Shown: one piece after another, positions 1 through 64,000 of the stretch
Layout of the letters: every line of letters begins with the position of its first letter
How positions within the stretch are numbered: the stretch's first letter is position 1
DNA from: Bradyrhizobium centrolobii
Lineage (GTDB): Bacteria > Pseudomonadota > Alphaproteobacteria > Rhizobiales > Xanthobacteraceae
Direction: 5' to 3'
DNA length: 64,000 bases
Assembly (NCBI RefSeq): GCF_001641635.1
Contig: NZ_LUUB01000079.1
Coordinates: 329,308 to 393,307, forward strand
Notes under the pieces: model-generated
Database searches by the model: none
The model's input: only the letters and a program-made list of their open reading frames with translations
Told to the model about the DNA's origin: nothing
Translations under genes and position numbers: made by a program

Positions 1-1025
1 CCCTGCCGTTGAAGCAGGATCAGATCCGACTCAACGGGCACGCTGTCGAGGCGCGTGTCTACGCCGAGAACCCCACCAAAAATTTCATGCCATCGGTCGG
101 CCGGATCTCGACCTGGCGCTTGCCGGCCGAAACCGGGGGCCTGCGCATCGATGCCGGCTATCGCGAGGGCGATAGCGTCTCGCCCTATTACGACGCGATG
201 CTCGCCAAGATGATTGCGTGGGCCCCGACGCGGGATGTCGCGATCGAGCGGCTGAACCGCGGGCTCGAAGATACCGACGTCCGCGGCATCGTCACCAATA
301 TCCCGTTCCTGTCGGCGCTGATGACGCATCCGAAGGTGCGGACCAACGCCGTCGATACCGGCTTCATCGAGCGTGAGCTGGCGGCTCTGACGCCGGCCGC
401 CTCTGCGCCCGGGGAGCTCGAGCTCTGCGCTGCGGTGGCAGCAATCGTGAACGATGAACGCCGGACCACGCAGGCGGACGCAGCTTCGCCCTGGCAGACC
501 TTCGGCTGGATGCCGGTCGGCCGGCGCCAACGCAGCTTCGCCTTCCGCGTCGGCCATGGACCCGAGCAGAAGATCGCGCTGAACTATGGCAGCGGTCCAT
601 CGACGCTTGTCATCGGCGAGCGTGAGCTGGCTTTTGCCATCACGCCGAAAGAGAGCGGCTTTGATCTGACGCTCGACGGCGTCAAATCATCGGTTGCGGC
701 CGTGATCGATGGTCACGAGCTTTACCTGCGCACGCGCAACGGTCGCTTCGACCTGCACTGGGTCGATCCGTTCGGCGGCGAGAGCGAGGAGCATGTCGGA
801 GAGGACAAGATTGCCGCGCCACTGCCGGGAACGGTCGTCGCGGTGCTCGCAGAGGAGGGGGCCAAGCTCGAGAAGGGCGCGCCGATCCTGACACTGGAAG
901 TGATGAAGATGGAGCAGACGCTGCGCGCGCCATTCGCGGGCGTGCTGAAGGCGATCAAATGCAAGGTCGGCGACATCGTGCAGGAGGGTGTCGAGCTGGC
1001 CGTGGTCGAACCGTCGGGCGAGTGA
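1..1025 (+). CDS. Biotin-dependent carboxylase alpha subunit, probably methylcrotonyl-CoA carboxylase, 3' part
   Basis: The reading frame is open from the left edge (frame starts at base 3), so the gene begins outside the window and the ATP-grasp part is missing. The visible 340 or so residues hold the end of the biotin carboxylase C-terminal domain (LNGHAVEARVYAENP), a linker, and a biotinyl carrier domain with EVMKMEQ; the biotinylated lysine is codon 906-908. The family carboxylates acyl-CoA using bicarbonate, ATP and biotin. An HMG-CoA lyase gene follows 7 bases later, which points to 3-methylcrotonyl-CoA as substrate in leucine breakdown. Acetyl- or propionyl-CoA carboxylase cannot be excluded from this fragment alone. 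Confidence 0.9.
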   Translation, partial: LPLKQDQIRLNGHAVEARVYAENPTKNFMPSVGRISTWRLPAETGGLRIDAGYREGDSVSPYYDAMLAKMIAWAPTRDVAIERLNRGLEDTDVRGIVTNIPFLSALMTHPKVRTNAVDTGFIERELAALTPAASAPGELELCAAVAAIVNDERRTTQADAASPWQTFGWMPVGRRQRSFAFRVGHGPEQKIALNYGSGPSTLVIGERELAFAITPKESGFDLTLDGVKSSVAAVIDGHELYLRTRNGRFDLHWVDPFGGESEEHVGEDKIAAPLPGTVVAVLAEEGAKLEKGAPILTLEVMKMEQTLRAPFAGVLKAIKCKVGDIVQEGVELAVVEPSGE

Positions 1026-1032
1026 GGGTGAC

Positions 1033-1944
1033 ATGAGCGACCGGGTGCGCATCATCGAAATGGGGCCGCGCGACGGTCTCCAGAACGAGAAGTCCGCCAT
1101 CAGCGTCGAGGCTCGCATCGCCTTCGTCCAGGCGCTGGTCGCGGCCGGCCTCACCACTGTCGAGGTCGGCGCCTTTGTCTCGCCCAAGGCGATCCCGCAG
1201 ATGGCAAGCTCGGATGCCGTGCTGCGCGGCGTGAGCCACGTCAAGGGCGCCGAATTCCATGTGCTGGTGCCGAACGAGAAGGGCTATGACGCCGCACGCG
1301 CCGCCGGCGCCAAGGTGGTCTCGGTGTTCGCGGCAGCCTCCGAGGGCTTTTCGCGCGCCAATATCAACTGCTCGGTCGCCGAATCCATCGAACGGTTCAA
1401 GCCGGTTCTCGCGCGCGCCAAGGCCGACGGCGTCAAGGTGCGCGGTTATATCTCCTGCGTTCTGGGCTGCCCCTTCGACGGCGAGATCAAGCCCAAGGCG
1501 GTGGCCGATCTCGCCAAGACACTGTGGGATCTCGGCTGCTACGAGATCTCGCTCGGCGACACCATCGGTGTCGGTACGCCAGGCAAGGCGAAGGCGATGC
1601 TGCGCGCGGTCAGCGCCAACATCCCCGTCGCCAGCCTCGCGATGCATTTCCACGACACCTACGGCCAGGCCCTCGCCAATCTCTATGTCGGCATGGAGGA
1701 GGGCGTCCGCGTGATCGATTCCGCCGCCGGCGGGCTCGGCGGCTGTCCCTACGCCCCCGGCGCCACCGGAAATGTCGCGACCGAGGACGTCGTCTACATG
1801 CTCGAGGGCATGGGGATCAGGACCGGAATCGACATGGAGAGGCTGCTGGCGGCGACGAACGAGATCAGCCGCCTGCTTGGTCGCCCGCCAGTGAGCCGGG
1901 TCGCGACCGCGCTGAATGCGAAGAAGAAGCGCGCCAGCTTGTAG
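1033..1944 (+). CDS. mvaB: Hydroxymethylglutaryl-CoA lyase
   Basis: This 303-residue protein would cleave HMG-CoA to acetoacetate and acetyl-CoA, the last step of leucine catabolism. The start MGPRDGLQNEK region, the metal-binding HFHDTYGQ and the signature GCPYAPGATGN with its active-site cysteine are all present, and the length is normal for bacterial HMG-CoA lyase. I chose the ATG at 1033 because it lies just after the stop of the upstream carboxylase gene and gives the usual N-terminus; an in-frame upstream start at 988 would overlap that gene. The two genes are very likely one operon. Confidence 0.93.
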   Translation: MSDRVRIIEMGPRDGLQNEKSAISVEARIAFVQALVAAGLTTVEVGAFVSPKAIPQMASSDAVLRGVSHVKGAEFHVLVPNEKGYDAARAAGAKVVSVFAAASEGFSRANINCSVAESIERFKPVLARAKADGVKVRGYISCVLGCPFDGEIKPKAVADLAKTLWDLGCYEISLGDTIGVGTPGKAKAMLRAVSANIPVASLAMHFHDTYGQALANLYVGMEEGVRVIDSAAGGLGGCPYAPGATGNVATEDVVYMLEGMGIRTGIDMERLLAATNEISRLLGRPPVSRVATALNAKKKRASL

Positions 1945-1950
1945 TGATCG

Positions 1951-2040
1951 GTAGGGTGGGTTAGCGCAGCGTAACCCACCACTTTTCTCACTGCGATCGA
2001 CAGAAGAGGTGGGTTACGCCTTCGGCTAACCCACCCTACG
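1951..2040. repeat. Intergenic palindromic repeat between convergent genes
   Basis: A 90-base inverted repeat begins with GTAGGGTGGGTTAGC and ends with its complement, GCTAACCCACCCTAC. Inside, GTAACCCACC at 1971 is answered by GGTGGGTTAC at 2008, so it can fold as a long hairpin with nested stems. It fills the gap between the stops of mvaB and the convergent dctM gene and may act as a two-way terminator. I recall this GTAGGGTGGG family as a dispersed element in Bradyrhizobium. Confidence 0.85.
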
Positions 2041-2047
2041 ATTAGCG

Positions 2048-3406
2048 TCACCTGCTCCCGTCCGGCCCCATCACCAGATCGGGCAGCCAGGTCGATATCT
2101 CCGGCACGAAGCACAAGAGCAGCACCGCGCCCATCATCAGCAGCACGAAGGGCAGCGTGCCCCAGATCACTTCGCTCAAGGAAATATCTGGCGCAACGTT
2201 GCGGATGACGAAGATGTTGAGGCCGACCGGCGGGTGGATCAGTCCCATCTCCATCACGATCGTCATCACCACACCAAACCAGATGATGTCGAAATTGGCA
2301 GCACGTAAGGGAGGCAGGATGATCGGCGCCGTCATTAGGATGATCGAGACCGGCGGCAGGAAGAAGCCGAGCACGATGACCATGGCGAGGATCGCGAACA
2401 ACAGGCCCCAGCGCGGCAGGTGCATCGCGACGATGGATTCGGCGGCCGACTGCGAGATGTGCAGGTAGCTCATCACGTAGGAATAAAGCAGGGACATGCC
2501 GATGATCATCATCAGCATGGTCGATTCCCGAATCGTCGACCTCATGATCGGACCGAGATCGCTCGGCTGCCACACGCCATAAATCATCGCGATCAGCGCC
2601 AGCGCCAGGAGGCCGCCAAGGCCGGCGGTTTCCGACGGCGTGGCGTAGCCGCCATAGAGCGCGATCATGACGCCGGTCAGCAGCAGCACGAAGGGGATCA
2701 CGCGTGGCAGCACGCTGAAACGCTCGGCGAGCGTATACTCGTCGCGGATCAGGATCGGCGCCTCGGGTCCGCCGTTCTTGTAGATCGCTTCGGCCGTGGC
2801 ATATTCCTGGCGGAAGCGGATCACGGCATAGGCGCCGAACAGGCTGACCAGCAACAAGCCCGGACCGATGCCGGCGAGGAAAAGCCGGCCGAGCGACTTT
2901 TCCGCCGCCACCGCGAACAGGATCATGGTGATCGAGGGCGGCAGCAGAATGCCCAGCGTGCCGCCGGCGGCGATGATGCCGGCGGCGAAGCCGCCGGAAT
3001 AGCCGCGCTTGCGCATCTCGGGGATACCGGCCGAGCCGATCGCCGAGCAGGTCGCGGGCGAGGACCCTGCCATTGCCGCAAACAGCGCGCAGGCGAACAC
3101 ATTGGCAACGCCCAAGCCGCCAGGCACGCGATGCAGCCAGGCGTGCAGCGCCGAGTAGAGATCCTGGCCGGCGCGCGACTTGCCGATCGCCGCGCCCTTC
3201 AGGATGAAGAGCGGGATCGATAACAGTGTGATCGAGGCCATTTCCTCGTAGACGTTTTGCGTCACCGTATCGAGGGAGGCGGTGGGCATGTAGATGCCCA
3301 TGAACACGACCGCCACCGCGCCGAGCGCGAATGCGATCGGCATGCCCGAAAACATCACGACCAGCGTTGCGATCCCGTAGGCAAGGCCGATACCGAAGAC
3401 GCTCAT
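2048..3406 (-). CDS. dctM: TRAP transporter large permease, DctM family
   Basis: This is a 452-residue, very hydrophobic protein with about a dozen membrane segments, the usual size for the DctM subunit that moves the solute using an ion gradient. Conserved DctM stretches are visible, such as PLFILKGAAIGKS, AGSSPATCSAIGS and LLPPSITMILFAV. I chose the ATG at 3406, which overlaps the dctQ stop as ATGA; the longer open frame to 3517 has no signs of protein upstream of this start. It is the third gene of a dctP-dctQ-dctM operon. The substrate is not evident. Confidence 0.92.
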   Translation of the reverse strand: MSVFGIGLAYGIATLVVMFSGMPIAFALGAVAVVFMGIYMPTASLDTVTQNVYEEMASITLLSIPLFILKGAAIGKSRAGQDLYSALHAWLHRVPGGLGVANVFACALFAAMAGSSPATCSAIGSAGIPEMRKRGYSGGFAAGIIAAGGTLGILLPPSITMILFAVAAEKSLGRLFLAGIGPGLLLVSLFGAYAVIRFRQEYATAEAIYKNGGPEAPILIRDEYTLAERFSVLPRVIPFVLLLTGVMIALYGGYATPSETAGLGGLLALALIAMIYGVWQPSDLGPIMRSTIRESTMLMMIIGMSLLYSYVMSYLHISQSAAESIVAMHLPRWGLLFAILAMVIVLGFFLPPVSIILMTAPIILPPLRAANFDIIWFGVVMTIVMEMGLIHPPVGLNIFVIRNVAPDISLSEVIWGTLPFVLLMMGAVLLLCFVPEISTWLPDLVMGPDGSR

Positions 3407-3957
3407 GGCCGCCTGGCTCCAGCAAAGGGCAGCGCAAGCTGCACGATGATCTGCACGCAGAGCAGGCTCATCCCGAGCGCCATCAGCGCGTAGGGAATGG
3501 CGAGCGGCGGCGACCACATCGAGTTCGAGACCTGGCCGTCGACATAGGCTTCATGCGCCAGCGTCCAGGATTTCCAGGTGAAGAAGGCGCAGAACAGGAA
3601 CGTCGCGGCGTCGACGAGCCAGAGCCGGATCCTGTTCGCCAGAGGCGACAACAGGCCGACGAAGGCCTCGATGCCGATATGGCCGCGATGCTGCTGTACA
3701 TAGGCCGCCGTCATGAAGGTCGCGCCGACCAGCAGGAACACGGCGGCCTCGTCCTGCCAATAATTGGCGGCCTTGAACAGCGCGCGGCTCAGGACGCTGT
3801 AGCTCAGGATGGCGCAGGCTGCGACCAGCGCGATCGCCGCGAATACGACGATGATGTTGTTGAGGATGGCGAGACTGCGATCGAGCGCGGCCGCAGGGCT
3901 CTTGCCTGCGGCCGCGCCGGTCTGGTCGTCACGATCCGGAAGCGGACCGTGGATCAT
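3403..3957 (-). CDS. dctQ: TRAP transporter small permease, DctQ family
   Basis: This 184-residue protein has four predicted membrane segments and the DctQ-type sequence YWQDEAAVFLLVGATFMTAA. DctQ is the small membrane subunit that pairs with DctM and docks the binding protein. The start at 3957 overlaps the dctP stop as ATGA, and its own stop overlaps the dctM start in the same way, so the three genes are translationally coupled. Its cytoplasmic N-terminus of about 30 residues is rich in Asp, Gly and Ala and shows no known motif. Confidence 0.9.
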   Translation of the reverse strand: MIHGPLPDRDDQTGAAAGKSPAAALDRSLAILNNIIVVFAAIALVAACAILSYSVLSRALFKAANYWQDEAAVFLLVGATFMTAAYVQQHRGHIGIEAFVGLLSPLANRIRLWLVDAATFLFCAFFTWKSWTLAHEAYVDGQVSNSMWSPPLAIPYALMALGMSLLCVQIIVQLALPFAGARRP

Positions 3958-4976
3958 GCTGCGACGGCGGAGGCGAGCTTGAGGAGGTTCGCCGCGGTCG
4001 CGGTCTTGGCGCCGTAGTCCTTCCACGCGGTATCGCGCGCAATGTCGCGCCACTTGCCGACGGTCGCGGCGTCGAGCGCACTGACCTTGGCGCCGGCCTT
4101 CTCGTAGACCTTGGCGACCTCGACGTCGTCGTCCTGCGCGCCCTTGCGGCCGAAGGCCTCGAGCTCGGTGCCGACGGCGAGCAGGATGTCCTGATGGTTC
4201 TTCGGCAGCTTGTCGAAGATCGCCTTCGACATCATCAGCGGCTCGAGCATGAACCAGTAGGAGGCGCCTGCGCCGGAGGTCAGCGATTTCGCCACCTCTT
4301 CGAGCCGGAACGAGATCAGGCTGGTGGAGGAGGTGATGCCGGCATCGCAGGCGCCGGTCTGCATCGCCGCGTAGATTTCGTTCGAGGGCACCGACAGCAC
4401 CGAGGCGCCGGCGGTCTGGAGCACCATGTCCATCTCGCGCGAGCCGCCGCGCACCTTCATGCCCTTGGCGTCCTCGGGCGAAACGATCGCCTTGGAGCGG
4501 CTGGCGACGCCGCCGGCCTGCCAGACCCAGCTCAGGAGGATGATGCCCTTGTCGGCGAGGAAGTCGGTCAGCGCCTTGCCGACCGGCTCCTTCTTCCAGC
4601 GCAGGCCCTGGTCGTAGGTGGTCACGAGGCCCGGCATCAGGCCGATATTGGTCTCCGGCAGTTCGCCGCCGGCATAGGGCATCGGATAGAGGCTGATGTC
4701 GAGCGCGCCCTTGCGCATCGCGGAGAATTGCGCGTTGGTCTTGATCAGCGAGGAGTTCGGATAGATTTCGGCGGCGATGTCGCCATTGCTGCGCTTGGCC
4801 ACTTCGGCCGCGAACATGCGGCAGAGCCGGTCGCGGAAATCGCCTTTGTCGATCGTCCCGCCCGGAAATTGGTGCGATATCTTCAGTGTAGTCGCGGCAT
4901 GCGCGGTGCCGATGCCGAAGCGGAGAATGGCGGGTGCGGCGACGGCGGTCGCGAGCAGGTGGCGGCGCGTGAACAT
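3954..4976 (-). CDS. dctP: TRAP transporter substrate-binding protein, DctP family
   Basis: This 340-residue periplasmic protein starts with a signal sequence whose n-region holds a twin arginine (MFTRRHLLATAVAAP), so export by the Tat route is possible. The mature part has DctP features: KISHQFPGG near the start, FAAEVAKRSNGDIAAEIYPN, and the conserved binding-pocket helix region KGMKVRGG (Arg contacts a carboxylate in this family). That suggests an organic acid substrate, but the sequence does not say which. It is the first gene of the operon, ahead of dctQ and dctM. Confidence 0.92.
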   Translation of the reverse strand: MFTRRHLLATAVAAPAILRFGIGTAHAATTLKISHQFPGGTIDKGDFRDRLCRMFAAEVAKRSNGDIAAEIYPNSSLIKTNAQFSAMRKGALDISLYPMPYAGGELPETNIGLMPGLVTTYDQGLRWKKEPVGKALTDFLADKGIILLSWVWQAGGVASRSKAIVSPEDAKGMKVRGGSREMDMVLQTAGASVLSVPSNEIYAAMQTGACDAGITSSTSLISFRLEEVAKSLTSGAGASYWFMLEPLMMSKAIFDKLPKNHQDILLAVGTELEAFGRKGAQDDDVEVAKVYEKAGAKVSALDAATVGKWRDIARDTAWKDYGAKTATAANLLKLASAVAA

Positions 4977-5317
4977 GGATAATCCCCTAGGACTTTCTTG
5001 CTTGACGTGGTCTTGAGAGCCGGCTTTAGGCCCATCCTAGCCGTTCTTGGACCAGATATTCTCTAATCTCATAGTTCGAGACCGAATGCGGCAGCAAGTC
5101 GCGGCAATGCTGCGCCGCACACTCGCCCTTCGGTCGTCCGCGGCACTTGCACGGGTCAGGCAGGCGAAATTGTGTCGGAATGATCGATTGCGGCCGTGCT
5201 TTGGCCGTCGCGAAAAAAAAAGCGCGCCGTTGCGTAACACGCCCCATCCGCGATCCGTCGAGCATGAGGTAGCGGCATACGTCGCTGCCCAACATCACCT
5301 CGAAGGGAAGATGAATC
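4977..5317. other. Intergenic region between divergent dctP and the MXKDX-repeat gene
   Basis: These 341 bases separate two divergent transcripts and should hold both promoters. A clear ribosome binding site, GGGAAG, lies just before the ATG at 5318. A run of nine adenines at about 5213-5221 is the only striking feature. I found no protein-coding frame that looks real on either strand and no convincing sigma-factor match. Confidence 0.6.
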
Positions 5318-5560
5318 ATGACCATTCGCTACCGCATCGCGCTCGGCATCTCGGCTGCCGCTCTCTCGCTCGGCCTCGCATTCGCGCCGGCCGCGTTTGC
5401 CCAGGACAAGATGGGCAAGGACGACGGCATGATGAAGAAGGAGACGATGTCCAAGGACGGCATGAAGAAGGATTCCATGCACAAGGACGACGGCATGAAG
5501 AAGGACACGATGTCGAAGGACGGCATGAAGAAAGACGACGGGATGATGAAGAAGAACTGA
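5318..5560 (+). CDS. Pentapeptide MXKDX repeat protein, exported
   Basis: This 80-residue protein has a clean signal peptide ending AFAQ at about residue 29, followed by a mature chain made almost only of Met, Lys, Asp, Gly and Thr/Ser in a repeating M-x-K-D-x pattern (for example MSKDGMKKDSMHKDDGMKKD). It belongs to the MXKDX repeat family of small periplasmic proteins of unknown function. The methionine and acidic content would suit metal binding, but that is inference. The start is supported by GGGAAG ten bases upstream. It stands alone, convergent with the DUF6481 gene. Confidence 0.85.
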   Translation: MTIRYRIALGISAAALSLGLAFAPAAFAQDKMGKDDGMMKKETMSKDGMKKDSMHKDDGMKKDTMSKDGMKKDDGMMKKN

Positions 5561-5563
5561 TCT

Positions 5564-5648
5564 CATTCCGTCACGCCGGGGCGTCTTACGGAGGCGTACC
5601 CGAAATCTCGGGATTCCGGGTGCGGCCCTGCGGACCGCCCCGGAATGA
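5564..5648. repeat. Palindromic repeat, CATTCCGG family (copy 1)
   Basis: The element runs from TCATTCCG to CGGAATGA and contains an inner palindrome around GAAATCTCGGGATTCCGGG. It shares its ends and centre with copies at 21403-21480 and 59780-59817. It lies between convergent genes (MXKDX protein and DUF6481) and may terminate transcription. Confidence 0.8.
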
Positions 5649-5686
5649 CGTGCGCTTCAATTCAATTTCAATTGAAGAGTGTCGGC

Positions 5687-6040
5687 TTACTTCCGCTTGC
5701 CCTTGGCCTTGCGGGCAGCGTACCGCGCGTCGCGCTTGGCCTTCTGTTCGGCTTCGAGCGCTGCCAGCTTGGCGGCAGCTTCCTCGGCCTCGCGGGCAAT
5801 CCGCGCGGCTTCCGCGGCCGCAGCCTCTTCCTCGCGACGCTTCTGGTCGGCCTTTTCCGCCTCGCGCGTCGCCTTTGCCTCGGCGCGCTTCGCGGCAATC
5901 GCCTCGCGCTCGGCGCGCCGAGCCGCAACCGCGGGATCGTCGGGCCCCGGCTGAGATTTGAACTTGTTCAAAAGATTTTTACGGGCTTCCTGCGCCGCCT
6001 TTTGCCGGTCTGCGAATCCGGGTTCTCTGAATCCACTCAT
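5687..6040 (-). CDS. DUF6481 family protein, charged helical
   Basis: This 117-residue protein begins MSGFREPGFADRQKAAQEAR and then becomes a long Ala/Glu/Arg/Lys-rich helix from about residue 40 to the end, with a strongly basic tail (ARKAKGKRK). It matches what I know of DUF6481, a short family of unknown function common in alphaproteobacteria. No signal peptide or membrane segment is visible, so it is likely cytoplasmic and may form a coiled coil or bind nucleic acid. The assignment is from memory of the N-terminal consensus. Confidence 0.82.
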   Translation of the reverse strand: MSGFREPGFADRQKAAQEARKNLLNKFKSQPGPDDPAVAARRAEREAIAAKRAEAKATREAEKADQKRREEEAAAAEAARIAREAEEAAAKLAALEAEQKAKRDARYAARKAKGKRK

Positions 6041-6307
6041 CGAACGAGCCTTGTCTTCCTCGCTTTCAATCCTACATCACTGGCTGTGGGTACGCCGGCC
6101 GCACGAAGCGCGCCGCGTGACGGACATGCGTGTACATCCACGCGCGTCGCGAAGCCACCCATAATCGCAGCCGATCAGGTAGACGAAAAATCGCTGGACC
6201 AGCCGATCGTTCGTAGCCCGAAAAAACTGCCGAATTGTGATGTCCCTCATATGGGAGCACGGAGGCGGGCGCCTAGCGTCCGTCGCGCTACGAGACGGAG
6301 CACGGGC

Positions 6308-6544
6308 ATGACTTTTTTCGGGTTGAGCCTGAAGGCGCTGACAATTACCTTTGCAGCGGCGGCGCTCGCAGGGGCCGCGCTGCTGTTTGGACGTCCGCAG
6401 CCGATCGAAAGTGCCGTTCTGGGTAGCGCCTGGGAGTGCACCCAGACCGCGTTCGTCCTCACGACCTGCGCGCCGCGGGTGCAGCAGGCGGCGCCGGCCA
6501 TCGAAACGTCACGCAAGGACTTGGTGAGGCCGACCAGAGGCTGA
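6308..6544 (+). CDS. Small hypothetical membrane-anchored or exported protein
   Basis: I do not recognise this 78-residue protein. It has a hydrophobic segment at residues 6-27 (LSLKALTITFAAAALAGAAL), then a short polar part with two cysteines (ECTQ and TTCAP) that could form a disulfide. A longer open frame starts at 5645 but runs through the antisense of the DUF6481 gene, so I take the ATG at 6308. The next gene starts about 60 bases downstream and the two may be cotranscribed. Confidence 0.6.
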   Translation: MTFFGLSLKALTITFAAAALAGAALLFGRPQPIESAVLGSAWECTQTAFVLTTCAPRVQQAAPAIETSRKDLVRPTRG

Positions 6545-6605
6545 TCTGCATGTGACGCGACGTCGCAGAGGTGATAAGCCCGTGCGCCTGCGCGACAAGG
6601 TAGCC

Positions 6606-6842
6606 ATGCCCAAGCCCGATCCCGGCGAGAAGCCCAAGGTTCAATCCGAGGCTCAATCCAAGCCCCAAAGCCAACCTCAGTCCGGCGACAGCCGCCGCGC
6701 TGCGCTCGCCGGCCTGATCATTGCCGCGGTGATTCTCGGGGTTGGCCTCTGGCTTGCCCGCGACCTCACGGCCGCGAGCAAGATGCAGGATTGCCTGATG
6801 TCGGGCCGCACCAACTGCAATGTGATCGAGCCCGCCCGCTGA
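6606..6842 (+). CDS. Small hypothetical single-pass membrane protein
   Basis: This 78-residue protein has a proline- and glutamine-rich cytoplasmic N-terminus with repeated K/Q-P-Q units (residues 1-36), one membrane helix (LAGLIIAAVILGVGLWLA) and a short outer tail with two cysteines (DCLMSGRTNCNV). I prefer the ATG at 6606, preceded by AAGG, over the GTG at 6552 that would add an Arg-rich lead. The cysteine pair resembles that of the gene just upstream. Function is unknown. Confidence 0.6.
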   Translation: MPKPDPGEKPKVQSEAQSKPQSQPQSGDSRRAALAGLIIAAVILGVGLWLARDLTAASKMQDCLMSGRTNCNVIEPAR

Positions 6843-7013
6843 GCGCGGTTCCGCCGGCTGGTGCCGACGAAAAATTGCCGTGATCTTAATCATTTGTAAT
6901 GGGACACTGCCGCTCAGGCGGGTCAGTTATGCCGGCCGGCATCACCCCTGTCGCGCGAGAATCGTCTATCGCGCAGGGACCACGGCCATCGAGAAGTAGG
7001 GGGTCAAGCACCA

Positions 7014-7784
7014 ATGAGTGCGTCCAACCGCATGAAGATCATCATTCCCTTGGTTTCGGCCATGTCGCTGTTGGCATTTTCGGCGCAGGCGCAGGATGCC
7101 GAGCCGGGGAAGGGCGGTCAGCCGCCGGGGCCGGGCGCCGGCGCGCCGCCCCAGAATAATCCGCAGAACATCCGCAAGGGTCCGCCGCCGCAGCAGGCGG
7201 CGCGGCCTGCTCCTCCGCCCGGCGGCCAGGCGCACGCAGGCCCCGGTCCGCATGGCGCCGGTGGCCCGCCGCCGGGACGCTATATGGCCCATGGCCCGGC
7301 GCCGGCGCGCGATTGGGGCGGGCACCACTATCGCGGCAATCTCGCCTGGGAAGGTGGACGCTGGCGCCATGAGGTCCACAACGGCCGCTCCGGCTGGTGG
7401 TGGGACGTCGGCGGCGTCTGGTACTATTATCCGCAGCGCGTGGAAGGTCCGCCCGCCTACATCTCCGAGGATTATGTCGACGACGTGCCGGTGGCCTATG
7501 CGCCGCCGCCTCCGGTCGCCTATGCCCCCCCACCGCCTCCACCGCCACCGGCTGATCCCGGCGCGAGCGCCCTCGGCGGGGCCATTGTCGGCGGCGTGCT
7601 GGGTGGCCTGATCTCGGGCAACGCAACCGGCGCAGCCGCGGGCGCCGTTCTTGGCGGCGCCACCGGCGCGATCGCCGGCGCGACGGCCGCCTCGCGCCCC
7701 GGCTACTATCTCGCAGAGGGGAACTGCTACTACCGCTACCCCAACGGCCAGTATGTGCTCGCCGATCCCCGCGCGTGCTACTGA
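7014..7784 (+). CDS. Exported glycine-zipper protein with proline-rich domain
   Basis: This 256-residue protein has a signal peptide (cleavage near SAQAQ, residue 26), a Pro/Gly/Ala-rich region to about residue 100, an aromatic middle (WEGGRWRHEVHNGRSGWWW) that resembles the short YXWXDGR-like envelope repeats, a run of prolines near residue 180, and a glycine zipper (GGAIVGGVLGGLISGNATG) at about 190-225 that can insert in a membrane. It closes with a cysteine pair (GNCYY and RACY). It is probably an outer-envelope protein of unknown function. The ATG at 7014 has GGGGG ten bases upstream; an ATG at 7032 is possible. Confidence 0.75.
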   Translation: MSASNRMKIIIPLVSAMSLLAFSAQAQDAEPGKGGQPPGPGAGAPPQNNPQNIRKGPPPQQAARPAPPPGGQAHAGPGPHGAGGPPPGRYMAHGPAPARDWGGHHYRGNLAWEGGRWRHEVHNGRSGWWWDVGGVWYYYPQRVEGPPAYISEDYVDDVPVAYAPPPPVAYAPPPPPPPPADPGASALGGAIVGGVLGGLISGNATGAAAGAVLGGATGAIAGATAASRPGYYLAEGNCYYRYPNGQYVLADPRACY

Positions 7785-7808
7785 GCGTCTGACCGACGTT
7801 TGATCCGA

Positions 7809-7834
7809 ATGAGGCGCGCCGGTGCCCGCCTCAT
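7809..7834 (+). terminator. Stem-loop terminator after the glycine-zipper gene
   Basis: ATGAGGCG (7809-7816) pairs with CGCCTCAT (7827-7834) and is followed by TTGTCTTT. The position 25 bases after the stop fits an intrinsic terminator with a weak T tract. Confidence 0.6.
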
Positions 7835-7867
7835 TTGTCTTTGCAGACGTACGCGTGATGTCGCGCC

Positions 7868-8038
7868 CTAGGACGCGAGCCAGTTCAAGATCGCGATTGC
7901 GAGCCAGATCAGGCCGCCGATCCAGGCGGTCATCACGATGCCGATTGTTGCGAGAGGGGCGCCGCCGAGTAGATCGGGCCCCCGCGGCGACGCTGCGGCG
8001 TCAGCCTGTACTGATGTAGCTTCGGCCTCTGGTGTCAT
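7868..8038 (-). CDS. Possible small membrane protein
   Basis: This frame encodes about 56 residues: a polar N-terminus (MTPEAEATSVQADAAASP) and one hydrophobic segment near the C-terminus (IGIVMTAWIGGLIWLAIAIL). The architecture is typical of small tail-anchored proteins in this group. No good ribosome binding site precedes either possible start (8038 or 8053), so the gene is uncertain. Confidence 0.45.
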   Translation of the reverse strand: MTPEAEATSVQADAAASPRGPDLLGGAPLATIGIVMTAWIGGLIWLAIAILNWLAS

Positions 8039-8240
8039 GACGTGAACGGCCATCCATGCTGTATCCCGCTCTTCGGAGCGTTGGTGTGCTGTTTAGCGGA
8101 GGCGCCTCGTCCAGGCTGTGACGCAATTCACAGATGCGTGCGAAGGGGTGCGGCTTCAACTCATTGTGCGTGCATCGTTCAGAACAATCGCAAGCCTCGG
8201 AGCTTACCCAAGTCACGAAGCGATCAGAAGGAGTGTCTTC

Positions 8241-8555
8241 ATGAAACTGGCCGCGATCACTTTGGGACTGGCGCTAGCAATCTCGTCGACAGCAGTTCTC
8301 GCACAAAGCAGTGGCGTCTCCCCCGGAGGCGGCGCGTCGACAGGGGCTTCCCCCGGCGGCGTCGGCACATCGAGCGGCGTCTCCCCCGGTTCGACCGGCA
8401 CCACCACCGGCACCGGCACGGGCGGAGCCATGGGCGGCACGGGCTCCACTGGCGGGATGAACACGACGATCAATCCATCAGGCAACACGCTCTTGCCGAG
8501 TGGCCAGAGTCCGTCGCAGCCTGCACCGCCTCCGAATTCGACCACGGGGCGTTGA
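8241..8555 (+). CDS. Exported Gly/Ser/Thr-rich low-complexity protein
   Basis: This 104-residue protein has a signal peptide ending AVLAQ at residue 22. The mature chain is low complexity, built from repeats such as SSGVSPGG, GASPGGVG and TGTGTGG, with almost no charged residues. An excellent ribosome binding site (AGAAGGAG) lies seven bases before the ATG. Similar small periplasmic proteins are common in Bradyrhizobium but have no known role. Confidence 0.72.
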   Translation: MKLAAITLGLALAISSTAVLAQSSGVSPGGGASTGASPGGVGTSSGVSPGSTGTTTGTGTGGAMGGTGSTGGMNTTINPSGNTLLPSGQSPSQPAPPPNSTTGR

Positions 8556-8589
8556 GCCGATCACTTTACGCGATGACGAAAAATGCGAA

Positions 8590-8617
8590 GACCGGCGCGG
8601 CGATCGTTGCGCCGGTC
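8590..8617 (+). terminator. Stem-loop after the Gly/Ser/Thr-rich protein gene
   Basis: GACCGGCGC (8590-8598) and GCGCCGGTC (8609-8617) form a perfect nine-pair stem with a ten-base loop. There is no T run, so it may be Rho-assisted or only a 3'-end stabiliser. Confidence 0.45.
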
Positions 8618-8727
8618 GCTTGCGTGCGGGCATGCCCTGCAATGCGGCGGTCATCTTTGCGATTGTGGAGCGGGACGGCGTGGGGTATTCCCGCCCATCA
8701 ATGTAGTTCCACGTCAGCGACAGTCGC

Positions 8728-10665
8728 GTGCAAAAATTGGGGTACCGCTCGGATGTCGATGGGCTGCGCGCCATTGCCGTCGTCTCCGTTCTCCTGTTCC
8801 ACTACGGCGTTCCGATACGCGGCGGCTTCACTGGCGTCGACGTGTTCTTCGTCATCAGTGGGTTTCTGATCACGCAGGTTCTGGCCGCCGAAATGGCGGT
8901 GGACACTTTCTCGATCGTCGGCTTCTACGACCGACGGATGCGGCGCATCCTGCCGGCGCTGCTGACAATGCTCGGCGCAAGCCTGCTGGCTGGCAAGGTG
9001 CTGCTCCTGCCGGGGGAGTATGCCTCGCTTGCGACGAGCGCTGCCGCTGCCGCCTTTGGCGTATCGAACTTCTTCTTTCTTTCCCATACCGGCTACTTCG
9101 ATCAGGTCGCCGATCTGATGCCGCTCCTGCACACCTGGTCGCTCGCGGTCGAGGAGCAGTACTATCTGGTGTGGCCGCTTTTGCTCTACGTGCTTGCCAA
9201 GGGTCGTTCCCAGCCTGTTGTGGCCACCGTCCTTGCGGTCCTCGTCGTCGCGGTGTGTGCCGCGAGCATCGTCTACTTCCGCGTCATTCCGAAGGGCGCG
9301 TTCTATATGGCGCCGCCGCGCTCATGGGAGCTTGCGATCGGCGCGCTGCTCGTCTTCCTGCCGCCGATGAATCGCGTCGCCGGCGAGATCGCGGCGCTGG
9401 CCGGACTGATTCTCATCGGAATCGGCTTCACAATTTCGCCGGCCAAGTTTCCCGGCGAGTTTGCCCTTTACCCCTGTATCGGTGCGGCGCTCGTTATTTG
9501 GCCGCGATCCACGAAAACCACCTCAAGCGAGGTGCTGGGCGTGCTCGCACCAATCGGGCTGATCTCCTACAGCCTGTATCTCTGGCACTGGCCGATCTGG
9601 GTATTCTACCGGACCTACATCAACGGAGCCGCCCCGAGCACGACAGAGGCAATCGGCCTCGCGATTGTGTCTCTCCTTGCCGCGGTCCTTTCGTACTTCT
9701 ACGTGGAGAAGCCCTTCCGCAGACGCCGCTGGAAGCCGCTCCATACCGTTGGTGTCGGCACCGCAGCCATGCTGGCGATGCTCGCCGCCGGCATTTCCAT
9801 CACCACAGCGAACGGATTGCCACAGCGCCTTCCGGCCGAGGCGCAATCGATGCGCAGTCTCGCCGTCATGTGGGATTGGCCCTGCAAGTTAGAGCCTGTC
9901 GATGGGTTCGGCCCCTATTGTGTCTTCGGTGCACCATGGGACACTGCTAAGCACAAATCGATGATCTGGGGCGACAGTCACGCCGAGCATATTGCCCCAA
10001 TCATCGAAGCTGTTTCTCGCGATCCGGATCGATCGTTTCTCGTGTTCGCAGGCTGCCCCGCCGTTCTCGGTGATGGCAATTTCATCATATCGATTGGGAC
10101 GCCGGACTATCCGCAACGGTGTGAGAGCATTCATACTCGAGCGATTAAGCTCCTTCAGGATCCTGCGATTGACCAGCTCATACTCGTCTCAAGCTGGCTG
10201 GAACTGCCGGATCGAATAGGCAATGGCGACAATCTTTACGGTATCAAGGCTATGCACGATGCGCTGATAAAGCTCATCAGAGAGACATCGATTCCAGGCC
10301 GAAGTTTTGTTCTCATTGGCGGCGAGCCGCAAGTACCGCTGCCAGTCATCGAGTGCGCTCATGCCACGATCGCCAAGCTTTGGCGGGCACCCTGCGAGGC
10401 AGAGATCAGCTCAACAGATGCACAAACAATCTTACAACGGTCGGCCGTCATCGACGACATGATGACTGAGGTTGCGCGTACGCAGCCAAATATCGATACT
10501 ATATTTCCAGCTCGCGCTTTGTGCCGGGAGGATGCTTGCGATACTTGGCTTGACGGCGAATTTCTATACCGAGATCCAAGCCACATCAGGCGCAACTTGA
10601 AACCCCAGACCAGGCGCGATTTTGCCGCGAAGATCGGACTGACACAGGTCCTGGTCGCGCGATGA
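8728..10665 (+). CDS. Acyltransferase 3 family protein with C-terminal SGNH domain (OafA-like)
   Basis: This 645-residue inner membrane protein belongs to the fusion family that O-acylates surface polysaccharides or peptidoglycan. The acyltransferase-3 part (residues 1 to about 350, about ten membrane helices) has DVDGLRAIAVVSVLLFHYG with the conserved His, the RRMRRILPALL arginines and HTWSLAVEEQYYLVWPLL. The periplasmic SGNH part has the GDSHAEH block and a late DPSHI block, supplying the catalytic Ser and the Asp-His pair. The start is GTG at 8728, with no strong ribosome binding site. No glycan gene cluster surrounds it, so the substrate is open. Confidence 0.9.
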   Translation: MQKLGYRSDVDGLRAIAVVSVLLFHYGVPIRGGFTGVDVFFVISGFLITQVLAAEMAVDTFSIVGFYDRRMRRILPALLTMLGASLLAGKVLLLPGEYASLATSAAAAAFGVSNFFFLSHTGYFDQVADLMPLLHTWSLAVEEQYYLVWPLLLYVLAKGRSQPVVATVLAVLVVAVCAASIVYFRVIPKGAFYMAPPRSWELAIGALLVFLPPMNRVAGEIAALAGLILIGIGFTISPAKFPGEFALYPCIGAALVIWPRSTKTTSSEVLGVLAPIGLISYSLYLWHWPIWVFYRTYINGAAPSTTEAIGLAIVSLLAAVLSYFYVEKPFRRRRWKPLHTVGVGTAAMLAMLAAGISITTANGLPQRLPAEAQSMRSLAVMWDWPCKLEPVDGFGPYCVFGAPWDTAKHKSMIWGDSHAEHIAPIIEAVSRDPDRSFLVFAGCPAVLGDGNFIISIGTPDYPQRCESIHTRAIKLLQDPAIDQLILVSSWLELPDRIGNGDNLYGIKAMHDALIKLIRETSIPGRSFVLIGGEPQVPLPVIECAHATIAKLWRAPCEAEISSTDAQTILQRSAVIDDMMTEVARTQPNIDTIFPARALCREDACDTWLDGEFLYRDPSHIRRNLKPQTRRDFAAKIGLTQVLVAR

Positions 10666-10778
10666 CGCCAGGCTGGCGGTGGTCTGCAATTCCGGGCTGA
10701 ACGGCTTTCCGTCCCCCCGCAATCATACGGATGAAACTGCCACGCGCTTGTCCAGATCGACCGGCTAGACTCGGCGCC

Positions 10779-10928
10779 ATGTGTACCAAGTACGATCCGC
10801 AGCGCGAAGCCGAGGCGGCGATGAAGCGGGCCGCGGCATCTGAAGGCGCCGACCGGCAGAGGCTGATTCAGCTGGCCCTGGCCTGGCATCAGCTCGCGCG
10901 CGAGCGTCGCGAAGAGCAGCCGGGCTGA
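10779..10928 (+). CDS. Small conserved-looking charged protein
   Basis: This 49-residue frame (MCTKYDPQREAEAAMKRAAA...) encodes a single amphipathic, Ala/Arg/Glu-rich helical protein ending in RREEQPG. The sequence looks like short rhizobial proteins I have seen annotated as hypothetical. The start at 10779 is chosen because the upstream in-frame part is Pro/Arg-rich and unlike protein. Function is unknown. Confidence 0.5.
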   Translation: MCTKYDPQREAEAAMKRAAASEGADRQRLIQLALAWHQLARERREEQPG

Positions 10929-11465
10929 CCGCGCTCCCCGGAATTCCTGACGTCAATCAAGACTGACTTGTCTTCGGCCCCAAGGGGGACGCTCGGACGA
11001 GAGTCCGCGCGTTGCGGCTTTTCGCGCCGAAGCGGCGCATGGGGACAGCGGCGCTGGCGCTGTGTGACGGATCGCGTCAAATGGCTTCCGCTGTTGTTTT
11101 CAGATCACGGTCGTTGGCAAATCGCGACTAGGAATTCTGCCCGTCATTGCTGGTCTCGGTGCTCTCTGGATAGTTGTCGCGACCGCTCGCAGACCTACTC
11201 CGGCACCGGCCGCATCCGCTACACTTGGCAAGCCGGAGTTCGCCGGCTCGAACCCGGCCGGATCTGCTCATGAGAAAAACTCCGTGCTCGGGGTGAAGCA
11301 CGGAGTCCTTCAATGCCGACCGGGGCTGGCGGGTCGGCACCACTTGATTCGGGTGTTTAATTCGGGTGTCCAACGTGCTGATTGCAGGTTCGTTCCGCGA
11401 ACCTGTCGATGAAGTTTCCCATTGCGCAATAACGGCGCGTGCCGCTCCCAGCCATTCGCAAGGCA
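10929..11465. other. Gene-poor region with hairpins
   Basis: No convincing gene was found in these 537 bases. A plus-strand frame from about 11068 to 11420 reads like a membrane helix plus an Ala/Pro-rich stretch (GILPVIAGLGALWIVVATA) but has no start codon, so it may be a relic. Two perfect hairpins lie at 11279-11339. Confidence 0.5.
11279..11339. repeat. Two adjacent perfect hairpins
   Basis: ACTCCGTGCT (11279-11288) pairs with AGCACGGAGT (11297-11306), and TGCCGACC (11314-11321) pairs with GGTCGGCA (11332-11339). They are followed by a short direct repeat of TTCGGGTGT. They may be terminators of a lost gene or part of a small structured RNA. Confidence 0.5.
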
Positions 11466-11633
11466 CTACGAAGACTTCTTCCGCTTCTTCTTCAGGATTT
11501 TCGCCTGGGCCCGGAAGGCCGAGGCCAACGACTTCATCTGGTTGGCCACAAACTGGTCCGCCGCGTCCTGCGCGGCCTTCTCCGCGACGCGCGCCTGCTG
11601 TTTGAGCGACTTGGTCGGCTTCATGGGCACCAT
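11466..11633 (-). CDS. Small basic helical protein
   Basis: This encodes about 55 residues (MVPMKPTKSLKQQARVAEKA...) forming one amphipathic helix, ending in a strongly basic tail with KILKKKRKKSS. The low-complexity basic end and helix resemble small nucleoid- or ribosome-associated proteins, but I do not recognise a family. The start may be 11633 or 11624. It lies directly downstream of a broken exported-protein gene on the same strand. Confidence 0.55.
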   Translation of the reverse strand: MVPMKPTKSLKQQARVAEKAAQDAADQFVANQMKSLASAFRAQAKILKKKRKKSS

Positions 11634-11724
11634 CTCGCGTACTGGCTGCCTGCTTTCGCCTGTCGTCCTTCTTGGACGCGCCCTTGGCGGTCCTTCGTCT
11701 CGGATTGATTGGCCAGGTTCACGT

Positions 11725-11874
11725 TCATGCCGGTGGTGTCCATCGAACCTTTTCCGTCGCACCATTGGTGTTCTCCGGCCGCTCCATGCCGGTCTGCGGG
11801 GCGGGGCCGGTATTCCGGGCGAAGGCCGAGCCGCAGATGAGCGTGAGCGCGGCGACTGCGAGGACCTTGTCCAT
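11725..11874 (-). pseudogene. Frameshifted small exported protein
   Basis: A strong ribosome binding site (GAAGGAGG) precedes the ATG at 11874, and the frame begins with a good signal peptide (MDKVLAVAALTLICGSAFAR). After about 41 codons the sequence stops making sense and ends at 11725, but the next frame continues GKGSMDTTGMNVNLANQSE, which is the kind of Met/Asn-rich sequence expected for such small proteins. A further change of frame near 11680 would give TAKGASKKDDRRKQ. I read this as one small exported protein broken by one or two frameshifts. Confidence 0.55.
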
Positions 11875-12073
11875 GGAGGCCTCCTTCACGCAGGATTACC
11901 TCCGTGCCGCGGAGTTGTTCCATTTGCGCATCTCGTTTCCGTCCGTAGGCCCGAGCGCGCCACACGAAACGACGGCGACGAAGGAAAGTCATCCCGCACA
12001 TCGCAGGTTGACGTTCGACAGGCTTGCCTGAACGCAACCCGGAACATTCCATGTGCGGGGACGTTGTGCGCCT

Positions 12074-12292
12074 ATGACCGATCCCGAGTTGCGCGCGCAG
12101 TCTTTCGAGATTGCCTGGAAATTCCTCGACCAATCCGGCTTGCTCACAGGTGAGCCCAGGGACTCGGCCCGCTTCATCCTGAGCAAGATCGATCGCATGA
12201 TGTTGCGCGGAGAGAGACGCAGGTTGCTGCTGTCAAACGCCGCGATCGATGCTTATCGCTTGCGTCCCTTCCTCGTTTCTCTCGACGCATGA
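12074..12292 (+). CDS. Conserved-looking small cytoplasmic protein
   Basis: This 72-residue protein (MTDPELRAQSFEIAWKFLDQ...) is helical with a basic middle (RMMLRGERRRLLLSN) and has no signal or membrane segment. Its stop overlaps the start of the next gene (ATGA at 12289), so the two are translationally coupled. I recall similar proteins in Bradyrhizobium but know no function. Confidence 0.62.
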   Translation: MTDPELRAQSFEIAWKFLDQSGLLTGEPRDSARFILSKIDRMMLRGERRRLLLSNAAIDAYRLRPFLVSLDA

Positions 12293-12471
12293 TCAATCCG
12301 AACTGCCGCATCTGTCACGGGCTGGGTTGGGTCTGTGAGAACCACCCAAAGCGCGCCTGGTCGAAACTAGGCTGCCAGTGCGGGGCAGGAGTTCGCTGCA
12401 GATGTCAGGATAATCTCGGTGTGGAAGAGCCCTATGCCTCGGAATTTATTCGGCGGGAAACCAGGCATTAA
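12289..12471 (+). CDS. Small cysteine-rich, zinc-finger-like protein
   Basis: This 60-residue protein has seven cysteines and two histidines in its first 40 residues, arranged CRICHGLGWVC then CQCGAGVRCRC. The CxxCxGxG start resembles one half of a DnaJ-type zinc centre. It is likely a cytoplasmic zinc-binding protein. It overlaps the upstream gene by four bases and may act with it. Its function is not known to me. Confidence 0.65.
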   Translation: MINPNCRICHGLGWVCENHPKRAWSKLGCQCGAGVRCRCQDNLGVEEPYASEFIRRETRH

Positions 12472-12835
12472 CAAGTCGCCCGTGCCCGATCTCGACGATC
12501 GTGATTCTGACTTGAGAACAAAGCGGAGTCGGACAGTGAACAAGCAAAGAAGCCCCCGGATGCAGCTTCAACTTTGCGGGAGCAAGCGAGGCGGGGCAGG
12601 CAGTCGTAGATCGCTCGGCGCCGGATCCGGGACGATCTCACCACGGCCATTACCGGGTGGTGGGTAACGCTTCAGCTGGTCTTGTCGAAGCATGAGCGCG
12701 GTCAAGCTCGCACTGCGCAGAATGTCGCGCGTTGTTAAATCTCTTCGTCGTCGAAGAGATTTCGAGCGAGGCCGTCGCTGATCGCAAATATCACGCCCTC
12801 GAATATCCCGGCGACCAGTTCCGGGGCTCGTCTAG
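12472..12835. other. Gene-poor region
   Basis: No firm gene is visible. On the minus strand, bases 12738-12850 read APELVAGIFEGVIFAISDG followed by an acidic end (FDDEEI), which looks like the C-terminus of a small helical protein but has no credible start. Confidence 0.45.
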
Positions 12836-13231
12836 CTAGGGCAACACGACGTAATAATGCCGGCCGTTCTCTGCCGGATTGGTTCCGTCGCTGGCCGCGA
12901 GCGTAATGTACTTCCAACCATTGCTGCCAAAGGGCTTTGCCTCATATCTGTCGCGAGGGAGCTGTTTTGTGTCTTCGTAGACGACAATGCGATTCCAGTC
13001 CTCCTCGGACTCGAACATGTGCGTGTACGCCGTGTACCAACGCGGCGGCTCCCATCGCGGAAATATCTGTTCGACCCTGCTTCCTTGGGGGACCGGCGCA
13101 GCATGATAGCCGTGTTTGGCCAAAGCCATGACGGGTAGCATCAGCCCGTAAATCGCAAGACAAATCGCAAGGATGTGCCGAATGTCTCCGCGGGCGATCA
13201 TGGTAAGGGAGTGCTGCAAATGGTTACGCAT
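12836..13231 (-). CDS. Hypothetical exported protein
   Basis: This 131-residue frame has a hydrophobic segment at about residues 18-37 that could be a signal peptide or anchor (HILAICLAIYGLMLPVMALA), then an aromatic, charged domain (FPRWEPPRWYTAYTHMFESE) ending HYYVVLP. I do not recognise it. AGGG lies about ten bases before the start at 13231; a second ATG at 13201 is possible. The protein-like composition favours a real gene. Confidence 0.5.
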   Translation of the reverse strand: MRNHLQHSLTMIARGDIRHILAICLAIYGLMLPVMALAKHGYHAAPVPQGSRVEQIFPRWEPPRWYTAYTHMFESEEDWNRIVVYEDTKQLPRDRYEAKPFGSNGWKYITLAASDGTNPAENGRHYYVVLP

Positions 13232-13871
13232 TTACTGACCCTGACGCTAAGGAAACTTTAACTTTCGCGCGGCTCTACTTGAGACCATCGACACGTGCCG
13301 GGTGTCAAGCCCACAACGACAAGTATCGTTGGATGACTGGCTAAATATCTTGAAACTCAAGCGTTTATTTGGCGATCCCCGATGAGGGGCGCGAGTGGAT
13401 GCCTTGGGGCAAGCCCAAGGGATTGTGACCGCCGCTGGCGGATGACTTGATAACTGTTAGGCGCGATCCGGCAGATGCAACGTACACGAAGCGCATCGGA
13501 AGTTACGGCATCCGCTCGTCAAGAGGCTGCGCCGGGACTTCCGCTGACTTGCGCGCGTTCAATTCAATCAGCGTCCGCCGTCCAACGATTTCAAGACTGC
13601 CGAGTGTCGTGCTTTCCTTTGGGCCGGTTGCACCAATCTCTTGGCGACCGATTGAATACAATGGGCTGGGGCGGGCGCACAGCTGTGTCTAAGATGCAAC
13701 TAGCCCTGTGTTCCAACTCGGAACGTCGGGTACCGGACTCTTCTACGCCCGCGTTCGAGTTACGATTTGAGTGCTGGGGCTGAGATCGGCCGCTTGATTT
13801 TAGACCCGGTGGCCGCCCGGTATATTGCGGGCGGCCTTTTATCCTTTTGACGCTGCGATTTGGGTTCTTCC
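13232..13871. other. Gene-free region with an intrinsic terminator
   Basis: In 640 bases I find no convincing gene. A short plus-strand frame at 13372-13428 reads AIPDEGREWMPWGKPKGL then stops, and may be the relic of a gene end. A strong terminator lies at 13811-13840, although no intact gene precedes it, which also suggests lost coding sequence. Confidence 0.5.
13811..13840 (+). terminator. Intrinsic terminator
   Basis: GGCCGCCCG (13811-13819) pairs perfectly with CGGGCGGCC (13828-13836) and is followed by TTTTATCCTTTT. It is a strong Rho-independent terminator for the plus strand, lying just upstream of the zinc-ribbon gene at 13872. Confidence 0.8.
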
Positions 13872-14048
13872 ATGGACCGCAATCAAAACTTCGAAGGTCC
13901 ACGTTGCACCGCGTGCGACAAGCCGCGAACGTTCGTCGGTAGCGAACCAGCCGCCAAGCGGTACGAAATCCGATCGTATGAATGTCCGGCCTGCAAGAGC
14001 ATGTTGCGGATGGTCGAGCGCACCGAACCCAGCATGTTTCCGCGCTGA
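13872..14048 (+). CDS. Small zinc-ribbon protein
   Basis: This 58-residue protein has two CxxC knuckles (CTAC and CPAC) about 30 residues apart, the layout of a zinc ribbon, in a chain beginning MDRNQNFEGPR. No signal peptide is present. Such short ribbons are frequent in rhizobia and have no known role. The start at 13872 gives the compact domain; an ATG 12 bases upstream is also possible. Confidence 0.62.
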   Translation: MDRNQNFEGPRCTACDKPRTFVGSEPAAKRYEIRSYECPACKSMLRMVERTEPSMFPR

Positions 14049-14108
14049 TCGGGAACCTGACCGATAGAGGCGACTTGGTTCGTTGAACGCTGCTCGGAGG
14101 GCTTACCG

Positions 14109-14585
14109 ATGGCGATCGATGCTTTCGCGGGTACAACGCCGCTGTTTCTTCCTGAACGATTTTTCGTCGGGCGGCTCGAAGGTTGGGCGGTGCTGGAGAG
14201 TTTGGTCGGCGGACTACTGAAGCGAGCAGGGATAGCTAGCCACGGCGAACTGGATGCGGACACGGATACGCTGGTGTTCATCGAGACATATACGTTCGAC
14301 GATGGACACAACGACACTTTGCATTGGACGATACGAAAAGGCGAGGCCGGCAAGTACACCGGATTGGAAAACCGACTTGAAGGTGAGGCAATAGGCGAGC
14401 AAGCCGGTTGCGCGTTCCATTGGAAGTACACGCGCGACACACCGCAAGCGGGCGGTAGGTCCATCAAGCTGAATTTCGACGATTGGTTCTATGCGATCGA
14501 TGACAGGACTTGCATCGTTCGTGGCAGTGCCGGGCGAGCGGGTATTCCGTTCGCGACGGCACACGTCACTTATCGGAAGCGCTAA
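14109..14585 (+). CDS. DUF3833 family protein
   Basis: This 158-residue protein shows the DUF3833 pattern: FFVGRLEGWAVLESLVGGLL near the start, FIETYTFDDGHNDTLHW in the middle, AGCAFHWKYT, and LNFDDWFYAIDD near the end. Many relatives are outer membrane lipoproteins, but this one has no signal peptide or lipobox in the frame seen. The function of the family is unknown. It stands alone, convergent with the small exported protein at 14710. Confidence 0.78.
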   Translation: MAIDAFAGTTPLFLPERFFVGRLEGWAVLESLVGGLLKRAGIASHGELDADTDTLVFIETYTFDDGHNDTLHWTIRKGEAGKYTGLENRLEGEAIGEQAGCAFHWKYTRDTPQAGGRSIKLNFDDWFYAIDDRTCIVRGSAGRAGIPFATAHVTYRKR

Positions 14586-14665
14586 AGCTTCGGCTCTCCC
14601 GAACTCTGCACTATAGCCGGTCCTCAGGACAAAAACCGTCTTCATGCCGAACATAGTTGCGCCCC

Positions 14666-14696
14666 AAAAAGGGCCCGCCGGCTCACGCTGGCGGGC
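14666..14696 (-). terminator. Intrinsic terminator for the minus-strand gene at 14710
   Basis: Read on the minus strand, GCCCGCC (14696-14690) pairs with GGCGGGC (14679-14673), followed by CCTTTTT. It lies 14 bases after the stop of the small exported protein gene. Confidence 0.7.
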
Positions 14697-14709
14697 GCTC
14701 ACGGCGTGC

Positions 14710-14928
14710 TTAGTTTTGCTTCCCTTGCATGCAGCCAATTACGAAAGATCGCATGTTGTTGCCTCCCTTGGCGTTCTCCATGCCGGAGCTGAACCCGCGC
14801 TCTCTTGCAAGCTGCCTGCATTTTTCAAGTTTTGCTTGATTCACCTGGCCCTGCTGAGCGGCGCCTTGCTGAGCTACAGCTGCGGTGGCAATGAAGGTCA
14901 TGGTGCCGACAGAAATTAATCTAAGCAT
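14710..14928 (-). CDS. Small exported protein with conserved cysteines
   Basis: This 72-residue protein has a signal peptide (MLRLISVGTMTFIATAAVAQ) and a mature part of about 50 residues with two cysteines (EKCRQLARERGF and VIGCMQGKQN), a pattern common in small rhizobial periplasmic proteins. The ATG at 14928 follows a GGGAGAG ribosome binding site. A terminator follows at 14666-14696. Function is unknown. Confidence 0.68.
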   Translation of the reverse strand: MLRLISVGTMTFIATAAVAQQGAAQQGQVNQAKLEKCRQLARERGFSSGMENAKGGNNMRSFVIGCMQGKQN

Positions 14929-15029
14929 TCGCAATCTCTCCCTTTGGTTTAAGCAATAACTAAAGACAGAAAATCGAACGGTAGGGTCGGGCGCCGGCTC
15001 ACGCTGGTGGGCCTTCAACTAAGCCGGCC

Positions 15030-15113
15030 TCACGGGAGCAGAGAGACGACGCCTAGCAGGCTGACGACGGCCAGCGCCCAAACCAGCGACTGGATTGTCC
15101 ACGGCCGCGTCAT
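15030..15113 (-). CDS. Possible 27-residue membrane peptide
   Basis: This short frame starts with ATG at 15113, preceded by GGAG eight bases upstream, and encodes MTRPWTIQSLVWALAVV followed by a hydrophobic end. It is a single membrane helix with a basic N-terminus. Such microproteins are plausible here, but length alone makes it uncertain. Confidence 0.38.
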   Translation of the reverse strand: MTRPWTIQSLVWALAVVSLLGVVSLLP

Positions 15114-15229
15114 TGCGCTCCGTTCAGATTGCCTGCCCCTCGACAAGCAACTTCAGAACGGATGGCGTTTGTTGAGCTAGATCAAAGGTTGAATATGAGG
15201 CAGTGACGGCGCCGTTCGCGTGTGGTCGA

Positions 15230-15484
15230 TCAACGGACGGCCATCGTCGTCGCTTCGCTGCCGCCCGTCAGTATCGCGCCGCGCCGGCCACAGGCCTTGC
15301 AGATGAACCGCGGCTCGCCCCTCGAGAGCCCAATGTCGTCCGGTCATTTATCGACCTGCTCGGCCGGGAGCTTCACATTGTGGCTGCACTTGCGATCCTG
15401 GGAAGACGAGGAGATCTCGAACGCCAGTGGCTCGCATCTCGCCAGTGATCGAGCAGCTATCGTTCGTCGGACCGGCCGAGACAT
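15230..15484 (-). pseudogene. Small zinc-ribbon protein interrupted by one in-frame stop
   Basis: From the ATG at 15484 the frame reads MSRPVRRTIAARSLARCEPL and on to a KCSHNVKLP knuckle, reaches TGA at 15344-15346, and then continues in the same frame with DDIGLSRGEPRFICKACGRR to a stop at 15230. The two halves together make a normal small rhizobial zinc-ribbon protein (KCSH and CKAC knuckles). A single point mutation to TGA is the simplest reading. Readthrough is possible but unsupported. Confidence 0.68.
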
Positions 15485-15503
15485 GCCGCCAAATTATCGA
15501 TTC

Positions 15504-15674
15504 CTAGCGGCGCGGAACGAGCGCTAGCTGCTGCTGGTCGTGGGTGTAGAAGACCCAGCCCGGCGTGTGCTTGACGAATATCGTCGCGATCATCCAGAGG
15601 ATCGACGCCCACACCACGATGAGTGCGACAGCGAGCAAAGTGGTGCGGAGTCCGGCTTTGCGTCGGCGCGCCAA
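15504..15674 (-). CDS. Possible small membrane protein
   Basis: From a TTG at 15674 this frame encodes about 56 residues with a basic start (ARRRKAGLR), one strong membrane helix (TTLLAVALIVVWASILWMIA) and a polar tail (VKHTPGWVFYTHDQQQLALV). The open frame continues upstream across the tRNA-Arg gene, so the true start must lie between the two; TTG at 15674 is my guess. Confidence 0.45.
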   Translation of the reverse strand: MARRRKAGLRTTLLAVALIVVWASILWMIATIFVKHTPGWVFYTHDQQQLALVPRR

Positions 15675-15716
15675 TCCGACCGGGCACCAAGTTATTGATT
15701 TACAAGCTGAAAAAGG

Positions 15717-15793
15717 TGGCGATCCCAGCAGGACTCGAACCTGCAACCCGCGGAGTAGAAATCCGCTACTCTATCCAGTTGAGCTATGGGACC
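15717..15793 (-). tRNA. tRNA-Arg (TCT anticodon)
   Basis: The minus strand gives a full cloverleaf of 77 bases: acceptor GGTCCCA with TGGGATC, D arm TAGCTCAACTGGATAGAGTA, anticodon stem GCGGA/TCCGC around loop TTTCTAC, T arm with GGTTCGAGTCC, and an encoded CCA end. The anticodon TCT reads AGA codons. Confidence 0.95.
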
Positions 15794-16155
15794 GTCCGAC
15801 GCCGACCTCGGTTAAGGCCTGGCGGTCTTCTACCATGGCAAATATGAAAAATCCGCACGTCCGCCAAGCCTGAACCGAACCGTTTTCACCCCGAAAGCGA
15901 CAAAGCGGAGCGGCGGGGTGCGTGTTGACCGGCTCCGCGATGCGGCGACAGGGCCGTGTCGCGCCCGGGACATGCCCTGCCGCTACATTTCTCCACTGCC
16001 GCCCTGCCTCACGAAGGCGGTTCTTGGCAGCTCTGGGCTTGCCGTACCATGGCGCATGCGACGTATTGCACTTCTGGTTCCATCGCCTTGAGTCCGTCAC
16101 CTTTCCGCGCACTTCATGCCACCGCGGCGGTCGTCCGCGATCCCGGGAGTCCATC
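15794..16155. other. Region between divergent tRNA-Arg and the macroglobulin gene
   Basis: These 362 bases should hold the promoters of both. An open frame reaching back to 15922 is in phase with the macroglobulin gene, but its Cys/Arg/His-rich translation looks noncoding. GGGAG before 16156 marks the likely start. Confidence 0.55.
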
Positions 16156-19100
16156 ATGATCGGTTTGGTTCGCGCCGTCACAATCTGCGCAACGCTCGCG
16201 TTCGGCCTCAGCGCAACTCAGGCCGCGGACAAGGCTTTCAAGCGCGACGATCTCGCCGACTCCGCCATTAAGCTGGAAGCCCAGATCAAGAGCGAGGCCG
16301 GGCCGGTGGCCAAGAGCAACGCGACGCTGCGCACCGACGCCGACGCCGCGTTCCGGCGTAGCGATGTCCGCAGTGGCCTGTCGGTCCTCGGCCAGATCGC
16401 CGCGACGACGCCTGATGATGCCGGCAACTGGCTGCGGCTTGCGAAGGTCATCTTCCAGATCACGCCGAAGAGCTCGAGCGAGCAGACGTTCCTGCTGGAG
16501 CGCGCCTCTACCGCCGCCTACATCGCCTATCAGCGCGCCGGCAATGCCGGGGAGGAGGCCGACGCGCTCGCGGTGCTCGGCAAGTCGCTTGCCGAGCGCA
16601 AGCTCTGGCGGCCTGCGCTGGATGCGCTGCGGCTGTCGCTCGACATGCGCGAGGTCGCCGACGTCCGCGGGAGTTACGAAAAGCTGCGCGACGAGCACGG
16701 CTTCCGGCTGCTCGACTATACCGTGGACTCGGATTCGGCGAGCCCGCGGGCCTGCTTCCAGTTCTCCGAGGAGCTTGCCAAGCGCACCGACTTCGCGCCG
16801 TTCCTGGCACTCGCTGGGCAAGACAAGCCGGCGCTGTCGGCCGAGGGCAAGCAGCTCTGCGTCGACGGGCTGAAGCATGGCGAGCGCTACAACATCAACC
16901 TGCGCGCCGGCCTGCCGTCGACCGTCAAGGAGGGCCTGCCGAAATCGGCCGAGTTAAACATCTATGTGCGCGACCGCAAACCCTTCGTGCGCTTCAGCAG
17001 TCGCGCCTATGTGCTGCCGAGGACCGGCCAGCGCGGCATTCCCGTGGTCAGCGTCAACACGCCCGCGGTCAATATCAACGTGTTCCGGATCGGCGACCGC
17101 AATTTGATCAACACGGTCGTCGACAGCGACTTCCAGAAGACGCTGTCGCGCTACCAGCTCACCGATCTCGGCGGCGAGCGCGGCGTCAAGGTCTGGTCCG
17201 GCGAGCTCGCGACCGCGATGACGCTGAACCAGGACGTCACAACCGCATTCCCGGTCGATCAGGCGCTCGGCGAGCTCCTGCCCGGCGTCTACGTGATGAC
17301 GGCGGCGGCCAAGGGGCCGGGCTCCGACGACGACTACCAGCTCGCCACACAATGGTTCATCGTCTCCGATCTCGGTGTGTCGGCCTATTCCGGCAATGAC
17401 GGCATCCACGTCTTCGTCAACTCGCTGGCCTCGACCGACCCGGTCGCGAAGGCCGAGGTGCGGCTGGTCGCGCGCAACAACGAGATCCTGGCCGCCCGCA
17501 AGACCGACGAGAGCGGCCACGTGCTGTTCGAGGCGGGACTCGCGCGCGGCGAAGGCGGCCTGTCGCCGGCGCTGCTGACGGTCACGGGCGAGAAAGCCGA
17601 CTATGCCTTCCTCAGCCTGAAGACCAGCGCCTTCGACCTGTCTGATCGCGGCGTGGCGGGGCGCGCGGTGCCGGCCGGCGCCGATGCCTTCGTCTATGCC
17701 GAGCGCGGCGTCTACCGCTCCAACGAGACGGTCTTTCTCACGGCGCTGCTGCGCGACGGGCAGGGCAATGCCGTGACCGGCGGACCGCTGACGCTGGTGA
17801 TCGAGCGCCCCGACGGCGTCGAATTCCGCCGCGCCGTGCTGTCCGACCAGGGCGCGGGCGGTCGCACGCTCTCCGTGCAGCTCAACTCGGCTGTCCCGAC
17901 CGGCACCTGGCGGGTGCGCGCCTTCACGGATCCGAAGGGCTCCTCGGTCGGCGAGACCACCTTCATGGTCGAGGACTATGTCCCGGATCGGATCGAATTC
18001 GATTTGTCCGCCAAGGACAAGCTGATCAAAGCTAACGCTCCTGTGGAGCTGAAGGTCGACGGCCATTTCCTCTACGGCGCGCCGGCCTCGGGCCTCCAGC
18101 TTGAAGGCGACATGCTGGTTGCGCCTGCGACCGAACGACCGGGCTTTGCCGGCTACCAGTTCGGCGTCGCGGACGAAGAGACCACCTCGAACGAGCGCAC
18201 GCCGCTGGAGAATCTCCCCGAGGCCGATGCCAATGGCGTTGCGACCTTCCCGGTGACGCTGGACAAGCAGCCGGCCTCGACGCGTCCGCAGGAGGCGCAG
18301 ATCTTCGTCCGCATGGCCGAGACCGGCGGGCGCGCGGTGGAGCGCAAGCTCGTGCTGCCGGTCGCGCCAGCCGCTGCGATGATCGGCGTCAAACCGCTGT
18401 TCGGCGACAAAAATGTTGCCGAGGGCGACAAGGCCGAGTTCGACGTTGTCTTCGTCTCGCCCGAGGGCAAGACGCTACCCCGCGACGGTCTGCGCTACGA
18501 GCTCCTGAGGATGGAGTCGCGCTACCAGTGGTATCGCCAGAACAATTACTGGGAGTACGAGCCGGTCAAATCGACCTCGCGCGTCGCTGACGGTGATCTC
18601 GTCGTTGCCGCCGACAAGCCGTCGCGCATTTCGCTCGTGCCACAGCCCGGCCGCTATCGGCTCGACGTCAAGTCGAACGACGCGGACGGCCCGGTGACCT
18701 CCGTGCAGTTCGATGTCGGCTGGTACTCCGATGGCAGCGCCGACACTCCGGATCTGCTGGAGACCTCGATCGACAAGCCGCAATACGCCTCCGGCGACAC
18801 GATGACGGTGTCCGCGAATGTCCGCACCGCCGGGAAGCTCACCATCAACGTGCTCGGTGATCGTCTGCTCACGACGCAGACTCTGGATGTGATGGAGGGC
18901 ACTGCGCAGGTGAAGATTCCGGTCGGCAAGGACTGGGGCACCGGCGCCTATGTGGTGGCGACGCTGCGTCGTCCGCTCGACGCCGCCGCGCAGCGCATGC
19001 CCGGCCGCGCGATCGGGCTGAAATGGTTTGGCATCGACAAGCAGACCCGCACGCTTCAGGTCAAGCTGACCCCGCCGGCGCTGATCCGGCCGAACTCGAG

Positions 19101-21360
19101 GCTGAAGATCCCGGTCAAGCTCGAGGGTCTGAATCCCGGCGAGGACGCCAAGATCGTCATCGCGGCGGTCGATGTCGGCATCCTCAATCTCACCAACTAC
19201 AAGCCGCCAGCGCCGGACGACTATTATCTCGGCCAGCGCCGCCTGACCGCCGAGATCCGCGATCTCTACGGCCAGCTCATCGACGGCATGCAGGGCACGC
19301 GCGGCCAGATCAAGTCCGGCGGCGATGCCGGGGCGGCCGAGCTCCAGGGCTCGCCGCCCACGCAAAAGCCGCTCGCGCTCTATTCCGGCATCGTCACGGT
19401 CGGCGCTGACGGCAGCGCCGACGTGAGCTTCGACATTCCGGAGTTCGCCGGCACGGCGCGCGTGATGGCTGTGGCCTGGACCGCCACAAAACTTGGCCGT
19501 GCCAACACCGACGTCGTGATCCGCGATCCCGTGGTGCTCACCGCGACGCTGCCGCGTTTCCTGCTCAACGGTGATCACGGCACGGTCAATCTCGAGATCG
19601 ACAATGTCGAGGGGCAGGCCGGCGACTACAAGATCAACGTGACGACGGGCGGTCCGGTGAAGATGACCGGCAATCCCGCGACCACCGTCAAGCTCGCCGC
19701 CAAGCAGCGCAACTCGTTCTCGCTCGCGCTCGATGCGACGGCCGCGGGGCAGGCGACCCTCGACGTCGACATCACCGGGCCGAATGGCTTAGCGCTGGCC
19801 CGCCACTACGCACTCGACGTCAAGGCGGCGACGCAGGTGCTGGCGCGGCGCTCGATCCGTACCCTGGCGAAGGGCGAGAGCCTGACGCTGACCTCGGACA
19901 TGTTCTCCGACCTCGTGCCGGGCACCGGCAGCGTCTCGGTCTCGGCGAGCCTGTCGACCGCGCTCGATGCGGCGACGATCCTCAAGGCGCTCGACCGCTA
20001 TCCCTATGGATGCTCGGAGCAGATCACGAGCCGCGCCATGCCGCTGCTCTATGTCAACGAGCTTGCGGCCGGTGTGCATCTGGCCATGGACACCGAGGTC
20101 GATCAGCGCATCCGCGACGCGATCGAGCGGCTGCTCGCGCGCCAGGGCTCCAACGGCTCGTTCGGCCTGTGGTCGGCGGGCGGTGATGACGCCTGGCTCG
20201 ACGCCTATGTCACGGACTTCCTGACCCGGGCCCGCGAAAAGGGCTTTGTGGTGCCGGACGTGCTGTTCAAGAACGCGCTCGACCGCATCCGCAACTCCGT
20301 CGTCAACGCCAATGAGCCGGAGAAGGACGGCGGCCGCGATCTCGCCTATGGCCTCTACGTGCTGGCGCGCAATGGCGCGGCGCCGATCGGCGACCTCCGC
20401 TATCTCGCCGACACCAAGCTGAGCAACCTCGCGACGCCCATCGCAAAGTCGCAGCTCGCTGCGGCGCTGGCGCTCGTCGGCGACCGCAACCGCGCGGAGC
20501 GGGTCTATGGCGCTGCGCTCGACAGCCTCGCGCCGAAGCCGGTGCTGGAGTTCGGCCGCAGCGACTATGGCTCGCAGCTCCGCGACGCCGCGGCGCTGGT
20601 CTCGCTCGCAAGCGAAGGCAACGCGCCGAAGGCGACGCTGACGCAGGCCGTGTCGCGGGTCGAGACCGCGCGCGGGCTGACGCCGTACACCTCGACGCAG
20701 GAGAATGCGTGGCTGGTGCTGGCGGCGCGTGCGCTCGCCAAGGAGAACCTGTCGGTCGAGGTCGACGGCCAGCCGATCAAGACCGCGCTCTACCGCAGCT
20801 ACAAAGCCGCGACGCTGGAGGGCAAGCCGCTGAAGATCACGAACACCGGGGACGCGCCGGTGCAGGCGGTGGTCTCGGTCTCGGGCTCGCCGGTCACGCC
20901 GGAGCCGGCCGCCTCCAACGGCTTCAAAATCGAGCGCAGCTACTTCACGCTCGACGGCAAGTCCGCCGACATCAGCAAGGTCAAGCAGAACGATCGCTTC
21001 GCTGTGGTGTTGAAGATCACCGAGGCCAAACCGGAATTCGGCCACATCATGGTGTCGGACTATCTGCCGGCGGGCCTGGAGATCGACAATCCGAAGCTGG
21101 TGTCGTCGGGCGACAGCGGCACGCTGGACTGGATCGAGGACGGCGTAGAGGCAGAAGATACCGAATTCCGCGACGACCGCTTCACGGCGGCGGTCGACCG
21201 GGCCTCGGACGCCAAGTCGGTCTTCACCGTCGCCTATGTCGTGCGCGCGGTTTCGCCCGGCAAATACGTGCTGCCGCAGGCCTATGTCGAGGACATGTAC
21301 AATCCCTCGCGTTACGGCCGCACCGGGACGGGGACGGTCGAGGTGCGGGCGGCGAAGTGA
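16156..21360 (+). CDS. Bacterial alpha-2-macroglobulin family protein (YfhM-like)
   Basis: This 1,734-residue periplasmic protein starts with a signal peptide (VTICATLAFGLSATQAAD). It has the series of MG beta domains, an alpha-2-macroglobulin block and the thioester motif GCSEQ with Cys at about residue 1286 and Gln at 1289, followed by an alpha-toroid region (LLARQGSNGSFGLWSAGG). The family traps attacking proteases: cleavage of a bait region exposes the thioester, which binds the protease. The extra N-terminal helical region (residues 25-200) is typical of the large bacterial type. The gene for PBP1C follows, a pairing known in many bacteria where the two are thought to guard and repair the wall after outer-membrane damage. 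Confidence 0.92.
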   Translation: MIGLVRAVTICATLAFGLSATQAADKAFKRDDLADSAIKLEAQIKSEAGPVAKSNATLRTDADAAFRRSDVRSGLSVLGQIAATTPDDAGNWLRLAKVIFQITPKSSSEQTFLLERASTAAYIAYQRAGNAGEEADALAVLGKSLAERKLWRPALDALRLSLDMREVADVRGSYEKLRDEHGFRLLDYTVDSDSASPRACFQFSEELAKRTDFAPFLALAGQDKPALSAEGKQLCVDGLKHGERYNINLRAGLPSTVKEGLPKSAELNIYVRDRKPFVRFSSRAYVLPRTGQRGIPVVSVNTPAVNINVFRIGDRNLINTVVDSDFQKTLSRYQLTDLGGERGVKVWSGELATAMTLNQDVTTAFPVDQALGELLPGVYVMTAAAKGPGSDDDYQLATQWFIVSDLGVSAYSGNDGIHVFVNSLASTDPVAKAEVRLVARNNEILAARKTDESGHVLFEAGLARGEGGLSPALLTVTGEKADYAFLSLKTSAFDLSDRGVAGRAVPAGADAFVYAERGVYRSNETVFLTALLRDGQGNAVTGGPLTLVIERPDGVEFRRAVLSDQGAGGRTLSVQLNSAVPTGTWRVRAFTDPKGSSVGETTFMVEDYVPDRIEFDLSAKDKLIKANAPVELKVDGHFLYGAPASGLQLEGDMLVAPATERPGFAGYQFGVADEETTSNERTPLENLPEADANGVATFPVTLDKQPASTRPQEAQIFVRMAETGGRAVERKLVLPVAPAAAMIGVKPLFGDKNVAEGDKAEFDVVFVSPEGKTLPRDGLRYELLRMESRYQWYRQNNYWEYEPVKSTSRVADGDLVVAADKPSRISLVPQPGRYRLDVKSNDADGPVTSVQFDVGWYSDGSADTPDLLETSIDKPQYASGDTMTVSANVRTAGKLTINVLGDRLLTTQTLDVMEGTAQVKIPVGKDWGTGAYVVATLRRPLDAAAQRMPGRAIGLKWFGIDKQTRTLQVKLTPPALIRPNSRLKIPVKLEGLNPGEDAKIVIAAVDVGILNLTNYKPPAPDDYYLGQRRLTAEIRDLYGQLIDGMQGTRGQIKSGGDAGAAELQGSPPTQKPLALYSGIVTVGADGSADVSFDIPEFAGTARVMAVAWTATKLGRANTDVVIRDPVVLTATLPRFLLNGDHGTVNLEIDNVEGQAGDYKINVTTGGPVKMTGNPATTVKLAAKQRNSFSLALDATAAGQATLDVDITGPNGLALARHYALDVKAATQVLARRSIRTLAKGESLTLTSDMFSDLVPGTGSVSVSASLSTALDAATILKALDRYPYGCSEQITSRAMPLLYVNELAAGVHLAMDTEVDQRIRDAIERLLARQGSNGSFGLWSAGGDDAWLDAYVTDFLTRAREKGFVVPDVLFKNALDRIRNSVVNANEPEKDGGRDLAYGLYVLARNGAAPIGDLRYLADTKLSNLATPIAKSQLAAALALVGDRNRAERVYGAALDSLAPKPVLEFGRSDYGSQLRDAAALVSLASEGNAPKATLTQAVSRVETARGLTPYTSTQENAWLVLAARALAKENLSVEVDGQPIKTALYRSYKAATLEGKPLKITNTGDAPVQAVVSVSGSPVTPEPAASNGFKIERSYFTLDGKSADISKVKQNDRFAVVLKITEAKPEFGHIMVSDYLPAGLEIDNPKLVSSGDSGTLDWIEDGVEAEDTEFRDDRFTAAVDRASDAKSVFTVAYVVRAVSPGKYVLPQAYVEDMYNPSRYGRTGTGTVEVRAAK

Positions 21361-21402
21361 GGCGGATGGTGATATGAACGAAGGAGCCGGCCCTCAGCCT
21401 CG

Positions 21403-21480
21403 TCATTCCGGGGCGGTGCGCAGCACCGAACCCGGAATCTCGAGATTCCGGGTCTGGTCCTTCGGACCATCCCGGAATGA
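21403..21480. repeat. Palindromic repeat, CATTCCGG family (copy 2)
   Basis: This runs from TCATTCCGGGGCGG to CCATCCCGGAATGA with a central palindrome GGAATCTCGAGATTCC. Its right half (GGTCTGGTCCTTCGGACCAT) is nearly the reverse complement of the copy at 59780-59817. It sits inside a likely operon, between the macroglobulin gene and pbpC. Confidence 0.85.
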
Positions 21481-21505
21481 CCGCAGCGGAGCAGGGCGGC
21501 GCGCT

Positions 21506-23566
21506 ATGCGCGTCCTCTCCGCGCTCGCGCTCGCATTCATCCTTGCCGTCGGCGCCTCCGTCGCCTGGGTCTACTCCCTCGGGCCGCTGCCGCTCGATCA
21601 GGCTCGCGCCGTCTCCACCACCGTCGTGGATCGCAACGGAAAACTGCTGCGTGCCTATGCCATGGCCGACGGCCGCTGGCGGCTGCCGGTCGATGCCGAG
21701 GCGAACGTCGATCCAACCTATCTGAAGCTGCTGTTCGCCTATGAGGACCAGCGCTTCTATGCCCATGATGGCGTTGATCCGCTCGCGCTCGGCCGCGCCG
21801 CAGTGCAGCTTGCGACGCGCTGGCAAATCGTGTCGGGCGGCTCGACCATCACCATGCAGCTGGCGCGATTGATGGAGCCGCGGCGGCAGCGCTCCCTCTA
21901 TGCAAAGCTGCACCAGATCGTGCGCGCGATCGAGCTGGAGCGCAGCTTGAGCAAGGACCAGATCCTCGACCTCTATCTCGCGCTCGCTCCTTATGGCGGC
22001 AATCTCGAAGGCATCCGTGCCGCCTCGATCGCCTATCTCGGCAAGGAGCCGAAGCGGCTGTCGCTGGCCGAAGCCGCGCTGCTGGTCGCGCTGCCGCAAT
22101 CGCCGGAGACGCGCAGGCTCGATCGTTATCCCGAGGCAGCCCGCATCGCGCGTGACCGCGTGCTCGATCGCATGGTCGAGGAGCATCTGGTCAGCGCCGA
22201 GGATGCGAAGCAGGCCAAGGCTGCCCCCATTCCGAAGCTGCGCAAGCCGATGCCGATCCTGGCGCCGCATGCCTCCGACACTGCGCTGGCAACCTTCAAG
22301 GATACGCCGATCATCAAGCTGACGCTGGACGCCAATCTCCAGAAGGTGCTGGAGCCGCTGGCGCGCGACCGCGCCGTTGCGCTCGGACCCAACATCTCGG
22401 TCGGCATCATCGTCGTCGACAACGAGAGCGGCGACGTGCTCGCACGCGTCGGTTCGGCGGATTATTTCGACGAGAGCCGGGCAGGGCAGGTCGACATGAC
22501 CCGCGCCATCCGCTCGCCGGGCTCAACCCTCAAGCCTTTCATCTATGGGCTCGCCTTCGAGGACGGCTTCGTCCATCCCGAGAGCCTGATCGAGGACCGT
22601 CCCGTCCACTTCGGCTCTTACGCGCCGGAAAATTTCGACATGACGTTCCAGGGCACGGTGCCCGTAAGGAAGGCGCTGCAATTGTCGCTGAACGTGCCAG
22701 CGATCGTGCTGCTCGACCGCGTCGGATCGAGCCGGCTGGCGTCGCGGCTGCGGCAGGCCGGCGGCAATCTCGTTCTGCCCAAGGACGAGACCCCTGGGCT
22801 CGCGATGGGGCTCGGCGGTGTCGGCGTGACGCTCCAGGACCTTGCGCAACTCTATGCGGGCCTCGCCCGGCTCGGCACCACAAAGCCGCTGCGCGAGGTC
22901 ATGGCTGGCAAGGACGATCGCGAGCCGATGCGGCTCCTTGATCAGGTGGCGGCCTGGCAGGTCGGCAACGTGCTGCTGGGCACGCCGCCGCCGGAGAACG
23001 CGGCCCATAACCGCATCGCCTTTAAGACCGGCACGTCTTACGGCTACCGCGACGCCTGGTCGGTGGGATTTGACGGCCGCATGACCATCGGCGTCTGGGT
23101 CGGCCGGCCCGACGGTGCGCCGGTTCCCGGTCTGATCGGTCGCGTGGCCGCCGCACCCATCCTGTTCGACGCCTTTGCCCGGACCGGCAAGACGCTGGCC
23201 CCGTTGCCGAAGCCGCCCAAGGGAACCCTGGTCGCCAGCAACACTAAGCTGCCGTTGCCGCTCAAGCGGTTCCGCCCAGTCGGGGAACTCGTGCGGATCG
23301 GGGGCGAGCAGGCCCCGCACATCCAGTTCCCGCTGAACGGCTCGCGGATCGACGTAGACCGCACGGGTGGCCAGGAGGCGGCCGCCATGCCGGTCAAGGT
23401 CGCCGGCGGCGTCCTGCCGATGACGATCCTGGTCAATGGCACGTCGCTCGGGGAGATCGACGGCCGGCGCCAGCGCCTGATCGATCCGCCCGGTCCGGGG
23501 TTTGCCCGCCTGACCGTGATCGACGCCACGGGCGCGGCGGACACAGTTGTCATTCGATTTCAATGA
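21506..23566 (+). CDS. pbpC: Penicillin-binding protein 1C
   Basis: This 686-residue bifunctional wall synthase has an N-terminal anchor (residues 3-24), a GT51 transglycosylase with the catalytic Glu in AYEDQRFYAHDG (about residue 80), a transpeptidase with SxxK at Ser340 (GSTLKPF), SLN at 394 and KTGTS at 507, and the small C-terminal BiPBP_C domain typical of PBP1C. I chose the ATG at 21506; the open frame extends back to 21236 through the upstream gene and a repeat, which is not protein-like. It pairs with the macroglobulin gene upstream. Confidence 0.93.
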   Translation: MRVLSALALAFILAVGASVAWVYSLGPLPLDQARAVSTTVVDRNGKLLRAYAMADGRWRLPVDAEANVDPTYLKLLFAYEDQRFYAHDGVDPLALGRAAVQLATRWQIVSGGSTITMQLARLMEPRRQRSLYAKLHQIVRAIELERSLSKDQILDLYLALAPYGGNLEGIRAASIAYLGKEPKRLSLAEAALLVALPQSPETRRLDRYPEAARIARDRVLDRMVEEHLVSAEDAKQAKAAPIPKLRKPMPILAPHASDTALATFKDTPIIKLTLDANLQKVLEPLARDRAVALGPNISVGIIVVDNESGDVLARVGSADYFDESRAGQVDMTRAIRSPGSTLKPFIYGLAFEDGFVHPESLIEDRPVHFGSYAPENFDMTFQGTVPVRKALQLSLNVPAIVLLDRVGSSRLASRLRQAGGNLVLPKDETPGLAMGLGGVGVTLQDLAQLYAGLARLGTTKPLREVMAGKDDREPMRLLDQVAAWQVGNVLLGTPPPENAAHNRIAFKTGTSYGYRDAWSVGFDGRMTIGVWVGRPDGAPVPGLIGRVAAAPILFDAFARTGKTLAPLPKPPKGTLVASNTKLPLPLKRFRPVGELVRIGGEQAPHIQFPLNGSRIDVDRTGGQEAAAMPVKVAGGVLPMTILVNGTSLGEIDGRRQRLIDPPGPGFARLTVIDATGAADTVVIRFQ

Positions 23567-23617
23567 TACCGGCTTAAGCGGTTGTGGGGACGGCAGTTTC
23601 AGCGTAAGCGGAACCAA

Positions 23618-25360
23618 ATGCCCGAGACCTTTACCCGCCCCCGCTTTGGTCAGCCGCGCGAGCCGAAATCCCCGGTGAATCCGGGCAATCGGCTGGTGCG
23701 CCTGATCGATGCCGCCACCGCCAGCCACCCTCGTGCGGTCGGCTTTCTCGTGCTGTGCGCGCTGCTGCTTTTCCTGCCCGGCTTCTTCACCATTCCGCCG
23801 ATCGACCGCGACGAGGCTCGCTTTGCGCAGGCCACCAAGCAGATGGTCGAGAGCGGCGACTATGTCGACATCCGCTTCCAGGATGACGTCCGCTACAAGA
23901 AGCCGGTCGGCATCTACTGGCTGCAAGCTGCAGCGGTTGAAACCGCTTCGGCGCTCAGACTGCCGAAGGCCGAATTGCGCATCTGGGTCTACCGGATACC
24001 CTCGCTGATCGGCGCGATCGGCGCCGTGCTGATGACCTACTGGACCGCGCTTGGCTTCGTCACGCGGCGCGCCGCGGTGCTTGCGGCGCTGATGATGTGC
24101 GCCTCGGTGCTGCTCGGCGTGGAAGCGCGGCTCGCCAAGACTGACGCGATGCTGCTGTTCTGTGTGGTCGCGGCGATGGGCGCGATGGCTCGGGCCTATC
24201 TGTCCTGGCAGCGCGCGGAGGACCAGACGCATCCGCCCTGGAGCTGGCCCGCGATCTTCTGGACCGCGATTGCCGTCGGCATCCTGATCAAGGGGCCGCT
24301 GATCCTGATGTTCGCGGGCCTTACCGTGATCGCGCTCGCGATCCAGGACCGCGACTCCTCGTGGCTGTGGCGGCTGCGCCCGGTCTGGGGCCTGATGTGG
24401 ACGCTGGTGCTGGTGCTGCCCTGGTTCATCGCGATCTTCTGGCGCGCGGGCGATGCCTTCTTCGCCGATTCCGTCGGCGGCGACATGCTCAGCAAGATCG
24501 GCGCCCAGGAATCCCATGGCGCGCCGCCCGGGCTCTACCTGCTCCTGTTCTGGATCACCTTCTGGCCGGGCGCGCCGCTTGCGGCGATGGCTGTGCCCGC
24601 GGTCTGGCGCGCGCGCCGCGAGCCCGGCGCGCAGTTTTTGCTGGCGTGGCTGGTCCCGTCCTGGATCGTGTTCGAGGCGGTGCTGACCAAGCTGCCGCAC
24701 TACGTGCTGCCGCTCTATCCGGCGATTGCGATCCTCACGGCCGGTGCGCTGGAACGGCAGGTGCTGTCGCGGTCCTGGCTGATGCGTGGCTCGGCCTGGT
24801 GGTTCGTGATCCCGGCTGGCGGCTCGATCATCGCGGTGGTCGGCGCGGTCATGCTGACGCGGCAGCCGGCTTTCGTCGCCTGGCCGTTCATCGCGGCTTC
24901 GCTGATCTTTGGCCTGTTCGCCTGGTGGCTCTACGACAACAACCGCGCCGAGCGCTCGCTGCTCAACGCGCTGGTCGCCGCGCTGATGCTGGCGGTGGCG
25001 GTCTACGGCATTGTGCTGCCGTCGCTGACGCCGCTGTTTCCGAGCATCGAGATCGCACGCGCCTTGCGCAACGTCACCTGCGTCGGGCCGAAGGCCGCCT
25101 CCGCCGGCTATCACGAGCCGAGCCTCGTTTTCCTGACGGGCACCTCGACGCTGCTCACCGACGGTTCTGGCGCGGCAGACTTCCTGCGGCAGGGAAGCTG
25201 CCGCTTCGCGCTGATCGAGCAGCGTTCGGAGCGCAGCTTCGTGCAGCGCGCCGAGGCGATCGGGCTGCGCTACAAGGTCGGCGCGCGGATCGACGGCTAT
25301 AATTTCTCGCAAGGGCGCGCGATCTCGATTTCGATCTTCCGTTCCGAAGGCACCGAGTAG
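23618..25360 (+). CDS. ArnT/PMT-like polyprenyl-phosphate-sugar glycosyltransferase
   Basis: This 580-residue membrane protein belongs to the GT-C fold families of ArnT and protein O-mannosyltransferases, which use a polyprenyl-phosphate sugar in the periplasm. The first outer loop has the acidic catalytic motif IDRDEARFAQATKQM, followed by RYKKPVGIYWLQ, as in ArnT, and about twelve membrane helices follow. The next three genes encode a PAP2 phosphatase, a DPM1-like GT2 enzyme and a LAB_N protein, so this is the likely transferase of a lipid A or surface-glycan modification cassette. The sugar and acceptor cannot be read from sequence. The ATG at 23618 is chosen over an earlier frame start at 23582. 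Confidence 0.88.
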   Translation: MPETFTRPRFGQPREPKSPVNPGNRLVRLIDAATASHPRAVGFLVLCALLLFLPGFFTIPPIDRDEARFAQATKQMVESGDYVDIRFQDDVRYKKPVGIYWLQAAAVETASALRLPKAELRIWVYRIPSLIGAIGAVLMTYWTALGFVTRRAAVLAALMMCASVLLGVEARLAKTDAMLLFCVVAAMGAMARAYLSWQRAEDQTHPPWSWPAIFWTAIAVGILIKGPLILMFAGLTVIALAIQDRDSSWLWRLRPVWGLMWTLVLVLPWFIAIFWRAGDAFFADSVGGDMLSKIGAQESHGAPPGLYLLLFWITFWPGAPLAAMAVPAVWRARREPGAQFLLAWLVPSWIVFEAVLTKLPHYVLPLYPAIAILTAGALERQVLSRSWLMRGSAWWFVIPAGGSIIAVVGAVMLTRQPAFVAWPFIAASLIFGLFAWWLYDNNRAERSLLNALVAALMLAVAVYGIVLPSLTPLFPSIEIARALRNVTCVGPKAASAGYHEPSLVFLTGTSTLLTDGSGAADFLRQGSCRFALIEQRSERSFVQRAEAIGLRYKVGARIDGYNFSQGRAISISIFRSEGTE

Positions 25361-25361
25361 G

Positions 25362-26207
25362 ATGTCGACGCCCGCCGAGATTGCGCCTCGCGCGAGTTAT
25401 CCCGCGCAACTGGCGGCAGTGTCCGGGCGGGCGCTGGCGCAGCTTGTGCGCGCGCCATCGCACTCGCGCCGGGCGGAAGCCGCACGAAAGCTGGCGCTGC
25501 ACTCGCTCTGGCTCAGCGCGGCGGGCGCGGCTTTGATCATCGCCCTGATGCTCGCGTTCGATCTGACCGAGATCCAGTTGATGCCGGCGCGCGGCACGCC
25601 CGGCCTGTGGCCGATCCGCATCCTCACCGATTTCGGCAAGGACGAGTATGTGCTCTCGGTGCTGGCCGTCGCGCTCGTGGCCACCGCGCTCGTTGCCGCA
25701 GGCCTGCACGGCACGCGCCGCGCGCTGCTGCTCGGCCTCGGCACGCGGCTGCAATTCATCTTCCTTTCGGTGCTGGTTTCCGTCTTCGCCGGCGAAATTC
25801 TGAAATTCATCATCGGCCGCGGCCGGCCCTTCGTCGGCGGCAAGGCTGATCCGTTCAACTTCGTTCCGTTCCAGGGAACGGAGGCTTATTACAGCCTGCC
25901 GTCCGCCCACGCTGTCACGGCGTTCGCACTGGCGTTCGCGATCTCTGCGCTGTGGCCGCGCCTGCGCGTGTTCATGTTCACCTACGCGATCGTCATCCTG
26001 CTGACCCGGCTTGTGCTGCTTGCGCATCACCCGAGCGACGTCGTCGCCGGCGCCCTGGTCGGCATGGTCAGCGCCATGGCGGTCCGTTACTGGTTTGCGG
26101 CCCGCAGGCTCAGCTTCGCCATCCGCGCCGACGGCACCATTGTGCCTCTTCCGGGACCGGTCGGAGGGCGCCTCAAAAGGGTTGCCCGCGGGGCATCCGC
26201 CCCATAA
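25362..26207 (+). CDS. PAP2 family membrane phosphatase
   Basis: This 281-residue protein shows all three signature blocks of the PAP2 superfamily: KFIIGRGRP, PSAHAVTA and RLVLLAHHPSDVVAGALVG, with the catalytic His in the last. Five or six membrane helices are visible. Relatives remove phosphate from lipid A (LpxE, LpxF), undecaprenyl pyrophosphate or phosphatidate. The ATG lies one base after the ArnT-like stop, so the genes are coupled. The neighbours favour lipid A or polyprenyl lipid as substrate. Confidence 0.9.
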   Translation: MSTPAEIAPRASYPAQLAAVSGRALAQLVRAPSHSRRAEAARKLALHSLWLSAAGAALIIALMLAFDLTEIQLMPARGTPGLWPIRILTDFGKDEYVLSVLAVALVATALVAAGLHGTRRALLLGLGTRLQFIFLSVLVSVFAGEILKFIIGRGRPFVGGKADPFNFVPFQGTEAYYSLPSAHAVTAFALAFAISALWPRLRVFMFTYAIVILLTRLVLLAHHPSDVVAGALVGMVSAMAVRYWFAARRLSFAIRADGTIVPLPGPVGGRLKRVARGASAP

Positions 26208-26272
26208 AAGCGGCTGCCTGCCGGGGATGCCGGTTCCCCGGGGCAGGCCAATTCCAACCACGAGCTTTCGAT

Positions 26273-27007
26273 TTGTCGTCGTCCCAGCCCTCGGTTTCCA
26301 TTGTCGTTCCCGTGCGCAACGAAGCCGACAACATTGCGCCGCTGATCGAGGAGATCACCGCGGCGCTCGATGGCCGCTGGGCCTACGAGATCATCTACGT
26401 CAACGACGGTTCGACCGATACGACCGGCGAGCGTCTCGCTGCGATCATGAAGCAGCGCGGGAATCTGCGTCAGCTTCGTCATGCCAAATCGACCGGACAG
26501 TCGGCAGCGGTACGCAGCGGCGTGCGTGCAGCGCGCGGTGCGATCGTCGCGACGCTCGACGGCGACGGCCAGAACAATCCGGCGTTCCTACCGGACCTGA
26601 TCGCGGCGGTCGAGAAGGGCGTGCGGGTTGGGCTCGCCGCGGGCCAGCGGGTCGGGCGCAAGGACACCGGATTCAAGAAGCTCCAGTCGCGCATTGCCAA
26701 CGGCGTCCGCAGTTCCATCCTGAATGACGGTACGCGCGACACCGGCTGCGGGTTGAAGGCATTCCGGCGCGATGTCTTCCTGTTGCTGCCCTATTTCGAC
26801 GGGCTGCACCGCTTCCTGCCGGCGCTGATGCGCCGTGAAGGCTACGAGATTGCCTATGTCGACGTGATCGACCGGCCGCGCCGTTCCGGCGTGTCAAATT
26901 ACGGCTTCTTCGACCGGCTATGGATCGGGATCATGGATCTCGCCGGCGTGTGGTGGCTGATCCGCCGCAAGAAGCCGACACCCGAGGTGACCGAGGTAAC
27001 GCTTTGA
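26273..27007 (+). CDS. GT2 glycosyltransferase, dolichol-phosphate-mannose synthase-like
   Basis: This 244-residue enzyme has the GT-A nucleotide-sugar fold: SIVVPVRNEADNIAPLIEEI, IIYVNDGSTDTTGERL and ATLDGDGQNNP with the DxD-type metal motif, then DTGCGLKAFRRDVF as in DPM1/ArnC. It would load a sugar onto polyprenyl phosphate on the inner face of the membrane. No membrane helices follow the catalytic domain, as in soluble DPM1. No ATG fits, so the start is probably TTG at 26273. It feeds the ArnT-like transferase two genes upstream, by inference. Confidence 0.88.
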   Translation: MSSSQPSVSIVVPVRNEADNIAPLIEEITAALDGRWAYEIIYVNDGSTDTTGERLAAIMKQRGNLRQLRHAKSTGQSAAVRSGVRAARGAIVATLDGDGQNNPAFLPDLIAAVEKGVRVGLAAGQRVGRKDTGFKKLQSRIANGVRSSILNDGTRDTGCGLKAFRRDVFLLLPYFDGLHRFLPALMRREGYEIAYVDVIDRPRRSGVSNYGFFDRLWIGIMDLAGVWWLIRRKKPTPEVTEVTL

Positions 27008-27324
27008 TGACGAGCCTGCTGAACTACCTGCACGATGTCTTCATCGTGAAATTCGACGCCTGGGTCGCGCTCGGCTTCATTGCCCAGGCCTTCTTCACCA
27101 TGCGCTTCCTGGTGCAGTGGATCGCTTCCGAGCGCGCGCGCAAGAGCGTCGTGCCGGTCGCGTTCTGGTTCTTCTCGATCGGCGGCGGCGTGCTGCTCCT
27201 GATCTATGCGCTTTACCGCCGCGATCCCGTGTTCATCGCCGGACAGGCGTTCGGCCTGATCGTCTATTTCCGTAACGTCTACTTCATCATCCTGAACGGC
27301 AGGGCGCCGGTCGCGAGCGACTGA
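27007..27324 (+). CDS. Lipid A biosynthesis N-terminal domain (LAB_N) protein
   Basis: This 105-residue protein with three or four membrane helices carries the LAB_N pattern (FFTMRFLVQWIASERARKS and RDPVFIAGQAFGLIVYFRN). Free-standing LAB_N proteins are often found next to DPM1-like GT2 genes. Its ATG overlaps the stop of the GT2 gene by one base (TGATG), showing tight coupling. It may help the GT2 enzyme act on its lipid carrier, which is inference. Confidence 0.88.
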   Translation: MTSLLNYLHDVFIVKFDAWVALGFIAQAFFTMRFLVQWIASERARKSVVPVAFWFFSIGGGVLLLIYALYRRDPVFIAGQAFGLIVYFRNVYFIILNGRAPVASD

Positions 27325-27387
27325 AGCTCTGGTGACATCGATCGGATGGAGGCTGTCGCAAGACGGTTGAGCTCGAAGGTTCGACGC

Positions 27388-27816
27388 ATGAACAAACTGT
27401 CGGTTGTTCTGTTCGCGTCAACCCTTCTGGTCGGCTTGCTGTTGCTCGGGCTTGGCCTTTCCGAGGCCGGCAGCACCGCCGCGTTTCTTGCGCGAGCCGA
27501 GCAGGCGGAAGGGCGTTTCGTGGGGGCCGTCGCGCGAACGGGCGGAAATCATGGTGGGACGTTCCTCTATCCGAAGTTTCAGTTCGTGACGACCGACGGC
27601 CGCTCAATGACGTTCACGTCCACATCGGGCTCGACCGACCAGCCCTATTTCGACGGCGAGCGGGTCAGGATTATCTATGATCCGCAACGGCCCGAAGATG
27701 CGCGCCTGGTATCGTTCCTGACCTTGTGGATCGCCCCGATCCTGCTTTGCTGCACCGGTCTGCTTCTCTCGGGAGGGGCAATTCTTCTTCGGCGCCGGCT
27801 GAAGGCGGTGCGGTAG
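27388..27816 (+). CDS. DUF3592 domain membrane protein
   Basis: This 142-residue protein has a membrane helix at each end (residues 4-24 and 110-132) with an outer beta domain between them, including the pattern VRIIYDPQRPEDARL typical of DUF3592. The family has no known function. It is preceded by a 63-base gap from the LAB_N gene and could still belong to that transcript. It is convergent with the Na/Pi cotransporter gene. Confidence 0.8.
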   Translation: MNKLSVVLFASTLLVGLLLLGLGLSEAGSTAAFLARAEQAEGRFVGAVARTGGNHGGTFLYPKFQFVTTDGRSMTFTSTSGSTDQPYFDGERVRIIYDPQRPEDARLVSFLTLWIAPILLCCTGLLLSGGAILLRRRLKAVR

Positions 27817-27834
27817 CGCTGGCGGCAGCAGAGG

Positions 27835-27856
27835 GCGCTCGGCGTACGCCGAGCGC
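27835..27856. terminator. Perfect 22-base palindrome between convergent genes
   Basis: GCGCTCGGCGT is followed directly by its complement ACGCCGAGCGC. It fills the 46-base gap between two convergent genes and likely acts as a terminator in both directions. Confidence 0.6.
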
Positions 27857-27862
27857 TGTTGA

Positions 27863-29554
27863 TTAGCGCGGCACGCCAGACGCTGCGCCGGAGGCGGGGA
27901 GGACGGCCTGATCTGCCTCGTTCCTGCGATAGGGCTCGCCGGCGGCATCCAGCACGGGATAGGCGACCGAGCAGATATGCGAGTGGATGCGGCGCAGGTC
28001 GCGCAGCACGTCGAGATGCAGCGACGTGGTCTCGATGGTCTCGGGGCGGCCCTCGCGCAGGCGGTCGAGATGGCGCTCGACGGCGGCGAGTTCGGTGTTG
28101 CGCAGCGCTGTCTTCTCCAAGAGCAGCTTCCGTGCCTCGTTCGCATCGCCCGACATGAAAACGCCGAAAGCGATCCGCAGCGAATCCATCGTGCGCTTGT
28201 GGAACGCGGCGAGTTCGTCAGCCCCCTCCAGCGAGAACTGGAAGCGTCGCTTGATCTTCTTGGTGGCGAGCTCGCTCAGGTTCTTGTCGATGATGTCGCC
28301 GATATGTTCGAGATTGATGGCGAAGGAGATGATCTCCATCGCGCGGCGCCCCTCGCTCTCGTCGAGGCTGCCGCGGGTCAGTTTCGTCACGTAGAGCTTG
28401 ATCGCTTCGTCGAGGCCGTCGACGGCGTTGTCCATCTTCGAGACCTGGTCGACCAGCGCGCGGTCGCCCGTCATCATCGCGGCCATCACCTTGCGCAGCA
28501 TCACCTCGACGAGATCGCCCATGCGCAAGGTCTCGCGCGCGGCGTCGGCGAGCGCGAGTGACGGCGTCTCCAAAGCGCTCTCGTCGAGATAGCGCGGCCG
28601 GGCCGGGTCCGCCTCCTGCGCGCGATCGGGCAGGAGCCAGGTCAGCAGGCGCGACATCGCATCGAGCAGGCCGATGAAGATGACGGCCGTTCCGACGTTG
28701 AAGGCGATGTGGAAGGCCGCCGTCATCCTGGCGAGATCGGGCTGCCAGGCATGCATGTGCCCGGCGATCGCGGTCAGGAAAGGCAATACGAGGACGATCC
28801 CGATCACGCGATTGACGAGATTGCCGACCGGCAGGCGATAGCTCGCGGGATCGTCGCGCCGGGCCCCCTCGAACACGGGATTGATGGCGCTGCCGAGATT
28901 GGCGCCGAGCACCAGCGCCAGGGCGGCGTAAGGTGAAATGAACTGCGAATATGCCAGCGACATGATCAGGAGCACGCTGGCGACGCTCGAATGCACGGCC
29001 CAGGTGATAAGCGCCGCGATTACGATGCAGAGCACGGGATCGGTCGTGATGGCCGACATCACCACGCGCACGCCGGGTGCGTTCTCCGCCGGCGCCAGGG
29101 TGTCGAGCAGGATATGCAGCGACAGCAGCATCAAGCCGAGACCGATCGAGACACGGCCGATATCCTTGATCCGCGAGCGCGGGCCCGAGCGGAAGGCGAC
29201 GAGACCGAGCACGAACAGCACCGGCGCGACCGCCGCGATATTGAACGACAGCACTTGCACGATCAGCGTCGTGCCGACATTGGCGCCGAGCATGATGGCG
29301 AGCGCCGCGGCGAGGCTGACGAGGCCTTCGGCCGCAAACGAGCTGGTGATCAGGGCGGTCGCCGTGCTGCTCTGGAGCAAGGCGGTGAGCCCGAGGCCGG
29401 CGGCAAAGGCGCTGAAGCGATTCCTCAGCGCCTTGCCGAGCAGCCGCCGCAGGTCCGGGCCGAAGGCGCGCAAGATGCCGCTGTGGACCATGTGCAGGCC
29501 CCACAGCAAAAGCGCCACGCCGCCCATCAGATCGAGCAGAACCAACGTTCCCAT
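27863..29554 (-). CDS. Na/Pi cotransporter family protein with PhoU-like C-terminus
   Basis: This 563-residue protein has an NptA-type transporter domain (residues 1 to about 310) with two inverted repeats carrying the QSSTA motif (LGLTALLQSSTATALITSS) and its partner (WAVHSSVASVLLIMSLA). The C-terminal 220 residues form a PhoU-like helical domain (ALRNTELAAVERHLDRLREG). The family carries phosphate with sodium or other ions. No pst or pho genes are near. The full length matches the YjbB/NptA-PhoU class. Confidence 0.9.
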   Translation of the reverse strand: MGTLVLLDLMGGVALLLWGLHMVHSGILRAFGPDLRRLLGKALRNRFSAFAAGLGLTALLQSSTATALITSSFAAEGLVSLAAALAIMLGANVGTTLIVQVLSFNIAAVAPVLFVLGLVAFRSGPRSRIKDIGRVSIGLGLMLLSLHILLDTLAPAENAPGVRVVMSAITTDPVLCIVIAALITWAVHSSVASVLLIMSLAYSQFISPYAALALVLGANLGSAINPVFEGARRDDPASYRLPVGNLVNRVIGIVLVLPFLTAIAGHMHAWQPDLARMTAAFHIAFNVGTAVIFIGLLDAMSRLLTWLLPDRAQEADPARPRYLDESALETPSLALADAARETLRMGDLVEVMLRKVMAAMMTGDRALVDQVSKMDNAVDGLDEAIKLYVTKLTRGSLDESEGRRAMEIISFAINLEHIGDIIDKNLSELATKKIKRRFQFSLEGADELAAFHKRTMDSLRIAFGVFMSGDANEARKLLLEKTALRNTELAAVERHLDRLREGRPETIETTSLHLDVLRDLRRIHSHICSVAYPVLDAAGEPYRRNEADQAVLPASGAASGVPR

Positions 29555-29687
29555 GCTCCGTATCCGGATTGGAGTCGGAGGATCAGGCTAGCGCCAAACG
29601 ACTGCGCATCAAACCATTTGTTGGCGCGTCGGCCTTAACGCCTGCGGCGGCTGCGCGTTCCGCAGGCGCGATGCCTCGCCCGCAGGC

Positions 29688-30881
29688 TCACATTGCCGCC
29701 GTGAGGGCAGCGAAGCCACGCTCCAGATCAGCCTTGAGGTCGTCGACGTTCTCGAGCCCGATGTGGAGCCGCAGCGTCGGCCCGCCCGGCGACCACTTGG
29801 TCGCGGTGCGATAGCTATCGCAGTCGAAGGGAATCACGAGGCTCTCGAAGCCGCCCCAGGAATAGCCCATGCCGAACAGTTTTACGGTATCGAGCATGGC
29901 GTCGACAGCGGCTTGCGGCGCGGGCTTCAGCACGATGCTGAACAGGCCGGAGGCGCCGGTGAAGTCGCGTTTCCAGATCGCATGTCCCGGATCGGTTTCG
30001 AGCGCGGGGTGCAGCACGCGCGCGACCTCGGGCCGCGTCGCGAGCCAGCGCGCCATCTCGAGCCCCGAGCGGTGGTGCTGCGCAAGCCGCACCGACAGCG
30101 TGCGCATCCCGCGCAGCGCGAGGAAGACGTCGTCGGGCCCGGCGCAGACGCCGAGCAGGCGGATGGTCTCGGCCACCAGCGGCCAGGCCTTGGCGTTGGC
30201 GGAGATCGTGCCGAACATGATGTCGGAGTGGCCGCCGATATATTTGGTGGCGGCCTGCATGCTGATGTCGACGCCCTGGTCGAGCGAGCGGTGATAGAGC
30301 GGGGTCGCCCAGGTGTTGTCGTCGATGACCAGCGCGCCGCGCGCATGCGCGACCTCTGCTATGGCGCGAATATCGGGCATCTCGAAGGACTGCGAGCCTG
30401 GCGCCTCGACCAGCACCGCACGGGTGTTGGGCTTGAACAGCGCCGCGATTCCCGCGCCGATCAGCGGGTCGAAATAGGTGGTCTCGACGCCGTACCGGGC
30501 GAGCAGGCCGTTGCAGAAGTTGCGCGAGGGGCGATAGACGTTGTCGCAGACCAGGAGGTGATCGCCGGCCTTCAGCACGGCGAGCAGGGTGGTGCTGATC
30601 GCCGCCAGCCCCGAAGGCGCGATGCCGACGCCAGCGCATTGCGGCCCCTCCAGCGCCATCAGCGTCTCCTGGAGTGCCTTGGTGGTGGGGGTGCCGTGAC
30701 GGCCGTACTGGAACTCGCCGCGATGGGCGTGCAGGTCCTCGACGGTCGGATAGAGCACGGTCGAGCCGTGGACCACCGGCGGATTGACGAACCCCTTCTG
30801 CGCCTTGGTGTCGCGGCCGGAGGTCACCAGCCGGGTGTCGGCATGTTGCGGAAGGGGGGCACCGCCCTGCGAAGAATCCAT
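29688..30881 (-). CDS. metC: Cystathionine beta-lyase
   Basis: This 397-residue PLP enzyme of the Cys/Met metabolism family would split cystathionine to homocysteine, pyruvate and ammonia in methionine synthesis. The PLP lysine is Lys213 in SMQAATKYIGGHSDIM; other family blocks are YGRHGTPTTKALQE and GGFESLVIP near the end, the latter typical of beta-lyases. Cystathionine gamma-lyase or other relatives are less likely. The gene is divergent from aapJ and has no close partner on its strand. Confidence 0.9.
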   Translation of the reverse strand: MDSSQGGAPLPQHADTRLVTSGRDTKAQKGFVNPPVVHGSTVLYPTVEDLHAHRGEFQYGRHGTPTTKALQETLMALEGPQCAGVGIAPSGLAAISTTLLAVLKAGDHLLVCDNVYRPSRNFCNGLLARYGVETTYFDPLIGAGIAALFKPNTRAVLVEAPGSQSFEMPDIRAIAEVAHARGALVIDDNTWATPLYHRSLDQGVDISMQAATKYIGGHSDIMFGTISANAKAWPLVAETIRLLGVCAGPDDVFLALRGMRTLSVRLAQHHRSGLEMARWLATRPEVARVLHPALETDPGHAIWKRDFTGASGLFSIVLKPAPQAAVDAMLDTVKLFGMGYSWGGFESLVIPFDCDSYRTATKWSPGGPTLRLHIGLENVDDLKADLERGFAALTAAM

Positions 30882-31262
30882 GCGTCTGCTTCCAATGTTT
30901 GTTTCTGCGAAGACGCGCGTCGCGCCCCCGGGCCGGCGGGAGACCGCGGCCCGTTAATAACAGAACACAGAAGAGTCCCGTCAACCCCTTGACCCGGCTC
31001 GCCAGTCGTTCTGTAAATGCGCAGGTGCTATTCAGTCGCCGCATGTTGAGGGGCCTGCCGCGACCTTCGATCCATCGCCTGACCGGACCAAGCGCCATAG
31101 CCACAACGGCAGGCGCCTGCGGCGGGGATTAAGGTGTGGCCCTCCAGGATGGGCGGGTGTTCGGCAAAGCTTCCCAGCATGACTCTTGCAAGGACAGCCT
31201 TCGCAGAGATGATCCTGAGACAACATTCCTGACCTTGAGAAGACTTTGAAAGGCTCCAGCCC
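30882..31262. other. Divergent promoter region between metC and aapJ
   Basis: These 381 bases should contain both promoters. AAAGG stands nine bases before the aapJ ATG. I looked for a SAM riboswitch ahead of metC and saw no match. No protein-coding frame is convincing. Confidence 0.55.
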
Positions 31263-32279
31263 ATGAAACGCGTAACTCTGGCTCTCACTCTTGCTCTTGC
31301 CGGGGGCCTGACGGCCCAGTCTGCCGACGCGCAAACGCTCAAGACCGTCAAGGACCGGGGCATGCTGTCCTGCGGCGTGAGCCAGGGTCTGCCGGGCTTT
31401 TCGTCCCCCGATGACAAGGGCAACTGGACCGGGATCGACGTCGACGTCTGCCGCGCCATCGCGGCCACGATCTTCAACGATACGACCAAAGTCAAATATG
31501 TGCCGCTGTCGGCCAAGGACCGCTTCACCGCGCTGCAATCCGGCGAGATCGACGTGCTGTCGCGCAACACCACCTGGACGATCTCGCGCGACACTTCGCT
31601 CGGCGCCAACTTCACCGGCGTGACTTATTATGACGGGCAGGGCTTCATGGTGAAGAAGTCGCTCAAGGTCAATTCCGCGCTCGAACTGAACAGCGCCTCG
31701 GTCTGCGTGCAGACCGGCACCACGACCGAGCTGAACCTCGCCGACTACTTCAAGGCCAACAACATGAAGTACGAGGTGATCGCGTTCGGCACCATCGATG
31801 AAGCGATCAAGGCCTACGAATCCGGGCGCTGCGATGCCTTCACGGACGATGCGTCCGGGCTCTATGCCAGTCGTTTGAAGCTCGCGAACCCGGCCGATCA
31901 TATCGTGCTGCCGGAAATCATTTCGAAGGAGCCGCTCGGGCCGATGGTGCGCCACGGCGACGATCAATGGTTCGATCTGGTGAAATGGACGCTGTTCGCG
32001 ATGATCACCGCGGAAGAACTGGGTATCACCCAGAAGAACGTCGATGAGATGGCCAAATCCGATAAGCCGGAACTGAAGCGGGTGCTCGGCACCGATGGCA
32101 ATCTCGGCGAACAGCTCGGTGTGACGAAGGACTGGGTCGTGCGGATCGTAAAGTCGGTCGGCAACTACGGCGAAGTCTTCGATCGCAATGTTGGTACCGG
32201 CTCGCCGCTTGGTATTGCCCGAGGCATCAACAATCTCTGGAACAAAGGCGGTATACAGTACGCGCCGCCGATCCGCTGA
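31263..32279 (+). CDS. aapJ: General L-amino acid ABC transporter, periplasmic binding protein AapJ
   Basis: This 338-residue protein has a signal peptide (cleavage after SADAQ, residue 24) and a class 3 amino-acid binding fold: LSCGVSQGLPGFSSPDDKGN, then WTGIDVDVCRAIAATIF and the later CDAFTDDASGLYASRL. It is the first gene of aapJQMP, the rhizobial broad-range amino-acid uptake system. The length is larger than that of typical HisJ-type proteins, as expected for AapJ. Confidence 0.94.
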   Translation: MKRVTLALTLALAGGLTAQSADAQTLKTVKDRGMLSCGVSQGLPGFSSPDDKGNWTGIDVDVCRAIAATIFNDTTKVKYVPLSAKDRFTALQSGEIDVLSRNTTWTISRDTSLGANFTGVTYYDGQGFMVKKSLKVNSALELNSASVCVQTGTTTELNLADYFKANNMKYEVIAFGTIDEAIKAYESGRCDAFTDDASGLYASRLKLANPADHIVLPEIISKEPLGPMVRHGDDQWFDLVKWTLFAMITAEELGITQKNVDEMAKSDKPELKRVLGTDGNLGEQLGVTKDWVVRIVKSVGNYGEVFDRNVGTGSPLGIARGINNLWNKGGIQYAPPIR

Positions 32280-32297
32280 CCAAATGAGCAGGCGGCC

Positions 32298-33503
32298 GTG
32301 AGCATCGAGCCCCGAAACCCGCCACGGCAGTATGTCCTCAAGCTGAAGCGTGCGCTCGGCGGCAAGGCTGGGTGGAATGGCGTGGCCGTGCAGATCGCCT
32401 TCGCCGCGATCCTGGCCTGGATTGCCTACGAGATCGTGGCCAATGCGAGCGCCAACCTGGAGACCCAGCACATCGCGGCGGGATTTGGGTTCCTGACCAA
32501 CAATGCGGGCTTTGACGTTAGTCAGAGCCTGATCTCCTATTCAGGCTCTGACACCTACATGCGGGTGTTCGTGGTCGGCCTCCTGAACACCCTGCTGGTC
32601 TCTGTGATCGGCATCGTCTTCGCCACCGTGATCGGCTTCGTGGTCGCGCTGTGCCGGCTCTCGCCGAACTGGCTGTTGTCGCGGGTCGGCGGCATCTATG
32701 TCGAGACCATCCGCAACCTGCCGCTGCTGTTTCAGATCCTGTTCTGGTACCTCGCCGTGCTTGCCGCACTGCCGGGACCGCGGCAGAGCATTTCGATCCT
32801 GGGCGCGGCCTTCCTCAACAATCGTGGCATGATCGTTCCGCGACCGATCGGCGAGGCGGGCCTGGAGCCGTTTCTGGCGATCCTTGGCCTCGGCATCGTC
32901 GCCTCGCTGGCGCTGCGCATCTACGCGCGGCGGGCACTGTTCCAGCGCGGCCAGATGATCCATATCTGGCCCTATGTGCTGACCTTCCTCGTCGGGCTGC
33001 CGTTGATCACGATGGCGATCTTCGGTCTGCCCTTCACGCTCGAACTGCCGCAGCTCAAGGGCTTCAATTTCGCCGGCGGCACGCGCGTCATTCCTGAGTT
33101 CGTGGCGCTGACGGTGGCACTGTCGACCTATACGGCCGCCTTCATCGCCGAGATCGTGCGCGCCGGCATCCTGTCGGTCCACAAGGGCCAGATGGAGGCG
33201 GGCTCCTCGCTGGGGCTGAGCCGCGGTGCGACGCTGCGGCTGATCGTGGTGCCGCAGGCCATGCGCGTGATCGTGCCGCCGCTGACCAATCAGTACCTCA
33301 ATCTCACCAAGAACTCGTCGCTCGCGGTTGCGATCGGCTATCCTGACCTCGTCTCGGTTTGGGCCGGCACCGCGCTGAGCCAGACCGGGCAGGCGATCGA
33401 GATCATCGCGACGACGATGGCCGTCTATCTCCTGATCTCGCTGGTCACCAGCGCGATCATGAGCGTCTATGGCTGGCGCCTCAACCGGAGCCTGGGCGCA
33501 TGA
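32298..33503 (+). CDS. aapQ: General L-amino acid ABC transporter permease AapQ
   Basis: This 401-residue membrane protein has the ABC amino-acid permease signature in its C-terminal half (SAGLSRGATLRL equivalent: SSLGLSRGATLRLIVVPQAM) and a long extra N-terminal part typical of AapQ. It starts with GTG at 32298. Its stop overlaps the aapM start as ATGA. It would form a heterodimeric channel with AapM. Confidence 0.93.
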   Translation: MSIEPRNPPRQYVLKLKRALGGKAGWNGVAVQIAFAAILAWIAYEIVANASANLETQHIAAGFGFLTNNAGFDVSQSLISYSGSDTYMRVFVVGLLNTLLVSVIGIVFATVIGFVVALCRLSPNWLLSRVGGIYVETIRNLPLLFQILFWYLAVLAALPGPRQSISILGAAFLNNRGMIVPRPIGEAGLEPFLAILGLGIVASLALRIYARRALFQRGQMIHIWPYVLTFLVGLPLITMAIFGLPFTLELPQLKGFNFAGGTRVIPEFVALTVALSTYTAAFIAEIVRAGILSVHKGQMEAGSSLGLSRGATLRLIVVPQAMRVIVPPLTNQYLNLTKNSSLAVAIGYPDLVSVWAGTALSQTGQAIEIIATTMAVYLLISLVTSAIMSVYGWRLNRSLGA

Positions 33504-35020
33504 CCGACATCACTGCGTCGTCCTTCGTCAGGCAGGATCTGGTTCCGGAACGCCCGGCGCCGGTCAAGACCACGGGATTCGTCGGCTTCCTGCGCACGCG
33601 CCTCCTCAACTCGCCGACCAACATCCTGCTCACGATCCTCGGCCTGCTGCTGCTCTGGTACACCGTCATCCCGGCTTTCCAGTTCCTGTTCGTCGACGCG
33701 GTCTGGACAGGCAAGGACCGCACGGCCTGTCTTGCGGAAAACGCCGGGCACCCGGTCGGCGCGTGCTGGCCCTATATCCAGGCCAAGTTCACCCAGCTCA
33801 TCTACGGCTTCTATCCGGAGGCGGCGCGGTGGCGCGTGAACGTGACCTTCGCCCTCGGCGCCGTGCTGCTCCTGCCGCTGCTCATTCCGCGCCTGCCTGC
33901 AAAGGGCGTGAACTCGGGTCTGTTCTTCCTCGCCTTTCCCGTCGTCGCGTTCTTCCTGCTCCACGGCGGCGGTATCAAGGGCTTTGGCGTGAGCTGGGCG
34001 GCCGGCCTGCTCCAACTCTTCGATGACAGCATCAGCGGCGCCGGCCAGGTGCTGGTCAATCTCAGCAGGAGCTCGGCCATAGGCCCGCTGTTTTGGGCGC
34101 TTGGCAATCTTATCGTCCTGCTCGGCACCGTCATCTCCTGGGTGATCTTCCCGCTGACCTGGCTCAGCGATCAGCTTCAGGCTTCCGGCCAGGCCGTCTG
34201 GATCGACTTCGTCGTCACCGCCATTATCGTGTGCGCGATCCTGTTCGTGCTGGGCGGCGGCATGCGGACCGGGCCGCGGGCGCTGGTCACAGGCATCGCC
34301 ACGTTCGCGAGCATTGCGGCGGTGATCAAGCTGATGGACCTCGATCATGGCGGCCTGCCCATCGTCGATACCCGGCTCTGGGGCGGGCTCCTGGTGACGC
34401 TGGTGATCGCCATCACCGGCATCGTGGCCTCGCTGCCGATCGGCATCGCACTTGCCCTCGGCCGACGTTCGACCATTCCGCTGATCCGGATATTCTCGAT
34501 CACCTTCATCGAGTTCTGGCGCGGCGTGCCGCTGATCACGGTGCTGTTCTTCGCGACCTACATGCTGCCGCTGTTTTTGCCCGGCAATTTCACGGTCGAT
34601 GGCCTCGTGCGCGCGCTGATCGGCGTTGCCCTGTTCACCGGCGCGTATCAGGCCGAGAACGTCCGCGGCGGGCTCGCCGCGGTCCCCCGCGGGCAATCGG
34701 AGGCCGCAGCGGCGCTCGGGCTCTCCTGGTGGCGGACGACCTCGCTGATCGTGCTGCCGCAGGCGCTGCGCCACGTCATCCCGAGCATCGTGAACAGCTT
34801 CATTTCACTGTTCAAGGACACCTCGCTGGTTTCGATCGTCGCGCTGTTCGACCTGCTGGGCTCGCTGCGGGCCTCGTTCGCCGACCCGGTCTGGACAACG
34901 CCGTCGACCGCGTTTACGGGCTTCGCCTTCACCGGCATCATCTATTTCATCTTCTGCTTTGGAATGTCGCGTTACTCGCTCTTCGTCGAGCACCGTCTCA
35001 ACGCCCACCGTCGCAACTGA
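33500..35020 (+). CDS. aapM: General L-amino acid ABC transporter permease AapM
   Basis: This 506-residue protein is the second permease. Its C-terminal 230 residues hold the transport fold with the coupling loop [20 protein letters not shown], while the long N-terminal half has additional membrane helices, as in known AapM proteins. The ATG at 33500 overlaps the aapQ stop. The open frame extends upstream, but only as shadow of aapQ. Confidence 0.93.
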
Positions 35021-35031
35021 TCGAGCTCACC

Positions 35032-35772
35032 ATGTCAGACAATCAAATCGTCAAGATTTCCGGTCTCAACAAGTGGTACGGCGAGTTTCACGTGCTGCGC
35101 GACATCGACCTCGAGGTCAAGAAGGGCGAGCGCATCGTGATCTGTGGCCCCTCGGGCTCGGGCAAGTCGACGTTGATCCGCTGCATCAACGCGCTCGAGG
35201 AATTCCAGGAGGGTGAGATCGTCGTAGACGGCATCGAGCTCGGGCCGAACCTCAAGCACATCGATGCGGTGCGCCGCGAGGTCGGCATGGTGTTCCAGAG
35301 TTTCAACCTGTTCCCGCATCTCACCGTGCTGGACAACTGCACGCTGGCGCCGATTTGGGTGCGCAACATCCCCAAGAAGGACGCCGAAGCGACCGCCATG
35401 AAGTTTTTGGAGCGGGTCAAGATCCCGCACCAGGCCAACAAGTTTCCGGGTCAGATGTCGGGCGGTCAGCAGCAGCGCGTCGCGATCGCCCGGGCGCTGA
35501 CGATGAATCCGAAGGTGATGCTGTTCGACGAGCCGACCTCGGCGCTCGATCCCGAAATGGTCAAGGAGGTGCTCGACACCATGGTCGACCTCGCCAGGGA
35601 GGGCATGACCATGCTGGTCGTCACCCACGAGATGGGCTTCGCGAAGGAAGTCGCCAACCGCGTCGTGTTCATGGATGCCGGCCAGATCATCGAAGCCAAT
35701 ACGCCCGGTGAATTCTTCGCCAACCCGCAGCACGCGCGCTCAAAGCTGTTCCTGAGCCAGATCTTGCGCTGA
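35032..35772 (+). CDS. aapP: General L-amino acid ABC transporter ATP-binding protein AapP
   Basis: This 246-residue ATPase has Walker [11 protein letters not shown]-loop [16 protein letters not shown], signature [15 protein letters not shown], Walker [13 protein letters not shown] and the switch His in VVTHEMGFA. The size and PFDE-like acidic pattern match the polar amino-acid class. It is the last gene of the operon, 11 bases after aapM. Confidence 0.95.
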
Positions 35773-35785
35773 AGCGGGCTGCCGT

Positions 35786-35823
35786 AGGGTGGTCAAAGGC
35801 GCTCTCGCGCCGTGTCTGGCCGA
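35786..35823. repeat. Degenerate GTAGGGTGG-type repeat
   Basis: GTAGGGTGGTCAAAGGCGCT followed by CTCGCGCC resembles one arm of the GTAGGGTGG family of intergenic repeats (compare 1951-2040), with the small hairpin GGCGC/GCGCC. It lies between convergent aapP and the cysteine synthase gene. The match is partial. Confidence 0.5.
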
Positions 35824-35868
35824 GCGGCGACCGCCACGCCTAGGACGAGCGGCCGCAATCGTCTCGAC

Positions 35869-36903
35869 TTAAACGAACGGCGGCTTGATGTTGCTGCGCT
35901 TCTCCAGCCACTCCGGCACGGGGAGATTTTTGGCGCGCATGAAGTCGGCATTGAACAGCTTTGACTGATAGCGGCTGCCGGAATCGCAGAGCACGGTGAC
36001 GATCGTCTTACCCGGGCCGAGCTGCTTGGCGAGGCGCATGGCGCCGACGATGTTGATGCCGGTCGAGCCGCCGAGGCACAGTCCTTCGTGCTGGAGCAGC
36101 TCGTAGATCACGCTGACGGCTTCGGCGTCGGGAATGAGATACGAATCGTCGACCTTCGCGGTCTCCACGATCGCGGTTGCGCGGTTGAGGCCGATGCCCT
36201 CGGTGATCGAGCCGCCCGGCGTCGCCTTGGCTTCGCCGGTTCTGAAATACTCGTACATGCCGGCGCCGTGCGGATCGGCGCAGGCGATCCTGACGTTCTT
36301 GTTCTTCTCTTTCAGATAACGGCTAACGCCGGCGAGCGTGCCGCCGGTGCCGACCGAACAGACAAAGCCGTCGACCTTGCCGCCGGTCTGCTCCCAGATC
36401 TCCGGCCCCGTGGACTCATAATGCGCCTTCGCATTGTCGAGATTGTTCCACTGGTCGGCGAACAGCACGCCGTTGGGCTCGGTCTTGCGGAGCTCGTCGG
36501 CGAGCCGCCGGCCGACATGCTGGTAGCTGTTGGGATTGGCGTAGGGCAGGGCCGGCACCTCGATGAGCTCGGCGCCGCACAGCTTCAGAAAATCCTTCTT
36601 CTCCTGGCTCTGCGTCTCAGGGATCACGATCAGCGTCCGGTAGCCGCGCCCGCTCGCCACGACGGCAAGGCCGATGCCGGTGTTGCCGGCGGTCGATTCC
36701 ACCACGAGACCGCCGGGGCGCAAATCGCCACGCTTCTCCGCCTCCAGGATCATCCATTTGCCGGCGCGGTCCTTCACCGACTGGCCGGGATTCATGAACT
36801 CGGCCTTGCCCAGAATGGTGCAGCCGGTCATTTCCGAGGCGCGCTTGAGCTTGATGAGCGGGGTGTCGCCGATGGCTTCGACAACGTCATTTCGAATGGT
36901 CAT
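35869..36903 (-). CDS. cysK: Cysteine synthase (O-acetylserine sulfhydrylase family)
   Basis: This 344-residue fold-type II PLP enzyme carries the PLP lysine in NPGQSVKDRAG (Lys44), the substrate loop ESTAGNTGIG and the phosphate-binding GTGGTLAGVSRYL. It would make cysteine from O-acetylserine and sulfide. It is about 30 residues longer than classical CysK, mainly at the C-terminus (NLPVPEWLEKRSNIKPPFV), so it may be a separate rhizobial subgroup. The ATG at 36903 is preferred over GTG at 36912. Confidence 0.9.
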   Translation of the reverse strand: MTIRNDVVEAIGDTPLIKLKRASEMTGCTILGKAEFMNPGQSVKDRAGKWMILEAEKRGDLRPGGLVVESTAGNTGIGLAVVASGRGYRTLIVIPETQSQEKKDFLKLCGAELIEVPALPYANPNSYQHVGRRLADELRKTEPNGVLFADQWNNLDNAKAHYESTGPEIWEQTGGKVDGFVCSVGTGGTLAGVSRYLKEKNKNVRIACADPHGAGMYEYFRTGEAKATPGGSITEGIGLNRATAIVETAKVDDSYLIPDAEAVSVIYELLQHEGLCLGGSTGINIVGAMRLAKQLGPGKTIVTVLCDSGSRYQSKLFNADFMRAKNLPVPEWLEKRSNIKPPFV

Positions 36904-36987
36904 GTCAGGCACTTACCGGTCGGTTTCGCAATTGGTGGGCGACCCTAAAGGAGGGCCGCACGCCATACAAGCCGAGGCTTCGAACTC

Positions 36988-38229
36988 TTATTGCTGCTTT
37001 GCGAAGATGACCTGCCGGACGTCGATATTCCCGGACAGGAAGCCGGCCTCGCAATAGGAGAGATAGTACTCCCAGAGCCGCCGGAACCGGTCGTCGAAGC
37101 CGAGCGGCACGAGGCCCGGCCACGCCGCGCGGAAGTTATTTCGCCACGAGGCAAGCGTCTTGGCATAATCCTGCCCGAAGATGCGCTCGCGGATGACGGG
37201 AACCCCGAACTTGTCCCCGAGCGACTTGAGCACGGCCGGCGAGGGCAGCATGCCGCCGGGAAACACGTAGCGCTGGATGAAGTCGACCTCGCGCCGGTAG
37301 CTCTGAAACAGCTTGTCCTGGATGGTGATGGCCTGGATGCCGGCAAGGCCGCCCGGCAGCAGCCGGTCGCGCAGCTGTGCAAAATATTTCGGCCAGAACT
37401 GCTCGCCGACGGCCTCGATCATCTCGATCGAGGCGATCCGGTCGTAGCGGTCGCGCTCGTCGCGATAATCCTGGAGGCGGATCTCGACCTTCTCGGCAAG
37501 CCCCGCCTCGTGGATGCGCCTCTGCGCGAAATCGCGCTGCTCTGTCGAGATGGTCAGGCCAACCACGCGCGCACCAAAAGTCTTGGCGGCAAATTCGGCG
37601 AAGCCGCCCCAGCCGCAGCCGATCTCGAGCAGCTTCTGGCCCGGGTGCAGGTCGAGCGCCTCGGCGAGCTTGCGGTATTTATTGGTCTGCGCTGCCGTGA
37701 GGTCGGTAGTGCTCTCCTCGAACAGCGCCGACGAATAGGTCATGCTGGGATCGAGCCAGGCCGAGTAGAACGCGTTGCCGATGTCGTAGTGGGCGTGGAT
37801 ATTGCGGCGCGCCTGGCGGCGGGTGTTGCGGTTGAACCAGTGCCGGAGCACCTGGACGAGGCGGATCAGCGGCTTGTCGCGCAGCATGGCCTGGATCAGG
37901 TCGTGGTTGACGCAGAACACCAGGAGGAATTGCGTGAGGTCGGGCGTGTCCCAGTCGCCGGCGAGATAGGCTTCCGCGATCCCGATGTCGCCAGCGTTGA
38001 TGAGCCGCGCGGCGAAGCCGTAATTGTGCAGCCGCATGACCGCGGCCGGGCCGGGCTCGAGTCCGCCGAGCCGGATCACGCGGCCATCGGGCAGGATGAC
38101 GTCGAGCGTCCCGCGTCTCAGGCGCGAGCCGAAGGTGAGCGCGAGACGTACGATGCGCGGCAGGTCGGCGAGCACCGTCTCCACGTTGTCGGGAGTCACC
38201 GAGATGGCGTTCGGCATCGACGGATCCAT
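36988..38229 (-). CDS. cfa: Cyclopropane-fatty-acyl-phospholipid synthase
   Basis: This enzyme of about 413 residues adds a methylene group from S-adenosylmethionine to unsaturated acyl chains in membrane lipids. The SAM motif is LLEIGCGWGGFAEFA, followed by VVGLTISTEQRDFA, and the family's IEMIEAVGEQFWPKYF block and the PGGMLPSP block are present. The start may be 38229 or 38217; the open frame to 38355 has unlikely residues. The gene upstream on the same strand is a deleted DUF1365 gene, a family often found next to cfa. Confidence 0.92.
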   Translation of the reverse strand: MDPSMPNAISVTPDNVETVLADLPRIVRLALTFGSRLRRGTLDVILPDGRVIRLGGLEPGPAAVMRLHNYGFAARLINAGDIGIAEAYLAGDWDTPDLTQFLLVFCVNHDLIQAMLRDKPLIRLVQVLRHWFNRNTRRQARRNIHAHYDIGNAFYSAWLDPSMTYSSALFEESTTDLTAAQTNKYRKLAEALDLHPGQKLLEIGCGWGGFAEFAAKTFGARVVGLTISTEQRDFAQRRIHEAGLAEKVEIRLQDYRDERDRYDRIASIEMIEAVGEQFWPKYFAQLRDRLLPGGLAGIQAITIQDKLFQSYRREVDFIQRYVFPGGMLPSPAVLKSLGDKFGVPVIRERIFGQDYAKTLASWRNNFRAAWPGLVPLGFDDRFRRLWEYYLSYCEAGFLSGNIDVRQVIFAKQQ

Positions 38230-38373
38230 CACCTGAACAGGCACAGGCTGACCGCCAGCCAGGCGCGCCCCATCCCGGCTTCTGTCGCTGGACCCGAGCG
38301 CGCCCCCAAACGGTCGGCGGCGCATAATATAGGCGTGCGTTTTGTCGGCCGCCAAGATGGTTTCGTCGCGATT

Positions 38374-38692
38374 CTACCCTGCGACATTCCGTCGTGTGAT
38401 CAACCACGTGCCCTTGAGCTGGAGCCGCAGCGCTTCCCAATGGGGCGCCGCCATCGCCTTGAAGCTCGCGAGCGGCCGCGTAAGAAACGAACGCAGCGCG
38501 TGAAGTCAGCGCCTGGCGGCGTCCGCCACCGAGCAGCCGGTCGAGATCAATCAAGAGGCTCATGATGCGACAACGGAATCGATGGCCGATCGGCTTATGC
38601 ATCACCGCGCCGAAGTAGAGCGCAGCTCCGGCGAGACGGCCATTGCGAAGGTCGGCGATCTGCCGACCGAACTCGAGGATGTCTGTCAGCAT
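38374..38692 (-). pseudogene. DUF1365 gene with large internal deletion
   Basis: The frame from 38692 gives AALYFGAVMHKPIGHRFRCR and MSLLIDLDRLLGGG, which matches the N-terminus of DUF1365 proteins. Near 38480 the sequence shifts frame into RSFLTRPLASFKAMAAPHWE then ALRLQLKGTW, which matches the family's C-terminus, and stops at 38374. About 170 residues expected between these parts are missing. DUF1365 genes usually lie beside cfa, as here, so the position supports the call. The product is surely inactive. Confidence 0.7.
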
Positions 38693-39085
38693 CCACAGGT
38701 AGGACGGCGAGAGTAGGTGCGGTGCGCTGCGGCGCAGGTTTCAGTGGAGCACGAGGCCGGCCTCGGCGTTCCGGTGCCGGTGCGGCGGCAATATCACATG
38801 AAATCTTGGTAAGCTCGGCGCCGCTACACGTGGCCCAGAAATGCGAGAAACCCTTGCAGCATGGGCACAACTTGCATTTCCGCGGCCCGGAGATATTGCC
38901 CTGCATGTGTGCGTTTCGCAGCTGCGGGACTGTCCCGCAGTTCCGCGCCCGGGTAGTATGGAATTAAGGTTCCAGGAAAGCATCACCTCTGTGAGCGAGT
39001 TACATAAAGGCTCCCGACTGTCCCGCCGCGAATCGGTTATTCCGGCCGCGCGGTGGCGGTTCGATCTGCCCGGCGGGGGGTGGAT
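38693..39085. other. Intergenic region upstream of the RND efflux operon
   Basis: This region of about 390 bases has no convincing gene on either strand. It contains the perfect palindrome at 38922-38940 and a partial copy of its right half at 39016-39026 (GACTGTCCCGC). Promoter and control sites for the efflux operon are expected here. Confidence 0.55.
38922..38940. promoter_or_regulatory. Candidate operator: perfect 19-base palindrome
   Basis: CTGCGGGAC-T-GTCCCGCAG is a perfect nine-plus-nine palindrome about 145 bases before the efflux operon start. Its right half recurs as GACTGTCCCGC at 39016-39026. The size and symmetry suit a TetR- or MarR-type repressor site, but no regulator gene is adjacent. 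Confidence 0.45.
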
Positions 39086-40564
39086 GTGACACAGCGCGTC
39101 CCAGCGGTCGCCGCGCGGCGATCCTGCGGTTCTGTTTCCCGGACGCTGCGTGCGGCGCGCTGGGTCGTGGTGCTGTGTCTCGCGGCCAGTTCGGGGGCTT
39201 GCGTGCTGACCCAGGATCTCCCCGATCCCGCGCTCGACGTTCCCGCAAAATACAAATACGCCGGCAAGCCCGACGCGCCGCCGGCGCTCGATTGGTGGCG
39301 CGGCTTCCGTTCGACGGAGCTGACGCAGCTGATGGAGGAGGCGCAGACCGTCAATCTCGACATCGCCGCCGCAGTCGCGCGCATCATCGAGGCCGACGCC
39401 CAGGCGCGTGAGGCGGGCGCGGCGCTGCTGCCGAGCCTGTCGGGAAGCGGATCGGAAAGCTATTCGCGCACCTCAGGCTCGAGCGCTTCGGGTCTTTCCA
39501 TTGGCGGCCGGGAAGTCGTCAACTATTCGGCCTCGCTGAGCGCAAGCTACCAGCTCGACTTCTGGGGCCAGAACCGTGACGCGCTGCAATCGGCGGAAGA
39601 GACTGCCAATGCCAACCGCTTCGATCGTGACGTCGTCGCGCTGACGACGCTCGCGAGCGTCGCCAACGCCTATTTCCAGGTGCTGGCGTCGCAGGACCGC
39701 CTGCGGACCGCGCAGAACAACATTGCGAGTGCGCAACGCATCCTCGATGCCATCAAGGAGCGCCGCAAAGCCGGCACCGGCACCGATCTCGACGTCGCGC
39801 AGCAGGAGAGCGTGGTTGGGAACCAGAAAGCGCTGGTGCCGCCGCTACGGCAGACGCTCGACCAGAACGTCAACGCGCTCGCCGTGCTGGTGTCGCGGCC
39901 GCCTGAGAGCGTGCGCGTGCTGGGCGGCTCGCTGAACCGGATCGCGATCCCCAAGGTGACCGCGGGCCTGCCGTCCGAACTTCTGACGCAGCGGCCTGAC
40001 ATCCGCCGGCAAGAGGCCCAGCTCGCTTCCGCCACGGCCAATGTCGGCAATGCCCGCGCGCAGTTCTTCCCGAGCATCCAGTTGACCGGCAATGGCGGCT
40101 ATCAGAGCTCGGCGCTGGCCTCACTGTTCCAGCCGCATGCTGCGTTCTTCCAGCTCGTCGGCAGTGCGACGCAGCCGATCTTCGACGGCGGCAAGATCCT
40201 CGGCAATTTCGAATTCGCCAAGGCGCGTCAGGACGAATTGCTGCAGACCTATCGTAAGACCATCGTCCAGTCCTTCGCCGACGTCGACAATGCGCTCTAT
40301 TCGATCAAGCAGACGACGATTAGGTTGCAACTGCAGCGCGAGGTGGTTGCGTCGTCGCGTCGCGCCTTCGATCTTGCCGAGCAACAGTTGCGCGCTGGAA
40401 CGGCCGACATCGTGGCCGTGCTGAACGTCCAGCAGACACTATTTCAGGCGGAAGATGCGTTATGGCAGGCGCAGCTCGCGCGGCTGCTGGCGATCGTCAG
40501 CCTGTATCAGGCGCTCGGCGGCGGCTGGGAGCCGAGGATGGAGAAACCGGTCAATGCTCTTTAA
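39086..40564 (+). CDS. RND efflux outer membrane factor, NodT/OprM family
   Basis: This protein of about 492 residues forms the outer membrane channel of a tripartite pump. A hydrophobic leader ending SSGAC suggests a lipoprotein, and two OEP repeats follow, with helical coiled coils such as ARIIEADAQAREAGAALLPS and the second-repeat RPDIRRQEAQLASATANVGN. A GTG start at 39086 follows GGGGGG; GTG at 39053 is an alternative. It is the first gene of a four-gene operon and overlaps the adaptor gene by 11 bases. Confidence 0.9.
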   Translation: MTQRVPAVAARRSCGSVSRTLRAARWVVVLCLAASSGACVLTQDLPDPALDVPAKYKYAGKPDAPPALDWWRGFRSTELTQLMEEAQTVNLDIAAAVARIIEADAQAREAGAALLPSLSGSGSESYSRTSGSSASGLSIGGREVVNYSASLSASYQLDFWGQNRDALQSAEETANANRFDRDVVALTTLASVANAYFQVLASQDRLRTAQNNIASAQRILDAIKERRKAGTGTDLDVAQQESVVGNQKALVPPLRQTLDQNVNALAVLVSRPPESVRVLGGSLNRIAIPKVTAGLPSELLTQRPDIRRQEAQLASATANVGNARAQFFPSIQLTGNGGYQSSALASLFQPHAAFFQLVGSATQPIFDGGKILGNFEFAKARQDELLQTYRKTIVQSFADVDNALYSIKQTTIRLQLQREVVASSRRAFDLAEQQLRAGTADIVAVLNVQQTLFQAEDALWQAQLARLLAIVSLYQALGGGWEPRMEKPVNAL

Positions 40565-41993
40565 GCCGGATACGAAGGAAGGTGCGAAGGTGGGGATCGC
40601 GAAAAAATCCTCGCGCGGCCGCGGCTTCGTCATGACGCTGATCACGATCGCGATTCTCGGCGGCCTCGGCTATGTCGGCTGGACCGCGATGCATCAGCAG
40701 CAGCAGGCCAATGGCCGCAACCAGCGGCCCGATCTGCCGGTGCCGGTGCTGGCCGCGACGCCCCGCATCCAGGACGTGGCGGTCTATCTCGACGGCGTCG
40801 GCGCGATCCGCGCGCTCAACACCGTGACCGTGCGCTCGCAGGTCGACGGCAAGCTGATCGCGGTGAATTTCACCGAGGGCCAGGACGTCAAGAAAGGCGA
40901 TGTGCTCGCCGAGATCGATCCCGCCATCTACCAGGCGCAGTACGACCAGGCCGTCGCCAAGAAGGCGCAGGACCAGGCCCAACTCGCCAACCAGCGCATC
41001 GATCTGACGCGCTACGAGCAGCTTGCCGCCTCCAACGCCGGCTCCAAGCAGCAGGCCGACACGCAGCGCGCGCTGGTCGCGCAGACCGAGGCGCTGGTCA
41101 AGGCCGACCAGGCTGCGATCGACAACACGGCGGCGACGCTGAGCTACACCAAGATCGTGGCGCCGCTGGCGGGTCGAGCGGGCCTGCGGCAGGTCGACCA
41201 GGGCAACATCATCCACGCCGCCGACGCGACAGGCCTTGTCGTGATCACGCAGCTCCAGCCGATCGCGGTGTGGTTCAGCCTGCCGCAGCAGCAGATCATG
41301 CGCGTCAACGCGGCCGCCGCCAAGGGTCCGCTCGCAGTCGACGTGTTCGGGAATGACGGCGTCACGGTGATCGATACGGGCAAGCTCACCGGCATCGACA
41401 ACCAGGTCGATCCGACCACCGGCACGCTGAAGCTCAAGGCGGAATTCCCCAACGCCCATTACCAGCTCTGGCCGGGCCAGTTCGTCAATGTCCGCCTCAA
41501 GGTCGAGACGCTGCCGCAGGCGCTGGTGGTGCCGACATCCGCCGTGCAGCGTGGTCCGGTCGGGACCTTCAGCTATGTGATCGGCGAGGGCGATATCGTC
41601 TCGGCCAAGCCCGTGACTGTGACGCAGCAGAACGAGCATGACGCGGTGATCGCGAGCGGCCTGTCGCCGAACGACCGGGTCGTTACCACGGGCTTCGCCA
41701 ATTTGTCCGACGGCTCCAAGGTTATCATCGGCCGCGATGACCAGACGCCCTCGGCCGATCTCGCCCCGCGCAAGCGTTCGCGCGGTCCGCAGGGCAATGA
41801 CGGGCAGAAGGGCGGCCAGGCCAAGGATGGTCAGGCCAAGGATGGGCAAAGCAAGGACCATCCGTCCACGGACGGCGCCAAGGACTGGCAGGAGCGCCGC
41901 GCCAAGCGGATGAACGGCGAGGGCGATCAGAAGGGGCAGACCGGACCGGCGCAGGGGGCAGACTCATCGGGAAGTGGAGCGAAGCAGCCATGA
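40554..41993 (+). CDS. RND efflux periplasmic adaptor, MdtA-like
   Basis: This 479-residue membrane fusion protein has an N-terminal anchor (residues 26-46), a biotinyl-lipoyl-like half motif (TVRSQVDGKLIAVNFTEGQ), a helical hairpin, its return half (ALSYTKIVAPLAGRAGLRQV region) and beta barrel. An unusual tail of about 80 residues is Lys/Asp/Gln/Gly-rich (GQAKDGQAKDGQSKDHPS), low complexity and probably disordered. It links the OMF and the two permeases encoded next to it. Confidence 0.92.
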   Translation: MLFKPDTKEGAKVGIAKKSSRGRGFVMTLITIAILGGLGYVGWTAMHQQQQANGRNQRPDLPVPVLAATPRIQDVAVYLDGVGAIRALNTVTVRSQVDGKLIAVNFTEGQDVKKGDVLAEIDPAIYQAQYDQAVAKKAQDQAQLANQRIDLTRYEQLAASNAGSKQQADTQRALVAQTEALVKADQAAIDNTAATLSYTKIVAPLAGRAGLRQVDQGNIIHAADATGLVVITQLQPIAVWFSLPQQQIMRVNAAAAKGPLAVDVFGNDGVTVIDTGKLTGIDNQVDPTTGTLKLKAEFPNAHYQLWPGQFVNVRLKVETLPQALVVPTSAVQRGPVGTFSYVIGEGDIVSAKPVTVTQQNEHDAVIASGLSPNDRVVTTGFANLSDGSKVIIGRDDQTPSADLAPRKRSRGPQGNDGQKGGQAKDGQAKDGQSKDHPSTDGAKDWQERRAKRMNGEGDQKGQTGPAQGADSSGSGAKQP

Positions 41994-42029
41994 TCCCGAC
42001 AACAGCCGCTTGAGCGGCAGGCGCGTCTC

Positions 42030-45000
42030 ATGGGCGTCTCCGAACCATTCATTCGCCGGCCGATCGCGACCTCGCTGCTCGGCATCGCGCTGCTGATCGG
42101 CGGTGCGCTCGGCTATTTCGCGCTGCCGGTCTCCGCGCTGCCGCAGGTCGACTTCCCGACCGTGCAGGTGACGACGCAGTTGCCGGGAGCGAGCCCCGAC
42201 GTGATCGCCTCGCTGATCACCGCGCCCTTGGAGCGGCAGCTCGGGCAGATCCCGTCGCTGTCGGCGATGAACTCGACGAGCTCGTTCGGCGTCAGCCAGA
42301 TCTCGCTGCAGTTCGATCTCAACCGCGACATCGACGGCGCAACCCAGGACGTGCAGGCCGCGATCAACGCTGCCGCCGGCGTCCTGCCCAAGACGCTGCC
42401 TTATCCGCCGACCTACGCCAAGGTGAACCCGGCGGACGCGCCGGTCATGACCCTGGCGCTGCGGTCCGAGACGATCTCGCTGCGGGCGATGAGCGACATC
42501 GCCGACACGATTCTAGCGCAGCGGCTGAGCCAGATTTCCGGCGTCGGGCGGGTCTCGGTGCTCGGCGGATTGAAGCCAGCGGTGCGCGTCCAGGCGGATC
42601 TGGCCCGGCTTGCCGCCTATGGCATCGCCATGGAGGATCTGCGCAACGCGATCGCCAACGCCAACGTCTCGGGTCCGAAGGGCTCGCTCGACGGCGCGCA
42701 GCAATCCTACATCATCGCGGCCAACGACCAGATCGCGGCGGCCGACGCCTATAGGCCGATCATCATCGCCTACCGTAACGGCTCGCCGGTTACGATCGGC
42801 GACGTCGCGCAGATCGTCGACGGCCTCGAGAACGACCGCACCGGCGGCTGGTATCAGGGCACGCCGGCCGTCATCATCGACATCCAGCGCCAGCCCGGCG
42901 CCAACGTGATCGACGTGGTGCGCCAGATCCGCGCCGAGATCCCCAAGGTCCAGCGCGCCATTCCGGCCGGCGTGAACCTGACGGTCGTTTCCGACCGCAC
43001 CGAGACCATCCGCGCCTCGGTCCATGACGTGCAGTTCACGCTGATCCTCAGCGTCGTGCTGGTGACGCTCGTGGTGCTGTTGTTCCTGCGCTCGCTGCGG
43101 GCCACCCTGATCGCGGGCGTGGCGCTGCCACTGTCGCTGATCACGAGCTTCGGCATCATGTATTTTGCCGGATTCAGCCTCGACAATTTGTCGCTGATGG
43201 CGCTCACCATCGGCACCGGCTTCGTCGTCGACGACGCCATCGTCATGATCGAGAACATCGTTCGCCACATGGAGAACGGCGAGAGTGCGATGGAGGCCTC
43301 GCTCAAGGGCGCCAGCGAAATCGGCTTCACCGTCATCTCGCTGACCGTGTCGCTGATCGCCGTCTTCATTCCACTTCTGTTCATGTCGGGCCTGGTCGGA
43401 CGGATGTTCCGCGAATTCGCGCTGACGCTGACGATTGCGGTCGTGACCTCGGCGGTGGTCTCGCTGACGCTGACACCGATGATGTGCTCGCGCCTCCTCA
43501 GGCACGTCCATGAGGAGCTTGCGGTGCCGGGATTGGCTGCGATCAGCCGCTTCATCGACCGGACCGTCGAGGTCTACCACAGGACGCTGCTCTGGGTGCT
43601 GGAGCGCCAGCGCGCGACGCTGGTCGTGACCTTCGCCACGCTGATCGCGACCCTGGTTCTCTATGTGGTCGCGCCAAAAGGCTTCCTGCCGCTCCAGGAT
43701 ACCGCCTCGATCACGGCGGTGACGGAGGCGGGGCCGGACGTGTCGTTCGCGGAGATGCAGAAACGGCAGGCCGAGGCCGCCGACGCCATCAAGGCCGATC
43801 CGGATATAACCGGCGTCGTCTCGGTGATCGGCGCGGGCTCGGTCAACCCGACCACCAATGTCGGACGCCTCGTCATGACGCTGAAGCCCCGCGGCGGACG
43901 GCGCGACGATGTCGGCGTGGTCGTGACCCGGCTGAAGCAGAGGGTGGCCGGCATCCCCGGCATGACCGTCTATTTCCAGCCGGTACAGGACGTGCAGATC
44001 TCGACCCAGTCGAGCCGGTCGCAATATCAGTACACGCTGACCGGTACCGATGCGACATTGGTATCGGAGTGGGCGGGCAAGCTGGTTGCGGAGATGCGGC
44101 GCGATCCCCTGTTCCGGGACGTGTCGTCGGAGGCGCAGGAAGGCGGCCTGCGGGCGCAGCTCAACGTCGACCGCACGCGCGCCGGCCAACTCGGCGTCAG
44201 CCTCCAGGGCATCACCGACACGCTGAACGACGCCTTCGCGCAGCGCCAGATCTCGACCATCTACGGCCAGGCCAACCAGTACCGCGTGGTGCTGGAGGCG
44301 CTGCCGATGTACCAGCGCGATCCCTCGATCCTGTCAAAGCTCTATCTGCCGGGCGCCGCGGGCAGCATCGTCGGCGCGCCCAACGCCCAGGTGCCGCTGT
44401 CGGCGGTGGCGACGCTGACGCGCACCACTGCGCCGCTCGCGATCTCGCACCAGGCGCAATTCCCGGCGATCTCGCTCAGCTTCAACCTCGCGCCGGGTGC
44501 GGCGCTCGGCGATGCGGTCGACGCGGTGAAGGCGATCGAGACCCGCATCGGCATGCCCAACAGCATCGTCGGTGTCTATGCGGGCGACGCCGCCGAATTC
44601 TCCAAGGCGCTCGCCGGCCAGCCCTGGTTGCTGCTCGCCGCTGTCATCACGATCTACATCGTGCTGGGCGTGCTCTATGAGAGCTACATCCACCCGATCA
44701 CCATTCTTTCGACGCTGCCCTCGGCCGGTGTCGGCGCGATCCTGGCGCTGGTGCTGTTCGGACAGGACCTCTCGGTCATCGGCCTGATCGGCATCATCCT
44801 GTTGATGGGCATCGTCAAGAAGAACGCAATCATGATGATCGACTTCGCGCTCGAGGCCGAGCGCGGGCAGGGGATGGACGCGACCGATGCGATCGTGCAG
44901 GCCTGCCTGTTGCGCTTCCGCCCGATCATGATGACGACGCTGGCGGCGCTGTTCGGCGCGCTGCCGCTCGCAATCGAAAGCGGCACCGGCTCGGAGCTGC

Positions 45001-45179
45001 GCTTTCCGCTCGGTATCTCCATCATTGGCGGCCTGCTGCTGAGCCAGCTGTTGACGCTCTACACCACGCCCGTGATCTACCTGGCGCTCGACCGCATCAA
45101 CCGCCGCCTCGAGCAGGCGCTGCCGCCGGCTGAATCCGGCGGCCCGCCGGTCGCGGGCGCCACCGAGGGGATGCAGTGA
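42030..45179 (+). CDS. RND efflux permease 1, MdtB-like
   Basis: This 1,049-residue inner membrane pump has the HAE1/MdtB layout: FIRRPIATSLLGIALLIGGA as first helix, two large periplasmic loops, and the proton-relay pair in GFVVDDAIVMIENIVRHMENG in TM4. It ends TPVIYLALDRI. Its stop overlaps the start of the second permease (TGATG). Two different permeases in a row are typical of MdtABC-type pumps, which function as a heterotrimer. Confidence 0.94.
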   Translation: MGVSEPFIRRPIATSLLGIALLIGGALGYFALPVSALPQVDFPTVQVTTQLPGASPDVIASLITAPLERQLGQIPSLSAMNSTSSFGVSQISLQFDLNRDIDGATQDVQAAINAAAGVLPKTLPYPPTYAKVNPADAPVMTLALRSETISLRAMSDIADTILAQRLSQISGVGRVSVLGGLKPAVRVQADLARLAAYGIAMEDLRNAIANANVSGPKGSLDGAQQSYIIAANDQIAAADAYRPIIIAYRNGSPVTIGDVAQIVDGLENDRTGGWYQGTPAVIIDIQRQPGANVIDVVRQIRAEIPKVQRAIPAGVNLTVVSDRTETIRASVHDVQFTLILSVVLVTLVVLLFLRSLRATLIAGVALPLSLITSFGIMYFAGFSLDNLSLMALTIGTGFVVDDAIVMIENIVRHMENGESAMEASLKGASEIGFTVISLTVSLIAVFIPLLFMSGLVGRMFREFALTLTIAVVTSAVVSLTLTPMMCSRLLRHVHEELAVPGLAAISRFIDRTVEVYHRTLLWVLERQRATLVVTFATLIATLVLYVVAPKGFLPLQDTASITAVTEAGPDVSFAEMQKRQAEAADAIKADPDITGVVSVIGAGSVNPTTNVGRLVMTLKPRGGRRDDVGVVVTRLKQRVAGIPGMTVYFQPVQDVQISTQSSRSQYQYTLTGTDATLVSEWAGKLVAEMRRDPLFRDVSSEAQEGGLRAQLNVDRTRAGQLGVSLQGITDTLNDAFAQRQISTIYGQANQYRVVLEALPMYQRDPSILSKLYLPGAAGSIVGAPNAQVPLSAVATLTRTTAPLAISHQAQFPAISLSFNLAPGAALGDAVDAVKAIETRIGMPNSIVGVYAGDAAEFSKALAGQPWLLLAAVITIYIVLGVLYESYIHPITILSTLPSAGVGAILALVLFGQDLSVIGLIGIILLMGIVKKNAIMMIDFALEAERGQGMDATDAIVQACLLRFRPIMMTTLAALFGALPLAIESGTGSELRFPLGISIIGGLLLSQLLTLYTTPVIYLALDRINRRLEQALPPAESGGPPVAGATEGMQ

Positions 45180-48100
45180 TGGCATCGATCTCGGAGCCCT
45201 TCATCCGCCGCCCGGTCGCGACCACGCTGCTGTCGATCGGGCTGTTTCTCTTGGGTGTCGTCGCCTACGAGTTCCTGCCGGTCGCCTCGGTGCCGAATGT
45301 CGACTTCCCGGCCATCTTCGTCTCCGCGAGCCGGCCGGGCGCCGATCCTTCCGTGATGGCGGCGACGGTGGCCTCGCCGCTGGAGCGGCGGCTGGGCGAG
45401 ATCGCTGGGATCAACCAGATCACTTCGACGAGCTCGCTGGGGACGACCAATATCCAGCTCCAGTTCGACATCGGCCGCAACATCGACAAGGCCGCCCGTG
45501 ACGTGCAGGCGGCCATCAATGCCTCGCTCGTCGACCTGCCGAGCGACCTGCCGACGCTGCCGCGCTTCCGGAAAGCGAACACGGCCGGCGCCCCGGTCTT
45601 CGTGCTGGCGCTGACATCGAAGACCCTTTCCGCCAGCGCGATCTACGACGTCGCCGACACGGTCCTCGCACAGCGCATCTCGCAGGTGCCGGGCGTCGGC
45701 GACGTGACGGTGAGCGGCGCCGACCAGCCGGCCGTACGGATCCAGCTCAACCCGGTGGCGCTGTCGAATGCCGGCATCGCCACCGACGACGTGCGGACCG
45801 CGATCATCAACGCCAACCCGCTCGGTCCGGTCGGCATCTTCAACGGCGACCGCCAGAGCGAGACGCTGTCGCTCAACCGGCAGATGCGCACGGCCAAAGA
45901 GTTCCGCGACATCGTCATCAAGAGCGCGAACGGCAACTTTGTCCGGCTCTCCGACGTCGCCGACATCGAGGATTCCGTCCGCAACGCCCGCTCGATCGCC
46001 TGGTTCAACAAGCAGCCGGCGGTGTTGATCCAGATCACCAAGCAGGGGGACGCCAACGTCATCGACACCGTCGACCGGGTCAAGGCGCTGATCCCTGAGC
46101 TGAAGCAATGGATTCCGGCTGGTGTCGAGGTTTCCACCCTGGTCGATCGCACCGGCACGATCCGCGCCAGCGTATTGGACATGCAATGGACGCTGCTGGC
46201 GACCGCCTTCCTGGTGATGGTCGTGGTGTTCGTGTTCCTGCGCCGCCTGACGCCGACCATTGCGGCCGGCATTTCGGTGCCGCTTGCGCTCGCCGGCACC
46301 TGCGCCGGCATGTGGCTGGCCGGCTTCTCAATCGACAACCTCTCGCTGATGGCGCTTGCCATCTCCGTCGGCTTCGTAGTCGACGACGCCATCGTCATGA
46401 TCGAGAACATGTTCCGCAATCTCGAACATGGCATGCGGCCGTTTCAGGCGGCGCAGGAAGGCGCCCGGCAGATCGGCTTCACCGTGGTGTCGATCAGCCT
46501 GTCGCTGATCGCGGCCTTCACGCCGCTGATCTTCATGGACGGCATCGTCGGCCGGCTGCTGCGCGAATTCTCGCTGACGCTCACCTTCGCGGTCGTGGTC
46601 TCGACCCTGGTGTCGCTCACGGTGACGCCGATGATCTGCGCCCACTACATCCGGCAGACCACCTCTGGCACCGCGACGCTGTTCGACCGGATGATCGAGG
46701 GATCGCTGTCGCGCATCGTCGCCTTCTACACCCGCACCTTACGCGTCGTGCTGGAATTTCCGCTGCTGACGCTGCTCGTGTTCTTCGCCACGATCGGCCT
46801 CACGGTGACGCTCTACATCAAGGTGCCTAAAGGCTATTTCCCGACCGACGATTCCGGATTCGTCATCGGCGCGACGCGGGCCTCCGCCGACATCTCGTTC
46901 CAGTCGATGCTGGGCTTGCAGCAGCAGCTCGCCGACATCGTCATGGCCGATCCGGCTGTCGCCGGCATCGGCTCGGTCCTTGGCGGTGGCGGGCCCGGCC
47001 CGGCCACCTCCAACCGCGGCACCATGTTCATCAGCCTGAAGCCGCCGGCCGAGCGAAACTATGTCTCGACCGAAATTGTCATCGATCGCTTACGCCGCAA
47101 TCTCTATCGCGTCGCCGGCATCCGCCTGTTCATGTTCGCGGCGCAAGACGTCCGCGCCGGCGGACGGCAGAGCGACTCGAACTACCAGTACACGCTGTCG
47201 AGCACCGATCTGGACCTGTTGCAGCAATGGGCGCCGATCGTGGCCAAGCGAATGGAGACGGTCGAAGGCATCACCGACGTTTCCGCCGATCGCGACCCCG
47301 GCGGATTGCAGCTCACGCTCAGGATTGATCGTCAGGCCGCCTCGCGGCTTGGCGTGCGCGTGCAGGACATCGATAACGCGCTGAACAACGCGTTCGCGCA
47401 GCGGCAGATCTCGATCATCTACACCCAGCGCAACCAGTACATGATCGTGCTGGAGACCGATCCGAAATTCCAGGTCGATCCCTCCAATCTCGATCGCATC
47501 TATGTCGCCGGCGCCAACGACGTGCAGGTGCCGCTGTCGGCCGTGGTGCATGCGACGCGCGGACTCGCCGCGCTCGCGGTCTATCACTCGCAGTCATTCC
47601 CCTCGACCACGGTGTCGTTCAATCTCCTGCCGGGCGTGCCGCTCCAGGCCGCTACGGAGAACATCCAGCGTGCGGTCGAGGAATTGCACATGCCGGAAGG
47701 CATTCGCGGCAGCTTTGATGGCAACGCGGGCGATTTCGCCAGGACCAGCGGCCGGCAGCCGCTGCTCATCCTCGGCGCGCTGGTTGCGATGTATATCGTG
47801 CTGGGCGTGCTCTATGAGAGCCTCGCCCATCCCCTGACCATCATCTCGACGCTGCCCTCGGCGGGGCTCGGCGCGCTGCTCGCCTTGCAGGTCACCAACA
47901 CGCCGCTGACGGTGATTGCCTTTGTCGGCATCATCCTGTTGATCGGCATCGTCAAGAAGAACGGCATCATGATGGTCGACTTCGCGCTCGACGCCGAGCG
48001 CCAGCGCGGCCTGTCCTCGGCAGAGGCGATCTTCGAGGCCTGCCAGGCGCGCTTTCGTCCCATCCTGATGACGACGATGGCGGCACTGTTCGCGGGCATT

Positions 48101-48280
48101 CCGCTCGTGATCGCGACCGGGCCCGGCACCGAGCTGCGCCGTCCGCTCGGCATCACCATCATCGGCGGCCTGTTCGTCTCGCAGATCCTGACGCTCTACA
48201 CCACGCCCGTGATCTACCTCTTGATCGACCGTCTGCGCCGCCGCTCCGAGCCGCGCGCGGTTGCCGCGCCGGCGGAATAG
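45179..48280 (+). CDS. RND efflux permease 2, MdtC-like
   Basis: This 1,033-residue permease is a paralogue of the one just upstream: SEPFIRRPVATTLLSIGLFL, the TM4 motif GFVVDDAIVMIENMFRNLEHG and the end TPVIYLLIDRLRRRSE. It presumably forms the mixed trimer with the first permease. Bases 45176-45178 (GTG) could also serve as start. Substrates may be drugs, bile-like compounds or plant flavonoids, which cannot be told from sequence. Confidence 0.94.
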   Translation: MASISEPFIRRPVATTLLSIGLFLLGVVAYEFLPVASVPNVDFPAIFVSASRPGADPSVMAATVASPLERRLGEIAGINQITSTSSLGTTNIQLQFDIGRNIDKAARDVQAAINASLVDLPSDLPTLPRFRKANTAGAPVFVLALTSKTLSASAIYDVADTVLAQRISQVPGVGDVTVSGADQPAVRIQLNPVALSNAGIATDDVRTAIINANPLGPVGIFNGDRQSETLSLNRQMRTAKEFRDIVIKSANGNFVRLSDVADIEDSVRNARSIAWFNKQPAVLIQITKQGDANVIDTVDRVKALIPELKQWIPAGVEVSTLVDRTGTIRASVLDMQWTLLATAFLVMVVVFVFLRRLTPTIAAGISVPLALAGTCAGMWLAGFSIDNLSLMALAISVGFVVDDAIVMIENMFRNLEHGMRPFQAAQEGARQIGFTVVSISLSLIAAFTPLIFMDGIVGRLLREFSLTLTFAVVVSTLVSLTVTPMICAHYIRQTTSGTATLFDRMIEGSLSRIVAFYTRTLRVVLEFPLLTLLVFFATIGLTVTLYIKVPKGYFPTDDSGFVIGATRASADISFQSMLGLQQQLADIVMADPAVAGIGSVLGGGGPGPATSNRGTMFISLKPPAERNYVSTEIVIDRLRRNLYRVAGIRLFMFAAQDVRAGGRQSDSNYQYTLSSTDLDLLQQWAPIVAKRMETVEGITDVSADRDPGGLQLTLRIDRQAASRLGVRVQDIDNALNNAFAQRQISIIYTQRNQYMIVLETDPKFQVDPSNLDRIYVAGANDVQVPLSAVVHATRGLAALAVYHSQSFPSTTVSFNLLPGVPLQAATENIQRAVEELHMPEGIRGSFDGNAGDFARTSGRQPLLILGALVAMYIVLGVLYESLAHPLTIISTLPSAGLGALLALQVTNTPLTVIAFVGIILLIGIVKKNGIMMVDFALDAERQRGLSSAEAIFEACQARFRPILMTTMAALFAGIPLVIATGPGTELRRPLGITIIGGLFVSQILTLYTTPVIYLLIDRLRRRSEPRAVAAPAE

Positions 48281-48319
48281 GCGGTTGTTGAGGCGCCGCG
48301 CGCAGCGTATAGCGGCGGC

Positions 48320-49060
48320 ATGTCGAACCCACAGGACACGGCGGCCGCAGCAGCCGAGCCGCTTCCCGAATGCCCGCACTGCCAGAAGCCGATGCCGCTG
48401 TGCATCTGCGACAGCGTCACGCCGATTGAGAACCGCCTTGGACTCCTGATCCTCCAGCATCCGCAGGAGCAGGACAGGGCGCTCGGCACCGCGCGCCTGA
48501 CGGCGAAGCACTTTGCCAACGCGACTGTGCGGGTCGGCCTGTCCTGGCCGAGCCTTTCCAAGGCGCTGGGTCGGCCGGTCGAGAATGCCGCGCGCTGGGC
48601 CGTGCTCTATCTCGGCTCGGCGCGCGCGGCCGATCTCGAGACCGAGAGTGAGATCGTCGCGCTCACCCGCAAGGGTGAGGTCGCGGAGAACCAGCGCGCC
48701 ATCCTGGGCAAGCTCGAAGGCGTGGTGCTGCTCGACGGCACCTGGAGCCAGGCCAAGGCGCTGTGGTGGCGCAATCCCTGGATGCTGAAATGCCAGCGCG
48801 TGATCCTCAATCCGGCGCACCCCTCGCGCTACGGGCGCCTGCGCCGCGAGCCACGCCGCGACGGTCTCTCGACCATCGAGGCCGCCGCGACGATCCTGGC
48901 CGGCCTCGAGCGGCGCCCCGACATCGCCGAGACGCTGCATGCGAGTTTTGAGCGGATGCTGGCGCGCTATCGCGAGGTGCAGGCGGAGATGCCGGAGCTC
49001 GCGCCCAAGCCAGCTCCCAAGGGCCGACGGCGCGACTTCCGGCGTGGCAAACGGCACTGA
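48320..49060 (+). CDS. DTW domain protein, tRNA-uridine aminocarboxypropyltransferase (TapT-like)
   Basis: This 246-residue protein has an N-terminal zinc site (CPHCQKPMPLCIC, Cys18/21/28/30), the ILQHPQE block and the DxTW motif as DGTWSQAKALWW (Asp139 to Trp142). The DTW family transfers the 3-amino-3-carboxypropyl group of SAM to tRNA uridine (acp3U47). The C-terminus is a basic tail (GRRRDFRRGKRH) that suits RNA binding. It lies close to tRNA genes but on its own transcript, starting about 40 bases after the efflux operon. Confidence 0.88.
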   Translation: MSNPQDTAAAAAEPLPECPHCQKPMPLCICDSVTPIENRLGLLILQHPQEQDRALGTARLTAKHFANATVRVGLSWPSLSKALGRPVENAARWAVLYLGSARAADLETESEIVALTRKGEVAENQRAILGKLEGVVLLDGTWSQAKALWWRNPWMLKCQRVILNPAHPSRYGRLRREPRRDGLSTIEAAATILAGLERRPDIAETLHASFERMLARYREVQAEMPELAPKPAPKGRRRDFRRGKRH

Positions 49061-49071
49061 GAAGGTGATCA

Positions 49072-49395
49072 GTGCAGGGAGCAGCGGATCAACGCTGCAA
49101 ATGGTTTCGCCAGACCGTTGCGCATCGGAAGCTTGCAACGAACTGTCCCTGGAAAAAGACCAGTCAGTTTTCTTCGCCTGGCGAGATGCGCCGCTTCTTG
49201 AAATGGATGGGTGAACAAATCGCTGGCGGAGCTGCTGAGGAAATTACCGCTCCGGTCGATCAACAAGTCATCTCGGGCGAGCGATGGTTTAGACAGGTTC
49301 CGTCCGACAGGCGCTGGCGTCTCGTTCCGGCTGACGGACCTTTGGCCGCCGGATTCTGGCCAATCGAAAATTCGGCTCGTCAAGATCCAGATTAG
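49072..49395 (+). CDS. Hypothetical protein next to DTW gene
   Basis: From a GTG at 49072, or an ATG at about 49186, this frame encodes up to 107 residues, the best-looking part being RRFLKWMGEQIAGGAAEEIT and WRLVPADGPLAAGFWPIENS. The start is uncertain, and the basic N-terminal part (RKLATNCPWKK) looks less protein-like. I do not recognise it. It opens the accessory patch around tRNA-Cys. Confidence 0.4.
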   Translation: MQGAADQRCKWFRQTVAHRKLATNCPWKKTSQFSSPGEMRRFLKWMGEQIAGGAAEEITAPVDQQVISGERWFRQVPSDRRWRLVPADGPLAAGFWPIENSARQDPD

Positions 49396-49421
49396 GGGCA
49401 CTCGATCTGGCCTTGGGTACT

Positions 49422-49537
49422 TGTGCCAAGAGAACCTTCGCTCCCACATCCGTTCCACTTGCGACAAGCGGCGGAAATGTCTAAGGCATTCCCCCGTGGG
49501 GCCACGTGGCGGAGTGGTTACGCAGCGGTCTGCAAAA
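49422..49537. repeat. 116-bp exact duplication, copy 1 (contains 5' half of tRNA-Cys)
   Basis: These 116 bases are identical to 50260-50375, from TGTGCCAAGAGAACC to GGTCTGCAAAA. The shared part holds the presumed promoter and the first 38 bases of tRNA-Cys, up to the anticodon loop. In this copy the sequence then diverges, so it is a half tRNA gene, not functional as tRNA. The region between the copies is 722 bases. Confidence 0.95.
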
Positions 49538-49565
49538 GCGAGCTGGTTTACTCCGCTCAACATTC

Positions 49566-49593
49566 GCAAACCCCTATTTTTATAGGGGTTTGC
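49566..49593. terminator. Perfect 12-pair hairpin after the half tRNA
   Basis: GCAAACCCCTAT pairs with ATAGGGGTTTGC around a TTTT loop. It lies 28 bases after the half-tRNA break and five bases before a small gene. It may end transcription from the copied tRNA promoter or serve as a recombination site; there is no T run outside the loop. Confidence 0.5.
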
Positions 49594-49597
49594 ACAC

Positions 49598-49729
49598 ATG
49601 GCAAAGAGAACACTTGCACAAGTGCAGTCACTGCAAAGCCGATGGCATGAGCAGCCGATTTTTTATTTTCCGAACCAGGCAGACGCCATTGCAATCCGAG
49701 AGCTAAATCGCTTAAACAACCGAGGATAG
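49598..49729 (+). CDS. Possible 43-residue protein in the tRNA-Cys duplication interval
   Basis: This short frame reads MAKRTLAQVQSLQSRWHEQP and continues to RELNRLNNRG before a TAG. It is amphipathic and free of Cys. No ribosome binding site is clear, since the hairpin at 49566-49593 ends four bases before the ATG. I do not recognise it. It could be a remnant of a longer gene. Confidence 0.35.
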   Translation: MAKRTLAQVQSLQSRWHEQPIFYFPNQADAIAIRELNRLNNRG

Positions 49730-49835
49730 CGCCGCACAAGGACGATCCTACGCAACGGTTCGCCAGACAGTTGCGCATCCATGCTGAAAGAGGCCGCCAA
49801 CTGAGGCAGTCTGCCGCTAAAGGTCGAAGGGGCCG

Positions 49836-50141
49836 ATGACCCACTTCATGGGTGTAGTGATTGCCTGTCTGGAGGCCGCCGACCACAATCCAGATGGCAT
49901 CAGAGAACTGGCCGACCGGCTTCAGCAAATTGCAGTCGAGCGCCCTGATCTCGTTGAACGCTACGACAAGGCCCTTGCGGCGCGTGATGCTGGGGAAATG
50001 GAACGTCTGTGGTTCCAGTGCAAATTGGTTTTAAAATCCTGGGGCAACCTGCGGATCAACGCGATCACTGGTCGGCTTCACATTGGGCACGGAAGCCGGT
50101 CATTCCCGCTGTTTCCGCGCGTTTTCCAAATCTGGCCCTGA
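49836..50141 (+). CDS. Hypothetical helical protein in the tRNA-Cys duplication interval
   Basis: This frame encodes up to 101 residues with a helical, acidic N-terminal half (ACLEAADHNPDGIRELADRL then QQIAVERPDLVERYDKALAA) that looks like a real protein, and a less certain basic end (GRLHIGHGSRSFPLFPRVFQ). No membrane segment or signal is present. It lies between the two tRNA-Cys repeats and is therefore probable cargo or a trapped resident gene. Function unknown. Confidence 0.5.
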   Translation: MTHFMGVVIACLEAADHNPDGIRELADRLQQIAVERPDLVERYDKALAARDAGEMERLWFQCKLVLKSWGNLRINAITGRLHIGHGSRSFPLFPRVFQIWP

Positions 50142-50259
50142 GCCGAGTGAATTAGAGCACCACCAAATTCACTTGGGACACCGGGCGCGGACAGTAGCTA
50201 AGAGCACTATCGAACCGACGAAAAACACGAACGGACACGGAACGAGAACATCTGGCACA

Positions 50260-50375
50260 TGTGCCAAGAGAACCTTCGCTCCCACATCCGTTCCACTTGC
50301 GACAAGCGGCGGAAATGTCTAAGGCATTCCCCCGTGGGGCCACGTGGCGGAGTGGTTACGCAGCGGTCTGCAAAA
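50260..50375. repeat. 116-bp exact duplication, copy 2 (complete tRNA-Cys side)
   Basis: Identical to 49422-49537. Here the repeat runs into the intact tRNA-Cys, so this is the functional locus. The absence of any mismatch over 116 bases suggests a recent or gene-converted duplication. Confidence 0.95.
50297..50325 (+). promoter_or_regulatory. Predicted tRNA-Cys promoter
   Basis: TTGCGA (50297-50302) and TAAGGC (50320-50325) are 17 bases apart, and the tRNA starts 13 bases after the -10. The -10 is weak. An identical copy lies in the first repeat (49459-49487). Confidence 0.4.
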
Positions 50376-50411
50376 CCGTTTACACCAGTTCAATTCTGGT
50401 CGTGGCCTCCA
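50338..50411 (+). tRNA. tRNA-Cys (GCA anticodon)
   Basis: A complete 74-base cloverleaf: acceptor GGCCACG/CGTGGCC, D arm GGCGGAGTGGTTACGC, anticodon stem CGGT with loop CTGCAAA giving GCA, T arm with CAGTTCAATTCTG, discriminator T and encoded CCA. The 5' half is duplicated at 49500-49537. Confidence 0.95.
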
Positions 50412-50599
50412 TCACAAGCTTCTGATCTTCAAAGACAATTCAATTCCGCGACGAGTTCCGCCGATCCGCGCGAAGGGACGCCCGCGCGCTCGTCCACCGG
50501 ATTTGCCCGGGGCTGCCGGAAATCGGCGATTCAGGCCGGCTGGCATGGAGTTCGCATCACGTGGTGATGCATCCCCGTCCAACCAGAGCTGGAGAGCAC

Positions 50600-50752
50600 G
50601 TGGGCGACGTCGTCCGATTTGTCCCGAAGTCCGAGCTGGAGCGGGCCCGCCTCATTCGTGAGGCCCGCGCGATCTATGACAGCATCTTCCCGCCGGCCGT
50701 CGCCGATCGGGAGCCGCAGGAAGGCGAGGGGGTGCCGGGCGTCAAGAACTGA
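50600..50752 (+). CDS. Small conserved-looking protein
   Basis: From GTG at 50600, preceded by GGAG nine bases upstream, this encodes 50 residues: GDVVRFVPKSELERARLIRE then ARAIYDSIFPPA and an acidic tail. It resembles short rhizobial proteins I have seen as hypothetical. The open frame to 50561 adds improbable residues. Function is unknown. Confidence 0.6.
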   Translation: MGDVVRFVPKSELERARLIREARAIYDSIFPPAVADREPQEGEGVPGVKN

Positions 50753-50794
50753 TGGTGGTCGCGCCGGGGCCGTCCAGGTTAGGCGCAGGGTCGT

Positions 50795-51001
50795 TCAGCA
50801 GGCCGCGTACCAGCCGTCAGGAAACGGCAGGAGGGGCCAGGCGCCCTCATTGTCATTCGCGGCCTTGGGAGTTTCCTTGAGCGTTGCGTCGTACGTCCAC
50901 GAGCGGGGCACGAATTCCTCCTCCGGCGCGAGCGCTAAATCTTCATGGACCATGGCGTCCCGGACGGCATCCAGCAGCAAGTTGAATTCGGCTTCGCTCA
51001 T
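50795..51001 (-). CDS. Small hypothetical protein
   Basis: From ATG at 51001, with a GGAGG ribosome binding site just upstream, this encodes 68 residues: MSEAEFNLLLDAVRDAMVHE, then a Pro/Glu/Trp-rich part (FVPRSWTYDATLKETPKAAN) and a hydrophobic aromatic end (PFPDGWYAAC). It is likely cytoplasmic. The longer frame to 51223 is less protein-like. I know no function. Confidence 0.6.
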   Translation of the reverse strand: MSEAEFNLLLDAVRDAMVHEDLALAPEEEFVPRSWTYDATLKETPKAANDNEGAWPLLPFPDGWYAAC

Positions 51002-51258
51002 CACACCCTCCGGAACGCGGATGGCGCAATGTCGCAAAGCCGGTTTGTTTCCCGATTGAGCCGATCGTTCGCATTTTAACGATCCGGCGATCGGGACCAG
51101 ATTGGTTAGCGATTCCTGAAAAAATCTCCGCGAGAAGCTAGGCCTGCCCTGCGCGCGCCGAGTGTGAAAGAAATCACATTCCCGCAAGTTTATTTCCCGT
51201 AGGTCTTCCGCGACGCCGGCCAATGCGGGCCGGGGCAGTGCAGACGGGAGACTCGGTC

Positions 51259-51519
51259 ATGAAGGCGAGGTTCTTGCGGTTTGCGGGTGTGAAGAGCCGG
51301 GCGCGTCGGGCATCGTCGATCGGGCTGTTTCTTACGCTGTTCGCCTCCGCTGCCCAGGCGCAGGGAACGCCGGAGCAGCGCCGGGCCTGTACGCCCGACG
51401 TCTATCGCCTCTGCGCCGGCGAGATCCCCAATGTCCGCGCCATCACGGCCTGCCTCCGGCGCAACCGGGCCAGTCTGAGCGAAGCCTGCCGCTCCGCGTT
51501 CGGCCAAGCCGGCGGCTGA
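51259..51519 (+). CDS. Exported cysteine-rich repeat protein
   Basis: This 86-residue protein has a basic n-region, a signal core (SSIGLFLTLFASAAQAQG) and a mature part with four cysteines: RACTPDVYRLCAGEIPN and ITACLRRNRASLSEACRSAF. This C-x3-D-x2-R-x-C layout is a familiar rhizobial periplasmic domain related to the cysteine-rich repeat family. It likely holds two disulfides. The role is unknown. Confidence 0.72.
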   Translation: MKARFLRFAGVKSRARRASSIGLFLTLFASAAQAQGTPEQRRACTPDVYRLCAGEIPNVRAITACLRRNRASLSEACRSAFGQAGG

Positions 51520-51767
51520 GCACGCCTGTGGATTTGTGCGCAGCAAGTGGTTTGCGGCGCTTACGTAAATCCGTCGGAATAGGCCTGTGCATATGCTGCG
51601 GAGAAGCTGTTGAGAGGCAGGAATCTGACGCAAATCCGTCAATGATCGAAATCATCTCAGCCGGCTTCACGCCCAATCGTGTCCTCTCCGGACATCACTT
51701 GGTTTTGCTGCCATAGATTAGTCTGGCGGGTCCGCCGTGCTTCATCGGCTGCTGGCGAGAACTGTTC

Positions 51768-51895
51768 GCCCGTCGGGCAAAACACTGCGGTAGCCAGGTG
51801 AGCGAAGCGATACCGGGGGATGATGTCGAGTAGGGGATCCCGGATTCGCTGCTCTCACCGCTACAAGCCCTTGCGTTGCCCGACGGGCAAAACAT
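51768..51895. repeat. Pair of GCCCGWCGGGC palindromes
   Basis: GCCCGTCGGGCAAAACA at 51768-51784 and GCCCGACGGGCAAAACA at 51878-51894 differ by one base and are in the same orientation about 110 bases apart. Each has a perfect 11-base palindromic core. Function unknown. Confidence 0.65.
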
Positions 51896-52035
51896 CCCAC
51901 GGCTGGGTCAATCGCGGGAGGCGAAAATATTCGCCTTTACAGAATTTCTGATTTTGCGTAGATCTGCGCCACCTCATCCCAGTCAGAGGGGCGTATCGCG
52001 ATCGTCACGAAACGCGGGATGAGTTGTGGTGGACG

Positions 52036-52475
52036 CTGGGCCGCGTCGGCGCGAAGGCGATCGTAGGGCGGGAAACCGTGAGCGATCGCGGCGCGCACAC
52101 GACCGGCGCGGTCAGCGTACGGCAAAACCGTGTGGTCCTGGCGCCCGGAGTCTGCGCGTCAAGTCTTGCGGTGATGCTGCGGCCCGACCGGGCGCGCGCA
52201 TCAGCCATCTGCAAGGTGACGGGGGCAATAGTGCATCGCTCCCCGGGGAGAGCTCGGCATAAGCCGTCAAACCACCGCGCAGGGAAGGCCGGGTTGTTTC
52301 CGGTTTCACCTGTATGCCGCTGTGCAAATTTCGTAGCGCATCTTTCGCACAGTGGACCGCGGGTGCCAGCCGGCACCCGGTCTTCCCTGCGCCCTCTGAC
52401 CCCAGAGGGTGTCGAGACGACGGGAAAGCTCGGGCGATGCAAGCCGCGAGAATGCGCATCTATGCCTCCGCGATT
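52036..52475. repeat. Probable dispersed repeat block (boundaries approximate)
   Basis: All six frames give Arg/Pro-rich translations of the kind often annotated as spurious proteins (for example GSEGAGKTGCRLAPAVHCAK on the minus strand). I recall that peptide from many Bradyrhizobium genomes, which marks a multicopy noncoding element. Only one copy is in this window, so the claim rests on memory. Confidence 0.5.
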
Positions 52476-52515
52476 TGAGATGCGAATTGAACAAGGCATG
52501 CTCATGCCCACACTC

Positions 52516-52603
52516 CGTCATTGCGAGCGCAGCGAAGCAGTCCAGGAATCCCACCGCGGAAAGATTCCGGATTGCTTCGTCGCAAGAGCTCCTCGCAATG
52601 ACG
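52516..52603. repeat. Palindromic repeat bounded by CGTCATTGCGAG
   Basis: The 88-base element starts CGTCATTGCGAG and ends with its exact complement CTCGCAATGACG, with further complementarity inside (GAAGCAGTCC against GGATTGCTTC). This is a familiar dispersed palindrome in many bacteria. It may fold as a long hairpin. Confidence 0.8.
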
Positions 52604-52761
52604 GTGTGGAGGTGGCGATCGCGCAGAAGGACCTCGAGGCTGCCCTACGACCCCGGCACCAAAACCACGTCCTTCATCGCCGAATAGTCTGGCCATCGCT
52701 GGCCGGAGAAGGGGCCGAAGGCCCTTCCACGACGCGTTGCGGAAGATGACGAATTCGTCCT

Positions 52762-52789
52762 TTGCAAGCGCAACCGGCTTTGTTATACG
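52762..52789 (+). promoter_or_regulatory. Predicted tRNA-Asn promoter
   Basis: TTGCAA (52762-52767) and TATACG (52784-52789) are separated by 16 bases, and the tRNA begins 30 bases downstream. Both boxes are reasonable for a housekeeping sigma factor. Confidence 0.5.
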
Positions 52790-52819
52790 CAGCCGCGCGC
52801 GAACGTCGGTTCGCCCTTT

Positions 52820-52894
52820 TCCTCGGTAGCTCAGCGGTAGAGCATCCGACTGTTAATCGGATGGTCGCTGGTTCGAATCCAGCCCGGGGAGCCA
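52820..52894 (+). tRNA. tRNA-Asn (GTT anticodon)
   Basis: A complete 75-base cloverleaf: acceptor TCCTCGG/CCGGGGA, D arm TAGCTCAGCGGTAGAGCA, anticodon stem around loop CTGTTAA giving GTT, T arm GCTGGTTCGAATCCAGC and encoded CCA end. Confidence 0.95.
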
Positions 52895-53105
52895 AATTTC
52901 ATCGTGATATCAATAAATTGACTTCGCGTCTTGAGATGCTGCGCGACGCCGTTGCAGCAAGCTCGCAACTGCTCCGGTCGCTTCCGACGCAGAATCACAT
53001 TCAAGCAGACGTGTGGAATGGCGCCCTCGCGCCATGAGGGTGGCGCCAAATCGACTCAATTCAAATCGAGCTTGCGGGGGCCGGACACTTGCGGAGCTGA
53101 TTCCA

Positions 53106-53285
53106 ATGCCAGTCATCCAGATTGACCATTCCCGCGTGGCCCCCTCGATTCTGCCGGCGGATGTTCCCAAACTCAGCGACGATGAATGCCTGGCGCGGCT
53201 CGTACATGCCGTGGAGGCGCCCGATCCGGAACGGCTCGACGAAGTGGCTGCGTTGATCGGCCGGTTGGCGGTCGCGATCGAATAG
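53106..53285 (+). CDS. Small hypothetical acidic protein
   Basis: This 59-residue protein (MPVIQIDHSRVAPSILPADV, then LSDDECLARLVHAVEAPDPE) is acidic and helical with no signal peptide. Its composition and position between tRNA-Asn and the PCMT-like gene suggest a real small gene. The start at 53106 is chosen because the upstream frame crosses Arg-rich sequence. Function is unknown. Confidence 0.58.
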   Translation: MPVIQIDHSRVAPSILPADVPKLSDDECLARLVHAVEAPDPERLDEVAALIGRLAVAIE

Positions 53286-53433
53286 GCTGGCTTGGCCCGT
53301 TTTGCGGTGAGCGGCACCGGGATGCCGTGCCGGCTGTTCCCGGGCCAACGCCCGTGTTGCGTTTTGGCAGAGCTTGTTCCAAAGATGCGGCCAACTTCCG
53401 TCCGCGGCATCGTCCGCATTTCAGGGTCCGCAA

Positions 53434-54096
53434 ATGTCCGGTTTTTCGACCGCGCGCCAAAAAATGGTCGATGGCCAGGTGCGCACCAATGACGTCACCG
53501 ACCGCCGTATTCTCGATGCCATGCTCACGGTTCCCCGCGAGGTCTTCGTGCCTGCCAGCCGGCAGGCCCTGGCTTATCTCGATCTCGATCTCGACGTAAG
53601 CGAAGGCGGCGCCAAGCGGTTCCTGATCAAGCCCGCCTTGACCGGCAAGCTGCTTCAGGCCGCCGAGATCGGCGAGGGCGACAATGTGCTCGTTGTCGGC
53701 TGCGCCACGGGCTATCTCGCCGCGCTGACCGCGAAGCTTGCGGGCCAAGTGACCGCCACGGAATGCGATTCGGCGCTGGCCGCGAAGGCCAAGGACACAT
53801 TGGCCGCCCTGGGCCTCGCCAATGTCGACTGCAAGGCCGCGGCCTGCCCCGAAGGGGACCCGGCAGCGGCGCCGTATGACGTGATCGTCCTCAATGGCGC
53901 CGCCGAGGTGACGCCGGAAGGGCTGCTTGGCCAGCTCAAGGAGGGCGGGCGTCTGGTCGGGGTCTCCGCCGAATCGAAGCCGCCGCGGGCCATGATCGTG
54001 ACCCATTTCCACGCCGAATTCGGCCATCGGGCGTTGTTTGATGCCTCGGCCCCCGTGCTTCCCGGCCTGGAACGGACCGCCGCCTTCGTCTTCTGA
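53434..54096 (+). CDS. Protein-L-isoaspartate methyltransferase-like protein
   Basis: This 220-residue protein has the PCMT N-terminus (MVDGQVRTNDVTDRRILDAM, TVPREVFVP) and a Rossmann SAM motif VVGCATGYLA (residues 88-97). The conserved GQTISQP stretch that carries the active-site Ser/Thr in true isoaspartyl methyltransferases is replaced by GGAKRFLIKP at 58-67. So it probably binds SAM but may not repair isoaspartate. It lies just upstream of tolC, an arrangement I recall from several alphaproteobacteria. Confidence 0.82.
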   Translation: MSGFSTARQKMVDGQVRTNDVTDRRILDAMLTVPREVFVPASRQALAYLDLDLDVSEGGAKRFLIKPALTGKLLQAAEIGEGDNVLVVGCATGYLAALTAKLAGQVTATECDSALAAKAKDTLAALGLANVDCKAAACPEGDPAAAPYDVIVLNGAAEVTPEGLLGQLKEGGRLVGVSAESKPPRAMIVTHFHAEFGHRALFDASAPVLPGLERTAAFVF

Positions 54097-54308
54097 CGGC
54101 CAGGGCCCGTTAAAATACCGTTCTGAATCAGAAGTGTGGCAGGGATGCTGCACGTGAAGAGTTTCGACCGAGAACCACTCTGAGGTAGTTCCGTTGCGCT
54201 TGACCGCGTCCTATGTTGCGACGGGGCAACGACTCCACTCGGATACGGTTCCCAGGTTCCCAGGTTCGCGGGCACGGGCCTGGCGTGAGAATGAACGGAT
54301 TTTAAGGG

Positions 54309-55694
54309 ATGCATGGGGTGAAGCTCTTCACCGGAGCCGCGGTTTCGGTCCTCCTGATGGCGCTCGCGGGGCCAGCGCCTGCCTTGGCGGACACGATCGA
54401 GGCCGCGTTGGTGCGGTCCTATCAGAACAATCCGCAGCTCAACGCGCAGCGTGCCCAGGTGCGCTCGACCGACGAGAACGTTCCGCAGGCGTTGTCGGGC
54501 TATCGCCCCAGGGTCGCGCTGACGGCAAGCGCCGGTTACCAATATTCGGATATCAAAGCGGAGCAGGGAGGGGCCTCGATTCACGGCACGGGCGTACCCC
54601 GCAGTGTCGCTTTGACTGTCTCCCAGACGCTGTACAACGGCAATCAGACCGCCAACAGGACGCGTGCTGCGGAGAGCCAGGTGTCGGGTTCCCGCGAGGC
54701 ATTGCGTGTGCTGGAGCAGACTGTTCTGCTCCAGGCCGCAACCACCTACATGGACTACCTGCGCGATGCGGCGACGCTGGAGGTTCAGCGCAGCAACGTG
54801 CGCGTGCTCGAGCAGACGCTCAAGCAGACCCGCGACCGCTTCAACGTCGGCGAGGTGACCCGCACCGACGTCGCGCAATCCGAGGCGCAGCTCGCCGCCG
54901 GCAAGACGCAGGCGCTCACCGCTGAATCGAATTTGACGACGACACGTGCCAACTTCCGCCGCATCATCGGCAACGAGCCGGAAAACCTCGCGCCGGGCTC
55001 CCCGGTCGACCGCTTCCTGCCGGGGACGCTGGCTGCCGGGGTCAGTCTGAGCCTGATCGAGAACCCCAACGTCACGGCCGCCATGTACGGCATCGACGTC
55101 AACTATCTCCAGGTCAAGATCAACGAGGGCGCGCTGCTGCCGACGGTCACAGTGCAGGCCGCGGTGTCGCAGTCCTTCCAGCAGCAACTGACGCTGTTCC
55201 GAACGAATACCGCTTCCGCCATCGCGCAGGCCTCGATTCCGATCTACCAGGGCGGCGCCGAATACTCACTGATCCGTCAGTCCAAGGAAAACCTGGCGCA
55301 GCAGCGCCTCAATCTCGAAACGACCCGCGACCAGACCCGCGCGAACGTCGTGCAGGCCTGGGGACAGTTGCAAGCCGGCAAGGCGCAGGTGCAATCCGCG
55401 CAGGCACAGGTCACGGCCTCCGAGATCGCGCTGAACGGCGTACGCGAGGAAGCCAAGGCCGGTCAGCGTACCACACTTGACGTGCTCAACGCGCAGCAGG
55501 CCTTGGTCAATGCGCGCGTCGCGCTCGTCACCGCGCAACACGATCGCGTGGTCGCTTCCTACAACGTACTCAGCGCTGTCGGGCGTCTGTCGCCACAGGT
55601 ACTCGGTCTGGCCACCACGACTTATGATCCCAGCGTGCACTACCAGCAGGTTCGCGACAGCTGGGCCGGCGTGCGGACGCCGGACGGACGCTGA
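54309..55694 (+). CDS. tolC: TolC family outer membrane channel
   Basis: This 461-residue protein has a signal peptide (cleavage near PALAD, residue 26), then two structural repeats of the TolC fold: ALVRSYQNNPQLNAQRAQVR and, in the second half, the helical AQAQVTASEIALNGVREEAK and GQRTTLDVLNAQQALVNARV. It is the outer membrane exit duct for type I secretion and RND pumps, called BepC in some rhizobia and Brucella. It is a distinct gene from the NodT-type factor at 39 kb. A terminator follows. Confidence 0.93.
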   Translation: MHGVKLFTGAAVSVLLMALAGPAPALADTIEAALVRSYQNNPQLNAQRAQVRSTDENVPQALSGYRPRVALTASAGYQYSDIKAEQGGASIHGTGVPRSVALTVSQTLYNGNQTANRTRAAESQVSGSREALRVLEQTVLLQAATTYMDYLRDAATLEVQRSNVRVLEQTLKQTRDRFNVGEVTRTDVAQSEAQLAAGKTQALTAESNLTTTRANFRRIIGNEPENLAPGSPVDRFLPGTLAAGVSLSLIENPNVTAAMYGIDVNYLQVKINEGALLPTVTVQAAVSQSFQQQLTLFRTNTASAIAQASIPIYQGGAEYSLIRQSKENLAQQRLNLETTRDQTRANVVQAWGQLQAGKAQVQSAQAQVTASEIALNGVREEAKAGQRTTLDVLNAQQALVNARVALVTAQHDRVVASYNVLSAVGRLSPQVLGLATTTYDPSVHYQQVRDSWAGVRTPDGR

Positions 55695-55996
55695 TTGCCG
55701 CAATGATGTCGGCCTCGCAAATAGGCGAGGCCGACCGGCGGTTTGCTTGCAAACATCAAAATCCCTGACATAGCCTTTGAAGGAAGCTGCGAGGCGATTC
55801 GCTCCGCATGCGATGTCGTTTGCGTAACGCTTTGGTGCCGGGGGCAGGGGCGCACCGCCGCACGTTGAGCCGTGAACTGGGGACAAGTCAGGCCGTCGCG
55901 ACGAAAATGTCGGAGGGCCCGTCCGGAACCGGCCAATCCCTGTCGTGCTTGGTGTAAAACAACGCATGCGAGGGCGTTGATGATGTGGAGTCGGAG
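55695..55996. other. Intergenic region between tolC and popZ
   Basis: These 302 bases contain the tolC terminator (55708-55735) and presumably the popZ promoter. No gene is visible. Some frames give Arg-rich translations only. Confidence 0.55.
55708..55735 (+). terminator. Terminator after tolC
   Basis: GTCGGCCTCGC (55708-55718) pairs perfectly with GCGAGGCCGAC (55725-55735) across a six-base loop, 14 bases after the tolC stop. The T content after it is modest. Confidence 0.65.
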
Positions 55997-56764
55997 ATGA
56001 CGCAGCCTGCAAAGGTCACAGAGCCCTCGATGGAGGAGATTCTGGCCTCGATCCGGCGCATCATTGCCGACGACGAGGCCAAGCCGCCGCCGACGGAAGC
56101 CGTCAAGCCTGAGAAAGCTGCCGCGCCCGCTGCGTCCGCGCCAAAACTGCCGGCGATGAACAACGTTCCCCCACCCAAGATCACGCCCACAAAGCCTGTG
56201 GCCGAAAAGCCGGCGCCGCCGCCTGCCGCGAAACCGGCACCGGCGCCTGCGCCTGCGCCGGCCGCGTCCAACAGCCAGGACGATATCGACGCGTTGCTGG
56301 CGGGACTGGACGAGGCAACGCCGGCACCCGAAGTGCGGGCTCCGGAACCCGAGCCTGAACCTGAACCCGACGTGCTCGAACTGACCGACGAGATGGCGGT
56401 GGACCCTGCGCCGACGCCGCCTCCGCCGCCACCGAGCTTCCGCAAGGTCGAGCCGCGCGACGATCTCGAATTCGCGGAAGCGGCGCCACCTCGTCCGTCA
56501 CCGGGGCCGTCATATGCGCCCGTGGATTTTGACGCCCCGCCGCTGCCGCCGCCGATCTTGGCGCAATCGACGGTCTCCGCGGTCGAATCCGCCTTCAATT
56601 CCTTGGCTCATACGGTGCTCAGCAGCAATGCGCGGACGCTGGAGGATCTGGTCAAGGAAATGCTGCGGCCGATGCTGAAGTCCTGGCTCGACGACAACTT
56701 GCCGGGCCTTGTTGAACGTATCGTGAAGGCCGAGATCGAGAGAGTGTCACGCGGCAGCCGGTGA
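55997..56764 (+). CDS. popZ: PopZ family protein (DUF2497)
   Basis: This 255-residue protein has the short N-terminal helix SMEEILASIRRIIADDE, a long Pro/Ala/Glu-rich disordered middle (residues 32-190), and the conserved C-terminal block LVKEMLRPMLKSWLDDNLPG then LVERIVKAEIERV. PopZ forms cytoplasmic condensates at the cell pole that hold the chromosome origin and polar factors in alphaproteobacteria. It is upstream of valS, as in many relatives. The start at 55997 follows GGAG. Confidence 0.9.
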   Translation: MTQPAKVTEPSMEEILASIRRIIADDEAKPPPTEAVKPEKAAAPAASAPKLPAMNNVPPPKITPTKPVAEKPAPPPAAKPAPAPAPAPAASNSQDDIDALLAGLDEATPAPEVRAPEPEPEPEPDVLELTDEMAVDPAPTPPPPPPSFRKVEPRDDLEFAEAAPPRPSPGPSYAPVDFDAPPLPPPILAQSTVSAVESAFNSLAHTVLSSNARTLEDLVKEMLRPMLKSWLDDNLPGLVERIVKAEIERVSRGSR

Positions 56765-56894
56765 GGCCGGGCCGCGTGGCCCCGATAAAGCCCTGCTTTC
56801 ATGTCCTATCTGGTCTGTCCGGTGGGCCGGAAAGCCCTTTTGCCGCTGAGCTTTCCGTTGACTTGACCCCCGCGCGCGGCTTTCTAGCAGCCCC

Positions 56895-59771
56895 ATGATC
56901 GAGAAAAACTACCAGCCCGCCGATATCGAAACCCGCATGTCCGTCGTCTGGGAGGACAGCCTTGCGTTCAAGGCTGGCCGCCCCGACCGCCGCGACGCGT
57001 CGCCCTTCACCATTGTGATCCCACCTCCGAACGTGACGGGATCGCTGCACATGGGCCACGCCCTCAACAACACGCTCCAGGACATCCTGTGCCGCTTCGA
57101 GCGGATGCGCGGCCGCGACGTGCTGTGGCAGCCCGGCACCGATCATGCCGGCATCGCGACCCAGATGGTGGTCGAGCGGCAGTTGATGGAGCGTCAAGAG
57201 CCCGGCCGCCGCGAGATGGGCCGCGAGAAATTCTTGGAGCGGGTCTGGGAATGGAAGGCCGAGAGCGGCGACACCATCATCAATCAGCTCAAGCGGCTCG
57301 GCGCCTCCTGCGACTGGTCGCGCGAGCGCTTCACCATGGACGAGGGCCTGTCGAAGGCCGTCATCAAAGTGTTCGTCGAGCTGCACCGCGACGGCCTGAT
57401 CTACAAGGACAAGCGGCTGGTGAACTGGGACACCAAGCTGCTCACCGCGATCTCCGATCTCGAAGTGCAGCAGGTCGAGGTCAAAGGCAGCCTCTGGTAT
57501 CTGCGCTATCCGATCGAGGGCAAGACCTTCAGCCCGGACGATCCCTCGAGCTTCATCGTCGTCGCCACCACGCGCCCCGAGACGATGCTCGGCGACACCG
57601 GCGTGGCCGTGCATCCCGACGACGAACGTTATCAGAATCTGGTCGGCAAGCACGTTATCCTGCCGCTGGTTGGCCGCAAAGTTCAGATCGTCGCCGACGA
57701 CTATTCCGATCCGGAAAAGGGCTCCGGTGCGGTCAAGGTGACGCCGGCGCACGACTTCAACGACTTCGAGGTCGGCAAGCGCCACGGGCTGCGCCAGATC
57801 AGCGTGCTCGACAAGGAAGGTTGCCTCGATCTCGTCGGCAACGAGGATTATCTGCGCGACCTGCCGGAGGGCGCCTCGCAATTCGCTGAGGAGTTTCACA
57901 AGGTCGAACGCTTCGCCGCGCGCAAGCGCATCGTCGAGCGGCTGGAGACGTTCGGTTTCATCGAGCGCATCGAGCCGCACACCCACACGGTGCCGCATGG
58001 CGATCGCTCCAGCAGCGTGATCGAGCCCTATCTGACGGATCAGTGGTACGTCGACGCCAAGACGCTCGCGAAGCCCGCGATCGCGGCAGTGCGTTCGGGC
58101 GAGACGACGTTCGTGCCGAAGAGCTGGGAAAAGACCTATTTCGACTGGATGGAGAACATCCAGCCGTGGTGCATCTCGCGCCAGCTCTGGTGGGGTCACC
58201 AGATCCCGGCCTGGTACGGACCCGACGGCAAGGTCTTCGTCGCCGAAACCGAGGAGGAGGCCGTCAGCCACGCGCTCGGGTACTACGTCGAGCAAGAGGT
58301 GATCACGGCGGAGCAAGGGCGCGAAATGGCGCTCGACCGCACCAAGCGCGAGGGGTTCATCACCCGCGACGAGGACGTGCTCGACACCTGGTTCTCCTCG
58401 GCGCTGTGGCCGTTCTCGACGCTCGGCTGGCCCGAAGATGCACCGGAGGTGAAGCGCTACTACCCGACCAATGCGCTCGTGACGGGCTTCGACATCATCT
58501 TCTTCTGGGTCGCCCGGATGATGATGATGGGTCTGCACTTCATGAAGGAAGTGCCATTCTCGACCGTCTACATCCACGCCCTCGTCCGCGACGAGAAGGG
58601 CGCGAAGATGTCGAAGTCGAAGGGCAACGTCATCGATCCCCTGCACCTGATCGACGAGTACGGCGCGGATGCGCTCCGCTTCACGCTGGCGGCGATGGCA
58701 GCCCAGGGGCGCGACATCAAGCTCGCCACCAGCCGTGTCGAGGGCTACCGCAATTTCGCGACCAAGCTCTGGAACGCCTGCCGCTTCGCGGAGATGAACC
58801 ACTGCGCCGTGCCCGACGGTTTCGAGCCGGCGAAGGCAAAGGCGACGCTGAACCGCTGGATCGCGCACGAGACCGCGCACACCACGCGCGAAGTGACTGA
58901 AGCCATCGAGGCCTATCGCTTCAACGACGCCGCCGGCGCGATCTACCGCTTCGTCTGGAACGTCTATTGCGATTGGTATGTCGAGCTCGCAAAACCCGTG
59001 CTGCTCGGGCCGGACGGCCCGGCCAAGGCAGAAACCCGCGCTATGGTCGCCTGGGCGCGCGACGAGATTCTGAAGCTGCTGCACCCCTTCATGCCGTTCA
59101 TCACCGAGGAGCTGTGGGAAGTGACGGCCAGCCGCGAAGTCCTGCTGGCGCTGGCGCCGTGGCCGCTCAAGCCGTCCGAGCCGACGCCGGAGCAGCTCGC
59201 GATGCTCGCGGCGGCCGCCGGGCCGACCGATCCGCTGATCTCGCCAGCTCTCGTCATGCCGATCTTCGACCATGCCGACTTCACCGATCCTGCGGCCGAG
59301 GCCGAGATCGGCTGGGTGATCGATCTGGTCACGCAAATCCGCTCCGTGCGTGCCGAGATGAACATCCCGCCGGCGACGTTGACGGCGCTCGTGCTGGCGG
59401 GCGCCTCGGCCGAGACGAAGGAGCGCGCGCCACGCTGGACCGACGTCATCAAGCGCATGGCGCGGCTCTCGGATATCTCGTTCGCCGAACGTGCGCCCGA
59501 TGGTGCCGTGCAGATCCTGGTGCGCGGCGAGGTGGCCGCGCTGCCGCTGAAGGGTGTGGTCGATCTCGCCGCCGAGCGCGTGCGTCTCGACAAGGAGATC
59601 GCCAAGGCCGACGCCGACATCAAACGCGCCGATTCCAAGCTGGCCAACGAGAGATTCGTCGCCAACGCGGCGGAAGAGGTCGTCGAGGAGGAGCGCGAAA
59701 AGCGTGAGGCGGCGCTGGCGCGCAAGGCGAAGCTGCTCGAGGCGCTGGAGCGCTTGAAGCAGGTGTCGTGA
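56895..59771 (+). CDS. valS: Valyl-tRNA synthetase
   Basis: This 958-residue class I synthetase charges tRNA-Val. HIGH is present as HMGH (residues 52-55, in PNVTGSLHMGHALN), KMSKS as KMSKSKGN starting at about residue 571, and the CP1 editing domain includes VVATTRPETMLGDTGVAVHP. The C-terminal coiled-coil arm (residues 880 to the end) ends in AALARKAKLLEALERLKQVS. A 994-residue antisense frame is a shadow. Confidence 0.96.
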   Translation: MIEKNYQPADIETRMSVVWEDSLAFKAGRPDRRDASPFTIVIPPPNVTGSLHMGHALNNTLQDILCRFERMRGRDVLWQPGTDHAGIATQMVVERQLMERQEPGRREMGREKFLERVWEWKAESGDTIINQLKRLGASCDWSRERFTMDEGLSKAVIKVFVELHRDGLIYKDKRLVNWDTKLLTAISDLEVQQVEVKGSLWYLRYPIEGKTFSPDDPSSFIVVATTRPETMLGDTGVAVHPDDERYQNLVGKHVILPLVGRKVQIVADDYSDPEKGSGAVKVTPAHDFNDFEVGKRHGLRQISVLDKEGCLDLVGNEDYLRDLPEGASQFAEEFHKVERFAARKRIVERLETFGFIERIEPHTHTVPHGDRSSSVIEPYLTDQWYVDAKTLAKPAIAAVRSGETTFVPKSWEKTYFDWMENIQPWCISRQLWWGHQIPAWYGPDGKVFVAETEEEAVSHALGYYVEQEVITAEQGREMALDRTKREGFITRDEDVLDTWFSSALWPFSTLGWPEDAPEVKRYYPTNALVTGFDIIFFWVARMMMMGLHFMKEVPFSTVYIHALVRDEKGAKMSKSKGNVIDPLHLIDEYGADALRFTLAAMAAQGRDIKLATSRVEGYRNFATKLWNACRFAEMNHCAVPDGFEPAKAKATLNRWIAHETAHTTREVTEAIEAYRFNDAAGAIYRFVWNVYCDWYVELAKPVLLGPDGPAKAETRAMVAWARDEILKLLHPFMPFITEELWEVTASREVLLALAPWPLKPSEPTPEQLAMLAAAAGPTDPLISPALVMPIFDHADFTDPAAEAEIGWVIDLVTQIRSVRAEMNIPPATLTALVLAGASAETKERAPRWTDVIKRMARLSDISFAERAPDGAVQILVRGEVAALPLKGVVDLAAERVRLDKEIAKADADIKRADSKLANERFVANAAEEVVEEEREKREAALARKAKLLEALERLKQVS

Positions 59772-59779
59772 GGTTCCCG

Positions 59780-59817
59780 TCATTCCGGGATGGTCCGAGG
59801 GACCAGACCCGGAATGA
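59780..59817. terminator. Hairpin repeat, CATTCCGG family (copy 3), between convergent genes
   Basis: TCATTCCGGG pairs with CCCGGAATGA, and inside it TGGTCC pairs with GGACCA, leaving a three-base loop and a small bulge. It lies in the 50-base gap between convergent valS and the glycosylase gene, so it probably ends both transcripts. It is related to the copies at 5564 and 21403. Confidence 0.75.
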
Positions 59818-59820
59818 CCC

Positions 59821-60435
59821 TCACTTTGGAAACGGCTTGCTCAAGAATTTCGAGCCCTTCACGCCGTAGCGCCAGGGTAGCTCGACCGCTTTGGTGATGC
59901 CGATCCGTATCCCGCACGCGACCTCGACGTCCTCCGTCCGCGCATGGAGCGCGATCGGTGGCCGATCGAGGGGCAGGGTGTTGTGCTCGATGGTGATGCC
60001 GAGCGCTTCGGTCAGCTTGCCCGGGCCCGAGCACAGCGCGCGCACATCATCGAGGTGGCGGCGGCGGCGCATCGCGGCGACCCCGTGGGTCGGCTCCAGC
60101 GCGCGGATCAGGACCGCGCTGGCCGAGCCTTCCTCTTCGCAGACGAAATTCACGCACCAGTGGATGCCGTAGGAGCGGTAGACATAGGCAAAGCCGGGCG
60201 GGCCGAACATCACCCGGTTTCGCGGCGTCGGCCCGCGGAAGGAGTGCGCCGCCGGGTCGGTATGATGATAGGCCTCAACCTCGACGATGATGCCGCCTAC
60301 GCCGTCGATAAGCATGGTCGCACCGATCAGGTCGGGGGCGACCTCATGGACACTACGCCCGAAAAAGGCGCGCTTCAGCGGCTTGCCGAGGTGAGGCGTG
60401 GATGCGTCCGATCTCGGTCGTTTTCTTGGAGCCAT
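59821..60435 (-). CDS. 3-methyladenine DNA glycosylase, AAG/MPG type
   Basis: This 204-residue enzyme removes alkylated purines from DNA in base excision repair. The MPG fold shows [20 protein letters not shown] with the catalytic Glu, [19 protein letters not shown], and [15 protein letters not shown]. The N-terminal 20 residues are basic. It is convergent with valS and divergent from lipA. Confidence 0.92.
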
Positions 60436-60565
60436 TCGAGGTGAGAATCGTCTGAGAACAGAGCAGGATATTCCCCATATCTGCCATGTTCCCTGAGGTA
60501 GGGCGAGCCGGGTTGCGATGCCCTGCGATACCTACTAGGTAGGACTTGAACAGACCGGACACCCC

Positions 60566-61522
60566 ATGGTCGTTATTGTCGATACCATCTCGAACCCGCT
60601 GCGCCCACGCCACCCTGAAAAGGTGAACCGGCCCGATTCCGCTTCGCCGCCGAAGCCGGACTGGATCCGCGTGCGCGCGCCCAATACCCGCGGCTATGCC
60701 GACACCCGCAACATCGTGCGGGCGAACGGCCTGCACACGGTGTGCGAAGAGGCGGGGTGCCCGAATATCGGCGAGTGCTGGGACAAAAAGCACGCGACCT
60801 TCATGATCATGGGTGACACCTGCACCCGCGCCTGCGCCTTCTGCAATGTCAAGACCGGGCTGCCGAACGCGCTGGATGCAGCCGAGCCGCAGAACGTCGC
60901 CGAGGCGGTGGCCAAGCTGGGCCTCGCCCACGTCGTCATCACCTCCGTCGATCGCGACGACCTTGCCGACGGCGGCGCCGAGCATTTTGCCCGGACCATC
61001 CGCGCCATCCGCGCGGCATGTCCTTCGACCACGATCGAGATCCTGACGCCCGACTTCCTGCGCAAGGATGGGGCGCTCGAGGTCGTCGTGGCGGCCAAGC
61101 CCGACGTCTTCAACCACAATCTCGAGACCGTGCCGTCGCGCTATCTCACGGTGCGGCCCGGTGCGCGCTACTTCCATTCGATCCGGCTGTTGCAGCGGGT
61201 CAAGGAGATCGATCCGGCCATCTTCACCAAGTCCGGCATCATGGTGGGCCTCGGCGAGGAGCGTCACGAGGTTCAGCAGGTGATGGACGATCTGCGCTCG
61301 GCAGACGTCGACTTCCTGACCATCGGCCAGTATCTCCAGCCGACCCGCAAGCATCATGCGGTGATGCGCTACGTGCCGCCGGACGAGTTTTCGTCCTACG
61401 AAAAGGTCGCCTACACCAAGGGTTTCCTGATGGTGTCGGCGAGCCCGCTGACCCGTTCGTCGCATCATGCCGGCGACGATTTCGCAAGACTGAAGGCAGC
61501 GCGAGCCGCTCACGCCCGCTGA
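60566..61522 (+). CDS. lipA: Lipoyl synthase
   Basis: This 318-residue radical SAM enzyme inserts two sulfurs into octanoyl groups on lipoyl domains. The auxiliary cluster cysteines are Cys60, Cys65 and Cys71 ([12 protein letters not shown]) and the radical SAM cysteines are Cys86, Cys90 and Cys93 (CTRACAFC). The C-terminal RSSxH motif is present as TRSSHHAGD. The next gene begins six bases after its stop. Confidence 0.96.
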
Positions 61523-61528
61523 CGTCCA

Positions 61529-61999
61529 ATGCATCGAGTTTCGAGCAAGCACCGTGTCAACCACAGCGCGTCCGAGATGTTTGATCTGGTCGCCGACGTC
61601 GAGCGCTATCCGGAATTCGTGCCGCTATGCAGCGCGCTGAAGGTGCGCCAGCGCGTCGCCGAGCCCGACGGCACCGAGGTGCTGGTCGCCGACATGACGG
61701 TGTCGTTCAAGCTGATCAAGGAATCCTTCAAGAGCCGCGTGACGCTCGATCGCGCCAATCTGAAGATCATGGTCGAGTATCTGCAAGGGCCCTTCAGCAA
61801 GCTGGAAAACCGCTGGACGTTCGAGCCCAAGGGAGAGGGCGTCTGCGACGTCGGCTTTTACCTCGCCTACGAGTTCAAGAGCCGCATGTTGGCGATGCTG
61901 ATGGGCTCGATGTTCGATGCCGCGTTCGCGCGTTTTTCGGCCGCGTTCGAGAAGCGGGCCGATGCCATCTACGGCCGGCCCAAGCTCGCCTCGTCCTGA
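61529..61999 (+). CDS. Coq10/RatA-type START-domain protein
   Basis: This 156-residue SRPBCC protein has the Coq10 pattern VNHSASEMFDLVADVERYPE and FVPLCSALKV near the start and GSMFDAAFARFSAAFEKRAD at the end. Family members bind ubiquinone or act as ribosome-associated RatA. In alphaproteobacteria this gene often follows lipA, as here, likely cotranscribed. Its TGA directly abuts the stop of the convergent cytochrome c gene (TGATCA), with no space for a terminator. Confidence 0.88.
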   Translation: MHRVSSKHRVNHSASEMFDLVADVERYPEFVPLCSALKVRQRVAEPDGTEVLVADMTVSFKLIKESFKSRVTLDRANLKIMVEYLQGPFSKLENRWTFEPKGEGVCDVGFYLAYEFKSRMLAMLMGSMFDAAFARFSAAFEKRADAIYGRPKLASS

Positions 62000-62812
62000 T
62001 CAGTCCACTGCCTTCACGATATCCGGCGGTTGCGAGGCGTAATAGGCCGCGGCCTCCTCGATCTCCTGCGGCGTCATCGCACGCGCGATATTGCGCATCT
62101 GCTGGCTGATGTCGTTGCGCCGCTCGGCCGCGGCAAAGGCCTGCAGCTGGGCCTTCATATAGGCTTCGGACTGTCCTTCGAGCCAGGGGCTGCCGGTCTT
62201 GTTGTCGAGACTGCCGTGGCAGGAGCCGCAGGGCGCAATGCCGCGCATCGGGGCGCCGTAGATGACGATGTTGGGCTTTGGAAGCTGCGGCGTCGGGTGA
62301 TAGGCCGGCAGCCGCGGCAGATAGGCGTAATAGACTGCGAGATCGGCGATTTCGCGGTCCGTCAGGTTGACCGCGAAGGGCGACATCACAGCATTGGTGC
62401 GGGCACCGGAGCGGAAATCGTGCAGCTCCTTGTAGATCACGGCGGCGTACTGGCCGGCGAGGTTGGGCGAGTCCGCGCGGCTGATGCCGGTCGGGCCGTG
62501 ACAAATGGCGCAGCGTTGAGCGAGCGTCGCGCCGCGGCCGATCGCCTCCTGGTTCGGTCGTGACAGCGTGTGCGAGGTCAGCACGACCTCAGACACGCGT
62601 TTGTCCTGCGCCGCGGCGACGGCCGCGGGGCGTTGCGGCACGCCGGCGGCGCTGCAGATTGCATCCCAGACACTTGCGAACTCAAGCCAGTGCTGCGCGA
62701 AGGGCAGTACGATGAATCCAGCAATCGCGGTCACAATGAAAATTGCGGCGGTGATGCCGGTGCTCGTCGTGAAATGACGATTGCGGAAGGTGAAGAGGTC
62801 GCGCGCGCTCAT
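62000..62812 (-). CDS. Membrane-anchored diheme cytochrome c
   Basis: This 270-residue protein has an N-terminal membrane helix (TSTGITAAIFIVTAIAGFIV) and two cytochrome c domains with heme sites CAICH and CGSCH and downstream methionine ligands. It would pass electrons to the oxidase encoded just upstream on the same strand, whose stop overlaps its start as ATGA. It may serve as the cytochrome c subunit or donor of a ba3-type oxidase. Confidence 0.9.
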   Translation of the reverse strand: MSARDLFTFRNRHFTTSTGITAAIFIVTAIAGFIVLPFAQHWLEFASVWDAICSAAGVPQRPAAVAAAQDKRVSEVVLTSHTLSRPNQEAIGRGATLAQRCAICHGPTGISRADSPNLAGQYAAVIYKELHDFRSGARTNAVMSPFAVNLTDREIADLAVYYAYLPRLPAYHPTPQLPKPNIVIYGAPMRGIAPCGSCHGSLDNKTGSPWLEGQSEAYMKAQLQAFAAAERRNDISQQMRNIARAMTPQEIEEAAAYYASQPPDIVKAVD

Positions 62813-64000
62813 CACTGCGCTCCCACATAAACGGCTGGCACCGAGGTGCCCTCGGTCATCGCCAGTGTCAGGATCGGATAGCCGTAATTGGTGATGGTGA
62901 GCGCGATCATCAGCGCCACCCACAGCGCGTGCGTGTTGAGCGCAAGCGGAACGGTCGTCGGCTGATGCACCGCGAGGCTGAAACGATAAGCGCCGGCCTC
63001 GGCCGCAGGCGACCGCATGCCGCGCGCCAGGATGACCAGGAACAGGATGCCGGAGGTCAGCAGGATGAAGCCGCCGATCGCAGAGAACGTCACCGAGAGC
63101 GCCTGCGGCGCGATCGCGGGATCACCGAAATCGAAATAGGCCATGCGGCGGGGCATGCCCAAGATGCCGACCCAGTGCCACGGGAAGGTCGTGACGATCA
63201 TGCCGACGAACCAGAGCCAGAGCTGGGTGCGGATCAGGCGCAGATCGACGAGCTCGCGGCCGGTGAGATGCGGCCACAGATCATAGGCGATCGCGAAATA
63301 CATGATCACGATGGCGCCGCCGAAGATCAGGTGGAAATGGCCGGTGATCCACTGCGTGTTGTGGATCGACGAATCGAGCTGATAGCTCATGTTGATGAGG
63401 CCGCCGGCGCCGCCGAAGCCGAGCATGACGAAGGAGAAGGCGAGCGCCAGCATCATCGGATTGTCCCAGGGCAGCGCCCTGATCCAGCCGAACATGCCCC
63501 GGCCGCCGCGCAGGCGCGCAGCGATCTCGACGGACGCGCAGATCGTGAACACCGTCAGCAGCGTCGGCAGCGCGACCAGCGCCGTGAAGGCCGAATGGAT
63601 GAACTTGAAGCCGGCGCCGACCTGCGGATCGGCAAAGGTGTGGTGCATGCCGATCGGCATCGCAACCACGAGAAACAGGATGAAGGAGATCCGCGCCATG
63701 GTGTCGGAGTAGACGCGCCCGCCGATCGCGCGCGGCACGATGGTGTAGTAGGCGATGTAGGTCGGCATCAGCCAGAAATAGACGATGGCGTGCAGCGTCC
63801 AGGAGAAGAACACCCGGGCTAGACCGGCGTCGATCGTAGCCTTCAGCCCCACCGAAACCGGGATGATCTGCAACAACAGCTCGAGCGCCGCCCCGAGCGC
63901 GGTCCAGGCCCAAAGATAAGAGCCCGCGACATTGGCGAACATCGCCAGCGGGACTGCCTTGCCGGGATTGGCTCGTCTCCAGACGCGCAGATTGATCGAC
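62812..64000 (-). CDS. Cytochrome c oxidase subunit I, ba3 (B) type, 3' part of gene
   Basis: The frame is open to the right edge, so the N-terminus is outside the window. The visible 396 or so residues have the heme-copper core: FSWTLHAIVYFWLMP with the CuB His and the cross-linked Tyr, GMHHTFADP with two more CuB ligands, and TGHFHLIFGG with the heme ligands. The His-x3-Tyr pattern and short C-terminus fit the B-type (ba3) group. The enzyme reduces oxygen to water and pumps protons. It is followed by its diheme cytochrome c gene. Confidence 0.92.
   Translation of the reverse strand, partial: SINLRVWRRANPGKAVPLAMFANVAGSYLWAWTALGAALELLLQIIPVSVGLKATIDAGLARVFFSWTLHAIVYFWLMPTYIAYYTIVPRAIGGRVYSDTMARISFILFLVVAMPIGMHHTFADPQVGAGFKFIHSAFTALVALPTLLTVFTICASVEIAARLRGGRGMFGWIRALPWDNPMMLALAFSFVMLGFGGAGGLINMSYQLDSSIHNTQWITGHFHLIFGGAIVIMYFAIAYDLWPHLTGRELVDLRLIRTQLWLWFVGMIVTTFPWHWVGILGMPRRMAYFDFGDPAIAPQALSVTFSAIGGFILLTSGILFLVILARGMRSPAAEAGAYRFSLAVHQPTTVPLALNTHALWVALMIALTITNYGYPILTLAMTEGTSVPAVYVGAQ

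Follow-up and report, generated by a model that had tools for sequence, protein, structure and literature searches.

Organisation and conservation of the four-gene block

In the window, that is, the whole stretch of 64,000 nucleotides of Bradyrhizobium centrolobii DNA that was analysed, four tightly packed genes occupy positions 23618-27324 of the forward strand, an arrangement claimed in the initial annotation and confirmed here by open reading frames, Pfam matches and conservation. The first gene (23618..25360, 580 aa) encodes an ArnT-like GT-C glycosyltransferase and is separated by 1 base from the gene of a PAP2 membrane phosphatase (25362..26207, 281 aa), which is followed after 65 bases by a GT2 glycosyltransferase gene (26273..27007, 244 aa) and, sharing one base in a TGATG junction, by a gene for a free-standing LAB_N protein (27007..27324, 105 aa). 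The TTG start of the GT2 gene is supported by the resulting length of 244 aa, since the homologue in locus L355 has the same length. The promoter scan found 0 promoter-like sites, and the terminator scan found 5 terminator-like sites against 4.8 expected in shuffled sequences. In Bradyrhizobium the block adjoins a penicillin-binding protein gene of the PbpC type and has no lpx biosynthetic gene as a neighbour.

Of the 80 named loci that the relatives scan retained, 79 carried the complete set, the exception (L169) lying on a contig that stops after the GT2 gene; so did 33/33 fetched Bradyrhizobium genomes, a sample that partly overlaps with the 80 loci. Among same-genus genomes, 34/35 had a match, one of them a partial match at a contig end that was left out of the fetched set; in another (G031), a frame break splits the ArnT-like gene. 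With 79/80 loci and 33/33 genomes, the block recurs more than expected by chance. The GT-C gene was found in 80/80 kept loci and in 44/47 genera sampled within the family, and some relatives carry it without LAB_N or PAP2, a pattern that counts against the explanation proposed below.

Relation to the rgtE-rgtF-lpxE cluster and to lipid A chemistry

The ArnT-like protein matched Pfam PMT (PF02366, 2.4e-10) and the PDB structure of ArnT (5ezm, 2.4e-12) in an alignment that pairs both aspartate motifs, and its motifs DRDExRF and AKTD were conserved in 80/80 and 79/80 loci, respectively. It thus has the conserved aspartates of a GT-C/ArnT-type membrane glycosyltransferase and, as in the published clusters, is encoded together with rgtE- and lpxE-type genes, both of which are features of RgtF. 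The PAP2 protein matched PF01569 (4.8e-23) and weakly the PDB structure of LpxE (6ebu, E 0.0021), and the PAP2 catalytic motifs expected of LpxE were found across the 80 loci (Kx6RP in 80, PS[A/G]H in 77, [S/T]Rx5Hx3D in 80). On the question of whether it acts at C-1, at C-4' like LpxF or on Und-PP like UppP, NCBIfam returned only undecaprenyl-diphosphatase and PgpB models, below their cut-offs. The GT2 protein matched Glycos_transf_2 (PF00535, 5.5e-27) and carries the motif DGDGQN in 80/80 loci, in agreement with RgtE being a GT2 of the ArnC/DPM kind with a DxD. Neither ArnT nor ArnC proper was recognised by the NCBIfam equivalogs (NF009784, 73 bits against a cut-off of 567; NF007986, 89 bits against 529), which weighs against the roles proposed below.

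The published cluster of rgtE, rgtF and lpxE is considered to strip lipid A of its 1-phosphate and to attach alpha-(1,1)-galacturonic acid (GalA). In Mesorhizobium loti, rgtE (244 aa; PMC7795004) lies upstream of rgtF and lpxE, whose products have 549 and 271 aa (PMC5644692), and the genes of strain MAFF303099 (MAFF_RS01125, RS01135, RS01140) encode a 244-aa GT2, an RgtF-type GT-C and a PAP2 protein, as does our block. The window GT2 (244 aa, no membrane segment found) resembles this M. loti form, and does not match the length of Rhizobium leguminosarum RgtE (338 aa, with room for C-terminal helices). It has 0 hydrophobic segments in a simple hydrophobicity scan, which under-calls helices (1 in LAB_N, where the structure model has 3), so that the helix-less reading is also based on the short C-terminus. 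Genomes of a genus that we take to be Mesorhizobium (g276) keep the M. loti order with the LAB_N gene between GT2 and GT-C (GT2 244 aa, LAB_N 110 aa, GT-C 549 aa, PAP2; 3/4 fetched), and their best-match GT-C gene, at 549 aa, has the published length of M. loti RgtF; MAFF_RS01130, we infer, is the LAB_N gene. The Bradyrhizobium order (GT-C, PAP2, GT2, LAB_N) differs from that of M. loti, and identity between the block and M. loti-type homologues is about 41% for GT-C and 33% for PAP2. The same three gene types stand on consecutive locus tags in Oligotropha carboxidovorans (OCA5_c19730-c19750), a member of the same bacterial family, where they are described as a GT2, a PAP2 and an RgtF-like protein (PMC7663294), a comparison made by description. 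The earlier statement that the window holds no rgt or lpx genes was therefore wrong in substance, three of the block genes being themselves of the rgtF, lpxE and rgtE types.

Beyond the gene content, order, conservation, active-site motifs, published-cluster homology and GT2-LAB_N pairing, which can be read directly, homology suggests enzyme roles that would fit together as follows. GT2 would act as a polyprenyl-phosphate-sugar synthase, charging the carrier on the cytoplasmic face, most likely with GalA from UDP-GalA; LAB_N, predicted to be a three-helix, SemiSWEET-like and probably dimeric protein, would hold the helix-less GT2 at the membrane and/or flip the polyprenyl-phosphate-sugar; on the periplasmic side, the LpxE-type PAP2 enzyme would cleave the 1-phosphate from lipid A; and the RgtF-type GT-C enzyme would then transfer the carrier-bound sugar to the vacated C-1. 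Both GalA as the sugar and C-1 as the site are suggested by homology at about 40% identity. In line with this, Bradyrhizobium lipid A has GalA on the proximal sugar and no phosphate (PMC6102379). By this homology, the enzyme block belongs to a lipid A pathway that has already been described, and would explain why Bradyrhizobium lipid A lacks phosphate at C-1. We judge it probable that the block represents the rgtE-rgtF-lpxE cluster in Bradyrhizobium, with the mechanism above, GalA at C-1 and the proposed role of LAB_N.

The sugar-for-phosphate exchange proposed in the initial annotation is thus retained through homology to the published cluster, whereas its mannose, which would have to sit at C-4', is not. 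Applied to C-4', that proposal has PAP2 cleave off the 4'-phosphate, to be replaced by a mannose that a DPM1-like GT2 makes and the ArnT-like enzyme attaches. This is in line with Bradyrhizobium lipid A lacking phosphate and bearing a mannose disaccharide on its distal sugar (PMC7663294, PMC6102379), and with a GT2 match to the mannosyl enzyme DPMS (5mlz, 2.5e-14). However, the best PDB relatives of GT2 are ArnC chains (8.5e-22), and the homologous cluster occurs in Oligotropha, whose lipid A has GalA at both C-1 and C-4' and no backbone mannose, as well as in Mesorhizobium (PMC7663294). Since M. loti lipid A is described as partly retaining its 4'-phosphate, the cluster would be inactive at C-4' there. 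The occurrence of the block in a species described as lacking lipid A mannose, which the initial annotation had itself named as contrary evidence, goes against the mannose half of the proposal, and the spread of the GT-C gene over the family likewise led us to reject a mannose-specific cassette as the main reading. Other genes of the genome could serve C-4' (nine PMT_2 matches in all, a GT2-GtrA/GT-C pair and an ArnC-like GT2 at C106:153304), and mannose addition at C-4' by the block appears highly improbable.

A C-1 reaction with mannose as the sugar in some lineages, of the B. elkanii type, through drift of donor specificity within one cassette, is somewhat easier to entertain but still unlikely. 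B. elkanii lipid A is reported, in the title of Komaniecka 2010, to carry three mannoses, and the genome that we infer to be B. elkanii (G010) has all four block genes. The block thus seems to occur also in a species whose lipid A bears mannose in place of GalA, which speaks against our main explanation as well. Nonetheless, the nearest relatives of the window by the GT-C gene group with B. neotropicale and members of the japonicum group rather than with G010 (76% identity), and most Bradyrhizobium are described as carrying a uronic acid at C-1 (PMC7663294). Glycosylation of a hopanoid, an exopolysaccharide or a protein would suit the PbpC-type neighbour and the absence of adjacent lpx biosynthetic genes, but homology and gene order point to the published lipid A cluster and make such a target very doubtful.

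The LAB_N protein: pairing, exchange and fold

The LAB_N protein (PF07578, 1.3e-33, 115.3 bits against a gathering score of 26.7) is the only one in its genome. Among 64 alphaproteobacterial LAB_N loci, a GT2 like that of the window (P0003) lay directly upstream in 56, and a directly adjacent GT2 was absent in 8, which weakens the proposed partnership. Because the whole 10.1-Mb genome has only 2 GT2 genes of this type (E<1e-20), that of the window included, chance adjacency to LAB_N is very unlikely. GtrA stood beside LAB_N at 0/64 LAB_N loci, and LAB_N beside GtrA at 0/30 GtrA loci; a GT2 was found at 11/30 GtrA loci at E<1e-4 and at 0/30 at E<1e-20, and GtrA therefore pairs with other GT2s. 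A further cassette of this genome carries a fused GT2-GtrA beside a GT-C. The partner GT2s of LAB_N had no membrane segment in 54/56 cases, and in 54/56 no more than 30 residues followed the catalytic match. LAB_N is thus likely to act as a partner of GT2.

Two divergent LAB_N types were observed, and LAB_N alone has been swapped repeatedly at this locus, including in the window lineage. The window LAB_N (type A) forms a patch the size of one gene that sets it apart from its nearest relatives: it shares 66.7% DNA identity with that of B. neotropicale, whereas the remaining three genes reach 88-92%. In neither GT2 nor ArnT did any residue column tell the two types completely apart (on a 0-1 scale, the best columns scored 0.77 and 0.85, respectively), and the window largely agreed with its type-B neighbours, hence there is no sign of co-adaptation of these enzymes with LAB_N type.

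LAB_N belongs to the same Pfam clan (MtN3-like) as SemiSWEET/SWEET (PMC4499210). In hhalign, LAB_N matched SemiSWEET at 58% (E 1e-4), with 14% in the reverse direction (SemiSWEET as query) and ≤3% in all 11 control comparisons; those with GtrA (3%) and NuoK (0.2%) were negative, and the window protein (P0004) gave no Pfam match to GtrA (PF04138), only PF07578. Its NCBIfam SemiSWEET_3 score (13.8 bits) was below the 100-bit cut-off. One protein (L390) has a tandem LAB_N-helix-LAB_N architecture, although its gene is not beside a GT2, a point against the pairing model. Both AF2 models were weak (pLDDT 72.5 and 67.6); the first (pTM 0.45) predicted three helices and returned SemiSWEET at Foldseek ranks 1-12 (E 0.085 to 1.1), the second yielded only 5 matches, with E values from 6.7 upwards and no SemiSWEET among them, and VIA-align placed unrelated helical proteins on top, with no SemiSWEET among the best 50 rows. 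Taken together, the profile comparison, the clan and the tandem protein suggest that LAB_N is a SemiSWEET-like half-transporter.

A role as flippase for the polyprenyl-phosphate sugar is plausible, and the new element here is to put LAB_N forward as a candidate for this role, or failing that as a membrane partner; no such flippase proposal was found, by title or abstract start, in the open-access papers searched. LAB_N could instead only anchor or regulate GT2, as a DPM2/DPM3-type subunit, with another protein or none flipping the sugar, a reading that we regard as a serious possibility short of probable. Helix-less partner GT2s are consistent with it, as are the distant SemiSWEET homology, the weak structure models and a match of LAB_N to the N-terminus of an LpxB model (NCBIfam): as no sugar carrier is involved with LpxB, anchoring is the better fit. 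Against it, the resemblance to SemiSWEET and the tandem protein speak for a transport fold, and GtrA, a proposed flippase, fills the LAB_N slot in the other cassette, both being compatible with an anchor role too. More tentatively, the LAB_N family may comprise SWEET-type half-transporters that serve as dedicated polyprenyl-phosphate-sugar flippases for helix-less GT2s, with two interchangeable types that circulate in relatives of Bradyrhizobium and swap at the lipid A locus.

Comparison with known systems

In our view, the LAB_N gene matters more than the enzyme block. The membrane crossing of polyprenyl-phosphate sugars is described as poorly understood, the flippase activity of proposed proteins not having been shown directly (PMC11127046), and the near-fixed genetic tie of LAB_N and GT2 offers a simple two-gene system for its study, with the repeated one-gene exchanges as natural replacement experiments. 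If the flippase role is true, LAB_N would be a third solution beside GtrA and the ArnEF/MATE proteins. It would also offer a bacterial counterpart to MPDU1, whose part in the use of dolichol-phosphate sugars by eukaryotes has lacked an explanation. MPDU1, a PQ-loop protein needed for dolichol-phosphate-mannose use, had no settled role as of 2012 (PMC3281891); it belongs to the same broad PQ-loop/SWEET group and is also tied to lipid-phosphate sugars, but is a eukaryotic 7-helix protein, its likeness to LAB_N being by description only. LAB_N is like SemiSWEET/SWEET in clan, hhalign match and tandem form with a linker helix, and unlike them in gene neighbours and SemiSWEET_3 score. Lipid A carries GalA at both ends in Oligotropha, whereas Bradyrhizobium has Man-Man at C-4'. 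Finally, Gtr-type and ArnC/ArnT/ArnEF systems combine, as proposed for the block, a polyprenyl-phosphate-sugar synthase, a flippase and a periplasmic GT-C (PMC11127046), but in the block LAB_N stands in the slot of GtrA, ArnEF or a MATE protein, and GT2 seems to lack the membrane helices that ArnC has.

Layout and conservation of the four-gene cassette

The cassette comprises four genes on one strand (23618-27324), encoding a GT-C protein (ArnT-like), a PAP2 phosphatase, a GT2 glycosyltransferase (P0003) and a LAB_N protein (P0004), and re-reading of the genes returned the same intergenic distances as the initial annotation. Each of the four families was backed by a Pfam match, and matches to the ArnT and ArnC equivalog models of NCBIfam scored far under the cut-offs. 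Regarding structural relatives in the PDB, ArnT 5ezm was retrieved by GT-C (2.4e-12) and LpxE 6ebu weakly by PAP2 (0.0021), ArnC chains were the top relatives of GT2 (8.5e-22), followed by DPMS (2.5e-14), and LAB_N retrieved solely sub-significant SemiSWEET chains (E 0.16-0.17).

Among 474 relatives found in a scan of named genomes with the GT-C protein, the best 80 were kept, and these carried PAP2 and GT2 in all 80 cases and LAB_N in 79, the closest GT-C being that of B. neotropicale (97%). In these best 80 of 474, the PAP2 active-site motifs Kx6RP (80/80), PS[AG]H (77/80) and [ST]Rx5Hx3D (80/80) and the GT2 motif DGDGQN (80/80) were kept. GT-C was present in 34 of 35 same-genus genomes, and all four genes in the 33/33 that were fetched. 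At family level, GT-C was detected at E<=0.001 in 179/198 genomes and 44/47 genera, with the four-gene set at 12 of the 20 fetched loci (GT2 at 17, LAB_N at 16, PAP2 at 13); at order level, it was detected at E<=1e-20 in 172/397 genomes, and 20 fetched loci yielded GT-C in 19, LAB_N in 15 and the four-gene set in 11. A PbpC-type penicillin-binding protein gene (21236-23566) is the immediate upstream neighbour in the window, and such a gene directly precedes the cassette at 79/80 named loci, 16/20 family loci and 0/19 order loci with GT-C.

Several variants were further observed. In two genomes of family f11, PAP2 and GT2 share a single open frame of 538 and 554 aa (L366 6156-7769 and L373 6326-7987), likely a fusion of the phosphatase with the carrier-sugar synthase. 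Loci L310, L311 (presumably Nitrobacter) and L319-L321 hold a cassette without a PAP2 gene, the interval from GT-C to GT2 being a short gap or containing no PAP2-like frame. L070 (G025:C1:7414400-7419500) is an extra GT-C copy, 58-59% identical, without adjoining PAP2, GT2 or LAB_N. In genome G031 (L071), a frame break splits the GT-C gene within an otherwise intact cassette, denoting either a pseudogene or a sequencing error, and a Bradyrhizobium cassette (L113, GT-C 92%) stands under the record title 'Frankia sp. RB7', which is either a mislabelled or a mixed assembly.

LAB_N, its GT2 neighbour and its exchange

Of 240 genomes sampled from the class, including the own genome, 65 had a LAB_N exceeding the Pfam cut-off, and the loci of the 64 others were fetched. 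A P0003-like GT2 (E<1e-20) immediately preceded LAB_N in the same orientation, with <300 nt separating the two matches, at 56/64 loci; an ArnT-like gene was found by BLAST within the locus at 27, PAP2 at 11 and GtrA at 0/64. Since the own genome holds just two GT2 genes at E<1e-20, chance is a very unlikely cause of this adjacency. Most LAB_N-adjacent GT2s had no segment over the hydrophobicity threshold (54/56) and terminated no more than 30 residues past the catalytic match (54/56), unlike ArnC chains (~322 aa), which extend ~100 residues beyond the match. Moreover, in a search outside the class, GT2 lay within 3 kb at 8 of the 11 LAB_N loci examined, a set that includes L375, L381 and the weak L398, which belong to the same class or fall below the cut-off.

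Several observations suggest that LAB_N is a putative transporter. The family belongs to the MtN3-like clan in the Pfam description available (PMC4499210), and the protein weakly matches SemiSWEET_3 (E 0.053). Comparison by hhalign of a 26-row LAB_N profile with a 27-row SemiSWEET profile gave 58% (E 1e-4, 83 columns), and 14% with query and template exchanged; 11 control comparisons, involving LAB_N, reversed or shuffled versions of it, or SemiSWEET paired with unrelated or reversed profiles, gave 0.1-3.0%. Furthermore, a tandem protein (L390 1096-1887, G546:C1) carries two LAB_N domains, at residues 53-131 and 174-257, and the linker between them contains a hydrophobic segment, an arrangement resembling the 3+1+3 plan of SWEETs. 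Against this reading, no GT2 adjoins the tandem gene, LAB_N also matches the head of an LpxB model, and of two weak AF2 models of LAB_N, one had SemiSWEET as its top Foldseek match and the other had no SemiSWEET match.

LAB_N at the cassette locus occurs as two types, A and B, about 50-60% identical and separated by one split in the LAB_N tree. Type B was found at 71/79 named loci (type A 8/79; from the best 80 of 474), at 27/32 scored same-genus loci (type A 5/32; G031 left out) and at 7/16 family loci (type A 9/16). On quick trees, with long outgroup branches flagged, the type label changed nine times for ArnT, seven of them forced by starred branches, and eight times for GT2. In AU tests of groups picked after the trees had been viewed, LAB_N data rejected a clade uniting the window with the japonicum group (p 7.6e-5), and a single type A clade was rejected by ArnT (p 5e-51) and GT2 (p 0.003) data. 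Thus LAB_N types were repeatedly swapped at one locus, with neighbouring genes inherited together (window 27007-27324; L057-L174, L310-L329). The window carries type A and its nearest relatives type B; DNA identity to B. neotropicale is 66.7% for LAB_N (79.4% for the next gene) versus 92.5, 87.6 and 87.9% for ArnT, PAP2 and GT2, so the exchange affected LAB_N alone. No residues tracking LAB_N type were found in GT2 and ArnT. Overall, LAB_N is the gene of the cassette worth pursuing.

Lipid A sugar and the published cluster

It was initially proposed that the PAP2 and ArnT-like enzymes replace a lipid A phosphate with mannose. The reaction is probably correct, considering homology to a published lipid A cluster, and mannose is probably not the sugar, since consecutive Oligotropha tags c19730/c19740/c19750 are described as rgtE-, lpxE- and rgtF-like and the lipid A as carrying GalA on both C-1 and C-4' (PMC7663294). 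As Bradyrhizobium lipid A is described as phosphate-free, its proximal sugar bearing GalA and its distal sugar Man-Man (PMC6102379), this homology makes the cassette the best explanation of the C-1 GalA, as predicted from sequence. The C-4' mannoses need genes outside the cassette.

The 10.1-Mb genome holding the window (G000) has nine PMT_2 and five PAP2 matches, those of the cassette included, and one further P0003-like GT2 at E<1e-20 (C106:153304). On contig C78, a GT2-GtrA fusion with a GT-C gene 10 bases away (L298 5729-8392) constitutes a further carrier-sugar cassette, with GtrA in place of the window's LAB_N, and a candidate source of the C-4' mannoses. B. elkanii lipid A reportedly carries three mannoses, and G010, which we take to be B. 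elkanii USDA 76, has all four cassette genes; these mannoses are added there either by the cassette or by other genes.

The enzyme block represents a pathway of known type in a new location. In genus g276, presumably Mesorhizobium, the order GT2, LAB_N, GT-C, PAP2 was found at 3/4 fetched loci, the LAB_N of L355 being of 110 aa, with Pfam domains as expected. The rgtF gene was reportedly tested through expression in R. etli (Brown 2013). With LAB_N lying between GT2 and GT-C in g276, it therefore appears to have been part of the original rgtE-rgtF-lpxE cluster as well. Published accounts place this gene set in lipid A modification (PMC7663294, PMC5644692, PMC7795004), and in M. loti rgtE is described upstream of rgtF, with lpxE in the same cluster (PMC5644692), LpxE being of 271 aa (PMC5644692, PMC7795004), RgtE of 244 aa (PMC7795004), and RgtF of 549 aa (PMC5644692) or 547 aa (PMC7795004). 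The L355 GT2 (244 aa) and GT-C (549 aa) equal the published RgtE and RgtF in length and, because of this agreement and the gene order in g276, the window block is, judged by its sequence, the Bradyrhizobium member of the rgtE-rgtF-lpxE cluster.
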